Assembly: GCA_028753945.1 (NCBI GenBank)
Contig: JAPNXP010000014.1
Coordinates: 3,348,001-3,412,000 of the forward strand
Length of the DNA: 64,000 bases
From: Hexactinellida sp. DTS-2022
Lineage: Eukaryota > Porifera > Hexactinellida
Direction of reading: 5' to 3'
Shown: positions 1 to 64,000 of the stretch, piece after piece
Layout: each line of letters opens with the position of its first letter
How positions within the stretch are numbered: the stretch's first letter is position 1
Translations under genes and position numbers: made by a program
Notes under the pieces: generated by a model
The model's database searches: none
What the model was told of the DNA's origin: nothing
The model's input: only the letters and a program-made list of their open reading frames with translations

Positions 1-359
1 AGGCCATTTCACTGCTTTGGACCAGGGATAAGGTAAAGGCGGGTTTATTTTTATAACTGTAATCAATTACCAGATTAATTCTAGGCTCATTATATCAAAG
101 TAGTATATAAGTTCATAGTTGTCTCCCAACATAAATTGAAGCTCAAGTATATTGTTACGTGCAAACTAGACAGTAGAATTATGAAAACTATGCAAATATT
201 TAGAGGAATTTCTTATGAGTTTATTTGAGGCAGGTAGTAGGAACATTATGGTTCTTTGCCTTGTTCTTGTTAAGTATCAATTGGCTACTGTTGTTAAAAT
301 TTGAAGAATAAATTGATTTTCCTTCTGTACTAAACAATCTATTCACTCATCAACGAAGT

Positions 360-2004
360 CTTCGCACTTTTCACTATCGAGTTTTAGGAGAATGAGTTGC
401 CTGAATCCGATTGAGAACATAATTGCAAACACTTTCCAAGGGGAAACACCACATTTAGCACGTATTGGTTATGCCATTTTAAGCAGCCTCGACCAAAAAG
501 TCCAATCAAGGCAAAAGTTAAAATCCGGGTCTTCAATTTCCATTCAATTCCATATATTTAGTGAGTACTGAACAACATTCGGGGTACAAATATGAGATTT
601 TAGATAATTTCTTTAATAAGAAAGGCAGCATATCTTCCGATAAAAGCTAGAGGTTGTCTTGTGTATGAACTCAGGAAAAAACTTCAAAAGAGTGGCCACA
701 AACACATATGTGTGAAATCCAAATTCTCAGGATGGCTGCGATAAGTACCATCTTCATGGGTTTCGAAGCTGCTTGATAAATTCCATAAACGAATCTCTAT
801 TTACGGACAATATCTTTCCTATTATACAACTTTAGAATATTAGACTGTTTAAGTGCCCTCTCATTTCCACCAATATGTTTAGTTTTATATTTGTTTGTGT
901 AATCCAAAATGGTGTTCAATAAGATCAATTTGTATAAATGATGACAATACCTAGGTAATTCCACATTCGTCAGTCAATATTCTACAAGTTTAGTCCGGGG
1001 AATACTTGAATTATGAAAACTGGTGAAGGTTTGAACTGTTAATTGTCCTATGAACTGGCAACCTTTCCCAGGCCTAACCAACGAACTATTAAATCTGGCT
1101 TCATTATGTAATCTCGGTCCTTGAGACGAACTCCCTTCCAAGAGTGTTGATTAATCAATCAATGTCCATATCTATCGGTTTTCAAACATCAGCTGATTGA
1201 GAAATTGGCTGGCATTCCACGATTATATATCACTTTAACTTTAAGAAACTTGTCAAAATTGTAATAATGTTTTTGAACTGAAATGACTATGTATTTTATG
1301 TCATATTGACAATATGTATAAATACGGTATCAGGTGCCAAAAATCCTTTCATGGGGACCTTGATGTTAGATGATTTAGTGATTATGTCTTTTAATTTCTA
1401 GACTGTGAATTTTCTCTGTTCTTTACGTACAAGTCAACACTCTGTTTCATTGCCTGTACAATAACACACATGTTAAAATACAAAACTTTTATATTTAACA
1501 CAACTTGACAAACTTTGATCTGTAAATCATGCTCCTTTTTGTCTCTACCAAGCCGCTGATACTTGATAGTGTGATCATTAAGACGATCAGGTCACCAGGA
1601 AGGTATTTATGTACTGCGCCTTTCTTCAATGTAGCTTTTAATGGTCGTATCTTCGTTTGGCCATCAGTGTCAAGATATGTTTGTGTGTCAATGATATCAT
1701 CAGGATCAAAGTGTTGAGCACAAACGAAAATGTTTTTGAGTGTGTGAAGATCCTGCATATAATTACATAATTACGTAATGATGAATTAAAGTATGTAAGT
1801 GATGTTAAGCTTAAAGGAAAACTGGTAAATAATTAATTTAGCTTATCCTACAAGTAAAGACATATTCACCATCTCTATGCAGAAACCGTTTCCACTTATG
1901 GACGATGTCGTGCGGGCCAGAAGGAATGTGAAATACTGCAACACCACTATGATAACTATAGTATCCCATAGCACTTATGGGAGCAGAACAAGAGATTGGC
2001 ATGA
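360..2004 (-). pseudogene. THAP-domain P-element transposase remnant, copy 1
   Basis: P transposases bind transposon ends through an N-terminal THAP zinc finger and cut with an RNase H-fold catalytic core. Reading leftward, exon 1 (ATG at about 2004) starts MPISCSAP and contains AVFHIPSG and KWKRF, typical of THAP. A second piece at 1758-1620 carries VCAQHF and LKKGAVHKYLPG, the end of the THAP fold, behind a good acceptor (TGCAG). The second zinc-ligand cysteine is not visible. Further left are C-terminal fragments: a VRLKDRDY/RWLGLGK stretch near 1130-1060, DLIEHHFGLHKQI near 935-890, and RGCLKW followed by PLGKCLQ near 500-420. Each aligns by eye with the copy at 56844-60041. No catalytic core is recognisable between THAP and C-terminus. 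The frame is broken many times; this is a fossil gene. Confidence 0.65.
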
Positions 2005-2154
2005 GTCCAGGATATAAATAAACAAGGAGCTAGCATTACAAGGCACAGTATGATTGAATTGATGATAAATTGTAATTAGAATAGCTGATATTTACATAAT
2101 CGAAGCTCGTTAACTATATTTCTAAACCAAATAAGAATTTAGTTTTAACCAAAA

Positions 2155-2639
2155 CTAGCGCGCTTCGCTTGCTAGATCGCTTCGCGGCAGAACACAACCA
2201 CTCACCAACCGCTTCGCGGTTGGTGTGTGGTTTATATACTCCTAATATTGATTATAAAGCCGAAATAGGTCTAAAATAGTCAAATTTAATAATGTGAAAT
2301 TTAGTGATTACGTCATCATTCGATAATGAGTAAGTATAGTGGCAATCAGGAGTGACCAACGTGTCCGCATAATTAATGTACATGTTCTATTAAATTTTCA
2401 GATTTTTATCTCTTAAAGGGCGCGAATTATGTGCGATTAAGTGAATTTTAAGGGTTCTCGAAATGTGACAATGACGTCATAACTTGTCGAGGTGTGTGAA
2501 ATTTTGAGTGGAAACATCAACTTGTTGGCGTGTGCCAAAAGTTACCCCTATGTGCCAAAAATCACATTTGGAAACCGTCCACTTTCTTCAATCAACTCGT
2601 AGCATACTAACAAATATATATATATATATTGTGTTTTAG
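2155..2639 (-). mobile_element. Short Helitron-like element A (CTAG-T family)
   Basis: One of four copies in the window (others 11611-12112, about 17222-17979 and 33254-33751). Read on the minus strand it starts with a TAAAACACAA segment, then a TA microsatellite, and ends with a strong hairpin (CCAACCGC, GCGGTTGG) and a second GC-rich stem finishing GCGCTAG followed by T. A terminal hairpin followed by CTAG and a 3' T is the Helitron 3' signature. It has no coding capacity and lies inside P copy 1. Confidence 0.65.
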
Positions 2640-2878
2640 TTGTACATGTATAGATATATATGTTTACATTATGGGTATATAAGAAAATCCCCTTCATCTT
2701 ATCCCCGGTCCATGGGCATTTGGCTCAGTGAAATGGCCTTATGTTTAGTAGGCTGTGGAATAATATATATTAAAAGTTCCATACCCATGAAAAATGTATT
2801 AAGATAAGGCAAAATTCATTATAGAAATAATAGCTAGGGCTAGAAATATTTCTAAGAAGTTTGATAACAAGGAAAATA

Positions 2879-3163
2879 TCAAACATATCCAGTCAATAAT
2901 CTGAGAATTTGATGTCCTATTCGACGTTTCGTGTTGTAAATGTCCAATTCAAGAATGAATCTGTAATTGTCCTTTGGAAAAAATACCACAGCGTAAATTG
3001 GCATTTCTGTTTGATCTGTGAAGCGATCGTAAGTCATTTGTCGTTGGTTTGGATGTTTGTATAACTTCCAACAAATATTGCATTTCAGAAGCGAAAGGAA
3101 GTTGAAATTGAAATGGGAAGGAAAGAGTAGAAAAGAGTTCATAAACATACACCCCCACATCAA
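2879..3163 (-). other. Unassigned open frame between P copies
   Basis: A 94-codon open frame with a tyrosine- and phenylalanine-rich product (YDRFTDQTEMPIYAVVFFPK near the middle). I recognise no domain. It lies between two P elements in AT-rich DNA where frames of this length arise by chance, although the fairly balanced composition could mark an old exon. Nothing nearby supports expression. Confidence 0.12.
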
Positions 3164-3193
3164 TTATTGGACATTGATTGGGAAGATCCAGAC

Positions 3194-4110
3194 GTGACCT
3201 ACGTTATATAAGGCATATGCACAAACTTTGTGAAACTGGACCATGGATTAAAGGAAGGCTATTGATATATAGGTTATTTATCGTTATCTAAATAACTAGT
3301 AGTGATAGACCTCATAAATGTTCTATAACTATATAGGAACATAATTATGCCCAAGACTTTTAAAAAGAAATATATTGAATTTTAATTTGAATGTTGACAC
3401 ATTCCTCGGTTGCCATGGATATGTATATTTCTTAAAATGTGCCATAACTCATAAATTATCTATTTTATGTAAACTATGCTAGTACTGATCTATCTGCTAT
3501 TGGTAACTTCCTATTCATTGACAATACATTTTCTAGGCCTAACTTCAATAATTTTTGAGATAATGTGTGTATTACCTCATAAGGAATTAAGTGCTAATAA
3601 TTTTATTATCTCAAACATTATTGAAGTTAGGCCTAGAAAATGTATGATCAATGAATAGGAAGTTACCAATTGCGGATAGATCAGTACTAGCTAGTTTACA
3701 TAAAATAGATAATTTTTGACTTATGGCACATTTTAAGAAAAATACATATCCATGGCAATCGAGGAATGTGTCAACATTCCATTTATAATTCAATATATTT
3801 CTTTTAACAAGTCCTGGGCATCATTATGTTCAAATCTGAACATTTATAAAGCGTCTAACTCTGTTAAAAGCAGGCTATAAAAACACCATTATGCCCACCA
3901 AAAATAGCGATTGCGTAATCAAATGATGACATAGCTCAATTCTGAAGGGTTCTATGTATACCTTGATGTCATGTTCCTATATAGTTATAGAATATTTATG
4001 ATGTCTATCACTACTTGTTATTTAGATAACGATAAATAACCTATTTATCAATAGCCTTCCTTTAATCCATTGTCCAGTTTCACAAAGTTGGTGCATAGGC
4101 CATAGGCTAC
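3194..4110. repeat. Foldback (long palindromic) segment at the P copy 2 left end
   Basis: The left arm (about 3194-3570) is repeated in inverted order to the right (about 3610-4110) around a centre near 3595, so the segment could fold into a long hairpin. The right arm keeps about 125 bases (around 3840-3960) that the left arm has lost. Arm sequences match the subterminal region of the 5.5-kb P element (55562-56230) and the foldback at 23655-24380, showing that the palindrome belongs to the family. Confidence 0.75.
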
Positions 4111-4267
4111 TCTATATATGGCCTGACAGTAGATTTACTAGGGATGCACAAGAAGATGGGAAATTTTAATTTTTTAATGTTTTCTATATTGAACTACTAA
4201 GTTCTTTATACGTCTCTAGGTCGTAAACATAACTCAGCCCTGCTAGCCCGTGATTAGTTTAGCAGAT

Positions 4268-4411
4268 TACTTATATGGAGCTCAGTTACTGGTAACTGAA
4301 CTGCCATATAAGGAAGTGTTTCAATTCTAAAAGACCCATAAGCTCAGAAATTAAATTTAGACATAAATAAAAACCTACTTCAGTTACCAGTAACTCAGCT
4401 CCATATAAGTA
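4268..4411. mobile_element. 144-bp MITE with about 33-bp inverted termini
   Basis: TACTTATATGGAGCTCAGTT at the left is matched in inverse at the right with a single obvious mismatch in about 33 bases. No coding capacity. Superfamily unknown; the flanks do not show a clear duplication. It is nested in P copy 2. Confidence 0.6.
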
Positions 4412-4963
4412 TTTTGTAGTATTAGCTGTAATGAGAAGGGTGATTTGATTTTCATAATTTAATAGTAATAATAAACACAAATAGTACAATTTATAATATT
4501 AATATACAGTAAATATTACATAATTATTTGCTTTCTTTCCTCTCTCCTCTTTCTCTCTCTGGCTCTAGCAGTGACACACGACACACTTAACTACATAATA
4601 GAAATAAGAATAAACAGAGTAATACAAATCATGGTAAATACAAATAAGTAAACACATAATTAAGAGAATTTCTTTAAAATACGCTTTTCTATACTTTTTG
4701 AAAGAACCCAGCGAGTTATAATTCTTAACTTCGTTTGCAAGAAAGCAATTCGCTGCGGTAAAGACGAGCTTCGATAAGATGTTCCGACTAAACACACCAC
4801 AGCTAATACAAGTAGACTTCCAAATACTTGGATCACAATTATCACTATCTTCCAAATACAGCAACGCGAGTTCAAATATTATTTTTCTAGAAGGTCCACT
4901 TACAAGCTTCGCCAACAGCTCTTTATTGTTTTCGATGGCACTAAAGGTCTTCCATAAAACAAG

Positions 4964-5035
4964 AATGGATTTCAAAACTGGCTCAGATGGATTTCAAAAC
5001 TGGCTCAGATGGATTTCAAAACTGGCTCAGATGGA
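4964..5035. repeat. 22-bp unit repeated three times inside the transposase remnant
   Basis: The unit ATGGATTTCAAAACTGGCTCAG occurs three times without visible change, plus six further bases. It lies exactly where the P transposase remnant encodes SEPVLKSI. Because 22 is not a multiple of three, the expansion shifts the frame. Replication slippage after inactivation is the simplest explanation. Confidence 0.85.
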
Positions 5036-5217
5036 TATTTAAGTTTGCCACGGTCCGTTAGCTGCAGAAGTTTATACTGAGAGTCCAAGTTTAAATCAAG
5101 CAGAAATTATTTATCCACTGTCAGCATATGTAGACAGACGTGACACGGTTTTGTTCGTTCAGGTACTGACTGACAGGATATCCTGCAATAAAGGCTAATG
5201 ATTGAATAAACTGTGAA

Positions 5218-5351
5218 CAGTGGCGGCGCCAGGGGGTGACATTGCCCCCCTCTTTTGAGGCTGGGCCCCCCTAGAATAACAATGTTGAACAGTGTCGCCA
5301 CCCCTGGCCCCCCCAGAGATCCCCTATCTGTAAATTCTGGCGCCGCCTCTG
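5218..5351. mobile_element. 134-bp hAT MITE
   Basis: Starts CAGTGGCGGCGCCAGGG and ends CTGGCGCCGCCTCTG, flanked by a perfect 8-bp duplication ACTGTGAA (5210-5217 and 5352-5359). CAG termini with 8-bp duplications are the hAT signature. It interrupts the C-terminal coding part of P copy 2 and is therefore younger than that element. Confidence 0.9.
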
Positions 5352-7212
5352 ACTGTGAACCACAATCAATAGGTCTTGAATCTCATCAAGAAATGGCTCC
5401 AAATTGAATTCACCATCAGTAGTGGAATACGGACAAGAAAATGACTTGACAAATGACTGAATAGATTGAAAAGAAGTGTCTTCTTGGTCAGTAAATATGT
5501 TTGATTATGCTAGAAAGTTCAAGTCGATGCTCGGTTCTAGGATTTGAAGATAGGATGTGATAATTGGGACCCGACTTCATACAGTTAGACCGAAATGGTG
5601 TTCCAAGGGATCCGTCTGTAGAAAAGAGGACAACACATATATAAAGCCACAAGATTGAATCAAATGGTTGGTAATTTGTGGTAATGCATACAAGAATGTC
5701 TAAAACTGATGTATGTTTGTTTACTCAGTTTGCCATTTTTTCTGGTAAAGTTTGCCAAGCATCTAACCAAAACTACTCAACTCAAAAATAGAAATCGCTC
5801 GTAAATATAAGTCAAAGGTCTAGATAAATTATCGTTCAAACGTATTCCTTCAACTGGTGTGTTAACGTTGAATAATTTCCAAACAGTAAGAAGGGTATCA
5901 ACAAACTCCGGAGTATTATTTCTATATTCTGGATAACGCAATTCGTTCTGGATAGCTAGCGCAAATCTTGTTAATTCGTTAACGACTTTAAAAACCAGTT
6001 TGACATTTTGACGCTCTATGCTAGACGGCAAACATGACTCCATAGTCAAATGAGGGGCTAACTTGGCTAAACTTGTTCTTTCTGAATTATATAATTAACG
6101 TACATCTTGAAAGGATCCACAACCGAACTTAAGGGAGTAATCACAATAAGAACTAGAGTTGTATTTTAATGCAAGTTCCTGCAAAATAGATTCAATTTCT
6201 CGGATGTCACTAATTGCAGCAATGGGAACGGATATACTCTGTCCATTAAAATAGGCGGAGGTGGATAAATATGCATTGATTTCAAGGTACAAATATACGG
6301 AGATATTGTGTTCAGCCATTTTAGCGAGAACAAACGTTATGTTACTCTCATTGCGGAACCACACCAACCAACTATTAGGTAAAGAAATCAAGGTTAACTT
6401 ATCTTTCAAGTCCTGCAGAGAGTTGACCACAAACTTCTCTTTCTCTTGACTCTCGGACCTCAAGCTGAGTTGTAGTGTTTGGTTCATCAAGGCTTCCTCT
6501 TTTGCATCGTGTGACAAGCGATTCCGTTTGGTCGGTTTGTTTGAGTAATATGCCGGGCAGCAAGGCAGTAAACTTGGTACAGCGCCTTCCTTCAGCTTTG
6601 CCTTCGCCCGCGGTACTTCAGTAAAAGTACCATCTCCTTTTGGGGCTTTGAAAGTGTAATCTGTCTTATTTCTGAAAATTGTTTATACATACATAGACCA
6701 CCTTCAGGTCATCGATATCCTCGCGACGAGGAGCGCAGGTCCAGGCATGATTCAGGGTTGGAGGATTTTGAGGCATCTTGAACACAGGAACATGGTTATC
6801 TGGGTTGTAGTTGCTCTTGCATCCGGGGACAGAACACGAGTTAGGCATGAATAGAAGGTAATATGAATAAAATACCAAAGCGAAATTATAAGGATGAGAT
6901 TGTACGTCAATATAAGAGTGGAATACAATCTGATCAATAGTTGTATATATTCAAGAATGTTTCTAATTAATGTGGTTGATTATTATTATTATTTTTGAAA
7001 TTAAATATTGTGGTTGGATAGATATTACCATCTTTCCTTCATCCTTGGTCCATATTTTCTAGGTTACTGTCAGGCCATGTATAGAGTAGGATGCATAGGC
7101 CTTATATAACGTAGGTGACGATCCAGATTATTCATCTTATGAACAATCCATTCATAATCGGCAAATGTGAAATTTTTATCACAAAAACATCTAGATACTA
7201 TTTGCGATAGGT

Positions 7213-7850
7213 ATTGGAGCAATGCTCGGGGCGGGTTGATAAATGCGGGTTGCGGGGCCCGCAACGCGCAGGTTCTTGTGGCTCAAAGGATCATAATATT
7301 TGCGGGGCGGGTAGGGTACGGGACACGGAATCGTCTCACGGGTCGGGTGCGGGTCAGAGATTCTTACTGCGAGTTGGCGCGGGTTTGAGCAAGAGTTCTC
7401 GCTAAGGATTATTTGGGAGCGCAGTGTCCACTAATTGTAACAATGTACCCCTCTATAGTTCCTAAACAAAATTAATGATCAATATAATCTTAAGATGGCA
7501 GAAGTCTTGCGATGGAACGAATTGTACGGTGAATTTATTCGTAATCCCGAATAATAAACTCGTAATTCTATCTTCAAATTCCCCCCATAAATATTGCCGT
7601 CTTCTTTTTTCCTTAAGGATGCAAATATTTTTGTGCCCGCATTATGCGCCGAGTGTTTACACCCTATTATATAATCCTAGCTATAATATGTTCATCGAGT
7701 GTTGGTGCGGGTTGGGCGCGGGTTAATGTGAGTTAGTTGCCGGTTGGTGCGGGTTCATTTATTTATATTGTCTAATTTGCGGGGCGGGGCGGGTCAATCA
7801 CTAATAGATGCGGGGCGGGTGCGGGTCCCGCATATGACCCGCTCAAAGCT
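7213..7850. mobile_element. GC-rich GCGGGT-repeat element, probably hAT-derived
   Basis: Both ends are dense in GCGGGT and GGGGCGGG words (about 7220-7385 and 7700-7840), inverted relative to each other at the extremes (CTCGGGGCGGG at the left, GACCCGCTC at the right), around an AT-rich middle. The composition contrasts sharply with the surroundings. MITEs of this style commonly belong to hAT, but I cannot fix the exact termini or a duplication. Confidence 0.45.
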
Positions 7851-7854
7851 CTAG

Positions 7855-9315
7855 AAATTAGCGATCGAGCGGGAGCAGCCATTGCAAATGCTGTACTACA
7901 AGACTATGGAATAATTACCAATAGCGTAAATAGTGAACTGGTAATTGACAGAAACAAACTATGTAAGAGGACAAGTTTCTAGTAGAAATGATTTATCAAT
8001 AGTCGCTGCGAGAACCAACAATGGAATTACTGCTGTATAATATGATGGTCGTAAAGATAAAACAAGAGTGCACGTGGATAGTGACCATGGGGCAATTTCA
8101 CAGGATACTTCAATTGAACAACACTAACTACGCAATTTTTTCCGAGCCAGGAAACATATATGTTGCTCCTGTAACACCCTCAACAACAAAGGCAAAATAC
8201 ATATCAATGGAAATTATCGATGTTTGTCACTGTCATGATGCAGATTTAAAGGCAGTTGGAGTTGATGGATCTAGGGTTAACATTCGAATTATTAATGGCT
8301 GTATAAGATTACTCGAGCTAGAAAACATGACTCCACTACACTGGTTTATCTATCAATTACATTGCATCGAGCTTCCGCTGAGAGATCTATTTAATTTAAT
8401 CGATGGAAAAACAAGCGATGACAATTCGTTTAAAGGAGAAATTGGAAAATCGTTAAGTTGGGATTTACACAGTATTCCAGTTGTTTCTTACAGCCCTGTA
8501 TTATATAAAACAATATACATAAATTCCTTAATCGTAAATGACGTAATTTCTGATCAGAAGTACCCATATGAAATTTGTCATGCAGTCCATTCAGGTATCT
8601 GTACTCCTAAACTTGCTGCACTAAAACCTGGTGTCATTCATCATGCATGATGGTTAACATTGGAAAATAGAATACTTCGATACTACATATCTACAAGTGA
8701 ACCCACAATCGGACTGACATGTATAGTAAACTTCATCTTAAATTTCTACACACCTGGATTGGTTTAAAATAAAATCTAATCCGTTATGCTCAAGTGAACC
8801 TCAAATTCTTTTCTTCTCATTATGCCTACTACAACAGATACCCTTGAATGATCAGGAAGTTACCTGGCCAGTTATCCAGAGGAATGCCTATTTTTTGTCA
8901 CCAAGAAAATAGGCTATTATCTATGCTTTCTGACAATAATATTTACCGAGGCAAAAGGCGGTTTCACAAATTTTGGAACTACGTATCAATACAGAGGCTC
9001 ACGATTTAGAAAATATCCTACCTTTTATCCTTCCATCCTTAAAACGAAATCCTGATACCTATGTGTATATGATAAATTGGGAAGAGAAATTTGTCACAGA
9101 ACCATCTCCTTTTACAAAATGCCACTCAAATGAAGCTTTGATTTTTTGTGTAGACCATCCAATTTAGGATTCCTGGTTACCCTTGATACAATCAGGCTGT
9201 AGAGATAACCTTAAAATTAGTAACTGAAGCTTCACTATCAGTTACTTGGAGAAAAGGCAAGACAGGGGTTGATACTATCTACGATCACATCCCGAAAAAG
9301 CATGCCTGTTTTTGA
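7855..9315 (+). pseudogene. Decayed transposase-like gene of an unnamed animal repeat family
   Basis: Segments in sequence order: SDRAGAAIANAVLQDYG and IDRNKL (7860-7960); YDGRKDKTRV in another frame (about 8040-8070); a 209-codon open stretch (8021-8650) with VDGSRVNIRIINGCIRLLEL, PLHWFIYQLHCIELPLRDLF, LIDGKTSDDNSFKGEIGKSL and DQKYPYEICHAVHSG; a TGA directly followed by WLTLENRILRYYIS; later VIQRNAYFL, and VEITLKLVTEASLSVTWRKG near 9200-9260. From memory, this run of motifs recurs in many uncharacterised, repeated arthropod and other invertebrate proteins that behave like transposon products; I cannot confirm the family name or fold. The stop after HHA fits a CGA-to-TGA transition. Breaks are few in the 5' two thirds, so decay is moderate. 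Confidence 0.55.
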
Positions 9316-10017
9316 TTCAAAACAAGATTATCATTGCTAAATTGAGAATGATGTATATAGATCTGTTTGATAAAACACATTAATAATGCAACCTCTTTAT
9401 AAGTGGGGTCTCTTTAAATGGGGAACCTCTATAAGCGGGGGAATTTTGGTCGATATTCCTTCATTTCCATACAAATGCTCCTCTATAAGCGGTGAAGTGG
9501 GAATGGGGGACCTTAATTATAAAGGGATTAGTATCCCCATACAAAATTACCCCCATAAATGGGGGAGATGGACAAATTATATTATAATAACTTAGATATT
9601 ATGCTGCATTTCTAATAAATACACTCTAAAGTTCTGCAAAATAAATATTTCGGATGGCTCTACTCTAATGTTTTTTAAGAAATCATCAGCGGTGGATCAG
9701 AATTTAACTAAATTGTCAAAATATACAAATACTGACTAGAACTTACATTAATGGATGTGTTATAAGTATCATTTCATAATATGACCATATGTAGTGTCTA
9801 TCCATTTAAAATTATAACTGGGAATGGGGTTCGGGGGGCAATTCAAGTTTCCCGTCCCAAGCTACCCCACTTATAGAGGTTGCACTGTCGACAACATTAG
9901 GGAATTGCGAGGAATTATTGGAGAGGTGACGCAGGTGGGATTTAAGTTTCGCACAGATCAGGTAGAAAATATATGGCTAATTTAAATATGGACCATTATA
10001 GTTAGAGCTTAGCTCTA
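9198..10017 (+). repeat. 820-bp inverted duplication, arm 1
   Basis: This stretch equals the reverse complement of 25071-25890. Paired coordinates sum to 35088 at every point I checked from end to end, so there are no net indels, and I found no base difference by eye. It starts inside the 3' part of the transposase-like gene (VEITLKLVTEAS), contains a pogo-type MITE, and ends at the small palindrome TAGAGCTTAGCTCTA. Beyond 10017 the two loci continue with clearly diverged similarity (GTCATCGA and CTTTCTATTCAT words); to the left of 9198 they differ. Confidence 0.9.
9384..9887. mobile_element. pogo-like MITE inside duplication arm 1
   Basis: The left end TGCAACCTCTTTATAAGTGG is mirrored by CCACTTATAGAGGTTGCACTG at the right, with further copies of CTCTATAAGCGG inside. 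Such CAGTG...CACTG ends with 'hop over the row' type repeats are typical of pogo/Tigger MITEs. The TA flanks are not clean. The same MITE is present in the other arm, so it predates the duplication. An open frame across it (9386-9595) has no independent support. Confidence 0.65.
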
Positions 10018-10231
10018 GGTGTCATCGATGAGTCACTTTCTATTCATATTTAATACATTCAGTGTTTTTTTGAAGGATTTGCTTAGAGGGCCCTACCAAC
10101 AATTACAGGCACTCACTCTACATTTCATGATATTCAGTACTTAGCATGTTAAAAATTCGCGGCCCATTGAGATAAATTAGAAGCCCATTTGGTCTATGAT
10201 TTCCTTTAAAAAACACTGAGTACATTTATTT

Positions 10232-10590
10232 GTGCTAGTTACATTCCATAGTAGATATAGTGATATAGGATATAGTGATTTATTGGATATAGTGATATTC
10301 TTGGTTCTCTCGGTGGGTTTTCGAGAAAATCTCATGCAAATTTTATTGGTTATAGTGATGTCTTTAGTGGATAGAGTTAATATTTGTGCACAGATTATAC
10401 AAGTGTATTGGATTTTTGACCTTCTTGGCTCCCATAATTTTGTAATTCACACTATAAATATCGCTACTAGATATTTTCGATATGGAATTTTATTTACTTT
10501 TGAGAATATAATAATTGACATTGTATACAGTCATATATTAGTTGCTGTGATACACTGCATAGTGTGATATAATGGGTATTGATATATATT
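10232..10590. repeat. GGATATAGTGATA repeat, related to 56232-56545
   Basis: Several copies of a GGATATAGTGAT word bracket a middle that resembles the reverse complement of 56232-56545, including TATACAGTCATATATTAG and GTGATATAATGGGTAT. The copy inside the large P element has matching inverted ends, so this is probably a pogo/mariner-type MITE. The open frame across it (10232-10567) looks fortuitous. Confidence 0.55.
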
Positions 10591-10607
10591 TTATGCACGT
10601 TTTTGTT

Positions 10608-10954
10608 TTATAAGGAACCCTAATTCAGACTTGAGGCTGAAGTTCCTTAATACTTTGTCAATTTCAGCCTCAAAGTTCCTTTTCGGTTTCTTATTTTCTT
10701 GGGAACTAAATATTCCTTTGTAGGACATTACTGCGATTTTTTTAAAAACTAACTTCGTTACCTAATTGATTATATTTCGAAGGAGGATTTTGACAATATT
10801 GAATTGATCTTATAATAAAATTTATCTTACTAAATTAAAATTGATAGGTATATTCTTAATGAATTCTCATCTCAGCCTGGGCAGTTCCTTATGAGTTCCT
10901 TAATCTTTGGCCAAATCTCAGCCTGGAGTTCCTAATAAAGGTGTTCCTTATAAA
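10608..10954. mobile_element. MITE with TTATAAGGAAC ends
   Basis: Left end TTATAAGGAACCC and right end GTGTTCCTTATAA are inverse of each other. Inside, AGGCTGAAGTTCCTTAA and TCAGCCTCAAAGTTCC form inverted subterminal blocks. A second, diverged copy lies at 39935-40168. No coding capacity; TA flanks suggest the Tc1/mariner/pogo group. Confidence 0.6.
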
Positions 10955-11168
10955 AGAACAACGTGTATATTGATAATTTTGAAGAAAAATCCCATGTACC
11001 CACCATTCTCATTACATCCATTATGTACTGTAGCATGCTTTCAATATTATCGAGAGTTTAAAGTGATTCGGCACCTTTTTGAACACCTACCGCTTTAAGG
11101 GGCTGCACAAAACACTGTGCTGTATTTTTCCACCTTCTTTCTAATAGTAATCGATAATATAGTGGTTC

Positions 11169-11452
11169 GTGACCTACGTTATAATAAGGCCTATTCAGTG
11201 TTATCAAAATGTGGACCATGGATACTGTAGAACGAAAATTGACGATTACGTAATCAAATGATGACATATTTAAATTCTGAAAGGTTCTATATATCATATT
11301 CGGATGTTCCCATATATTACAAAACATATTCACGTCTACCATTACTAATAATAGAGATAAAGAAGTGCCCTCTATTTTACAATGGCCTTCGACAGTATCC
11401 ATAGTCCACATTTTGATAACACTGAATAGGCCTTATTATAACGTAGGTCACG
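11169..11452. mobile_element. 284-bp P-derived MITE with perfect 8-bp duplication
   Basis: Begins GTGACCTACGTTATAATAAGG and ends in the inverse, CGTAGGTCACG. It is flanked by AGTGGTTC at 11161-11168 and 11453-11460, an exact 8-bp duplication. The ends, including the extra G at the right, match the large P element at 55562-61078, and the internal GGACCATGGAT and GATTACGTAATCAAATG blocks are shared. It has no coding capacity and was presumably mobilised by that family's transposase. Confidence 0.92.
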
Positions 11453-11610
11453 AGTGGTTCTAATTCTTGTTCTAAATTGAAACGATTTGTCATCGTAGCA
11501 CTAAAGTTCAGAATATTGGAAATTATTACTAAGAACTGATGCTATAATCCTTTTTCGCAACATTCTTTTGCTTTTCTTGGTTTCATTCATAATGAGAATA
11601 CATCAATACT

Positions 11611-12112
11611 ATTAAAACACAAGGCTGGGTGTGTGTGTGTGTATATATATATTTGTTTGTATGTTCCAAGTTGATTGAAGAAACTGGACGGTTCCAAATG
11701 TGATTTTTGGCATACAGGGATAACTTTTCGACCCGCAAACAAGTTGAGGTTTCCACTCAATTTTCTCACACCTCAACCAGTAATGACGTCATTGTCGCAT
11801 TTCGAGAACTTTGAAAATTCACTTAATTAATCGCACATAATTCGCGCCCTCTAAGAGATAAAAATCTGAAAATTTAATGGAACATGGACATCAATGATGC
11901 GGACACGTTGGTCACACCAGATTGCTAATATGCCTACTCATTATCGCGTGATGACGTAATCACTAAAATTTCAGATTGTTAAGTTTGTCTGTTTAGGCCT
12001 ATTTTCGATTTATAATCAATATTAGATGTACATAAACTACACACCAACCGCGAAGAGATTGGTGTGTGGTTGTGATGTGCCGCGAAGCGACCTAGCAAAC
12101 GAAGCGCGCTAG
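11611..12112 (+). mobile_element. Short Helitron-like element B (CTAG-T family)
   Basis: Plus-orientation relative of 2155-2639. It starts ATTAAAACACAAGG, has a GT then TA microsatellite (11628-11651), a conserved body, the hairpin around 12046-12068 (CCAACCGC/GATTGG, imperfect here) and ends GCGCTAG with T following (12113). No coding capacity. The 60-codon frame on the other strand at its 5' end is fortuitous. Confidence 0.7.
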
Positions 12113-12699
12113 TCTACTACTAATATTTGATAAATTATTTTGCACCTCATATATTTCTGGCATAATCTACGTATATATAGAATACTGTTCTTTATCTAGC
12201 ATATCTCTGGTTTTAATTACTGGGCTTCATTCCGGTTTGTATATATGTTTGTGGTTAAATATTTAAATTTGTTTCGTAGTGACCTAAAAGTGTGGCTTAA
12301 ATGTTCTCTAACACTGGATTCAGCAATTGGAAAAAAGCAATATATAAATTCGAAAAATATCAAAGTTTAAAATCTCATCTTCAAGTTATTGACCTCTCAA
12401 TCGAAATACCAAGCACAGCCAAATAATTTGGTGAAATGTTGAAAACTGTCATGCTGAACATAAGGATTCAGAACTGACAAGTGTTGCTTAAAATTTCAAT
12501 AGCGTTCGTTACCTTATGTTAACTTTTTCTACATCGATGGAAAAATGATCATCCTGAATTATTGAATGGTAAGTCTTAATCGAACTTTAAAGTTTAAACA
12601 GCTGCTGAAGACAATCCAAATCTGCAGAAGTGGATGGTTGTCAAGACAAATTTTCCTGTCAGACATACAGAATGAAATCCTCAAGCTGATGTGATTAAG

Positions 12700-12860
12700 A
12701 AATTTTCAGCAATTTTATATATCTCATGACCATATTTGGATGAATTTTCCTTAGCAAGGCTGGAATGCATCAGGAATGTGTTAGGCATTTGCTAACATTC
12801 CATTTTCAAATAGTCTGCCTACCCAATCGATTGACCCCTCGTTCAACTCCACTTGTTTAT
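12700..12860 (-). repeat. Interspersed repeat with paired GGAATG/CATTCC words (copy 1)
   Basis: The reverse complement carries, in order, a GGGTCAATCGATTGGGTA block, AATGGAATGTTAGC, ACACATTCCTGATGCATTCC, CTTGCTAAGGAAAATT and ATATGGTCATGA. The same order appears at 18655-18785 (plus) and, shorter, at 27630-27750 (minus). No tRNA-type promoter boxes are evident. A weak resemblance to the P foldback arms (GGAATGTTGACACATTCC) hints at an old P-related MITE. Confidence 0.5.
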
Positions 12861-12862
12861 TT

Positions 12863-14410
12863 ATACACCACCGAACCTCTAAAATATGATTTGACGAAAT
12901 GTATCTGAAAATCTTCAATTTTAAGGTATATCTCGAATAATCCCGTCAACTAACGTTTTAGGCACACATTTTGAGAATCCAACCTTATGGACAATAAGCA
13001 CAAGCGTAGAATTCGGAGGGGGAGGGAGCATTCCTTAGATTTTTAGGACCTGGGGGGGGGGGGGGGGCGGTCCATACTACAGCCCCCTCACTATTTCTCC
13101 CACGTGTAGTAAATATAAACACGAATCCTCAGTATTAGAAGGAAACTAAAAGAATCAAAAAGTTAATTGATGCCAATCCATTAAGTATAATCCAATTAAG
13201 TGAAACCTTTTGAACGAAGTTGTTTTTGGAAAAAACCTAGCTGGTTCTTTGTGAATTGTATATTAGGCCATATAAAATAAAAACTTTTTTATCATCCCCG
13301 TCCGCCCCAATTTTTACCCCCCTTCCGGATATATTTTACTATTATTTTATGAACATAATCGTCCAGATATTAACTTTAAACTTAGGTAATGTACTCTTAA
13401 TGTCTTGTATTTTAGAGCATTATTTGGGCATTGTCATGTGATTTTCTAATTATAGTAAATATAAATATATATTGTTTGGCATAAGATAATGTTATTTGCA
13501 TATTAATGGAAATAAAAATAATTCCCGTTTAACTTATTATGCCAAACAAAGTGATTAGACTTGATATAATATTTGTTTTGTCACATAATGGTGATGTCAT
13601 AACTTGACAGATTGAAGTCATGTGAAATCTGATTGCACAAATCAATTTGTAGATATCAATAACCTATTAGCTAATAATACATCTGTAGAGTTAAATAGCA
13701 CAGAAATGCCTATTTTCTACCCATAGGATTCTAAGCCACTGTGCTTGGTGCTTACGCTGTTTATGACTGATATGTTTTGACAAATTGGAGAAGTAAATGT
13801 TTGCAACTTTGTTATTGACGATATTGCAATTTGGGCTTTGTGAGTGACACAAGAGAATTCCGAATCCCAACCAGAATACAATGAATTCAAAATTCTACAT
13901 GCCAAAACGAAAGGAAGACCAGAACTACAAATCACATGTTGATTCTCTTCAATTAGACAAAATAGAGCAATGTCAACAGCCACTTTCCTTGCTCTTTCAG
14001 ATAACTGCAAATGATCAAATTATCCACTTTCAACTCTCCAACGAACTGTTGTATTTAAGTTTCTTTCTCTGTAAATAAGACCCCAAATCTTCAATTTCTA
14101 ATTTATGTTTGTGTAAATTTTCATCTTGACTATAGATTCCGATTATATGACTTCTTTCGAGCTAACCAGCCAATACAGTTAAAATCTGCTTTCTAGTGGA
14201 TCTGTTTGCAATCTTCATGTTAGATCAAATTGATAGTCACTCTCTGGCAAATTACTACACAAGTCTGCTATAATATTATTAGTGAAATTAGAGCATTGAA
14301 TTTGATTTTATTAACCAGGCTATTTGCAATCTCTCCATTCGATAAGCCACTCATTCATTTTTCTAAAAATTAATTTTATCATCATTCGATTTCAAGGACC
14401 TACCGACAGG
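12863..14410. other. No recognisable gene; G-run and short inverted repeat
   Basis: A run of 16 G at 13052-13067 sits in a G-rich patch. TTGTTTGGCATAA near 13474 is mirrored by TTATGCCAAACAA near 13540, perhaps a small MITE. A 97-codon minus-strand frame at 13717-14010 shows no domain I recognise, and I would not call it a gene without support. Confidence 0.4.
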
Positions 14411-17150
14411 CAGGGCCGCCGAGAGAAATTATTTTCCCCGGGGGCAGAGTAAATTCTGGGCGCCTTACTAATTTAATATCAAAATTTTCTCTCATTTATT
14501 GATTTGATATTATCGAAAGTTACGTCATATCGAGTATATTGTTTAATTACTTTAATAAGAATGAAATAGTAAATAGTATTAGTATATGAATTATTTATTT
14601 ATTAGATTGAGCTTGAAGTAATAACTATTGTTTTAGCATTGCTTTTCTTGCTTTCTGGTGAGCAAATATCTTTATCACATTGCTAAAATCGATTTTTCTA
14701 GCCAATTCAGATTCAATGCTCAACCTTGCCAAGGAAACCATACGATCTTGTGACATGGTGCTCCTGAGATTATTTTTACAATCTTAAGTTTACTGAAAGA
14801 TCTCTCAGCTGATGCTACTGTTACTGGGATTGTGAGAAAAATTCTGAGAGCTACACTGATATTTGGAAGCATATTTTCCAGTTTATACTTGTGAATTGCA
14901 TTGATTTATTCATAAGGGTTCATTTACTCTTTTTCCTAAATTTGCAATTTGAATCATACTCTTAGGATCAACAATTTCTCTGCCCAATTCTTCACCATTT
15001 TTGTCGTCTTTGTAAATATTTGCAATAATATTTACCTTTGGCATATTTCTTCCTCACTCAAGCCAAAATATAGCCACAAAAATCCAAATGTCTGAAAAAT
15101 TTCTTTTTCAGTATTGAATCTTCTGGTAAGACCACTGATTATATGATCAATGATGACCTCCTTGTATACAAATTTCTAGAAATTAGCCTCCTCTTCAGTA
15201 TATTCTCCTTGTTCGAATTCATCCAGATTCCTTCTTATTTCATCATTCCTCGAAGTGCTTTTTTTTCTGCACCAATTCATTTCAGCCCTAAGACTACTTG
15301 CAACATGTATTCGCTTCAATTAATATTGCTTTAAACTCTAAACGTACTAGTTTATGCAGGTTTTCTATCAGAACTCCAATATTATTTACTCCCACTTCAA
15401 TTGTTGCATTTCTTCCTTGAATAACTTTGTTACCAGTATCAATTGATGCCAATATTTTGTACCATATTGATGACATCAGGATGCATTCAAAAGATGAAAC
15501 ATATTTAATACTCCATTCACTTCAGATCTTGTTTTTGTATCAAATTGAAGTGCTATATATTTTATTGTGCTTGCTTAATTAAGTTAGCTGCAAATGGCTT
15601 GACTCTATTTATTTTTTCAGACCATCGAGTCCCTGAAGAATTTCGATCTTTTAGCACTGGAACTGAAAATTGTATATATTAATTGAATTATACCAAATAA
15701 GGTAATTGCTTCTAGACAGCATTCTGCAGACTCAGTACCACATATATTTAGCGTGTGACAGCCGCAAGGAGATAATATGGCTAATGAATTCTTACTTATT
15801 ATGAAACTTTGAGCACCTTTATACTTCCCCACCATGTTTGCTACATTATCATACCCTTGGCTACGACATTCTGACAATGAAATGTCATTTTCTTCCAAAG
15901 TCTTCAAAGTCTAATTTGCTATTTCAGATCCACTTTTTTCACTACAATCTACGCAGGTTATAAATCTCTCTGCTATTTCAAATTGATCATGTGATAATAA
16001 TAGATACAGAATGATGAATGTTGTTTGTTCAAAATGGGAGCATTCAGCTGTATTTGACCTTTCAAGCAGTATATTTTAAGAACAAGTCCTGAACAAAGTG
16101 AAATTAACTCACTCTGAGAATCAGAAGAAAGATAGTGAACTTGGAGTCTTCCCCTTCTTTTGTTGAATTCTTCGACCTTCCTGACATGTTCGTTAAGGAC
16201 TTGATCCCAGTGAGAAAAGTTCTACCAAACAAAGTAAGTTTCCATTCTGAACACTACCTTTGAGGTGCGATGAGCCACGAAATGCCAAACCTCTGTCTCC
16301 TATAATCAATATTATACCAATCAATCGCTGCAGAATATTATACCACTTAGCCCCTCAGTTTCGATTTCTGCAGACAAAACATTTTTCCATGCAACGATTT
16401 GATCTCAATCTTTGCTCAAGTTTTCTCCAAGATAAGTATTTACGCTTGTAATAAATGCTTCTCTCATGTCTAGAACACGATTGCATATTTTCCTCCATTT
16501 AGCAGTTGCAGGCCATCCTAAGGAAGTTGATAATAGTGAAGCATTTACTTCTGAACCTTTTCTAACATACGGCATGGAAAACAAAATAATGCTCTCTTTA
16601 ATTTGCTCCATACCAACCAATCTCTTTCTGCAACTTCTACATTGAACTTTTTATATTTGAAAACTGAAATTGGAAACGCTTGTTTTTGACTATCCACAGG
16701 TAATTTGTGTGGTAAAGGAAGATGGCATTGGAGTACATATTCATCTATTTTGTATTTGACAAGATATTAATCATTCCGATGTCTAGACCTATGTCAAATA
16801 ATGTATTATCTGTAGATAGTATTTTTTGGACTCCTATATTATATTCATCCTCCACACTGTTGGTTTCTCGAAATATAGAATGTCCATTACTTCCTGGCAA
16901 AATTTCTCACTCACCAGAGTCATAATCTAAAATTTCTGCAATTGACTATATTTCAGGGGCACAGATGTTTCATCTCAATTTGATTTAGAGCCTCCGATGA
17001 AATTGTACTTAAACTACGTTTTAGAGTAGATGTAATCCCATTTCGAACAATGTTATTCCACCTTGCATTGCATTTTCTTCTCTCGCTCTTTTATCTTTTC
17101 CTTTCTGTGCACCAGATTTATGCATCTTCAGTCAAATTCTGTTTCAAAAC
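14411..17150 (-). mobile_element. hAT transposon remnant (ZMYM1-like clade), right end unclear
   Basis: One terminus is recognisable: CAGGGCCGCCGAGAGAAAT at 14411, a typical hAT end. Reading leftward on the minus strand, the transposase remnant (16620-14650) ends near this terminus, as expected for the 3' side. I could not find the opposite terminus; coding similarity fades near 16750 and the interval to 17150 is AT-rich. The flanking 8 bases CCGACAGG have no partner that I can see. Confidence 0.55.
14650..16620 (-). pseudogene. hAT transposase remnant, ZMYM1/DUF4371-like
   Basis: Fragments in order on the minus strand: a TTF-finger-like segment (16620-16405; SLGWPATAKWRKICNRVLD); the core at 15907-15617 with LSECRSQGYDNVANMVGKYK, SPCGCHTLNICG and EAITLFGIIQLIYTIFSSS, where hAT enzymes of this clade have GxGYDNxxNMxGKYKG and CxxHxLNL; a segment at 15476-15294 (SSIWYKILASIDTGNKVIQG); and the C-terminal dimerisation domain near 14830-14650 (VASAERSFSKLKIVK, TMSQDRMVSLARLSIESELA). 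Many stops and frame shifts separate the pieces. The plus-strand remnant at 53480-55167 is of the same clade. Confidence 0.75.
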
Positions 17151-17221
17151 AATTAAAATAATACCAATGAAGCAATGACTATTTATATTACGGTATGTCT
17201 TTTGTGGTAAGCAGGATATTA

Positions 17222-17979
17222 GAAATACTAATAAAGTAGTAGCCTATGTATATATATATATACCGTATTTCCTTGAATAGTAGCCCCCCCCCTCGAATAA
17301 TCGCCCCCCTTGAATAATCGCCCCCCCAAATAGGTCCTAATTATTTTTTGACACCGCCTAGAATAACCGTTGATATCAAATAATCGCCTCCCTACAACTA
17401 TTGACTCTCTCAAATGATTATATTCCACAAATATTCGCCATTCTCGAAAATCATAACATTTTCTTGGGCCTAAATGGGGCTTGAAATCAATAATCGCCCC
17501 GGCTACTATTCAAGGCAATACGGTATATGCCTATGATATATATATATATTTATATTTGTTTGTATATTACGAGTTGATTGAAGAAACTGGAAGGTTTCCA
17601 ATTGTGATTTTTGGCATATAGATGTAACTTTTGGCACCCGCCAACAAATTGAGGTTTCCACTCAAAATTTATCACACCTCGACAAGTTATGACGTCATTG
17701 TCACATTTCGAGAATCCTGAAATTCACTTAATCGCACATAATTCGCACCCTCTTAAAGATAAATATCTGAAAAATTATTAGAAGATATACATTAATAATG
17801 CGGACACGTTGGTCATACCAGATTGCCAATATGCTTACTAATGTACTCACTAAATTTAAAATTGTCAAATTTACGATTTTAGGTCTATTTTCGTTTTGTT
17901 ATCAATGTTAGAAGTAAATAGACCACACACCAACCGCGAAGTGGTTTGTGTGTGGTTGTGTTCTGCCGCGAAGAGCTAG
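17222..17979 (+). mobile_element. Short Helitron-like element C (CTAG-T family), split by a pogo MITE
   Basis: From 17530 to 17979 it matches copies A, B and D: TTTGTTTGTATATTACGAGTTG, the ATTGTGATTTTTGGCA block, the CCAACCGC/GTGGTTTGTGTG hairpin and a final GAGCTAG with T next. The second terminal stem is shortened compared with the others. The 5' TA microsatellite seems to be split by the pogo MITE at 17263-17523, leaving AATACTAATAAAG near 17224 as the probable 5' end. Confidence 0.6.
17263..17523. mobile_element. 261-bp pogo-type MITE
   Basis: TA precedes CCGTATTTCCTTGAATAGTA at the left; the right end is the inverse (TACTATTCAAGGCAATACGG) followed by TA. Internal CGAATAATCGCCCCC words repeat. 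A relative with the same ends lies at 60400-60642. Such CCGTATTT ends with TA duplications characterise pogo MITEs of animals. Confidence 0.85.
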
Positions 17980-18123
17980 TGTAATTAAATTCTACATAAT
18001 TATGATTACATTTCTCACTACCATTTTCTATGATATTCAAATTAAGTGAAGAATTATAAAGATGACAAAATATAATAATACTTTTAAATTTCGAATTTCA
18101 CGCCTCTATGCTTAAATATATGT

Positions 18124-18395
18124 ATAATCACCAGTGCTCAACAAATTAGGTGGTTAACGCCACCAAAAATCTTATTTAAGCCACTAAATCTTGTCTTTGG
18201 TGGCTTAAACTAATCTACCATTGATTGTGGATTATTATACTTTGCGTATATTATATTTTTCGTTGCTTCATTCGTTGTTAACAATGGTGTTCTTTTACGG
18301 CATCAGAACTTTGTTAAGTCGTGAGTGGTTTGTTAAACCGGCCGTTGTTTTTTCTTCAGCCACCAGAAAAAGTGAGGTGGTGGCTTAATTAATAT
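18124..18395. mobile_element. Possible hAT MITE
   Basis: The left side (CAGTGCTCAACAAATTAGGTGG) resembles a hAT end. The words GGTGGCTTAA and its inverse TTAAGCCAC recur on both sides of the interval, and CCACCAGAAAAAG with GGTGGTGGCTTAA closes it. The right terminus and target duplication are not clear. Confidence 0.35.
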
Positions 18396-18497
18396 GTTAT
18401 ATAGGTTATCCCTTCGTTGCACACTGGGTAAAAGTTATAAATAGTAAGATCCCATTTTCACTTTCAGTTTCAATTGAAAGTGAATTTACTTTCGTTC

Positions 18498-18557
18498 AAT
18501 TTCATTTACCTAGTCGTCGAAGGGATAAATCCCTTCGACGATTAGGTAAATGAAATT
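18498..18557. repeat. 60-bp near-perfect palindrome
   Basis: AATTTCATTTACCTAGTCGT and the following CGAAGGGAT are followed, across a 1-2 base centre, by their inverse with a single internal G/A difference. A smaller inverted pair (TTCACTTTCA...TGAAAGTGAA, 18461-18488) lies just upstream. The words ATCCCTTCG also occur at 18407. The structure could be the remains of a foldback MITE. Confidence 0.85.
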
Positions 18558-18654
18558 ATTCGAGATTCACCGTTATTTACTATAAATATCGAATTATTTT
18601 ATCAAATCACGTTTTTCCATGGTTGGTATGTATATAATTATACTCAGGTAGTTG

Positions 18655-18785
18655 AGGGGAGTCGAAAGAGGGCTCACTCGATTGGGTAAGGACACAAATG
18701 GAGAATGGAATTCTTGACACATTCCTGATACATTCCAGCGTTGCTATGTAAAATTCTTCCAAATATGGTCTGTTATATTTCAAAT
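18655..18785 (+). repeat. Interspersed repeat with paired GGAATG/CATTCC words (copy 2)
   Basis: Carries CACTCGATTGGGTAAGG, GAGAATGGAATTCTTGAC, ACATTCCTGATACATTCC, AGCGTTGCTATG and AATATGGTC in the same order as 12700-12860 and 27630-27750. Confidence 0.5.
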
Positions 18786-19182
18786 TATCGGAAAATTTAC
18801 TTCGAAACCGAATTCAACATTAAAAAGACGATATAACTTAATTTTAACAAGTTTTATGGGAAACAAGTCCGGCGAACACTATCGGACGTAGTTACTTTGG
18901 CGAGCTGTTATGGCCGATATAGAAACTCTTTCAATTGCCTCAATATCCATAAATGTTCGCTACATCAAAGTACATGTGTACAATCTTTTGTGCCTTTATT
19001 AATAAAATGAACAATCTGGTGAAATTTTATGGCTATGACGCTGGACTAATAAGGGTATATATAGTTAAACTAAAATTGTGGGTTTTAGGTATTAAGTTTC
19101 ATAATTAGGAATACCTGTTGTTGTAGATGCATTTCATCGAGTAGCAAAGCAACATCATCACCAACAAGAACATTGTCTCTCA

Positions 19183-19617
19183 ATCCTGATACAAGGCTTG
19201 ATTCTGTTTCCCGATTAATTGTTGCTGACATCAGTTAACGGTTGGAGATTATATTAAGCAGTTTGCCGGTCTGTTGAATATCAGCAGGGTTATTGGGAAA
19301 TTAATGTATAAATTATTAAATCTTTTTAAATTTTATCAGAATATATAGTCCTAAATCCATTTCTCATCACCACTTAATAAATTTTATTGGTCATTAATTG
19401 ATTTAAATTTACCTAAAGCACGAAATGTATCAGTTAATATACTTATGCGGTTATACTTTATACATTTGAGTCTTATTCTGTAGCATAACAAATTTTTATA
19501 AAGGATTTATTGTATTGAGTAGGATGGGCGGTTAACCGGTTAACCGTGGCGATAAATCGAATTGTAACCGTAGCCTCAGATCGTTTAACCAACCCCACCC
19601 TTGCCTGATTTAGCATT
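19183..19617 (-). mobile_element. hAT-like MITE with GGTTAACCGG words, copy 1
   Basis: Ends CAAGGCTTGATTC at the left and CACCCTTGCCTG at the right. The body is the reverse complement, with moderate divergence, of 20700-21129: shared words include GGGCGGTTAACCGGTTAACC, ACGGTTACAATTCGATTT and ATACTTATGCGGTTATAC (as read on one strand or the other). No coding capacity. Confidence 0.7.
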
Positions 19618-19907
19618 ACCACCTTGAATATAGTGGATTTTGGCTTTTAGGTGAGTGTCGCTCGGAAGAGGCAAGTGATTCTTAAGGAAATTGCATCCAG
19701 AGATAGAGCTGTACCGCAATAGTAAAGCGAAGCGTAATGCACTGAAAGGGTACTTCGACATCTTTAGGGCTGTAGTATGTAAGTTTGATTAACTCTTTTC
19801 TAACATTGATTTAATAATCCTGAAAAGAAAAAATCCGGCATTAATCGGGGAGGTTAATTAGCATGCTAAGTGATATGACTTTACAGAAAGGAGATTGCCT
19901 AATGTAC

Positions 19908-20277
19908 CAGGCTTGGACCGGGTCACCGGGTCAACCGGGTCACAATATTCGCTAAAACTTCGGGTCACTACCGGGTCCGGCTTGTACTGGGTCACCGGAT
20001 ACCGGGTCACTTAATTTTGATTTTACCCGATTCTTGCTAATTATATTTTATTGGTTTGTAGAATTATAACTTAAAAAAGATTCATCTAGTATAGTAAGTC
20101 GATTAATATTTATGAGACATAGTACTTCAATTGAAATTTCTTTGGTATCGCTGGTCACATATACTTACTTAGCGGGTCAACCTGGTCACCGGGTCAAAAT
20201 TTACCGGATCAGCCGGGTCACCGGGTCTGAGCAAACCGGGTCACCGGGTCATGAAATATTGACCCGGTCCAAGCCTG
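19908..20277. mobile_element. 370-bp hAT MITE rich in ACCGGGTC
   Basis: CAGGCTTGGACCGGGTCA at the left and its inverse at the right are flanked by a perfect 8-bp duplication TAATGTAC (19900-19907 and 20278-20285). Subterminal ACCGGGTCACC words repeat many times in both orientations, probable transposase binding sites. A 68-codon frame inside (20112-20318) is made of these repeats. Confidence 0.93.
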
Positions 20278-20524
20278 TAATGTACGCTGGAGTGGAAGGG
20301 GAATCCATTCGTAACTAAGCTGAAGATTAAAATTTCGATCGATGTATATGCAATTCCTTGACTACCCCAGACTCAATGTTAAGAAGGTAAGCTACAACAT
20401 GAGACTCATTGATGTCTATCTTCAATTCTTTGTACTTTATGGAATTGGTTACGAATAAGGATATATCTTGCAGATAATTGGATTTGAATTTTGCTTTAAA
20501 TAGACGGAATTCATCTTCTTGATA

Positions 20525-20689
20525 CAGTGGAACCTCCACAAACTGGCCTGTGGAAACGGGGATCCTCTGAAAATTGGGTTAAAAATAATTCACCAAATTC
20601 CTAGTCCCACATAAATGAACCTCCACAAACGGGGAATCGGGGTGGCTAAGACCTTGCGTCCCTGGCACCCCGTTTGGGAGGTTCCATTG
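20525..20689. mobile_element. 165-bp pogo-type MITE
   Basis: TA, then CAGTGGAACCTCCACAAAC, with an internal second copy (GAACCTCCACAAACGGGG) and the inverse right end TTTGGGAGGTTCCATTG followed by TA. Classic pogo/Tigger architecture. Confidence 0.85.
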
Positions 20690-20699
20690 TATATTGTTC

Positions 20700-21129
20700 A
20701 GGAGGCAAGGGTGGGGTTGGTTAACCGATCCGAGGCTACGGTTACAATTCGATTTCTCGCCACGGTTAACCGGTTAACCGCCCGTCCTACTCAATACAAT
20801 AAATCCTATATAAATATTTGATTATACTACAGAATAAGACACAGCTGTATAAAGTATAACCGCATAAGTATATTAATTGATACATTTCGTACCTTAGGTA
20901 AATTTAGATCAATGTTATCTCAGAAAATTTATTAAGCGGTGATGAGAAGTGGATTTAGGTCAACATATTCTGATAAAATTAAAAAAATTTAATACTTTAT
21001 ACATTAATTTCCCAATAACTCTGCTTATATCCAACAGACCGACTAACTGGTTAATAAAATCTCTAACCGTTAACCAATGTCAGCAACGGTTAACCGGTTA
21101 GCCGGTTAACCGAATCCAGCCTTGCAGGA
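20700..21129 (+). mobile_element. hAT-like MITE with GGTTAACCGG words, copy 2
   Basis: Inverted partner of 19183-19617. It starts with CAGGAGGCAAGGGTGGGGTT and ends TAACCGAATCCAGCCTTGCAGG. Better preserved at its right end than copy 1, with GGTTAACCGGTTAGCCGGTT. The pair could form a large stem around the DNA between them, but each copy looks like a separate insertion. Confidence 0.7.
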
Positions 21130-21279
21130 GATTTTATAGATTTGTGTGGTGCCACCTTTGACTCTTGGGGATATATGATAGATGAATAGAAGGAATAGTA
21201 TCAAGTGAATAGTCGAGCCGCGGTCTGTTGGAATGCTTAACTATATACTTTCCTTCAGAATAATTTATACATATACGTA

Positions 21280-21514
21280 CAGTCAACTCCCATTATAATA
21301 TAAAATCAATAGCTCAGAGGCTATATGGGATTTACATTACTTCGTTATAAGCGGAATTTCGTTATAAGCAGAATTTCGTTATATCCATTTCGTTATAACC
21401 GAAGTTTTATAAATGTAGTAAGATCGAAGGATTTCTGGACCATTGATGACTTCGTTATAAGCCGGTACTTGGTTAGATCCGACTTGGTTATGATGGGAGT
21501 TGAGTCAGTTGACT
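21280..21514. mobile_element. pogo-type MITE with TTCGTTATAAGC repeats
   Basis: Left end TA plus CAGTCAACTCCCATTATAAT; right end has GGTTATGATGGGAGTTGA, its inverse, with a small duplication at the tip. Inside, TTCGTTATAAGC(C/G)G words repeat at least five times. Confidence 0.75.
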
Positions 21515-21728
21515 ATAGTTGAATTAGAAGTTGAAGAGTAATTAGTTCGGTTTGAAAACACCTTCCACCTTTCTTGTAGATATATTTTCTTTGGGAAGTG
21601 AAATAAGGGCTTCCTTGGACCACCAGAATAGCCGACCGCCACCCAACAACTGTGCATTTATTAGGCATAATAATATACTAGCTAAAAGAATAAATATAGA
21701 TAAATAAAAGGGCTTCAGAAAATAACTA

Positions 21729-21830
21729 CAGTCAACTCCGCTTAATAGAGTTACCTCGGGACCAGGTTGCTTTGACCCGATTAAGCGGAGAAATGTATTA
21801 ACCGGTGGCTCTATTTAACGGATTCGGATG
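21729..21830. mobile_element. pogo-type MITE, one end only
   Basis: TA plus CAGTCAACTCCGCTTAATAG, ACCCGATTAAGCGGAGAAA and ACCGGTGGCTCTATTTAACGG match the MITEs at 45597-45781 and 62813-62979, but the right tip is degraded. Confidence 0.6.
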
Positions 21831-21839
21831 TAGTATAAC

Positions 21840-23640
21840 CAAATTTACCAACTAAGATGAAAACTTGTCAAAAAATGCCATATATACACTAATAGTACGT
21901 TAATAGTTGACAATTGTATTTGATAATAATTTAAATACTGGACTCTTATTTTATATGGTTTATGGAAAATGGCTAGTTGTATTGAGTCCTCTATAATTAG
22001 TGTGCTATTTTGGGCGCGGTATTAACGAATTCAAAGATTTCTACCTGAAAAATACATATCATATAACATTATATAAAAAGATCCATTTAATATGTGCTGA
22101 CGTCATCATTTATTTGGCGCCTAAACCACATAGTAAGGCTACTGGGAACTTAATAAGTATTCGCAAAAGATTCCTCATATATTGAAACCTGGGGAAAGTT
22201 AAATGTATACAATGTAATACACCTAGTAGACCTAAATTAAGATAAAAATGGACTCCTACTTTGTCAATGTTTATGCAGCATGCCTAGCTGTATTTTAAGT
22301 TGGATATGATTATTGTAATGGATTCATCACGCTATATCACATCTCAGTATTAATAAAAAGCATTGCAATGACTTTTAAAGCTTAAACTCGTTGGTAGGAA
22401 TATATAATGTTTAGAAGGCACTTAATTGCCCTAAATAGCTATTATTTTCAATTTTTATTCATTTTTTAGTTATGAGGAGAATTTCTGACCGAAAAATGAG
22501 TCCTTTATTTATTTAGTGGGAAAACTACATGTTTTTGAATAATTTAGTGTTCCTATATATATATATATATAGCGGGGTCGGCAACCCCCGGCCCGCTGCT
22601 CTCTATAAACATGCTCATCATGACCCCGATTTGTTCATTCAAATAAATCCAAATAAAGTACACCCTCGCTATCCGGAAGAGAGGTGTCCCGATTGAAAAA
22701 AAATCTGTTCCGATTTGTGAATTCGTATGGAATAGCCAATTAATACGATTATATAATCCTGTATAAATGAGATCATGATTTCCTGATAATCCAAATCATC
22801 GGCTACTTGCTCACAGTGGAATTAATTCTCGATTATAATGACGGATATGGATTGAAGAATAATCCATAGGAAGCAGTGGAGGCTAGCAATTATTTAATAA
22901 GAAGATATCACGGACATCTAGCCAGAAATCTTTCTTTACAACCAATGCTCGCGATATCTTAATCATGCTCCTTATTCAGAATGATCCTGTGTTTACTACA
23001 TTTAGACGACCTGTACGATGTAAAGATTGTGGGGAAATTGGCACACATGTAGGTTTCAACAGATTGTTCCCAGTGACAGACTTGTTATTTGGTGATGAAA
23101 ATTGTGGTATGTAATCATTGTTGAAATGACGTCATGACTTAAAAAATTTAAGGTACGTATTTTAAAATTCAGCATTGGAATATGATTCTTGGGGTTAATA
23201 ACCAAATACCCAAATAATAATTTGTTAGTCAATTTGAGCACCCATGTTGCCTAATTCCACTTAACTACGAAGACTTAAATCCACTGTGCTCCGCAGACTC
23301 AAGTCTTGGCTGCCTACAACTACATGCCAAACACAATTTAATAGGTGGATGTTACTTTATGTGCATAAGCAAAGAACACACAGTTTATCATTGAATTAAT
23401 TAGTAAATGCGTTTTTAGCATGTAATGAGAGTAGAACGTTTGTTTGGAAGATATCCGGAATAATTTATTCGTATCAAGATATTCGTATAGCTAACTTATA
23501 ATTGATAATGAGAGTTATAATTAATATATTTTAAAAATGCTAATTCCATTAATTCCCGGAATCGATGAGGCCAAAATTTGGGGAGGTATGTGCCTCCCCT
23601 TGTCTACGGCTATGGTCTATATAGACTTAAAATTTATGTA
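21840..23640. other. No gene seen
   Basis: AT-rich DNA without a convincing coding segment. A TA microsatellite lies at about 22554-22571, followed by GGGGTCGGCAACCCCCGGCCC, which may be one worn hAT end, and ACACCCTCGCTATCCGG near 22663 resembles one pogo end. Neither has a visible partner. Confidence 0.5.
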
Positions 23641-23654
23641 AATATAGTGTAGGC

Positions 23655-24380
23655 GTGACCTTCGATATATAAGGCCATACCACTGAGTATATTTTTCTGG
23701 ACCATGGATTACGTAAAATCCATTGATAGAAAGGTTATTTATATTTATCTTCATAACTAGTAATGATAGACGTCTAAATGTTCTATAACTATAAAGGAAC
23801 TTGGTATCAAGGTATACATAGAATCCTTCAGAATTGTGCTATTTTCACCATATGGTGACGTAATCGCTATTTTGGGTGCAAAATATCGTGTTTTATTAAC
23901 CTGCTTTTACCATAGTTAAGCGCGTTATAAATGTTCAACATCATTTATGCATAACTTCATTAACTTTTGAGATAATGAGATAATTAGCTTAGATAAATTA
24001 TTTGATAATTATCTCATTATCTCAAAAGTAAATGAAGTTATGTATAAATGATGTATTATCAATGAATAGGAAGTTACCTATTTCGGATAGATCAGAACTA
24101 GCCCAGCTCACGTAAATTGATAGTATTTGAGTTATGGTTCATTTAGGAAATATCATATCCCTGGTAACCTAGGAATGTGTCGATATTCCATCTATAATTT
24201 CAAAATATTTCTTTTAACAAGTCCTGGGCATTTTTATGTTTCAACCTTGAACATTTAGAACGCGTTTAACTATGGCAAAAGCAGGTTATTAAAACACGAT
24301 ATTTCGCACCCAAGATAGCGATTACTTCATTATATGCTAAATTGCACAATTATGAAGGATGCTATGCATACCTTCCTTTT
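23655..24380. mobile_element. P-derived foldback element
   Basis: The left end GTGACCTTCGATATATAAGGCC matches the P family. The left arm reaches about 23985 and is followed, around a centre near 23998 (AATTATCTCATTATC), by its inverse to about 24380: shared words in both arms include ATAACTTCATT, CGCGTT, AAGCAGGTTA and ATCGTGTTTTATT. The terminal part of the right arm has been lost, so no duplication can be matched to GTGTAGGC at 23647-23654. No coding capacity. Confidence 0.75.
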
Positions 24381-24384
24381 CATA

Positions 24385-25070
24385 ATTGAATGCATTCTCC
24401 TTTTTAAAGTGTTAATTTTGATATGTCTATATTAATTCCCTCTATAGTAATTCTTTGGACCTGCGAGCGCAGCGAACGAGTAAATTTTGGGAGGTGTACA
24501 GGGATTTTGTACGATGACAGGGGAAAATTGGAGCCCTGTACAGGGACATGGCTCAAATAGGTTGGATGGTATAATATTATAGTCTTTGCTACAAGGGGGA
24601 ATAATTTCAGTGCTAATGGTATTACTCGATGCTCTTCTAGTTACGCACTCACATTGATCCTATGACTGGCTGTAGAGTACCTTATATTCCGATGGGTAGA
24701 TTTCTCCACGTCCCCCCTCAAGGACCTAGATCTGATTGGTCAAGCAACCTTGGAAAACCTTGGTGGAAAGATGATAATTATTGTATTGGGCAGCTATCGT
24801 CAAAGACAAGAAAAATTCTTCTTCTTGATACACTTGTTTCTCAAGAGCAGGAAATTGAGGTATGCTTTATAATTCATTCTAATAACTTATCAATGAAATG
24901 AAATTATATCTAACTTAACAATCTCCTAGATAAGATACGAAATATCTATTCCATAAAACTTACCACCTTTGAACGTTAGGTGAGCCAGATGGTGCCGAAT
25001 AAATGCCATCTAACATAAATAAATCTATTAATTATGAATAGAAAGTCACCCATTAGCTGTCGATGCCACT
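24385..25070. other. Unassigned; repeat shared with 43538-43660
   Basis: GCGAGCGCAGCGAACGAG with AAATTTTGGG (from 24467) and the following GGGGAAAATTGGAG and ATGGCTCAAAT resemble 43538-43660 (GAGCGAGCGGAGCGAGCGAG, GGGGAAATTGGAG, ATGACTCAAAT). This may be an end of another Helitron-like family. A 79-codon plus frame at 24662-24901 ([13 protein letters not shown] inside) has no domain I recognise. Confidence 0.35.
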
Positions 25071-25890
25071 TAGAGCTAAGCTCTAACTATAATGGTCCAT
25101 ATTTAAATTAGCCATATATTTTCTACCTGATCTGTGCGAAACTTAAATCCCACCTGCGTCACCTCTCCAATAATTCCTCGCAATTCCCTAATGTTGTCGA
25201 CAGTGCAACCTCTATAAGTGGGGTAGCTTGGGACGGGAAACTTGAATTGCCCCCCGAACCCCATTCCCAGTTATAATTTTAAATGGATAGACACTACATA
25301 TGGTCATATTATGAAATGATACTTATAACACATCCATTAATGTAAGTTCTAGTCAGTATTTGTATATTTTGACAATTTAGTTAAATTCTGATCCACCGCT
25401 GATGATTTCTTAAAAAACATTAGAGTAGAGCCATCCGAAATATTTATTTTGCAGAACTTTAGAGTGTATTTATTAGAAATGCAGCATAATATCTAAGTTA
25501 TTATAATATAATTTGTCCATCTCCCCCATTTATGGGGGTAATTTTGTATGGGGATACTAATCCCTTTATAATTAAGGTCCCCCATTCCCACTTCACCGCT
25601 TATAGAGGAGCATTTGTATGGAAATGAAGGAATATCGACCAAAATTCCCCCGCTTATAGAGGTTCCCCATTTAAAGAGACCCCACTTATAAAGAGGTTGC
25701 ATTATTAATGTGTTTTATCAAACAGATCTATATACATCATTCTCAATTTAGCAATGATAATCTTGTTTTGAATCAAAAACAGGCATGCTTTTTCGGGATG
25801 TGATCGTAGATAGTATCAACCCCTGTCTTGCCTTTTCTCCAAGTAACTGATAGTGAAGCTTCAGTTACTAATTTTAAGGTTATCTCTACA
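25071..25890 (-). repeat. 820-bp inverted duplication, arm 2
   Basis: Reverse complement of 9198-10017 with no difference that I could find by eye, including the 3' fragment of the transposase-like gene (VEITLKLVTEAS on the minus strand near 25885) and the nested pogo-like MITE. The sequence to its right (25891 on) is unrelated to the 5' part of the gene at 7855-9197, so only the 3' end of that gene is duplicated here. Confidence 0.9.
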
Positions 25891-26003
25891 AACTTTGAAA
25901 TTGACCTTTAGAAAGTAAGCCTGGGCTTTTAGTATGGGAAAAAATCTGAACTCTACAAAGCTCAGCTCTATATAAGGATTCTCTAAATCAATACTGTGTA
26001 TTC

Positions 26004-26154
26004 CAGGGTTTTTTAAAGTTGAGACCTTGTTGTAACTCAGCAGCGGCCTTGGTGTAACTCAACACTGCAGCGGCCGCGGCCGACCCGAATCGTGGTGTAA
26101 CTCCAAAACATTTTTGTGCAAAATTTACACCAAGATCTGCCTTAAAAAACCCTA
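26004..26154. mobile_element. 151-bp hAT-like MITE
   Basis: CAGGGTTTTTTAAAG at the left and CTTAAAAAACCCTA at the right are flanked by a perfect 8-bp duplication GTGTATTC (25996-26003 and 26155-26162). Inside are TGGTGTAACTC words and a GC-rich AGCGGCCGCGGCCG patch. Confidence 0.9.
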
Positions 26155-26341
26155 GTGTATTCTATTTCCTGAAAATAGTGGATTTTATACTATTCGAAAA
26201 ATATTGTAAAAGTCTGCGCCGATTGAGGACTACATCCTCCAGGTGAATGGCTCGATGCGCCCCTGCCATTCGAGTTACCCAGTGATCATCGATTATTAAT
26301 AGTTGCAGTTATAAACTCTTCTAAGTCGTTGTTTATTAAAT

Positions 26342-26752
26342 AGGATCCTTCGGTCTCGGTCGCATTTGCGACGGATCGATGCTACGCACCTCAAGTTAAC
26401 TGCCGCTATGCGGCCTTACTCCTCACTAAAAGATTGATAATAGAGTTAGTAAACATCCCTTCCTACCATTTCCATACTTTTAACTTGTTTAGCTATAATA
26501 CCCGTGAAAGCAAACTTCTAGGGTGATTTTGTGTTTTCATTAATCTGTTACCTTTTTGTAAACAACAATAATATTCTTATCAAAATTTAAAAAATGCGAA
26601 ATTGAAATCAGCATACCTATAATATAATTTGGAAGTTTGTTTCTATCTCGTATATAAATGCAGTTTCTATTCCCCCATCACTTCAATGCAACCTTGACAA
26701 ACAAACACACACATTGGTCACACACACACAAACAAACAACATAATAATATAG
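26342..26752 (-). mobile_element. Short non-autonomous relative of the Helitron at 33752-38778
   Basis: Read on the minus strand, the 3' end has the GTCGC-AAAT-GCGAC stem followed by CGAGACCGAAGGATCC, nearly the same as the Helitron's 3' end (GTCGCAAAGCGACCGAGACC). The 5' end has the same TTTGTTTGTGTGTGTG-rich segment. The body (GTATGCTGATTTC, TAGGTAAACAAG-like words) is shared with 43777-44213. No coding capacity. Confidence 0.6.
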
Positions 26753-27013
26753 AATCACCAATAGTTTCTTAAAATCCTTAACCGCTGAATGTTCTCGCCT
26801 AAAATATTTTGAACGCTTAAACTAAATAAATCCTAATTAAATCCAAAATTGAAATATACAATATAACCTCATTAGTACGAACACGGATAATGAGAATTTC
26901 CGGTAAACTGTTGAACCCAATTTTTGGACGCTTCAAAGAATATTGAATTCAAATAACACCGGTTATTACCAATTTGTAAAATAGCCGAAAATAGAAGACA
27001 CGAAAAGTGATTA

Positions 27014-27207
27014 CAGTCAGGTTCTTTTATTATGAACATTCAAGGGACCAAAAATTGTGTTCATAATAAAGCGACTTCATAATAAGCGAACTCAATTCAA
27101 TACAAACCCTATGTAAGTTGTTAAATTGGGACCATAGGGCTTGTTCATAATAAAAAATCTTCATATTAAGCATATGAAATCTTGTTCACAATAAGCAGAC
27201 CTGACTG
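27014..27207. mobile_element. 194-bp pogo-type MITE
   Basis: TA plus CAGTCAGGTTCTTTTATTATG; right end CACAATAAGCAGACCTGACTG plus TA. GTTCATAATAA(A/G) words recur inside. Nested in 26859-27533. Confidence 0.88.
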
Positions 27208-27282
27208 TATTTGATTTATACAGTACTAACTGACTTTACATTATATTGAGATACATATAAATTACTAATTGGTTAATTAAAT

Positions 27283-27482
27283 CAGGCACGTAGCTAGAGT
27301 ATGTAATTCAGGGGGGCAAGTTTTATGTTGGGGGGGCAAGTGCAGGGAGTCGGGGGGGCAAGTGGGGGACGAATCACTCTATTTACTATAACGAACACTT
27401 CCTAATTCTCTTGGGAGGGGGGGCGAGGAGTACTTTTGGGGGGGCGGTCGCCCCCCCTTGCTCCCCCGTAGCTACGTGCCTG
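27283..27482. mobile_element. 200-bp hAT MITE
   Basis: CAGGCACGTAGCTAG at the left and CGTAGCTACGTGCCTG at the right; exact 8-bp duplication AATTAAAT (27275-27282, 27483-27490). The inside is very G-rich on one side and C-rich on the other (GGGGGGCAAG against CCCCCCCTTGC). CAGGCACGTAGC ends are well known in animal hAT MITEs. Confidence 0.93.
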
Positions 27483-27629
27483 AATTAAATTAGTACTTAC
27501 TAAGCCGAAGTACGTGCTAACCGAGTTATACTGTAGTACATATTTGTATACAAAAACAAATTAACTTTGTCAATTAAAGTTTAATCAAATGTTTAATCTG
27601 ATATTCGTAATCAGCATAAGATTTCCAGT

Positions 27630-27750
27630 CATTATAGGGGTCACATGACCATGTTTGGGAGGGAGGACATTCCTTGACAACGCTGGAATGCAACACATTC
27701 CATTCTCAAATATCGTTTCTATCCTATCGAGTGACCCCTCTTTCTTCATC
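27630..27750 (-). repeat. Interspersed repeat with paired GGAATG/CATTCC words (copy 3)
   Basis: The reverse complement shows GGGGTCACTCGATAGGATAG, GAGAATGGAATGTG, GCATTCCAGCGTTG, AAGGAATGTCC and ACATGGTCATG, the same order as at 12700-12860 and 18655-18785. Confidence 0.5.
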
Positions 27751-27787
27751 GCACAGTCTTTGAGAATAAATATGCGCATATAAACAC

Positions 27788-30700
27788 TCTACGAGGTCAT
27801 TTAACAAGTAATGGCGAGAGCGGATTTTGTCCGACACTTTCCTACAATTTTTGGCCGCCATCTTGAAAATATTAAAATTTCGTGATTCATCCATATCCAT
27901 ATCTTTTTATAATATATTTATCTATGTCTGTGCCAATTTTCATGCTTGTATCAAAAATTGAACAATTTTATTGCTATGCTGCCCCACTAAAGGCCACGAT
28001 GTGTATTACATGTTCAATGCAACTGAATGTCAGCTATGGGTAGACGGTACTATGTTTTATGTATTACCTTGTCCACAAAATCTTTCTGGTTATTTGCAAT
28101 TCGAGGAAACTTGTGCTTGCTATTTTGATGAGTGTTTTGATTTTATTCCCACGATAGTATGTACTTATTGTAAAAGTTTTGTGGAGTGTACTCCTTTAGT
28201 GGTTTTGTTGTTGTCTGAAGTACAGCTTGAATGTAGTTTCTCGTATCAAATGTTTGGCTAGAAATATGTGTTTTAATTGGAGATGACTTGAGTATTTTTA
28301 TTATTTGGGTAAAGGTGTTAACAGATGAGTACAATGCTGATGGTGTTTTGTGCTTAGAAAGTAAATGTACTGATTTTTGTGTTAGAGTTGAAAGTGAATT
28401 AAGTGAACTTCCACCTCCTCGTTCTCACAATATGCCTAATATTTAAACTGACAACTTTGAAACAGAAATGGTGATTGAAAGTTCTGAGTTCAAATTTCTA
28501 ACTAATTTGAGTAGTAACTGTGGGGAGTTTTATCTCGAACTGAGTGAGTGGGATATTATTTGTATTACCAATTCTACTGGTATAACTTCATTGGTTAGTA
28601 ATTAGACTAATGTTTTTGCTGAAAAATGTTGTTTTAAAGTTTATAAATTATTGGTTGAAGAAACTTGATCGTCGCAAGGTTAATAGTCCTTTCTTCAGAG
28701 CTAGCGCGTCTTGTAAGTTTGAAAATTGTCGATATTATATCTTTTATAATGATGTTGCACTAAATTTGGAAGATAAAGACATACTTGACAAGATTTACTC
28801 AGAAGGATATTTGTCATTTCAACACACAGATGGGCAGAGTGGATTTAGTCGCCATCTATCTTGCAGTGAGCGTAATAAAAATGGATAATTATTAGTGAAT
28901 AATTCGGTTAGTAAAATTTCGAATAAACAGTTTAATAATTCAAGTTATCAGGGTCTCTGTTATGGTAATTTATGATTGTTTCGGAAAGTTAAAGCTGAAT
29001 TCAAATCTAAGGAGCTGTTTTCTAATTTATATATGGAAGATGTAGCAGCAAACAAGCAGTATTTCCGTTATCTACTCCCTGAATCCCCCTTACCAGGCTA
29101 TGTTCAGTAATTTGTACAAGATTCTTTCATTATTCATATGTGTCCTTATAAGCAGCAGGAACTTTTTAAAATAATGAATAGTAAAGATATTGTCTTGAAT
29201 TTAGATGCGACTGGTTCTCTTATTTCTAACCCTCCTTCCTGTTCTAAGAAAATAAATTACTATGCCCTTACAATACAACACCCGGGGTTTTCCACCATGT
29301 CCCATCCCATTAGATGAATAGATAAGCAGCGATCATAACACTCCTGAGATCTCACACTTCTTGAATAAATGGTGTTTGAGTGTAAAATTATTTAACTTAA
29401 TGGAGTTAAAAATTATATAAGTTGGGATAGATTTTAGTTGGGCTATGATACACAGTACATGTTTAGCGTTTGACAAATTTACTATCTTAAATTATCTCCG
29501 ATATTGTTTGGAATTTATGGCTGATAATGAGAACTTAAGTGATAATATTATAACAGTCCTCCATCTCTGCTCTGCTCATCTCATGCACAGAATTAGATAT
29601 AATTTAAATATGAAATTCAAATTAGAAAAGGCTTTAAAAAGAATAATGTTGCATCTATTTGATCGTATGGTTAATTGTAGACAAATGAATGAAATTAATC
29701 AACTTTTCGGGACAAATGAATGAAATTAATCAACTTTTAGATTTTAGTTTAATTGCATATTTAGCATGCTCCATATGTCTATAGTATTCACTGAAAGTTT
29801 CATTCAGAAATTCCAAATACTTTGGGAAATATCAATACCTGAAGTACATTCTTCTCCATATTAATGTAAAGATTTAAAAATAATATTTTAGTCAAAGTGA
29901 TGGCAACTTGCGCAAGCCTAGAAAAAATTTCATTAAGTATTACATGTTTTCTGGATTTAGCATTATTCAGTATATACTTGTAGATAACCTAAGGCTGTAA
30001 ACAACGTTTCAGAACAATAAAAGAATTCTTATAAGAATTTGAATCAAAGAAATGAAAAATAACCATGAGTCATGACTAGATTTCACTTACAAGACTAATA
30101 ATTCATAGAGTATGCATTAATTTGATAGTAAAATAGCCTTAGATTATACACTAGTATATCTATTGAAGAAATAAAGCTGGAGCAGCGCTTATCTTCTGTG
30201 GTTTAATTGTTACACTTGCGCACATATTTCAGTCAGGTATAGGAATTTAATATTACGCAATATGGAACTATAATCAATCACTCGAGCGAGTATTATTCGA
30301 AATCAATTCTGATGGTGGATTTGTTATCAGTATAGTGTAGGCTTTTATTGATATAACTATGGATTTTAATGGAACAAAAAATTTAAACTTGGGGGTCGAG
30401 CCTGTAGTAAGAAGCAAACTAGTCTTTATTGCACTAAATTTCAACCAACTAGAAGAATGTATTAAGGCGGAGATTAATGTTAGTAATGATGCCCCCAATT
30501 AATTCGAGGATGTGACTGAAGTTAAGAGTAATGCTGTAACTTACAGAGAGAAATCCCTTTTGGCAGACATTTTGAAATGATTTATTGTAATACTTTATTC
30601 TCAATAAGTGAATTCGAAAATAATTCGCAACTTGATCCTAGTGTATCTTATAATCCCCAGATAGTTGAATTTCTTCTCACGTATTATATGCCATTATTAC

Positions 30701-31851
30701 CGTTGTGGAGTGGAATAAATTTTTGTACAGTTAATTCGTCAGAGAATGCAACAGATAAATGCGATTGTTCAGAATCTGTTCAGAATTGTTAAACACAGCA
30801 TATTTAATTCAGAGATAGGGAGAAGAGATGCTGATTTCATCAGAACAGTTTATAATAATATAGACGATAGAATCGCTGCGTTTAATTTTGCTTTTAGCCC
30901 ACTGGCTCATAAAGTGTTTAATGTTAAGAAGAGATTACACGTGGAGAATGAAGAGGAGTGCAAAGAGGAGTGGTCTAGATGTAAGAAGAGTAATTTTGTT
31001 ATACTAAACCAACTGTGGATAAAGTTAGTACGATATTTACAAATTTCAAGTCTAGTAAAAGTTTTAATGTAGAAAATTTAATTTAACGTTCAACAAACAG
31101 GGAGGTAGCTGCTTTTTGGAAGAAATCCAGTCTATGTTGTTACAGTTTGTGATGGTATTTTGCGTGCAAGTGAAGTTGAAATAATTAGTAATTTAGATTT
31201 AGTAGAAATGGCTACTATGGAATATAAGTGACCGGCATTCCAACCACTTACATGCCGGCGACAGAAGAAGTTATGTGAGATTTAAATTTACAGTTGTCGG
31301 ATTCTACAAATTCCATAAGAGATAATATCCTAGCTTTTCCTAATAAAAAAGAATATGTTCCTTGAAGTATTTGCGAATTCCTGGAGATGGAAATTGTTTA
31401 TTTGCATCATTATCATACTGGTTGATAGGAAAAATTGATAGTTTTAATTTTGTACGGTTGAAAGTTGTAGAGAATATGGTTGGTAAGCTGGAGGAAGCAT
31501 GCAATAAGTTTATTACCTATAAATTCCCGAAAATGTAATTAACTATCGTAATGTGGCCGAAGATGTAGTGAAATCAAATATGAAGAGGAATTCTACGTGG
31601 GCTACTGATGTGGAGTTATTTGCTACGGCCTTATTACTACAGACGGATATTTGGGTATTTAGTTCATACATGGGTACAAGTGGATGGTATTCTCAGGTAG
31701 AGGGGTTAAACTAGTTGATACTTTTGAATCTCCCCCAAGAAATAATGCAGGCTCTATCTATAATAATCATAATGGAGACATTATGAACCTATATTACGGC
31801 TGAATTTTATATCTACGAGGTAATCAATTAATTAATTGATTACCTCGTAGA
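27788..31851 (+). mobile_element. DDE transposon carrying an OTU-like protease (decayed)
   Basis: A 4.06-kb block whose coding remnants all run on the plus strand. TCTACGAGGT at 27788-27797 is matched inverted by ACCTCGTAGA at 31842-31851, a candidate 10-bp terminal inverted repeat bracketing the gene. The right end is itself part of a 46-bp palindrome (31809-31854). I cannot see a convincing target duplication, so the superfamily assignment rests on the protein: an LDATGS/DFSW...CSAH DDE-type transposase reminiscent of MULE- and KDZ-like enzymes. Confidence 0.6.
27976..31800 (+). pseudogene. DDE transposase with CxxH motif and C-terminal OTU-like domain
   Basis: In order: a cysteine-rich N-terminal part (27976-28260; MLCCPTKGHDVYY, CACYFDECFDF); a finger-like region at 28610-28888 (FFRASASCKFENCRYYIF, then SGFSRHLSC); DSFIIHMCPYKQQELF and IVLNLDATGS (29110-29220), with a probable first catalytic Asp; IDFSWAMIHSTCLAF (29424-29470), probable second Asp; VLHLCSAHLMH (29555-29590), the C-x2-H of MULE-like enzymes; LLTYYMPLLPLWSGI (30672-30718) and NAIVQNLFRIVKHSIFN (30756-30805), where such proteins place the third acidic residue; then an OTU-like domain with IPGDGNCLFASLSYWLIG (about 31377-31430) and TWATDVELFATALLLQTDIWVFS (31600-31665). 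OTU proteases remove ubiquitin-type modifiers with a Cys-His pair. The Cys is present; the usual His near NGDHF reads NGDIM here. About ten or more stops and shifts; inactive. Confidence 0.65.
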
Positions 31852-31854
31852 TAT
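31809..31854. repeat. 46-bp perfect palindrome at the transposon right end
   Basis: ATATCTACGAGGTAATCAAT followed by TAATTA and the exact inverse. Its outer half doubles as the candidate terminal repeat of the DDE-OTU transposon. Confidence 0.95.
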
Positions 31855-32470
31855 TATTTAATTAATCACTATAGTATAATTAGATAATTAAAGAAAATTT
31901 CCTTTATTAATAAATAATTAATTGTTGTATACAGAATGCTATTCGGTCAGGAATAACTCCTTGGTATATACAGTTATCTCCCATTATATTCAACTACTTG
32001 GACTTCGTTAAATCGGGAGTTATCTTTTATCGATGTAATTAAAAGGATCACTTCCAACTTATCTTTTTAATTCCATCGATAGAAGGATAGAAGAATAAAA
32101 TAATTTCGGGCTTGATAGTGCAAAAGATTTCGATTTTGATGTCTGCAGACAATTAACTAACAATTATAAAGCCACTCTCTCTCCATTTATATTGGCCAAC
32201 ATTTATAGTGGTAAGTTATATTCTGAAAATAAATATGTGGTTATTTATACATATTATATTTTACCTTCTAGTTCTTAAAACAAGGCTAATAAGTATATTT
32301 ATGGAGTGAAGGAATTGGGTAAATATGATCAATCCAAGAGCTTCGGAATTGATACAAGAGCGAATTATCTTATGGATTCAATTTTCTTCTTGCATTTGTT
32401 CATAATTATCACCTACAAGTTATTGTAACAGCCAGAATATTCATTGTTTTCAAGATTCTGTTTACTATAT

Positions 32471-32794
32471 TATAGGAAATTAACGCTCCATGAAATTAAC
32501 GCCAATTGGAGCTGAACATTTTCAAATACATGAAATTAATGCGAATATATTTTATAATTAAATTTCATGATTATTAATCTCCTGATTGAATACTATTATT
32601 GTGCCCAAATAGGCTTCCAATCTACTTGATAGACATGGTATATCCTTTCAAACTAGTTGCACACCTGAAAATATGTAGCTCGGAAGTTTGTCATCCATTA
32701 TACTTTTGCTAAATACGTAGCAGGAAATTAAGGTCATGGAAATTAACGCGAAGGAAATTAACGCGATTTGGAGAAATTCGCGTTAATTTCCTAT
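32471..32794. mobile_element. MITE with TATAGGAAATTAACGC ends
   Basis: TATAGGAAATTAACGC at the left; GCGTTAATTTCCTATA at the right. Further ATGGAAATTAACGCG and ATGAAATTAACGC words lie inside in the same orientation. A TA target fits the Tc1/mariner/pogo group. Confidence 0.7.
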
Positions 32795-32799
32795 AATAA

Positions 32800-33250
32800 G
32801 GTACATTCCAATAATATATTTTACTGTATAGTGTGAATATAGTTGCAATATCAATTTGCTATCATTAGTAGAAAATAACTAGAAACTCAATACTAGAATG
32901 GGAAGGAACTAAGAGGAAGCTAATGAATTGTGTTACATTACGTAGATAGTAATATATATGATCTACACTAATAGACTATGATATAATGAAGGTAGGCTTA
33001 GCAAAAATAATGAAAAAATCGAATTTGAAACCTATTGGATAAAAAGAAAGAAATTCTGAAAGAAATGACTAGCGAGCCCTGTTTTCTTTTCGAGGGATTG
33101 AATAAGAATATATCATAGAAAGTACCTGTAAACTTTGAATCAATTCTGATTGTATTTTATCTCGGAAAATTGAGCTCAAAGTTTGAAAAGGAAAAAATAT
33201 AAACAGAGATTTACACCATTTTTAAAAGACTTATCTGTCTATTAGATATG
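32800..33250. other. No gene seen
   Basis: AT-rich, no open frame of note and no repeat ends that I can pair. Confidence 0.5.
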
Positions 33251-33253
33251 GAA

Positions 33254-33751
33254 CTAGCGCGCTTCGCTTGCTAGATCGCTTCGCGGCAGAACACAACCAC
33301 ACACCAACCGCTTCGCGGTTGGTGTGTGGTTTATATACTCCTAATATTGATTATAAAGCGTAAATAGGCCTAAATAGTCAAATTTAACAATGTGAAATTT
33401 TAATGATTACGTCATCATGCGATAATGAGTCAGCATAGTGGCGATCTGGCGTGACCAACGTGTCCGCACCATTAATGTACATGTTCCATTAAATTTTCAG
33501 ATTTTTATCTCTTAATGGGCGCGAACTATGTGCGATTAAGTGAATTTTCAGGGTTCTCGAAATGTGACAATGAAGTCATAAGTTGTCGAGGTGTGAGAAT
33601 ATTTGAGTGAAAACCTAAACTTGTTGGCGGTTGCCAAAAATTACCCCTATGTGCCAAAAATCACATTTGAAACCGTCCAGTTTCTTCAATCAACTCGGAA
33701 CATACAAACAAATATATATATACACACATACACCCACCCTTGTGTTTTAAT
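33254..33751 (-). mobile_element. Short Helitron-like element D, abutting the Helitron 3' end
   Basis: Fourth member of the CTAG-T family and the best preserved. On the minus strand it starts TATTAAAACACAAGG at 33751, continues through the GT/TA microsatellite and the perfect CCACACACCAACCGC/GCGGTTGGTGTGTGG hairpin, and ends GCGCGCTAG at 33254 followed by T. Its first base directly follows the terminal GCTCGTAT of the large Helitron, in the same orientation, giving a head-to-tail pair. Confidence 0.75.
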
Positions 33752-34121
33752 AATACGAGCCCTTCGGTCTCGGTCGCTTTGCGACAGTTCGGCGCTTCAC
33801 GCCTCAATTGACGACCGCTGCGCGTCCTTACTAACCTTGAAACTAATTATTTATAATTATACATCTCTGTGGTGTATTATATATATTCCTCATAAAGTCC
33901 CCTTAATTAATTAGAATAATTTAGCTTTGCATAAATCGATGATATAATTTATAAATTGACAAACAGACAATAATGATTTAAGTGATTAAATTGATTAGAT
34001 GATTGAAGATAAATAAGTTGATTAAGCACAAACGGAAAGTCTTAGTCAGATGGAGTCATGGGAATGCGGGGAATAAAAACCCGTTTACCCTTATGAACAC
34101 CTGTAGCAATTTCAGGGTCAA

Positions 34122-37100
34122 TCATGTGATTAGGAATGCTTTTACAGTTAACCGAGTGCCGTTACACATTCCTTGAGTCGGGTCAAGATTACGCAATAAA
34201 ATAATAGAAACGTAAACCTTAAGGTACAGTCGGTGAGGAGGCAAACCATTTGGTGTAATAGAATTTAGGAACTCAGTGGGGTACATTGCCGCTTGCTCCT
34301 TACCTACCGAGTCTGCGCTTAATAACGTGCTCACTTCCCCTGGTATCAGTTCCATAACGTATTGATTTATAAAGTCAGTCGTATCATTCTTAGGACACAT
34401 CAAACTACGGCGAGAAATATAATCTGGATTATTATAGTTAACTTTAATATCGCCGTAAGTAGCAGAAACCAAATCAGAAACTGACTCGCCTGCTACTACG
34501 AATTTGTGGTCTACGTGAATCATATGATTCTCATCCTCGGGCTCAGTGCCTTCTCCAACTCTCAAAAGGAATTTGGAGAAGTCACTAACTTGGGATGCAT
34601 CACCTGAAGATAAATTACGGAGTCGCATGTTTATAGAGAGTTTAAGAACCTTAACATGACTCCAGAGAGGCGATCTGTTCAGACAGGCTGACACAACATC
34701 AGCTTCGGTCCCATGTCTGATTACAGGTAGAATTTGACGGAAATCACCTCCAAACACAATAACCTAGCCACCGAATGGGATATTGCATGAACAAAGATCT
34801 CTCATGTACGGTCGATACACTCTGCAGCATGTCTATGTGTCATAGGAGCCTCGTCCCAAACAAACAGTCTGGTGCGCTGAATTAACCTAGCTAAGGCGCT
34901 CTGTTTGGAAATACAGCAGACAGAGATTTCATTCAAATGGATAGGGACCTTCATCCTAGAGTGAACAGTCCTACCACCCTGTAGGAGCAGAGCTGCTATA
35001 CCGGATGAAGCCATGGCTAATGCTATATTACCCTGTGAACGGACCGTGGATAACAGCGTGTTATAAAGGAACGTTTTTCCGGTCCCTCCAGGTCCATCGA
35101 TAAAGAATGCATTAGAGCACGATTTACTATCGTTAACAGCTGCAATTATAATGTTATAAATACTCAACTGGTCAGCATTAAGTAGAGGCAAGTTTTGACT
35201 CACTATATCATTCTGTTCACTAACATTATAATCAAGCTCATCCATAATGATACGCGATTCCTCATACGGATTACTCACATTAGTAGGGATCGGCATTCCT
35301 GGGTAGTTTCCATGTTTCTGCAGTCGGTACTCAAGATCAAGCAATACACTATTTAAGATATGCTCGTACATTAGCGAATACAGTTCTAGCACGACACAGG
35401 AAGTCCTCAGCGAAAGAGGGTTTGTACTTATCCCAGAGAGCGAGTGGAATAGATGGCTCAACAAACAGGAGAATAGTCACGAATAGCTGACGCAACTGTG
35501 CTGGCATAGAACAGATAGCTGCCTCTGCCAACACTGATCAACTTCCTGATCATCCTCCAGCAGACCTCGTCTCAGACATGCCTCCTTATAGGTGTCACAG
35601 ACGGTGCCATCAGGGAGAGTACGGATGTCCTGAAAGCTCGTGCAACATGTGACATGGTTCAGCAGTATCCTTAGGTAATAACGTGGTCCCTCCCCTGAAT
35701 GAGCTGAGTACATACGGGCTATCACTTTACCATGCCCCTTAACTCTAAGTTTCCATTCACGCTTATTTTTGTTCCACACAAACTCGTCAGCGAAATTCGT
35801 GTAAGTGAGTTCTAGCCCTGCAGGGAATTTCTTATTAGCTTCGAACCAAGCAGTTAGTGTGGTATGCTTCTGTCTGCTCAGAACATCTCCAATGACCGCG
35901 TCAGCAGAGAAGACCACAGACTGCTCATTCTCAAGATGGAGAGCTAGCCTGACCACTTAGGGGAATTTACCATGAAGGTCAAAGGCGAATATACGGTAGC
36001 AAGCTTCCGTGGCAGAGACGTATCGACCTTCTACGTAATTAGCGACCTCGTCCTTACGCTTAGGTACGCTAGTATTCGCATTTTCACCTGAACTGAACTC
36101 TACAATGGCTCTATCGTGACCCTTGAACACATATTTGAAGATATACTTAACAGCAGTAACTGTGGTACAAAGCTCTAAATTAATGTGCGCATTGTACTTC
36201 AACAGCAAATAGGGATTGTGTGCGACTACCCACCGATTGTCAAGAAGAACCTTCCCACTCGCACGCTACGGCCATTATCCCTGCGGCGGTAATTAGGGTA
36301 CCCATTATTAGCAGTGCTGGTCACGGAAGAAAATTCTTTCGGGAATCGCTTAGAGCATTTACCATCACGCATGCAAGCGGCGCTTTTGTTAGACAAACCA
36401 CATTGACCATGCATTATACAGCGCTTCACAATGTTATGTAGCCTCGGTTTAAGAACTGTGTCCGGGATCTCAGCACACACTATGTTATCATACGCAGACG
36501 GGTCTCGCGGCTTATCCTCATCAGTAAGTATAATTAGAATATGAGCATGTGGTAGGCCCCGCTTTTGGAACTCTATGGTATACACATACGCAAGAGGCTT
36601 ACAAAAATTGTGTTTTTTGGTAATATCGCTCAATAATTCACGCAGTTTAAGGCGAAAGACTCGAACTATTAAATCAGGGCGATCGCTCGCTTTCTGATTT
36701 AATAGCAGCGCGGACGTAATCTCCTCCCATTGTGGATTACAGGTAAATGTAATGAATAAGTCTGGCTTACCATATTTCCTGACTATAGCCATAGCGTCCT
36801 GTTACAGTTCAAACATTTGTCTGGGACTACCGGTGTAAGAGGAGGGGAGAACAATACTGCGTCCCAGCTCACCGGCGTCCGTATCGCCTGAGGACAGAGC
36901 GTCAGCCAGACCGCTGTAGAGATCACTCCTGATCTGCCTCTGGTTGAACTTTATGTAGTTCAGTCTCTGCTGCTCTATCTTAGCGTACATATCCACCAGG
37001 TACTGATGGAACAGTCTCCCGAACATGTGCAGGTAGCTCAGGCTGCTCCGGACCATCAGTCTGTAGGAGTAGTACTCCATCGGAGTGATGCAGCCCTTTC

Positions 37101-38385
37101 CTCTGCTGTGAGGGAATTTAAGCCGCCAGCCATCCTCACCTAAGAGAATCAATATAATAATGCACAGCAATGAATAATCTCAATAAATCAGCAGTACTTA
37201 CCTCGAGGGAATAGGAGCACATAGTGCAGGGGATCGTAGGCGCGATGGGTCTCGGTAATGCGCTGCAAGTCCCCACTCCGCGCGTGCAGGACAATGTCTC
37301 TGCTGGCTTCCAGCTCGTTATATCCGTCTCCAGGCATGATAACGGTGATCTCAGGTGCAGTAGGGGCGTTGTACCGACGGGGATCAGATCTAATCGTCAT
37401 CCTCACGTCTGCACCTCGATGCTCTCGCATAACGTCTATTCCTTGTCTGAAGAATGAGACATACGGGTTGGCGTCATGCAGCATAGCTTGTAGACACGGG
37501 AGCTCGGGTAGAGCAACCCCACCCAGAGCCTGCTGGCGATACTCCGCTTCAGCCTCAGGGGTACCGTCATGGATGTATATCTGAGCAAATGCCGGGGCCT
37601 GTCCCTCTCCCGGCATGAGCTGTCCAATGTAGTGGTGCACAGTCCCGGGAATACGGAATGTGTACGCTCCTCTCTTAGCATTGGCGAGCTGCTTATCCAG
37701 GTTAACTCCGAGCGAGGCGAAAGCAAGAGCAGAGTTGTACGCTCGGATGTTATCTCTGAAAGCTCTCCCTCTGGTGTCACCCGCTGTCAGCAATTGAGCA
37801 AGCAGGTCAGGCGGCGTAGCGAAAGAGGGAAGAACAACATTGGCCTGTCCACAGCAGAGTGGAAACTTTGGTTATAATTTGGTGCTAGTGGATAATTTAT
37901 CACTTTCCCAGGATTTCGCTTCAAAAAAAGTGCAGGAAAAGTCATACTGTCAACTGAATACTCGGCGCTAAAGTTATCAGTAACTTCACAGGCAGATTGT
38001 GACCGAGCTAAATTCAAAGCAGACTTAGAAATGAGGAAAATACCATACAACTCAACCCTTTCCTGCATACGCTCAGCATCCTGCTCTGCTGTCTCTCCTG
38101 CTCTAGGCATGGTAGCATATTACCTCTAATTGTCAAGGCGCGCAGCAGTTTCCTCGTAAGTTTGAGACTATGAATAGACCGACTGGTATTCCCTCTGATT
38201 ATCGAGGCGCGCAGTACGGTCACTCTCCGACTCTCCATCTTGTCTAGAAGACTGAAGCTGTCTTTGCGTGTCGAGACGGAGTCGGTTCTGCTCTGGAGTC
38301 TCGTTAGCTCGCTCCCAACGCTTCCGATCAGCCGGAGTTTTAAATCTGTTCTCCCCTGAATCCCTGGCTTCCGTTTTGGAGGCAT
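34122..38385 (-). pseudogene. Helitron Rep/PIF1-helicase gene
   Basis: In order on the minus strand: a charged N-terminal region with ANETPEQNRLRLDTQRQ and SDRTARLDNQREYQ repeats (38350-38170), typical of Helitrons; the AYNSALAFASLGVN and AYTFRIPGTVHH region (37793-37188); a 62-bp intron (37140-37201); EDGWRLKFPHSRGKG onward; then the Rep (Helitron_like_N) domain with PDLFITFTCNPQWEEI and the HUH motif in GLPHAHIL (36792-36226); YIFKYVFKGHDRA; and the PIF1 helicase with Walker A GPGGTGKTF, Walker B VWDEAPM (35464-34802), FGGDFRQILPVIRHG, and C-terminal LDPTQGMCNGTRL (to 34122). The large pieces are well preserved, but about seven stops or frame slips separate them. Catalytic motifs survive, so decay is moderate. 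Confidence 0.88.
37140..37201 (-). other. 62-bp intron in the Helitron gene
   Basis: Minus-strand donor CTCGAG|GTAAGTAC and acceptor TTCTCTTAG|GTGAGG. Removing it connects LLFPRG to EDGWRLKF, the expected continuity in Helitron Rep proteins. Strong consensus sites at both ends. Confidence 0.8.
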
Positions 38386-38779
38386 AATAATTATTGAATC
38401 TAATTTGTCAATGTAAAGAAAAAAAATGTATGTTCTGAAAAAAAGTATTTATAGTCAGGCATACTAAAAGAAAAACATGCAATGTAATACATGCACAAAT
38501 GATTGGTTAGATGAATTTATTTTCAATCAATCAAATTGCAGCCTCATAAAATCTTTCTATTACAAACCCTCGAATTTAATTGCTGACAAATTTTGTCACC
38601 TTCAAATGTAAATATTTCTCTTCAAAAACCAATAGATCGTTGTCGCAGTGCAAAATTACCCCTGTATACAAATTTTCAGCTTTCTAGGACTCGTAGTCTT
38701 TCCAATTAATTCTGGACAAACACACAAACAATCAAACAACAAACAAACAAACATCAATTCCTATTTTAATATATAGATA

Positions 38780-39350
38780 GATTTTAGAGAATCTAATGGC
38801 ATTGAGGTAAACCTCCGTGTCTCCTCTATTGAATGATACCAAAATAAATTAGATCCAGTTTGATATTGGATAGGAATTGACACTTTGGACTAACCCTACA
38901 CAATGGACTTTTCAAAATTATGCTTGCACCCTTTTTCCCAACTTCAAGTTTGAATGTTTGTAACTCAAAATTTTAGGAAATTTTAAATAAAATTTAAATC
39001 ACATTGACCTCCATTTCTCCAAAGTATGATTACAAATTTTTAATGCCAACCCTACATTGTATGATAAAAATACTAACTGAATTTTTTTTAAATTAATCAT
39101 ATTACTGTTAACCTCCGTATCTCCTCTCTCGAATGATAATGAATTTATTCAAATCTGTTAACTAAAGGTGAGTCAAATATGTGACTGAAGTGACCCTGTT
39201 CGAATACCAAGCCAACTTCACACTCGTGTAAATAGCCATGTTGAAGCAACTACTAATGTACCTTGGGGTTCTGGAGGTTCTCGGGACCTGCTCAATATTT
39301 CCAGATTATAAAAACAAAATCTGGAAATATACATTCGAACAAACGCGATT
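38780..39350. other. No gene seen
   Basis: AT-rich. The phrase ACCTCCGTGTCTCCTCT with TGAATGAT (about 38813) recurs as ACCTCCGTATCTCCTCTC with GAATGAT (about 39110), an unexplained imperfect direct repeat some 300 bp apart. Confidence 0.4.
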
Positions 39351-39359
39351 CTCACCCTC

Positions 39360-39655
39360 TCAGGCATGGGGTCAAGCCCCAAAGGGCTTAAGCCCTTTGG
39401 ACTTAAGCCCATTTTTGAGAGGGCTTAAAACCGGACCGCGTTAATTTCATTGCGCGTTAAGTCCTCCTTTAATAAAAGGGCTTAAGTACGGACTTGGACT
39501 TAAGCCCTTTATAGATGAGCTTCAAGCCCTTTTTCAAGCTCTTTTCAAGGCACTTATTCAATAAAAACGGTATGGATTTCTAAATAATTAGAGTAAAGGG
39601 CTTAAGTCCGGACTTAAGCCCTGTATTAAGGGCTTGAGCTTGGACTTAAGTCCTT
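39360..39655. repeat. Array of GGGCTTAAG/GGACTTAAGCCC words
   Basis: At least seven CTTAAG-centred words (GGGCTTAAGCCC, GGACTTAAGCCC, CTTAAGTCCGGACTTAAG) in about 300 bp, irregularly spaced and palindromic. The theme resumes at 42714-42745 (CTTGGACTTAAGCCC), so the array seems to have been split by the composite insertion between. Not a CRISPR array: the spacing is irregular and the words are self-complementary. Confidence 0.65.
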
Positions 39656-39934
39656 TTTCAAGGGTGGGTATAGACCAACCCTACAATTATTTAGGGTGGG
39701 TTTAACCCACCCTGTTAATGCTCAATATTCCAATCAATATTTTTATTCAAGTAATTGCTGTTATCCAAGATACAATTTTGTTTTAGATTTTTTCACAATT
39801 TGTCACCAAATTTTTGTAAGTTCATAGACAATCAGAATGTATATCAAGTATATGTTATCTATAACCCCTCTGGAGGTTTCTAATTAATGATTATGTATAA
39901 TTTCTTTTAGTAACACATTTTTTAAATAACGTAC

Positions 39935-40168
39935 ACTAATTCAAATTTCAGGCTGAAGTTCCTTTTTTATTTTGTAAATTCAGCCTCAAAGTTCCTTTAT
40001 CGGTTCCTTAAGTTTTGGGCTTAATTAACATAGTAACGTTTCTATTTGACAATATTGAATTAATCTTTTAGAAATAATTTTAGTAATTTAGAAATAAATT
40101 ATTTTTGCGTGAATGTAATAATGAATTCTATCTCGGCCTGGAGTTCCTTATTAAGGTATTCCTTATAA
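39935..40168. mobile_element. Diverged second copy of the TTATAAGGAAC MITE
   Basis: Shares AGGCTGAAGTTCCTT, TCAGCCTCAAAGTTCCTTT, GACAATATTGAATTAATCTT, GCCTGGAGTTCC and TATTCCTTATAAA with 10608-10954 in the same order. The left tip is not recognisable. Confidence 0.6.
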
Positions 40169-40467
40169 ACAAAAAACGTGTATTCTCGATATTAGTCTTA
40201 TTGAAAAAATATTTAATTTATGTATATGATACTAGGGTGCGACCCGTAAAGCCCGTGGTCCGCTATTCAAGCCCATGGCCCGCGGTCCGCTTATTTATTC
40301 CGCCAGCCCGCGATTTAGGAAATCGGTTTATTTTATTGCACCGTTGGCTGATTTCGTGAATGTAATTTCTCTTAATTGAGAATTCATTAATTTCCTAGTT
40401 ATAAGATGCGGGAAATCGTATGCGCAAATAGTATATATATATATGGAACTTTTACATAGGCAACACT

Positions 40468-42050
40468 TTGATAGTTTCGTTAGTTATTTTTCTAATTCAA
40501 TGGTGGAAGATAGTAGCTAGTGCATCTAGACTTTTAGATTTATTTGTTATTGAAAAATTAGCAAATACCGGTAAATGCTCACTATGTTCCAGTTCATTCA
40601 CATACAACATTCAAAAGACTGGTACCTCTCATATGTCACTCCACATCACTAACAAACTTCCGGGGGAGTATAATAAGATGAAGAGGAGGTTAGAATGCAG
40701 AGATGATACTCAGTCTAGTATTCTTAGATGTTTTAAGAAGAAGACAGGTCTATCAGCATTGCCAGAAAGAAGACGCTTAGCAATGTTAATATCTTGTGGA
40801 GATCATGTTTTGCCTTTGAGTTATTTTGAAAGCGAATTTACAAGGAGCCTGCTTCGGATTCAAACCGAATGGATTTGAGAGGAGAAATAAGATTAATTGC
40901 TGATGAAGTCCGGCGGAGATGAAAGCCGAATTGCAGAGTACATTTATGACAATCGTTTGTGATGGGTGGAAAAACTGCCTGACAGGTATGTTAAATATGT
41001 TTACTCTAAATATATATTGATAAAATAATACAAGTATATGTATATTTTGAATTAAAATGTTATTTTGTAGGTGACAAGTTTGTATCTTTTTTGGGATTTG
41101 CTAACTCAAGTTCAAAACCAATCTATATCACTTGCCAAATAGTGAAAGACAACTCTTCTGATGCATTTCTGGAAGCTGGTCGAGTAGCAGTAAACACTGT
41201 CGAAGGGTGGAATTCCAAAGTTATTGCATTACTCGCTGACAATGCTCGGTCAATTCAACTTGGCCTGCAGAAATTGTCTAATGAATGTGCTGGTTTGTTG
41301 GTATTGCGGTATGCAGCACATGTTATGAACCTTTGCATACGTGATATCTTCACAGCACTTGACATATTGAAACAACATGTAGCCAACGGTACTGACCCTC
41401 GTTATGTTGATACTAGATGGAATTCAAGAATTGTTTGGATGGACAACTAATTTTGAAACTTGATGATGAGCGAGAAAATGGAAAATTAAATGCTAGTCTG
41501 CAGAGAACTCGACCGATTCTTGATGTTCTTAATATTGCTCAGGAAGTTACAACTACATGGCCTACAATGATGTGCAAGTTTGAGGAACTTCTGGAGACAC
41601 TACAAGAGACAGGATTCGCTGAAGTATGTACAGTGATTGAGAAGAGGAGGTGGATGCTTGAAAATATTGTTATTAATCTTATAAACTGGTTAAATGGAAA
41701 GACTGAAAATATTGACTTCGAAATGACCGGAAAATGGCTTCAGTTAATGAAAGTTCGTTCAGATTTTGATAGGCTATATGCTGCCAGGGAGTTTGGTGCT
41801 GGGTTGGAAGGTAATGCAATCCAACATTACCCTAAACTAAAAGTATTTGAAGATCAAATACTCAACAAAATTGCAGTCAATGAGGCTTCGGTTGAACGAC
41901 TGTTTTCTCGACACAAGCAAATTCACTCTCCTCTCTGTGCATCCTTGGGAATGATCTAGTAACTGATTGCTTACTGATAAGAATCAGCAGACAGTCATTG
42001 CTACAGATAACACTGACATCATTCTACCTCTCTATGAGGATTATTAGTTT
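40468..42050 (+). pseudogene. hAT transposase, BED zinc-finger type
   Basis: The first exon has a BED finger (CSLCSSSFTYNIQ followed by TSHMSLHI) and a helical linker, then, after a frame break, MTIVCDGWKNCLTG with the catalytic-region Asp. An 85-bp intron (40986-41070; AG|GTATGT and TTTGTAG|GTGAC) follows. Exon 2 gives DKFVSFLGFANS, VIALLADNARSIQLGLQ (second Asp), LRYAAHVMNLC where most hATs have CxxH, VDTRWNSR, and after another break the C-terminal dimerisation domain VNEASVERLFSRHKQIHSPL and NDLVTDCLLIRIS. Few breaks, but the part between DTRWNS and the dimerisation domain is shorter than usual for the family. Non-functional. Confidence 0.8.
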
Positions 42051-42068
42051 TAAAGAAAATAACATTTA

Positions 42069-42495
42069 CAGTGGAACTCGCTTAGTACGTACTCGGCTTA
42101 AGACTTACTCTCGTATATTACGTACTGTCCTCTAATAACCTATTTTTCCTCCTATCTGATCCATTATTAATGATTCGGTTAATACGTACTCTGATAAGAC
42201 GTACCAATTTATATTCCCAATTAAATACAATGTATGTATTTTAATTCGGTTAGTACGTACTCTAGAAAACTATCAACAGAACTCAGGTATTATTTGGTTT
42301 AAGTGAGTAGGTGACAACTAAAATACTTTAATCATATCGTTAAGTATGTTATATACTTGTATACCATACATCGATTCACACATTGAACAAGTCATTATTT
42401 CGACTTGTGGATTATGCATACGGATAAGACGTACCTCGCTTAGTACTTACTTTTTCTTGTCTCCCAAGGTGGTACGTCTTAACTGAGTTCTACTG
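42069..42495. mobile_element. pogo-type MITE nested in the hAT
   Basis: TA plus CAGTGGAACTCGCTTAGTACG; right end GTACGTCTTAACTGAGTTCTACTG plus TA. TTAGTACGTACTC words repeat inside in both orientations. Confidence 0.88.
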
Positions 42496-43003
42496 TATAA
42501 TACCTGTGATACTTACATATAAAATAGCATAATTTCATGACCAAATTAAAGTAAATTCATTTATAAAATTGATCTTTATTTCGGCCCGTTTTGGGCCCGC
42601 GGCCTGTGGAAAAAGGCCCGCAGCCCGTGATTTACAATGAAGCCCGTACGGGTCGCACCCTAGTGTATATCGGGAAGTATACCCACCCTGATACAAATGA
42701 GTTCCGGCGCCCCTGCTTGGACTTAAGCCCTTTTGAAAGGCTTGACCTCATGTCTGCCCTCTATCATCCCTTGTCATCATCCCACTTTCATATAACAACA
42801 CAATTAATCCATCGACAGTTTCGGGGGTTTCCCCAGTGACCCCTCCAGCCATTGACATGGTGGGTCATGCCCAGTGTTCCCTCTAATTTTCTGGGTGCTG
42901 GACTTCTGACGGGGGGTTTAGCAAAAATTCCGTGGCTGAAAACAGTTCCAATACATATTTACGGGGAGTTCACTTTTGAAACGAAATATACATATAACAA
43001 GAG

Positions 43004-43050
43004 CCCCTAGGTTCGGTCGCTTTGTGACAGGAACGTTGCCTGGATTTTCA
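43004..43050 (-). repeat. Isolated Helitron-type 3' end fragment
   Basis: GAGCCCCTAGGTTCGGTCGC and TTTGTGAC echo the terminal stem of the Helitron at 33752 (GAGCCCTTCGGTCTCGGTCGC, TTTGCGAC). Only this terminal piece is recognisable. Confidence 0.4.
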
Positions 43051-43537
43051 TCTAGGGGGGCAAACATTCTATTGGTGTTAGATCTAGCAATTGACGTTAC
43101 CAAAAATTAGGCGATGAGATGAACTTTTCAAGTTTAATGTTCTCAAAAGTATGAAACGTAGCCTAAAAATCAATACATTAACAAGAATGTTGCAATCCCA
43201 ACAAATACTACATGAAAAACTACAAGCTATATATAATGACAGTTAAGTCAATTTTGACAGGGTAACAGGTCAAAATTATTAGGTGTATTGGGTTTGTAAA
43301 ACAGATTATCAGAACTTAGAACCAAAATTGCCTAAATAACTAAGAATATCCTATAGGCGCAACTAGATGAGTAACACTCCATTCCTGTCCACTGTACAGG
43401 GATTTTCTTCGTTCCTAAGTGATTATTTGATTTACGTATGTCAAACTAAATAATAATAAATAATATGATCGTAAATCTTATATAATGCTTCAGTTAGTGT
43501 AATTCGTTTAGTATAAGTGTAGATTTACATTTTAGAC

Positions 43538-43660
43538 GAGCGAGCGGAGCGAGCGAGAAAAATATTTGGGGTTTCCAGGGATCTTGGGCAATGTAGAGGG
43601 GAAATTGGAGACTCGTAAGAGATATGACTCAAATGTTTTGGAAAGTTTGAACTCATTATA
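43538..43660. repeat. GAGCGAGCGGAGCGAGCGAG repeat, related to 24467-24600
   Basis: Begins with GC-rich GAGCGAG words, followed by ATTTGGGG, GGGGAAATTGGAG and ATGACTCAAATG, in the same order as 24467-24560. Possible Helitron-like terminus; unproven. Confidence 0.4.
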
Positions 43661-43776
43661 TTGAATTCAATGGATTAGAGCAATGAAATAGTTACAAAAT
43701 GTTTTACTTGGGGGGGCATTGCCCTGGGGCAAGGAATTTTACCAGGGGGGGCACTTCCTCCCTATACACTCCCGTA

Positions 43777-44213
43777 ATGACTTCCCTGCTTCGCGACGGA
43801 TCGGTGGTACGCCCTTCAAGTTACCGACCGAATGCGGCCTTACTTATCGCTCTTTCTCCATGGGAAATGGGAGAAAGCTACCATTGTAGGATGTTATATA
43901 CATCCCTTTCTACCAATTTCCATAATTTTAACTTGTTTACCTAAAATAGCCGTTGAAAGCTAGATTCTAGGTTGATTTTGAATTTTTATCAATTTGTATA
44001 AACAACAACAACAAATATTAATATTATAAATAATAAATGCGAGATTCGAAATCAGCATACTTGTTTACCTATTATAACATTTTGGAAGTTAGTTTTTATC
44101 TCAACTATACACGTAAATGCTTTTTCTATTCCCCATCACTTTAATACATTCCGGGCAAACATACAAACAAACAAATTAAACAAACATTTAACCATCGAAG
44201 TTTTAGTAATATT
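43777..44213 (-). mobile_element. Short non-autonomous relative of the Helitron, copy 2
   Basis: Shares with 26342-26752 the words CGACGGATCG, GCGGCCTTACT, ACATCCCTT(C/T)CTACCA, TTTAACTTGTTTA, CGAAATCAGCATAC and the CAAACAAACAAA-rich 5' end (44152-44190). The last part of the 3' stem is missing. Nested in the hAT at 42872-44370. Confidence 0.55.
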
Positions 44214-44978
44214 GATTTTGAGTAGAAGAAGCAATATTTATACCAAATCAGTGGCCTTAATGCCCTCTAATTTTCGGGACCTTGATCAAACAAGACTTTC
44301 TTCGGGGGGTCTAGGGAAAAAGTACCAATTTTTCGGGGAATCCCCCGAAAAACCCTTAGAGGGAACACTGGTCAGGTCCCGCCAATAACCACAAACTTGG
44401 TGTCTATTTTAAGGTTAATTCTGCTTTATATTTTTGCTTTATAATTTTTCATCAAGCATTTGTTTTATTATGTATAAGACAAGGATAATTTGTACTCATA
44501 TCTTGCTAATATACACACTACTTATACATTTTGTTCAAATTTTTCAACGCTTAAATAATTCACAACTTAGACAGTTTGTTTGTTTTTGGCAGTAATTCCT
44601 TATAGAGTAACATTGTGTAACTTGTATTATCTGCTACTTATGGGTTGGCCTAAAGATGCAATACTTTACCCCTTAGACATGTATTACAACCGGAGTTTCA
44701 AAAGCTTCGGAACTAAATTACAGTTATTGTGATGGATATCAAACTATTATATTAAGTTTGATCCTGAATCCATTGTCTATCTAGCAGTTCAATTAGAGCT
44801 GTGACTCGGGATAATTATAATCCTTTCATAGTATCCTATTTTGATTTTATCAGCAATATATGGCTTAAAGTTTGAAACATTAGTCAAGAGCTTATACGAA
44901 AATCTCTACTTCTTTAGGTTTTAGTCCCATTGCTATTATAGTTGATTTTTGGTATTAGTTGTGGAACTGTTCTCTTTC

Positions 44979-45295
44979 TTATACCCCCATTCCAGGATAG
45001 GACCGAGCGCTTTCGTGAGGGACGTGAGATATACAATGTTGAGAACCATACTTACTTATACATGCTATTGCCCCTGAACTGAAATGTCCTGTAAATACCA
45101 ATTCGACCATCCATTGCAACAGAACAAGAATAGTACAATTTCGGCAATTGACATTTTGATTGTTGTCATGCGAGACCAACACATATCTGATAAATCTATG
45201 AATTTTAAGTTATATTTCATCACCATCGACTTCATTATAAACATCAGCCAGAGCACCGATTCTTCTTCCATAAATTTATCACAATTTGTATCCAT
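44979..45295 (-). other. Unassigned minus-strand coding-like stretch
   Basis: Two overlapping open frames (76 and 67 codons) with MDTNCDKFMEEESVLW at the start and CNGWSNWYLQ later; a good donor-like AA|GTAAGTATG lies near 45060. It could be an exon of something transposon-derived, but no domain is recognisable and the two frames compete. Confidence 0.15.
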
Positions 45296-45596
45296 GTTAA
45301 TTTGAAGTTGGAGAAAGCCAAATTTTAGTCAAATGTGTCCATCTGTTCAAAGTGTTTGCTAACTATTATAGGTTTTCATTATTTCACAATTTGAAATCAT
45401 TACCATTATTTTAGTATGAGGCTTAATTGTAGCAGTAAAGTTCTCAATGTAATATGTGAATTGGTAATAGTGCATTGTCAACAGACAATATACTTGGATC
45501 AATTAAATTAAATTCTGCATTTCTATTAGTAGAATTTAACCACAGTGGGCAAAGCAGGGGAAATAGTGTAACTTTATAACATTGTTAGATCTATTA

Positions 45597-45781
45597 CAGT
45601 CGACTCCGCTTTATAGAGCCAACTCGGGACAAGGTTGTTTTGACCCGATTAAGCGGAGAAACCGATTAACCGAAAATATTGTAAGTCAAACTGTAATTCT
45701 GTCCTATAAATCCTGTGAAATTTTGACCCGATTAAGCGGAGAAACCGATTAACCGGTGGCACTATTAAGCGGAGTCGACTG
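45597..45781. mobile_element. 185-bp pogo-type MITE
   Basis: TA plus CAGTCGACTCCGCTTTATAG; right end CTATTAAGCGGAGTCGACTG plus TA. GACCCGATTAAGCGGAGAAA occurs twice inside. Close relative of 62813-62979. Confidence 0.9.
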
Positions 45782-46659
45782 TACTTATACTTTTTAAAAA
45801 AATTCAGCATAACCTAAAACCTCTAAAACTCAATTTTTAAAGGAATACAATGCAAGGGAAATGATTACTGTGAAAAGGAATGAGTAGTGTAATACTTATT
45901 TTCAAAACATAATTTTGTGTTTAGGAAAAACATTGAAATTGAATTCACCATAACTATACTATAGCGTATGCTAATCTGATGCGTAATCGCAGTTTTATCT
46001 TACTAGTGTTCATACCCAATATGATATCAGTTAAGATAAATTTGATTTGAGTTTTGAGTCTGAAGTTTCCAGATTATCAAGAGATATTTTCTAAAGATCG
46101 GACACTAATTAATTTTCACATTCAGTTCAAAAACTTTGGGTGGTCCATAATGGTCAGTTATTTCATTGATTCTAATTAGTCTAAATACTTATTGACTTGA
46201 TCTATCCCAAATAATCGACCCCCCAAGCCCCCCTCCCCCCCTCTACATATTTTTAAATTTACCATTATCCCCTCAGAAAATTCCTATAATATATATTTAA
46301 TTTCTCCACTATTTATCCAATTAATTTAGTTTTTTCATCCATTAACTGATACTGATAATGAATAACAAAGCAGTTTATGATATTTTAAAATCAAATCTCT
46401 CAATCAGCATACCAAGTTAGGAATTCATCCATGCTTTTGAATTTCAGTAAGATAATTTATGAGATCGGAAGAAATTTAGGCGCTAGCAATGTTCCATATT
46501 ATATGTACAACTATGCTACCTAATACTATCCTGGGTTTCCTAAGAGTAATTGCAGCTGCGATAGTTACACTCCGCATCCATCTACCCTCTTTAAATTCAA
46601 TGCAATATAGAATACCTGGGATAAGACTAACATTCCAATTATTTTTACCCAAGTTTAAG

Positions 46660-46925
46660 ATGTATTATCAATAATCATGGGTGATTAATATATGATTGTT
46701 ACAAAACCCAAAATATAATAAATCATGAATTTACGATTGATCGTCCCAAACTACTGTTATGAGATTACACTCAATATTTTTGCTGATGCCATTCGGTTTG
46801 CAGCTACCGATAACCTATATGCCAATAAAACTTCATTAGAGTCTATCTAGCATAGTTTTCCTATTTCCACTTACACCCCTGAAAATGCCCACTGTGTAAC
46901 TGTTTTAAATTCATTATGCCGCCCA
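46660..46925 (+). repeat. Long inverted arm, left (partner 49083-49320)
   Basis: Includes ATAATCATGGGTGA, TTTGCAGCTACCGATAACC, ACTTCATTAGAGTCTAT, AGCATAGTTTTCCTATTTCC and CCTGAAAATGCCCACTGTG. The same words occur in inverted order in 49083-49320. Similarity is high in the outer 130 bp and lower inward, so this is an old pair. Confidence 0.75.
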
Positions 46926-47444
46926 AGAAGTGCCGCCTGGGGTGGGCCGCCCCCTCAGTTCCCCCAACGGTACGCTTCTGCATTCCTTAAATATATTCAA
47001 CCCGTAAAATAATTTTTTCAATTCATTTTTCTGCCTCGACAATAATTTACAAATTATACATACACTAATTTATTACATGCATAATAATTAAAGGATTGGA
47101 TTGGGAACTGTCTAAACTCGTTGTACAATTGTATTTGTATCCATCCCTACAATTACTATATATTTATATACAACTCAAAAATTAATTTTTCCTTATTCGA
47201 AGACCGATTTTCAATGGTATTATGCAGATGTACCTTTAAAACTTTCAGAAATTTCATACACTGCCTGTCCAAAAGTTTTTGGAATGCACATTTTCTAATC
47301 TCTATCTTTGGATTATTTCGAAGCTACAAGTCTCTATACATGTACTATATAGTGTAGAACATTATTTTCTTATTGTATTCTATTTTATGTTTTCTCATCC
47401 TAGTAATTCATAATTTTTTAATTTGATCATTTTCGATGTAATTA

Positions 47445-47950
47445 CAGTCAGTTCTCTCTAATTGTCCACTTCTCTAATAGTCCACTTCTCTATTTGTCCA
47501 CCTGAATTTTGTTGTACTGTACTAACATAAACAGAATAATCAAGTTATACTCATTTCCTGGGTCTAATAACACTTTCTAAATGTGTAATTCACAACTAGT
47601 CCACTTATGTAATTGGTAACATTTCTTATCGTGTTTCTTTTAATTTAGAATATTGAATTTGCGAGAATGTTTCAATAGCATCGATAATAATCAGGTTATC
47701 GTCCACACGGGGACCCTAAACTACATTTGGACGGGTAGAAAGACGATGCATTAGTATGAAGCAACTTACTGTTCATACTCCTAATAGTCTACTATATAAC
47801 CTCAATCATATTTGCTCGTACTAATATGTAATACTATGTTCGTACTTTGTATGTGTTACCGTTGATGTACTGAAGGCTTAACTCTATAATAGTCCATGTT
47901 CTCTAATGGTCCACTTGTATCCTTTTGCCCAATGGTGGACTGTTTCAGAA
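47445..47950. mobile_element. pogo-type MITE, right end approximate
   Basis: TA plus CAGTCAGTTCTCTCTAATTG, then repeated TCTCTAATAGTCCACTT words; on the right, ATAGTCCATGTTCTCTAATG and a GGTGGACTG. The exact right tip is unclear. It lies between the long inverted arms. Confidence 0.5.
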
Positions 47951-47999
47951 AACATACTGTAGTTTATTTTATTTGACACTTCTAATAACGAGTTATCTA

Positions 48000-49080
48000 G
48001 GTTATCGACAAGGATTGTCTAAATTAATAGGACTGTTCAAATGGAGAAGTAGCAAATTGCTGTATTGATATATTCATCATTGTTATTCTATAACTAGAAT
48101 GTATTGTGCTATTCTAGCCATATTGAATTCTACTAGATAAAAGTAACTTCTATCCTTAATTTTTGCTTCACTAATTTTCAGTTTTTGACTAGCATGGAAA
48201 ATCTGTGAAAAGAATACTTAGTGATAATTATGTGGTTCCTCTGGAAACTTCGGAAGTAGTGTAGATACTTCTTGAATTGCGCTAAGTTTATGGGCACATT
48301 TGCTCTCCCAAATCCACTGTCTACTCGTGGATTGAACGATTTGTAGATAGTTGGTGTATGGTTGATCACTACAAACACCAGGGACGTCCTATTCCTCCGG
48401 ACACCACAGGATTATCGAACTGATCTACCTTACAATTGATATAGATAGGCATCTTACTATCATACAATTAGAGAAGATCCTGGGCATTCTAAACTAGCTC
48501 TAAACGTCTAACCGCTTCAATATCTCCTAAATTAATAATTGGAGTACGTTTGGGCCTCTTGTCTATATGGTTGATATGTTAATTTCGAAGCAATTTACAT
48601 CATCCCTATATAAAACCACGTGGAAACCACATTTCATTATTGAAGTAGTATATTATTAAAACCTTACGTTTGAGAAATTTGAGAAACGAGTTGTTACAGT
48701 TCGGATTTCCAAATTCAACCTTATTTAATTTTGTAGACCACTGTGCCACAAAAGGTGACTGAAATAAAGGCGTTTAGGAATTGTATGAATTTGTCCTATG
48801 AACAACTGTTTCGAATTTGTACTAAGGAAATTATATAAAGAAAATACAAATGTTGCCAAAGGAGAATGAAGAAAAATTACCTACAAATGAAATAAATGTA
48901 CTATAAATATTCAAGAGGGAATAAGAAATCCGATTTGACTATACTAGACAACATCATTAACTTTTGATAGTTACCTTCTAGCTTCTAGTTCTAATAAATG
49001 GTCGCAATAGTTTCGCAGAATCCTGCATAAACCAAATGATTGTATAATAGAGGAAAATCTAAGCATACATGACACTGATC
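48000..49080. other. No gene seen
   Basis: AT-rich interval between the inverted arms. No recognisable transposase is present between them, so if the arms belong to one element it is non-coding or has lost its gene. Confidence 0.4.
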
Positions 49081-49082
49081 CA

Positions 49083-49320
49083 CAGTGGGAATTTTCAGGG
49101 CTGAAGTGGAAATAGGAAAACTATGCTATATAGACTCTAATGAAGTATTATTGACATATAGGTTATCGGTAGCTGCAAACTGAATGGAATTATCAAAAAT
49201 GATGTACGTATTCACCTAAACGTAGTTCTAGACAATTTATGTTAATTCTATCATAAATTATACTTTAGGTTTGTTAACAAATTTTTTATTGTTCACCCAT
49301 GATTATTGATTATATTTCTT
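49083..49320 (-). repeat. Long inverted arm, right (partner 46660-46925)
   Basis: Starts CACAGTGGGAATTTTCAGGG and runs through GAAATAGGAAAACTATGCT, GGTTATCGGTAGCTGCAAA to TCACCCATGATTATTGATTA, the inverse of the left arm with scattered differences. Confidence 0.75.
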
Positions 49321-50537
49321 GAACAAGGTATAATTTTTTCAAAAATCCTAATATATATGGTTCAAAGTTATTAAGTAATCTACGTCGCGCCTTTTCGCGC
49401 ATTTAGAAACTATTTTATAAGAATATTACATCACCTAGGTTTTAGAGCTAGTAGAACCTAGTTTTGACAGTATTGTTGAGATCTCAGTATGTACAAAGTA
49501 AATTTCCACTAATTTGCCGACAGTTCAGCTCCCTGCTAAACTTTAATTCATCAAATTGACACCGAAATGTTTGATATTAGTCAGATTCTAATTCATTGTA
49601 GCCCCTAACTCACTGGATTCGAGTTAAGAAATTCTGAAGCTTCCTTGTTATGCATAAAAAATAATTTTAATTGAAGGAGTATAATTTGTACTTGAATCAC
49701 TTATCTTAATAAATTAATTAATAATAAAAGAAAATATCTGTGGGCAAAGTTTTGCGCATCTGGAATTTGGTTTATATTGAAGTTATATATGTATACTTTA
49801 TATTAAAAACACAAAAAAAACCGCATAAACCTGGACACGATATTTCCCATCATCTTGAAGGAGGGGGACTAAGCAAGAATTTATTGTCCGAATCGTATAT
49901 TTTCCGTTAGCCACATCACATAATCAATTTATACTGAGATGTTATTATGATATATAATATATATAATTAAATCATGTATATCAGAATATTCAAAAGAGAA
50001 GTAATTCTGAAGAACAGTGTTCTCAAAATATGCAATGAAGCATTAGTAACTTTCTATAACCGCAAAATAGAAATTCCAATTGTCAAAAATCTAATACTTT
50101 GAATAGTCATAACAACCAAAATTTTTCTTAGATCAGAATGAAATTATGCATTACTTGGTTATTTGATATTCTGAATTCACTGGTAAGCACGAATTCAAGT
50201 TTCAAGAGAATGATAATTTTATCCTATTTCCACCTAAATTCCCACTGTGTGATCTTGATCCATGTAATCTTCATTATTTTTAGAATACAAAATGTCATTA
50301 ATTACGGTTTCATTTCCAATAGTCAATGCCATTGCATCATGATATTTTAGCTAAGTACTAGTCTAATTAAGAAATTTTTATCTTACAATCTTTTTGTATT
50401 TATGTTGTTGTTGGTTCCTCTTGTAAGTTGCAATTCAATGTCATAATCGGAGATAATGTTATTCAAACTATTAATTAATCTCCATATATTAAGATGAAGT
50501 GCCATGATATAAGACTTTAATCTTTTGTGGTTACACT
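49321..50537. other. No gene seen
   Basis: AT-rich. A TATATAATATATATAATTA stretch lies near 49950. CCTATTTCCACCTAAATTCCCACTGTG at 50221-50247 resembles the tips of the arms at 46900 and 49083, and may be a solo end of the same repeat. Confidence 0.4.
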
Positions 50538-51005
50538 CAGGGTTGGGGAAGATTACAATTACAGTCGTAGTCGATTGTAATCGATTACACATTTCGCTGT
50601 AATCATAATCGTAATCGTAATCAGGTGATTCTATTAGAGTCTAATTGTATCGTAATCGTAATCATGCTATTTTATTTGCGTATTTATCTTAGGAATTAAG
50701 TGTATATTATCAATTCGTAGGATTGCACCTGTGAAAGTGCTTTTATTCAATAACAGTCACATTGAATATGAATTCCATCATGAGATATACAGTAATAGTT
50801 AGTTTATTGAAATTGACACTTTTCCTTGTTGTTAGTACTTTTAGATTCGATTTATCAGACTTAGCCAGACCGCATTTTAGTATACATTTCTGGGGGGGGT
50901 CGCTTAAAAATTATAGATTGTATTCGTATTCATAATCATAATCGTTTAAAAATATAGATCGTAATCGTAATCGTAATCATCTGAAAGTAATCGTCCCCAA
51001 CCCTG
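50538..51005. mobile_element. 468-bp hAT-like MITE with GTAATC repeats
   Basis: CAGGGTTGGGGAAGATTAC at the left and GTAATCGTCCCCAACCCTG at the right. The flanks GTTACACT (50530-50537) and GTTCGACT (51006-51013) agree at 6 of 8 positions. Subterminal (GTAATC)n tracts occur on both sides (about 50605-50660 and 50955-50980). Confidence 0.85.
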
Positions 51006-51208
51006 GTTCGACTCTTCCCCATTATTAGTGACTTTTTCATAATACTAAAACACTGATATGTTACTTTTCCTACTTAACCATGTCTTATTGAAATATATTA
51101 TAAATGGTTTCACCAAATGTTTTTCAGAATCACTTAATTCAATGAATTGTCATTCCAATAACATATAGACCAGATATATCTCTTCTTCTGATTGCCAAGG
51201 GAATGCCA

Positions 51209-51583
51209 TTAGTAGTCAGATCCATTTTCGAAAATGTTGATTATATTTCTTATATAATAACCCAAGGTCCCGTTATTCAACTTTTTATAAAGCGCTTTTG
51301 TATAGTGAACCAGCACCAAATGATCGTTGCTGAAGGAAATTTCTTTCAAAGAATTTCTCGGATCCAATTCAAAGTCCCCAATCGCAAATACTCTAATTAA
51401 TTTTGTTATAAATTCGCATAATTGAAAAAATATCAACTGAATATATCTGGTAATAAAAATATGTAGTGCTAGAAGGGTGGGACCAAAGTTAAAATCGATG
51501 AATGTTTGAGAAAGATTCTGGGAACAACTCTGAACGTATCCATCAAACTGAATAAGTCTAGAATCATGTAGTTGGGTTTTCAT
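51209..51583 (-). other. Unassigned 124-codon open frame
   Basis: One of the longest uninterrupted frames outside known transposons here. The product has a hydrophobic middle (LLALHIFITRYIQLIFFQLC) and a polar C-terminal third with DFELDPRNSLKEISF and HYTKALYKKL. The composition is protein-like, but there is no domain I recognise and no splice partner. It could be a chance frame in low-complexity DNA. Confidence 0.2.
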
Positions 51584-51589
51584 ATTAAC

Positions 51590-52800
51590 CGATCCAAAGA
51601 TTAACCCTAATCTTCATCTTCAATAACTGTTTTCAATTATCTAGCAAAATACCCCGATTCAAGTAACAGTAGCCCAAATCTTTGTGCAGATGATGATATT
51701 TTGGTTGTATTTTCCTCTTAAATTACTAATTTCCATTTCCCTAAAGGTCACAGATGATGCAACAATATAATCTCTACAGGATTCATTAAATAATTATTTA
51801 GTTTAGTCTTTATTATGAGACTACTTATTTTGTCTTTATTATTAGACTCAATAGAGTGATTTTGCTGAAGCGCGACTTCGAAGAGATCTGTGATTTTGTC
51901 TATCCTGCCAAAAGATTGACTGTCATGTGTTCTAAATAATGCACATCCTCGAAAAGTTGAAATTTTCGATTCTCGAACTTTATCATAACGGAGTCCTTGA
52001 CACCAGTAATTTTCAATTTTACCTTCAACAATAGTATATTCCTTTTAAAAATGTAGTAAAGATGGTTCAAAATACATTATATTACTAGATATGCGCAGCT
52101 TTTATATGCAAGAACAAATTAAAAGGTAACTTTAAATAATTTTCCTAATGAAGCTAAAGCTTCTAACAAGAAACAATTAACAATATTATTACACTACAAT
52201 CGAATTGTATGCAGAAATAAATCTGAAGTGGTCGTAGGACAAATTCCGGACACGCTATTTTATTGGCCCTCTCAAGTCATTGCATAAATTGATATAAATA
52301 GGTTTTTAACTGTATATAATTATATCTACGTATATAGTTTGAAATCAACGTAAATATAATTTTTGCTGGAATTTGATTTTCTATTGCTTTTTCTTCAAAT
52401 AGCAATTTTTACAACAACCATAGGAGTTTAAATTTCATATACATTTTTATTGAGTTGGAATTGACAGACATTTTTAATTCAGTAAGCTTACATTTGTAGT
52501 CAGGGTATGCCCCTAATTTAATTTATTGACCTCACTTGTTTTGAAAATTAGATATTTTTTCAATTTCCGCTTTAAGTTTTTATGTTTATTCTTTACTGAG
52601 TATTATTCAGTATTATTTACTTGTATCATTAGTGGTACTTTAGAAATATACTATTGCATTTATTTGAAATCATCCGTTTAGCTCATTGATTTAGAGTATA
52701 ATACGTACAAATAGATAGAGTTAGTACGTATTATACGCATACGCATTTTATTCAACCTTGAGTAATTTGAAAGATAATCTCATGTCTGTTTTCATTTCCA
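51590..52800. other. No gene seen
   Basis: AT-rich, with no paired repeat ends or convincing frames. Confidence 0.45.
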
Positions 52801-52810
52801 ACTATTTATT

Positions 52811-53090
52811 GAGCGCAGGGGGCCGAAAATGGGGTGGAAGGGTGGGTGTGGACCCACCCTAAAATTATTTAGGGAGGGTTTACCCCACGGCCCACCCTGT
52901 TAGTGCTCAATATTCTAAATATTTTTAATCAATTACCCGAAGTAATTTCTGTTATCTCAAGATAAAATTTTCTTTTATATTTGTTTACATTTAGTCACCA
53001 AATTGTTTCTATTCATATGACAATCAGAATCTATACAAATATTATATGTACTCTATAACACCTCTGAACTTTCTAATTAGTGATTATATA
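52811..53090. repeat. GGGTGGG repeat, copy 2 (hAT-like left end)
   Basis: CAGGGGGCCGAAAATGGGGTGG (from 52816), GGTGTGGACCCACCC, TTTAGGGAGGGTTT, TGCTCAATATTC, and AACACCTCTGAACTTTCTAATTAGTG match 39660-39900 and the start of 63845-64000 in order. CAGGGG suggests the left end of a hAT; no transposase follows. Confidence 0.6.
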
Positions 53091-53479
53091 ATATTTCTTT
53101 GTTATTATTTACTAGATATTAGTATTATTGAACAAGTTCAAATTGTATTTTAACTCAACTAACTAATTTGAATAATTTGATAAAAGCTAGCTTGTTTGAG
53201 ATGAAAAGGCTGAATACTTATGGGAAAACCAACCAAAAAGAATTATTACTCAAAATGCAAATGAAGAATGTCTTCGCTTCAGAGTAATAACCAACAGACT
53301 CTTTGCATATCTTCCTTAACACCATTAGCAGATAGTCTGGGTACTTATCAAGAAGCCTCGGCTCTCGATGTTACTTCCTTTTCATAATTGCCTAATATTG
53401 AATTACCTGAAGATTCGCATCTACCAATTGATGGTAAAATCTTGAACAAAACACCTGCAAATTATTCAATTAAGTTCCT

Positions 53480-55167
53480 TTGCTTCAGTATATTTCGAAT
53501 GATAAGGGTCAACCCTTTGGCGGTTGTAAAATATGTATGTGGGCCATGAAGGAAGATAAACCACTACATAATAGTAGGATTAACAAGACAGTGATCGAAT
53601 CTACTTTCTGTATAGTAAAGTTTGTTGGTTGGAAGAATGCTTATGTTGCAGTGTATATGCACTTTTGGTGTACATGCATGTACATCAGCTTCTTGGTGTA
53701 CATGCATGTACACGGGTGTATATGCACTTTATGAACTATATTGGCTACAAGTGTATATACACCAGTGTACACGCACTTTTGCTTATTTTTTATGTCAATG
53801 GGTGCTTATGAATTTTAATTAAGTACTTATTGTGAATTCCTGTGTATCTATCTAGCTACTATTCAGTCGAAACAAGTTTTGTAATCCCCAGTTTATCGTA
53901 ACTAATCGTTTTCTATTTATTCTAAATGTGTAAGAAATTCCAATTTGTTTTATCTTCAATCTGTTTATTCTAACTTTAGGATTTTTCTTACTTTATTTCC
54001 ATGAAATGAATTGTTTAGAATAAACCGATTTCGATTGTATAACATTTGATTCTAATTGATAAGATACATTTATAATCATGCAATGCATTTCAATAATCAC
54101 AAATTCTTTGAAGTTAATTCTAATTATATTCCCAGCAATGCATCCTACAATTGCATGTGTGAAAGTCTAATCGATTGCAATTTTATCAAAGTAATTCACG
54201 CGCGCCGTATGTCATAATCATGACATACATATGTTTAATACTAGCTATATTACATCGAGGGAATATATGTACAATTTCAGAATCAATGTTATATCATAAC
54301 TTAGATACACAGGAATTCACAATATACCAGTTTAAATTCATAAGCACCCATTGACATTAAAAATGGATAAAAGTGCGTATACACTGGTGTATACACACTT
54401 GTAGCCAATATAGTTCATAAAGTGCATTTACACCGGTGCACATGCATGTACACCAACTTATCAGTGTACATGCATGTGCACTAGTGTACATGCATGTACA
54501 CCAAAAGTGCATATACACTGCAACACTTACACTAAACTTCCTCGTCATGAGCGTTCAGAGATCCATCTCCTTGCCCAAAATGCTTGGAATTGTATGGAAA
54601 GTAATCCCTCTATAAAAGCTAAATTGGGCTCGCAATATAAGAACCAATTAGTCCAGAATACTGCGACATATAGGGAGGTCATCAGGAACCTAAGATGGCT
54701 AGTAACTCAAGGCCTCGCAATAAGTGGCAATACAGATGAATCGTCAAATTTTCACAGCCTACTGCACTGTACTTAAAATGTCGTCTGCAAATTTCAAGCC
54801 ACTTAAATATTGGATGAGCGGAGTAACTAATCCTTCCCGTAGGTTTTTGGGCCATGAGGTGGAGAATGAGTTAATTTCGAAATTGTGGGAGACATAATCG
54901 TCACCACGATAGTAGAGAATATTCAAAAGTGCCATTTCTTTGGGATAATGATTGACGAGACTGCAGACAAGAGCAACATTGAACAAGCATGCCTTTCAAT
55001 CAGACATGTCAATCCTGAAACTTATGAAATATATGGAGACTTTGTGGATATATCTGCAGTTCACAGTACCGCGGGTGATGCACTCTTTGACAACTTAAAT
55101 ACTACATTGAGTCGCCTCTCTCTTCGTATTGAAGACTGTAGAGGCCAAGGATATGATGGTGCATGCA
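53480..55167 (+). pseudogene. hAT transposase remnant (ZMYM1-like), split by an insertion
   Basis: A cysteine-bearing segment (GGCKICMWAMKEDK, 53517-53560) and FVGWKNAY form the start of a TTF-type finger region. An 882-bp element (53644-54525) interrupts the codon run after GWKNAY; the reading resumes in register with TKLPRHERSEIHLLAQNAW (GFxNWK...HExSxxH in this clade). Next come YREVIRNLRWLVTQGLAI, FKPLKYWMSG, VENIQKCHFFGIMIDETADK (first catalytic Asp region), VNPETYEIYGDFVDIS and LRIEDCRGQGYDGAC, where similarity stops at about 55167. The dimerisation domain is absent. One frame change lies near 54775 and another near 54893. Truncated and inactive. Confidence 0.75.
53644..54525. mobile_element. 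882-bp element with about 200-bp inverted arms and CTTA duplication
   Basis: Begins TGTTGCAGTGTATATGCAC and ends in the inverse. Arms run to about 53857 and from about 54310 and contain repeated, self-complementary GTGTACATGCATGTACAC words. CTTA flanks both sides (53640-53643, 54526-54529). TGT...ACA tips with a 4-bp duplication fit Ginger-type elements, but there is no coding evidence. Open frames in the arms are made of the repeat. Confidence 0.85.
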
Positions 55168-55451
55168 GGATTTAAGAAATTTCTCCTGGAAACGGTTGTC
55201 ATATTCCCTTTATAATTTATGCCGAGTATCAGAACATAATATGCATTTCCCGACGATTTTCTTATAACCGGTATCCACTTTATGATATTTTCTGCGGCTG
55301 ATTCTGAATTAATACTAGTGTCTTCATCTAATACATGTCTGCTTATCGTTAGTTTGACTGTATAAAGCCAAGGTAGGGAATCTATACTAATTTCATTGAA
55401 TTTGGAGATCCATTTTGATAAATCGATCCATAATCCACAGTTTTGCTGCAT
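55095..55451 (-). other. Unassigned 118-codon open frame downstream of the hAT remnant
   Basis: The minus frame runs from MQQNCGLWIDLSKWISKF through SLPWLYTVKLTISRHVLD and ENIIKWIPVIRKSSG, and its last third overlaps the truncated hAT gene on the other strand. The part from 55451 to about 55180 looks protein-like and lies exactly where the hAT homology ends, so it may be a fragment of another inverted gene. No family recognised. Confidence 0.2.
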
Positions 55452-56231
55452 ACTTTAATTGACTGATAAGTTCTCAACATTTGGAATGTCCTGGATCAAG
55501 CCCATTCGTTAATATCAGTTGATTGAATAACTATACCCCCTTGGGATGTATTTATTCAAGCGTGACCTTCGTTATATAAGGCCTTACTACTACTCCGAAC
55601 CATGGATTACTTAAAGGCCATTGATAAATAGGTGACTTATCTTTATCTCAATAGCTAGTAATGACAGACCTGAGAAATACATTATAATTATATAGGAAGT
55701 TAGGGACATGATATCAAGGCATACATAACACCTTTTAGAATTGTGATATATCACCATTTGATTACGTAATCGCTATTTTTCGTGGGAATTATCGTGTTTT
55801 TATAGCCTGCTTTTAACATAGTTAAACGCGTTATAAATATTCAAAATTGGAACATGAGGATGTCCATAACTAGTTGAATGAAATATATCAAATTATAAAT
55901 GGAATGTTGACACATTCTTCGGTTGCCAGGGAAATGTATATTTCCTAAAATGAGCCATAACTCAAAAACTATCGATTTTATGTAAATATTTGTGATAATG
56001 AGATTATTAGTACTTAATTCTTTATATTGCAATACACTCTTTATCTCAAAGATTATTGAAATTAAGCCTAGATGTATTATCAATGAATAGGAAGTTACCA
56101 ATTGCGGATAGATCAGTACTAGCATAGTTTACATAAAAGAGATAGTTTTTGAGTTATGGATCATATTAATAATTATGCATTTCCCTGGGAACCGATGAAT
56201 GTGTCAACATTCCATTTATAATTTCGATATA

Positions 56232-56545
56232 CAGTACATATTGGATATAGTGATAATGGTGGGGACATTTGATTTGTGGCCAAATTATCACTATATCCAA
56301 TATATCACTATACCCATTATATCACTAAATCCACTGTATCACCGCATCTAATATATGACTGTATACATTGTCCATACTTATATTCTGAAAAGAACAATCA
56401 AATTCCTTATCAAATTCAAGTGGTAACGATATATATACTGTAAAATATGAAATTATGGATCCAAGGAAGGTCTAAAATCCAATATTCTTGTGTAATCTGT
56501 ACACAAATTATCACTATATCCAATAATGATATCACTATAACCGGG
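56232..56545. mobile_element. MITE with GGATATAGTGATA ends, nested in the P element
   Basis: CAGTACATATTGGATATAGTG on the left; ATCACTATATCCAATAATG on the right. Internal TATCACTATA(T/C)CCA words repeat. Its reverse complement resembles 10232-10590. The adjoining CGGGAACTTCGTAATACAGG (56545-56570) occurs inverted at 60185-60213, so fragments of the same insert may lie at both sides of the P gene. Confidence 0.6.
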
Positions 56546-56843
56546 AACTTCGTAATACAGGACTTACAACTGGCTATAATTAGCTATGATTATGGATTAC
56601 AAGTATATAGTAGTATTTATGCAACCACAACATGTAATGAAAGAAACTCAATTTTAAATAACCACAATTAATAAATATACTTTGATGTATAAATACTCCA
56701 ATTAATTTTATTTAGTTCAAGATTTGATTATTCTATAGTTGTATATCGCTTTCGTACTATTTATGCTCATGATTTTTATATTATTCCTGACCTAATGCTA
56801 ATTTCATTTTACTCACTGGATATACTACTTAGCTTAATTCACG

Positions 56844-59800
56844 ATGCCAAATTGTTGTTCTGTGCCAAATTGTAAAGGTCATTATCCTGGATCGGATCTT
56901 CTCATTGCCAAAAGATGCCGATCTAGCTAAAACGTGGTTGAAGCAGATATGTCGTGAGGATGTTTCTGAATTACGAACAATTTATGTCTACATTAAACAT
57001 TTCAGAGAAGAAGATTTACTTTTGACCGTCGATATACCCCAACCTGATGGTTCAGTGAAAACTGTTTCCAGAAGACCAGCCTACCTACCTGGTTCTATTC
57101 CCCGTATATTTGAATTCCCTACTTATTCAAGGTTAAATGACGCCATCCCTCAGCGATTGGATCTTGATAAGAAAGAGCAATGCTTCTTTCATCAGGTATT
57201 TAATATTTATATTGAGTAACTAAAACTTAATTAATCAGATACCCAAATTTCATGCAATTAATTTATACAAATTGCAAATTGCCAGTTTTGCGATTTGCAT
57301 AAACTGCATGAAATTTCGTATAAATATTGTTATTCATGCATATTAGAGCAGATTTCTGAACTGTGTCCTAATCGCATCTTCCTACAGTCCTTGTAGAACT
57401 GAATTATACACACTGCACACATACATAAGAACTCAATATTTTATTTAAATATATTTCTTTTATCAAGGGGATTACAGATAGCAAGCTTGATTATGAACTT
57501 GAACTTGAAAGATTCGCTGTATCAACTTTTGAAGAATTTAAACTTAAAATTTCAAACTGCACACTACCAGAGAATTGGTTCTTATGGTATCCCTCTAATA
57601 CAACTTTGAGTATATTTAAACCTCGGCTTTCTGGATCACTTCTTAACGTTGAATCATATATCCTTATAGATTCAAGTCTCTGCGCAAAGGGTTAGTTTAT
57701 ATGCTTACATAGATTATAAATTGGTTTCTCTGTACCCGGAATTACTTACTACATTAAAATATATATCTACAAATATATATATAGAAAATATTCGGCCTAA
57801 TATGTTCGGAATCCCTTACTAACCAAAACCACTGTACTTTTTGTTGCAGCCCAAGGTCCATTTTTGATTGACACTCTAATTTACCCCTTCGTAAGTTGGA
57901 AATTATAACACATTTATAAAATTCGTTCCTTTAGGATTTTATGAAGATGTTCAGGTGGCTTTATCTCCGCAACACGTTAAAGACATTCGTGAAATTGATT
58001 CATATATCAAAGGTATTTCGAGCTACCATCAAAATTCTTCCCAAAAAAGAAATCAAACAAACTATTGTTAATCTTCAATCTTCAATTGATAAGTTTGATC
58101 TTAATAATGAACCTGATACATTATTAACAATCCCTCGTCTCCAATTTATATTATGCCAACTTGAAAATATCTTGCTTCCCAAGCAAAGATACAGATACAA
58201 TGTGATTACTCTTACACTTGCTTTAAAGGCCCAACTTATTTTATTTCTCCTGCATGTTATAGTTTTCTTCAAACTTCTCAATGTCTTACACTTCCACATC
58301 AAAGTACATTACGAAATCTTACTTCAAAATCTGGTTTGGAATATGATTTTAGAGAATTTCTAATTAAATCACGGCAAAGTATTCTAAAAACAGCGTCAGC
58401 TCGTATTAAACATCGATGAGGTTTATGTACAGTCTGACTTTAGCTATAAAGGAGGAAAGATTTATGGCTCATCCAGTTCGAATGTAGAAGTAGCGGCAAA
58501 AACTGTACTTGCTTTCATGGTGACTAGCCTTTTCGATAAATGGAGTGAAATAGTTCGTCTATATCCACTTGCCTCTACGGATGCTAAAGAAGTCTTTGAG
58601 ATAGTGACGACTGTCATAGCTGATATTGAAAAGTGCAATCTCAATGTTGTGGTATTATGTTCAGACAACTTACCGCTAAATCAAAATTTATTCAAATTAT
58701 TCTCGCACAAGCATGTAATTGAACGATCAGTTCCCCATCCTTGTGACCCCAATCGTCCTTTATTCCTCATTTTTAATTTGCTACCGTGTTTATAAATTGA
58801 CTGCGAAGGTTTGCTGGCCTACCAATTTAGAGAGGCAAAATGTTAATCTTGCGTTGGCTGTGTATAGCGAATCGACAAACGCTACCTTGAGGCTAAATAA
58901 ACAAATTCAGGTTGCTGCTATTGTAACTCAGACTCAAGAATTTCTAGATGTTATAATTCATATTTAGAAAATCTTTAATGTTAACAGTCCAATGAAAGGT
59001 AACCGCTTAAGAGATTCCTTTTCAAACCCACTCATTAATAATGATGAACGTTTTTCATTTCTTAGTAATGTTGTTCAATGGCTAGATACTTGGAAATTGC
59101 TACCTGGTAAGGTTGGAAAGTTAACACCCCAAACTTTCTCTAGTTTCAGACATTCTTGTTTATTACTTCCTCAAATAGTTAACTATCTTACAAGTGACAC
59201 ATGTGGTTTCGCTTATATTCTATCCTTCCGTCTTCAGAACGATCCCCTTGAACACCGTTTTGGCATTTATCGACAAATGTCATGTGCCTGATCAGTATAG
59301 TATATCAGTCCTCCAAATTCTTGAAAGTGGGCGCAGACTAAAGCTTTCTTCAATATTAAAGTTATTTCAGAAGGATACTTCTGGAGAAATGCCACTTAAA
59401 GACTTTATTAAGACATTTACCTCGGAAGAAGAACCGGTTGAAATAACTCCATTAGAAGATTTCTTGTCGCTGTTGGACAATTCTAATCCCCTTCCTGAAG
59501 TAGATAAAACTACTCTCCTAGCATTGGCATTTTGTAGCTGGATTCGCTGTCCAATCTACATTCTCTAAATACAAAGATAGGTGTGGGGAATGCTTTGCTA
59601 GTTTAACCAAACAGAGAGATATTCATTTCGAAAATCAAGATAGTGTGAATCTACTCATTCAATTAACAGATCGAGGAGGATTAAAGTATCCAGCAATGGA
59701 GGTTCTAGAATCGTGCGTTCTCCTTTGGAAAATCTATACGTACTGCAATTGAAGAGCAACCGATATTATTCAGCAAATTTATTTCATCAACCCCGCGAAA

Positions 59801-60041
59801 AATTCTTGTATCTCTCTCTACTATCAAAATAGAAGATACATCATCTTTGACAGAATTTTGGAGAAGTAATTGCGACTACTGTCTCAAGGTTAAATGGAAT
59901 CTATTGAAGAAAATACTTTGTACCATCTCTAATTGCATTCTGTCAAATAAAGTTCGCAACTTAAATTCACTCAAAGTACTCAAATCTTCAAAACGAACTT
60001 CTAATATTGAGGACAACAGGAAATTAAAGAAATTTCAATCT
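56844..60041 (+). pseudogene. THAP-domain P-element transposase, nearly full length
   Basis: Start ATG at 56844 (MPNCCSVPNCKGHYPG; THAP C-x4-C). After a frame slip come LAKTWLKQICREDVSELR and VYIKHF, where the ligand Cys has become Tyr, then SRRPAYLPGSIPRIF. A second exon (about 57478-57690) has NCTLPENWFLWYPSN. A third (from about 57933, acceptor CCTTTAG) has YEDVQVALSPQHVKDIREID. The catalytic core follows: IDEVYVQSDFSYKGGKIYG (58410-58470, first Asp), TVLAFMVTSLFDKWSEIVRL, and NVVVLCSDNLPLNQNLF (58640-58690, second Asp). After it come NLERQNVNLALAVYSES, KIFNVNSPMKGNRLRDSF, FRLQNDPLEHRFGIYRQM (59230-59280), CGECF, IQLTDRGGLKYPAMEVL, and a C-terminal CDYCLKVKWNLLKK. Several stops and slips; inactive, but all domains are present. 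Confidence 0.85.
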
Positions 60042-60295
60042 TAATTAATATAATTGTTTCAGTATGTGATTGAATACATATGTTATCTGTTTTTTAAGTG
60101 TCGGAGTTAATGATGAATACTCCTCTGTTTCAAAATTATCGTTATACAATGCCATCTACTTACCATCCATGGTCCAAAGTAGTTGTAAGTCCTGTATTAC
60201 GAAGTTCCCGCTATGACCAATGAAATTTGTATTGGATTTGCTCGGGGACGCACCTAAAGATGCAAAATTATTACTATATCCAAAATATCACTATA

Positions 60296-60729
60296 CAGTC
60301 GAAATCGGATTATTTTGTCCAATTCTTTTCATGGATAATTCGACAAAATAATCCGATAAGACAAATAAATCCGGTGGGATATCCATGCAAAATGGTATAC
60401 CGTATTTACTCGAATAGTAGCCTAGGCGATTATTGTTTTTTACTCCATTTTTGGACCAATAATTTTGAGCAATTTTCTAGAATATCACATTTTATTACAA
60501 TGTATTTTTGATAATCGGTTGTTAATCGTTTTGTGAGTTATATTAGATATAAATGTTTACTCCGGGTAGCAGTAATGAATTTTTATTTGCTACTTTAGGG
60601 GGGCGATTATTCGAATAGAGGCTACTATTCGAATAAATACGGTATATATCATAATTTTCCTCGATTATTAGGACAAAATAGTCCGATAAAACAAAATAAT
60701 CCGATGACAAAATAATCCGATTTCGACTG
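60296..60729. mobile_element. pogo-type MITE hosting another MITE
   Basis: TA plus CAGTCGAAATCGGATTATTT; right end AAATAATCCGATTTCGACTG plus TA. ACAAAATAATCCGAT words repeat near both ends. It contains the MITE at 60400-60642 and lies in the 3' part of the P element. Confidence 0.92.
60400..60642. mobile_element. 243-bp pogo-type MITE
   Basis: TA plus CCGTATTTACTCGAATAGTA; right end TACTATTCGAATAAATACGG plus TA. Same family as 17263-17523. It is the innermost layer of a three-level nest (P element, pogo MITE, pogo MITE). Confidence 0.92.
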
Positions 60730-61086
60730 TATCTATTATGTACTGTATTTCATTCAACTAGTCATGGACATCCTCATGTTCCAATTTTGAACATTTATAA
60801 CGCGTTTAACTATGTTAAAAGCGGACTATAAAAAAACGATAATTCCAACGAAAAATAGCAATTACGTTATCAAATGGTGATATATCACAATTCTAAAGGG
60901 TGTTATGTATGCCTTGATATCATGTTCCTAACTTCCTATATAATTATAATGTATTTCTCAGGCTGTCATTACTAGCTACTGAGATAAAATTAAGTCACTT
61001 ATTTATCAATGGCCTTTAAGTAAACGATGGTCCAGGAAAATCGACTCAGTAGTAAGGCCTTATATAACGAAGGTCACGATTCAAGC

Positions 61087-62812
61087 TTTATGCTACCCAA
61101 TTTAGTTACCGCTAACTCTATTAAGTGTGTATACAAATCCTTGTAACTGCACCTTATTTTTCTCTTTCGCAGTCTTAATTGTGATATCTCTAAGTGAACC
61201 GGTCACTCGTAAATCTTCATATTCACAAGTTAATGTAGTACATTTATATAGATTTTCGTTTTATATTATCATAGAATATATAGCACTTGAATAAACTAGG
61301 GCAAAAATGAATATTCGTTTGAGAGAATAGTAGATTAAACAGATATTCCTTTACTACTTTTCGACAAAGTCCCCCCTAATTGTAACCTAAAAAATTATAT
61401 TACATCGTATCTTCGTACTTCCAATATTATCTTATAATTTTATAATATTTTTGTTAATTATAATAATTAGAATAGGAGGCTCTATATACCTTTTTCCCAG
61501 CAGTTAGAAAATGAAATATTAACAAATTATCTTTCAATTTAAAATAGTTATTTGATTTTCCCAGTACTGTACCTTCAAATTCTATATAAAAAAAGCACTC
61601 GCATTTAGAATTTAAAATTATTACACTAATTATCAAATGATTAAAACAACTTTGTACTTAGCTGGTTACAAGCTATGCATAGATTTGGCATAATATTTTG
61701 AAATTAAGGATTATATTCACACAAATATTGTATTTACAAGTTGCACCTCCGAAAGCGCACAGATTGTTTTGATAAATTGTACAATTATCTAAAGAAACAA
61801 ATCTATTGAAGAGAATTTATTGTGAATTGTAGTGATAACAAACGCTGGTTATTTGGGAAGCACTATATGTTTATAACTCGTAATTATTACTCAATTTTGC
61901 TTATTCACTTTGTCACATTTTATACGTATAAATAAATATGAGGAATTTCAGTTTGCTTTTGATAGCCTGTGAAGAAAGAGCGCAATCCTAGTGTTCCGCC
62001 AAGTAGCATTCATATTTATATTACCAATACATATACCCGTATTTCCTCACTTGTCAGCTCCCTATTTTTGCTCAATTAAACTTTTCAATCATCGAATACA
62101 CTCTTCCCAGAGAAACCTTTAATATATTGCGTTTAGATTTTGTTAATTTGAGAAATTTATATTTGCGTACTTTGTAATAGCATATTAATATCCAAATAAT
62201 AGTACACAATCAACTGGACAAGTTTCGACACCATATAACCCTCAATTTTTATTGCGTTTTAGACATGACTTTTTAGTAGGAACAAAACAGTATTATCACA
62301 ATTCTCTAAAATAAAAATTTCAATTAGATATTCGTAGTTAATGTTAGCCTAATAGTGAATCCATACTAGTCAATATAAATTCTAGCTACTAGTTACTCTG
62401 TTTGGCGCAAGTTCCCTAATAGTGCTAATTTAACTCTACACTATTAGTACAAGGGATTATGCCACACAGATTTATAATATTGATTTAATTCTTTTTTTCT
62501 ATAGATTTTCAAATAATCACTCGATTTTAGCAGTATTTTGGCATTATATAATTATTAACTCTATAACTTTGTATTAAAGTTAAAAATCGACACGGCATAC
62601 CTCCCCTACCAAAAGTATTCGTACTCCAAAATTTCCCATATAAATTAGCTATACGTATAGTGTGTGTAGAAATATGAATATCGCATTCGTATTTTATGGG
62701 ATATTGCAATTTTGATGCAAGATTCTTATTGTACGCATTCGAAATATCCATTGCAGAAGCCTTCACCTATGTTTACAACTGATTAGTTTAAAATTGCCAT
62801 CCATTGCTACTA
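61087..62812. other. No gene seen
   Basis: AT-rich. Frames at 61454-61636 and 62527-62766 on the minus strand have no recognisable domain. Confidence 0.45.
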
Positions 62813-62979
62813 CAGTCGACTCCGCTTAATAGAGCCACCTCGGGACCAGGTTCTTTTGACCCGATTAAGCGGAGAAACCGATTAACCGAAAATATTGTAA
62901 GCCAAACTGTAATTCTGTCCTATAAATCCTGTGAATTTTGACCCGATTAACCGGTGGCTCTATTAAGCGGAGTTGACTG
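62813..62979. mobile_element. 167-bp pogo-type MITE
   Basis: TA plus CAGTCGACTCCGCTTAATAG; right end CTATTAAGCGGAGTTGACTG followed by CA (expected TA). Nearly the same as 45597-45781 in its interior (AAAATATTGTAAG, CAAACTGTAATTCTGTCC), so both derive from a recently active subfamily. Confidence 0.88.
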
Positions 62980-63844
62980 CATGTACCACTAGTCTTGTTC
63001 CCACATTTACCATGTTGGCAATTGGAAGAATGGTACATGGTGCCACCGGATGATAAAGCTCAAACTAATCAATATGTTATTGAGTTGAAAGCTTCTACAA
63101 AGGTTAATTCGGATGCGTTGAATTCGATTCTACAATCAAAATGATCACATCAGATATAATATGAATTCATTATCTCATAATATTAGACTTATATAGTACT
63201 ATTTCTGATGCGAATGTTTGACTGTACGAATACTATGGTAGGGGAGTGTACTTTGTAGCACAACTAATAAGGATCATTTTTGAGGGATAGTTTATTCTCT
63301 CAGACTTATACGTTTTGAGATATGCTAGCTTTGCAAAGTGCACTCAGGTAATTTTGCCGAAATTTTTTTTTGTACAAAATGACGGCAATTTAGACCTTTA
63401 GCGACGTCAAAGAGGTAAAAAAATTTCCGAACCAAATTTTCTTTCAAATTTGGAACCTATCAAGCTAAAGTATATTTGGAAATGTTATTTCTAGAAATAT
63501 AGTATTTTGTTATATAACCTCACCCTATCTCCTTAACAGTTTTGCTATATATTTAATGCATACAGCTAGAACGAAGAATTTTCACATTGGTACTTTCTAA
63601 AATTCTCACCCACTACAGTTTATTTTGTGCTACATATCTGACATTCTACATACTTTTTAATATTTGTATAATTTCACGTACACAAAGTATAGATCTTAAA
63701 TGCTGCTTTCCAAATTAATACTTCTAAAATCATAGAGTATAAACACGACAAGGCATTATTTGAGGTAGCCTGAATAATAATTGCTTTCGCACATTCGTGT
63801 CTAAATGGGATATACTATGTATACTATACTGTAGACTGCTTAAC
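62980..63844. other. No gene seen
   Basis: AT-rich, no paired repeat ends and no coding evidence. Confidence 0.45.
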
Positions 63845-64000
63845 AGGGGCGCAAAAACTTGGGTGGAAAGGTGGCGTGGACCCACCATATAATTACCCAT
63901 GGTGGGTTTAACCTACCCTGCTAATGGTCAATATTTCAATCAATCTTTTTGTTCAATTAGACAAAATAGTTTCAATATCTTAAGATATAATTTATTTATA
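63845..64000. repeat. GGGTGGG repeat, copy 3, cut by the window end
   Basis: CAGGGGCGCAAAAACTTGGG, GGCGTGGACCCACC, TGGTGGGTTTAACC and TGGTCAATATTTC match 39660-39900 and 52811-53090. The CAGGGGCGC end is the inverse of the GCGCCCCTG at 42706-42714, supporting a hAT family with these termini. Confidence 0.6.

Follow-up and report, generated by a model that had tools for sequence, protein, structure and literature searches.

A decayed sponge DNA transposon whose intact relatives encode a predicted DDE transposase–OTU fusion, often behind a StopGo/2A-like leader

Results

A Dead, Helitron-Interrupted Transposon Lies in the Window

The window analyzed here, a stretch of 64,000 nucleotides from contig JAPNXP010000014.1 of the hexactinellid sponge Hexactinellida sp. 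DTS-2022, contains on its forward strand a decayed OTU-transposase element. This element spans positions ~27990 to 39227, as delimited by blastn and by its right terminal inverted repeat (TIR), and not 27788 to 31851 as originally annotated. The most N-terminal transposase fragment is an open frame (27962–28261, + strand), which by eye resembles the protein of L029, an intact relative in the same genome, from approximately residue 187. It is followed on the same strand by a fragment carrying the first catalytic Asp within LDATGS (29111–29317), which corresponds to D604 of L029 and is found in eight of eight family proteins, and by a fragment carrying the second catalytic Asp (DFSWAMIHS) and a CxxH motif (CSAH) (29421–29723). 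The latter frame has at least 150 matches in its own genome, the best nonself match being 82% identical among the matches listed. The C-terminal transposase fragments (30532–31072, + strand) include PLLPLWSG, in the frame 30532–30792, and INAIVQNLFRIVKH, where by eye the third acidic residue is a Gln; the family has Glu at this position (NAIVENWFRIVKH in L029). Finally, an OTU cysteine-protease domain is split between two overlapping broken frames (31347–31538 and 31523–31714, + strand), which contain IPGDGNCLFASL and WATDVELFATALLL.

The motifs of the initial annotation (LDATGS, DFSWAMIHS, CSAHLM, PLLPLWSG, and the OTU pieces) are thus all present, on the + strand and in the order claimed. 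They do not form one coding region in the window, being spread over five stop-bounded frames with an insertion of ~690 bp in the transposase region (~29711–30403, + strand), seen as a blastn gap against L021, L022, L026, and L029. The OTU signature stands above chance since both halves match PF02338 in a profile search (E 0.0073 and 1.1e-4), and positions 31329–31541 (contig 3379329–3379541) are 69% identical to the OTU domain of the intact family (E 3.8e-26).

Downstream, the right TIR is in two parts, both on the − strand. The inner part (33042–33253) is 86.9% identical to positions 496–709 of the L029 TIR, while the outer part with the tip (38770–39227) is 78.2% identical to positions 3–506; blast reaches 39225, and the terminal ...AACTTCACACTCGT can be read to 39227. 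The two are separated by a nested insertion (33254–38769, − strand) with Helitron genes for a PIF1 helicase and a Helitron_like_N protein, PF05970 being detected by profile search in the frames 34122–34763 and 34802–35476 and PF14214 in 36226–36801. At the other extremity, the left TIR, the leader exon, and the main frame up to codon ~187 are lost. Matching pieces begin at 27990–27992 in comparisons with L029, L022, and L026 (the main pieces being 87 to 92% identical by blastn), and the right end is the only one that could be located in the window, no left end having been found. The element in the window is a dead copy, broken up by a Helitron, from a family of DNA transposons; elsewhere in the 112-Mb genome, this family is young.

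Inverted TCTACGAGGT repeats had been taken as the ends bracketing the element. Their right pair is a perfect 40-bp palindrome, TCTACGAGGT...ACCTCGTAGA (31812–31851), a hairpin where the coding region ends, which has its equivalent at 6596–6638 of L029. The left copy (27788–27797, + strand) lies inside a different repeat, which matches L024 6812–7293 in reverse, pieces of window 26096–27968 matching L024 9901–6812 in the same reverse orientation, and it is no end of the OTU-transposase element. The exact 10-mer, in either orientation, was found in 2 of the 20 copies fetched (L022 and L024, one site each). Its rarity, the hairpin position, and the location of the left copy in another repeat rule out TCTACGAGGT as a terminal repeat. 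The element instead terminates in ATGACTGTGAAGTT, which other subfamilies replace by ACGAGTGT.

Intact Copies Fuse the Transposase and the OTU Domain in One Frame

Among the intact relatives in this genome, the best measure 7.1 kb and have TIRs of 711 bp and a single 1,260-codon frame, in which a DDE/CxxH transposase is followed by a C-terminal OTU domain. Both parts share a single frame in L027, L028, L029, and L030 (1,260 aa each), L026 (1,251 aa), L036 (1,349 aa), L038 (1,254 aa), L039 (1,255 aa), L035 (1,197 aa), and L040 (1,078 aa). The prediction of a single frame for transposase and OTU is therefore borne out by the intact copies, which refute the alternative that would have undone it, i.e., that the OTU part belongs to a separate adjacent gene or element. 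Twelve copies were examined for target duplications, three of them lacking one end; the nine in which both ends could be located showed duplications of 9 bp (five copies) or 8 bp (four copies). Target duplications go with these TIRs, and not with TCTACGAGGT.

The fusion is retained in eight proteins representing six subfamilies, which are 34 to 49% identical to the L029 protein. PF02338 was listed at E ≤ 10 in all eight intact proteins scanned, six of which passed the curated cut-off of 23.3 bits, while L034 and L035 scored 22.9 and 15.9 bits, respectively. In the transposase, D604, D679, E900, C723, and H726 (L029 numbering) are conserved in all eight proteins. So are C1116 and H1245 in the OTU domain, where the Asp of the DGNC motif (D1113) is conserved in seven, L034 having an Asn; L037 has a Gln two residues after the His. 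A Cys/His-containing region, seen by eye between the leader described below and the transposase, may bind DNA.

Genome-wide, at least 100 of 150 listed transposase matches have a listed OTU match downstream, on the same strand and within 6 kb. Among the matches listed, the spacing is 755 to 1609 bp in 97 of these 100 pairs, in contrast to four opposite-strand pairs and no same-strand pair with the OTU upstream. These counts are based on 150 transposase matches, 150 OTU matches (the best 150 of at least 151), and 54 of the 150 matches of a third listing. The other 50 transposase matches have no OTU partner among the matches listed, in part because each list holds ~150 scored candidates. Together, these findings indicate that the predicted OTU domain shares one reading frame with a DDE transposase, within an element that has TIRs and target duplications.

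The Family Resembles MULEs but Matches None of Their Profiles

The element had been assigned to a MULE/KDZ type. A CxxH after the second D is the signature of Mutator-like DDE transposases, and C723-x-x-H726 in all eight proteins, together with duplications of 8 to 9 bp (within the 8 to 11 bp of MULEs) and long TIRs, makes the family a candidate member of the MULEs. None of the eight proteins matched PF10551, PF20700, or PF00872 at E ≤ 10, although the HMMER filters may drop weak matches, and one window fragment scored 13.6 bits to PF20700 (cut-off 26.5). Comparisons by hhalign with individual sequences standing for PF20700 (L050), PF10551 (L051), and KDZ (pieces of L047), run with four window-protein controls, gave nothing and had little or no power. 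The KDZ half of the assignment is unlikely, since PF18758 has no match in the eight proteins at E ≤ 10 and the genome's seven listed KDZ places lie elsewhere. Membership of Ginger1 was rejected as well, no integrase-core profile being among the families listed for the eight proteins at E ≤ 10.

A PDB search with a limit of E ≤ 1 retrieved 10 sequences, of which nine align with the OTU part, led by 6dx2 (E 1.1e-4), which is named as an RNA-dependent RNA polymerase, and the sole match to the transposase part is weak (6yxx mt-LAF14, E 0.12). No viral relatives were found in two scans of viral contigs or by tblastn of phages, PADLOC gave no match, and NCBIfam gave nothing near a cut-off. Other OTU frames in the genome, of ~226, 227, and 446 aa, lie near PF10551 or PF20700 in 3 of 26, 0 of 13, and 0 of 7 cases, respectively, among the matches listed; in these partly typed lists we have seen no steady link to either profile.

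The OTU Domain Is Under Predicted Purifying Selection

For the three pairs richest in changes (L029 versus L026, L032, and L021), the OTU dN/dS is 0.03, 0.05, and 0.04, as estimated from 15, 13.5, and 14 synonymous and 2, 2.5, and 2 nonsynonymous changes, respectively. Pairs with few changes gave 0.64 (L036/L035, with two synonymous and five nonsynonymous changes), 0.26 (L038/L040), and 0.13 (L038/L039). Judging by substitution patterns, the OTU domain is under purifying selection in subfamily pairs with enough changes. Transposase and OTU distances are correlated with a Mantel r of 0.976, with 1 of 5000 permutations as high, a test which rests on six lineages since the eight proteins include two near-duplicate pairs. 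This points to co-divergence of the two domains. The two FastTree topologies differ between them, and in L029/L026 the OTU dS exceeds the dS of other regions by a factor of approximately two to three, a hint that subfamilies have recombined.

Many Copies Carry a StopGo/2A-Like Leader

In many copies, a 5′ exon encodes a hydrophobic leader of 62 residues ending in a StopGo/2A octapeptide. Splicing in silico, tried on seven copies, was obtained for six, and in each of these the 58-bp GT-AG intron keeps the frame. The octapeptide, (D/G/C/N)(V/I)ExNPGP, is kept at 11 of 20 loci (L021–L040), as GIEINPGP or GIEMNPGP in L021, L022, L024, and L026–L032 and as GDVEVNPGP in the divergent L037. L025 has the leader with NPGP not intact, and no leader was found in L023, L033, L034, L035, L036, L038, L039, or L040, four of the sampled subfamilies being without it. 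At least two subfamilies divergent from that of the window also possess it, and 42 of 150 listed transposase matches have a listed leader match at most 5 kb upstream.

Related leaders stand before some PF20700 transposases and before long endonuclease-encoding elements, as seen in a comparison that covered 54 of 71 endonuclease matches and the 62 leader matches, out of 102, that were left without transposase pairing; 37 of these 62 have no assigned element among the matches listed. Across families, eight leaders chosen for having NPGP are 28 to 42% identical to that of L029. In a hand-picked sample of 10, the octapeptide is intact in seven, with NPGP altered in L054, L057, and L061. GDVEVNPGP and GDIEVNPGP are canonical, while the window's subfamily has Gly at p12, a frequent and functional natural StopGo variant (PMC12846837). 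Our literature search brought up no account of a 2A sequence in a DNA transposon. As for NACHT genes, 94 matches were listed, and no link to the leader matches was seen by eye.

Discussion

In the subfamily to which the window element belongs, intact copies would produce one protein from two exons, consisting in order of a hydrophobic StopGo/2A leader, a Cys/His region, a DDE/CxxH RNase-H-like transposase, and an OTU domain. That this domain counters ubiquitin-dependent control, as was proposed at the outset, is plausible. We lean toward a reading in which the window holds a dead copy of a young family whose intact protein combines leader, transposase, and an OTU deubiquitinase acting in cis. 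The OTU domain would strip ubiquitin from the transposase or its complex, and the protein would thereby evade the proteasome for the time needed to cut and paste. StopGo would free part of the chains without leader to the cytosol and nucleus, while chains retaining it would enter the secretory route, limiting the nuclear dose of transposase. The idea that the leader splits the output between secretory and nuclear routes while the C-terminal deubiquitinase protects is more tentative. It would make the leader a mobile module of this family, of some PF20700 elements, and of retrotransposon-like endonuclease elements, a switch on which class I and class II elements converged or which they exchanged.

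Several other roles for the OTU domain have to be weighed. Its action might be in trans, trimming ubiquitin from histones or repair factors at the break so that the repair of excision and insertion sites favors the element. We regard this as somewhat unlikely; nothing in the sequences separates it from cis action. The same in-cis anatomy and selection would be seen, and at three of the seven KDZ places (L043, L047, and L049) the KDZ pieces have beside them frames that we take to be Ulp1-like and PHD-like. A repair role has moreover been proposed in print for the OTU/Ulp1 of Ginger1 (PMC2836005). Self-processing, also proposed at the outset, with the OTU domain as a protease cutting a transposase polyprotein, would suit its position at the extreme C-terminus, behind a linker that is poorly conserved in the alignment. 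We otherwise saw nothing in its favor and consider it very improbable: the bonds that OTU enzymes cleave are mainly isopeptide bonds following Gly-Gly, and by eye the linker (L029 residues 946–1084) has no conserved di-glycine or other site. Slightly less so, but still improbable, is a catalytically idle ubiquitin-binding module, as the loss of the DGNC Asp in one of eight proteins (L034) and the Gln replacing the acidic residue two after the His in another might suggest; Cys and His are invariant, and the three informative dN/dS values are low. That OTU and transposase are unrelated neighbors could be imagined from the differing frames of the window, but given the single frames in intact copies and the uniform strand and spacing genome-wide, it has next to no probability.

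The leader, too, might serve only as a signal or an anchor in the membrane, or persist as an inert relic, with NPGP causing no skipping, a possibility to which we give about the same tentative credence as to the split output. The Gly at p12, the altered NPGP in L025 and in 3 of the 10 sampled leaders, and the subfamilies without leader would agree with this. Against it, the octapeptide persists in 11 of 20 copies and in most sampled leaders despite the low leader identity across families, the Gly variant is a common and functional one in nature, and GDVEVNPGP and GDIEVNPGP are canonical. The family is of interest because its intact, near-identical copies allow a direct test of the old idea that ubiquitin proteases are used by transposons. 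Should skipping occur at the leader, this would be, so far as our literature search shows, the first case of StopGo/2A in a DNA transposon, a possible switch of transposase dose, and an N-terminal module joining unrelated mobile elements.

How does this family compare with known systems? Fusions of this kind, which the initial annotation considered seldom discussed, are already in print, and the family adds a member; that judgment was partly right, since OTU/Ulp1 fusions in Ginger1 and their proposed role in transposition were discussed in 2010 (PMC2836005), and MuDR-6_HM (Cnidaria, group 14) is listed with "Ovarian Tumour Gene" as an extra motif in a 2019 MULE survey (PMC6446971). From its description in Table 1 of that survey, MuDR-6_HM is likewise MULE-type, with one ORF and an OTU motif, but its TIR is given as "None" and its TSD as "not indicated," and the entry mentions no 2A leader. 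Ginger1 transposons also have TIRs and, in most listed families, a C-terminal OTU (or Ulp1) protease fused to the transposase (PMC2836005); their transposase is, however, Gypsy-integrase-like with an H2C2 zinc finger and GPY/F, whereas no integrase profile matched here. MULEs in general, including Phantom (TIR 18 to 613 bp and TSD 8 to 10 bp in the same survey, PMC6446971), share DDE with CxxH, 8- to 9-bp duplications, and long TIRs with our family, which differs in its OTU, its leader, and the lack of a Pfam MULE/Mutator match at E ≤ 10 in the intact proteins.

Plant KI-MULEs carry Ulp1. Ulp1-carrying Mutator elements, described in plants, hydra, and lancelet (PMC2836005), resemble the present family in joining a ubiquitin-like-specific cysteine protease to a MULE-type transposase, the protease being Ulp1-type there and OTU here. 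The 2A leader is less expected than the fusion and seems common to unrelated mobile elements. Like the StopGo signals of sea-urchin NLRs and the 2A of non-LTR retrotransposons, it is a short hydrophobic N-terminal leader with an NPG/P octapeptide (PMC4981915). Unlike the sea-urchin leaders, which have 26 residues, it has 62 and an extra R..IG box and, unlike both of these systems, it fronts a DNA transposase.

Results

We searched the 112-Mb genome of Hexactinellida sp. (18 contigs) with a 100-residue transposase fragment of the window copy, which listed 150 of 299 candidate places, many located within open frames 1,000-1,349 aa long, and fetched twenty 9.9-kb stretches for analysis (L021-L040). 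In the reference intact copy, L029, one 1,260-codon frame carries both the transposase motifs and an OTU domain (residues 1111-1213, E 3.5e-8 in Pfam), which bears out the fusion proposed in the initial annotation. Across 6.7-7.1 kb, L027, L028 and L030 share 99.7-99.8% identity with L029. The terminal inverted repeats (TIRs) measure 711-712 bp in L027, L029 and L030, while L028 is missing one end. Their tips read ATGACTGTGAAGTT, and in other subfamilies ACGAGTGT..., and the target duplication is 9 bp in five and 8 bp in four of the nine copies with both ends (12 copies examined). These TIRs and duplications show that the copies are insertions of a TIR transposon, young ones in the case of the L029 group. 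The TIRs of L036 (520-1688 and 6891-7542) give many inverted matches offset by about 173 bp and therefore seem to hold internal tandem repeats (foldback-like ends).

The fusion extends across the family. In a set of eight proteins from six subfamilies, which includes two near-duplicate pairs and in which the other seven are 34-49% identical to the L029 protein, OTU is present in all eight and scores above the Pfam cut-off in six. The three DDE residues, the CxxH motif and the OTU Cys and His are invariant in the alignment of these proteins; the Asp of the OTU DGNC motif is replaced by N in L034. Genome-wide, 100 of the 150 listed transposase matches are followed, no more than 6 kb downstream and on the same strand, by a listed OTU match, at a spacing of 755-1609 bp in 97 pairs. 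Among the matches listed, four pairs have the OTU on the opposite strand and none has it upstream of the transposase. The 50 transposase matches without an OTU partner include fragments, as well as copies whose partners lie outside the matches listed.

The OTU moiety shows purifying selection in the pairs with most changes. Synonymous versus nonsynonymous changes number 15 vs 2 for L029/L026, 13.5 vs 2.5 for L029/L032 and 14 vs 2 for L029/L021 (dN/dS 0.03-0.05), and transposase dN/dS is higher for the same pairs (0.19, 0.17 and 0.40, respectively). OTU values are higher in pairs with few changes (L036/L035, 0.64; L038/L040, 0.26; L038/L039, 0.13). At synonymous sites the OTU has diverged roughly two to three times as much as the rest of the protein-coding sequence, a hint that subfamilies have recombined. 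The transposase and OTU distance matrices are correlated (r 0.976, with 1 of 5000 permutations as high, for eight sequences with two near-duplicate pairs), and the two trees disagree in topology. The simplest reading of these sequences is that the fusion is old, arose once and has been maintained by selection.

The main frame of the intact copies is preceded by a short one, MISIELWRAHIGLHCSRR...SAFIACIVAILLVIGGIEINPGP, which encodes a hydrophobic leader with a StopGo/2A octapeptide. The two frames are separated by a 58-bp GT-AG gap. Of seven copies tried, in silico splicing of this gap was obtained for six, and in all six it fuses leader and transposase in frame; the products are 1,326 aa long in L027-L030, 1,317 aa long in L026 and, in the broken L031, 1,071 aa long. 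Leader hydropathy (19 residues) peaks at 3.0 in L029 and L021 and at 2.6 in L037. Eleven of the 20 loci have the octapeptide in this position (L021, L022, L024, L026-L032 and L037), with GDVEVNPGP in L037, which represents a divergent subfamily; at another locus, L060, GDIEVNPGP precedes a transposase frame of 1,077 aa by 1.55 kb. By motif and HMM search, L025 has a leader without an intact NPGP, and no leader was found in L023, L033, L034, L035, L036, L038, L039 or L040. Since a listed leader match lies within 5 kb upstream of 42 of the 150 listed transposase matches, the leader is not universal.

Neither is it confined to this family. The L029 leader matched 102 places in the genome, of which 32 precede a listed family transposase by no more than 5 kb (by 2.02-2.10 kb in 16 cases) and eight precede a PF20700 Mutator-like domain by 532-621 bp. 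Leader and PF20700 domain fall in listed open frames of the same size in three of these eight (912, 879 and 546 aa). The frames before the PF20700 domains of L052, L053 and L054 open with the same hydrophobic 2A-like leader type (GGVEVNPGP, GGVEENPGP and GGVEEHPGP, respectively). G at octapeptide position 12 is reported to be functional and the commonest natural replacement of D, accounting for 1,207 of the 1,557 inexact matches (PMC12846837). The L037 leader gave 19 places, ten upstream of a family transposase and one upstream of a PF20700 domain. Among the 62 places remaining from the L029-leader search, 25 are followed at a distance of 6-14 kb by an Exo_endo_phos_2 endonuclease of the same strand (control pairs, 0), in a frame of 1,652-1,709 aa in 18 cases; judging from these frames, the elements are probably long non-LTR retrotransposons. 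The other 37 have no element assigned. NPGP is kept in seven of ten hand-picked leaders and altered in L054, L057 and L061; an alignment of eight leaders selected because they carry NPGP has further invariant residues, M, R, I, G and E, elsewhere in the leader.

The window copy is a decayed member of the family. Its transposase and OTU motifs were indeed found, on the + strand at 27962-31800, split over several stop-bounded frames rather than in the one coding region initially described. Comparison with family copies reveals an insertion of ~690 bp at about 29711-30403 (+ strand), and by eye the third catalytic acid position is Q and the OTU end is out of frame. Pfam matches both OTU pieces (E 0.0073 and 1.1e-4); the Mutator match of the transposase piece is sub-threshold (13.6 bits vs a cut-off of 26.5). 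Of the inverted ends thought to bracket the block, the TCTACGAGGT/ACCTCGTAGA pair at 31812-31851 is a single 40-bp palindrome, and the supposed left end at 27788 sits in a different repeat, which matches L024 6812-9901 in reverse. The true right end is 39227, where the tip is read directly, because the right TIR is split in two: 33042-33253 and 38770-39227 match successive parts of the L029 TIR, and a nested Helitron with a PIF1 helicase (PF05970) and Helitron_like_N (PF14214) occupies 33254-38769. Comparison with the L029 TIR found no left TIR within the 64-kb window, and the 5' part of the element is therefore lost.

The equivalent of the palindrome in L029 (6596-6638) is a similar hairpin that starts in the last codons and extends beyond the stop. 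A conserved hairpin overlaps the last codons of the main frame in L026, L027, L029 and L030, with fold energies around the stop codon of -16 to -19 kcal/mol for the 100-nt stretch. It is possibly a 3'-end or regulatory feature.

Other elements are present. The window holds a TNP-like RNase H domain (PF21787) at 58388-58795, a P-element-like transposase remnant, and transposase-like frames at 41010-41959 that by eye we take to resemble hAT; frame 41010-41450 has no Pfam match at E<=0.01. Elsewhere in the genome, frames that are presumably a Ulp1-type protease plus a PHD finger adjoin KDZ transposase pieces on the opposite strand at three of seven KDZ places (L043, L047 and L049), and look like a second protease-transposon pairing. 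Multi-copy OTU frames of about 226, 227 and 446 aa were not seen beside the OTU-transposase family and may belong to other mobile elements.

Discussion

The anatomy of the family, i.e., its architecture, conservation and selection, is near-certain. As to mechanism, the element would move by DDE cut-and-paste, and the OTU would shield the transposase in cis against ubiquitin-driven turnover, a role that we put forward tentatively, at somewhat less than an even chance. It is rather unlikely that the OTU acts on host repair or chromatin proteins instead. Should the leader 2A skip at all, for which the chances seem evenly balanced, skipping would divide the output between compartments. In sea-urchin NLRs, an N-terminal 2A is reported to serve as both signal sequence and recoding element (PMC4981915). 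Taking the near-certain anatomy and the uncertain mechanism together, we consider the overall explanation slightly more likely than not.

We found no report of StopGo/2A in DNA transposons in the open-licence literature. The order of its motifs, the length of its duplications and its long TIRs make the family MULE-like; the MULE, Mutator and KDZ profiles of Pfam match none of the eight intact proteins, so it is not formally filed. The transposase-OTU fusion as such is already known: Ginger1 transposases carry a C-terminal OTU or Ulp1, with a proposed role in transposition (PMC2836005), and a MULE survey lists an "Ovarian Tumour Gene" for the cnidarian element MuDR-6_HM (PMC6446971).
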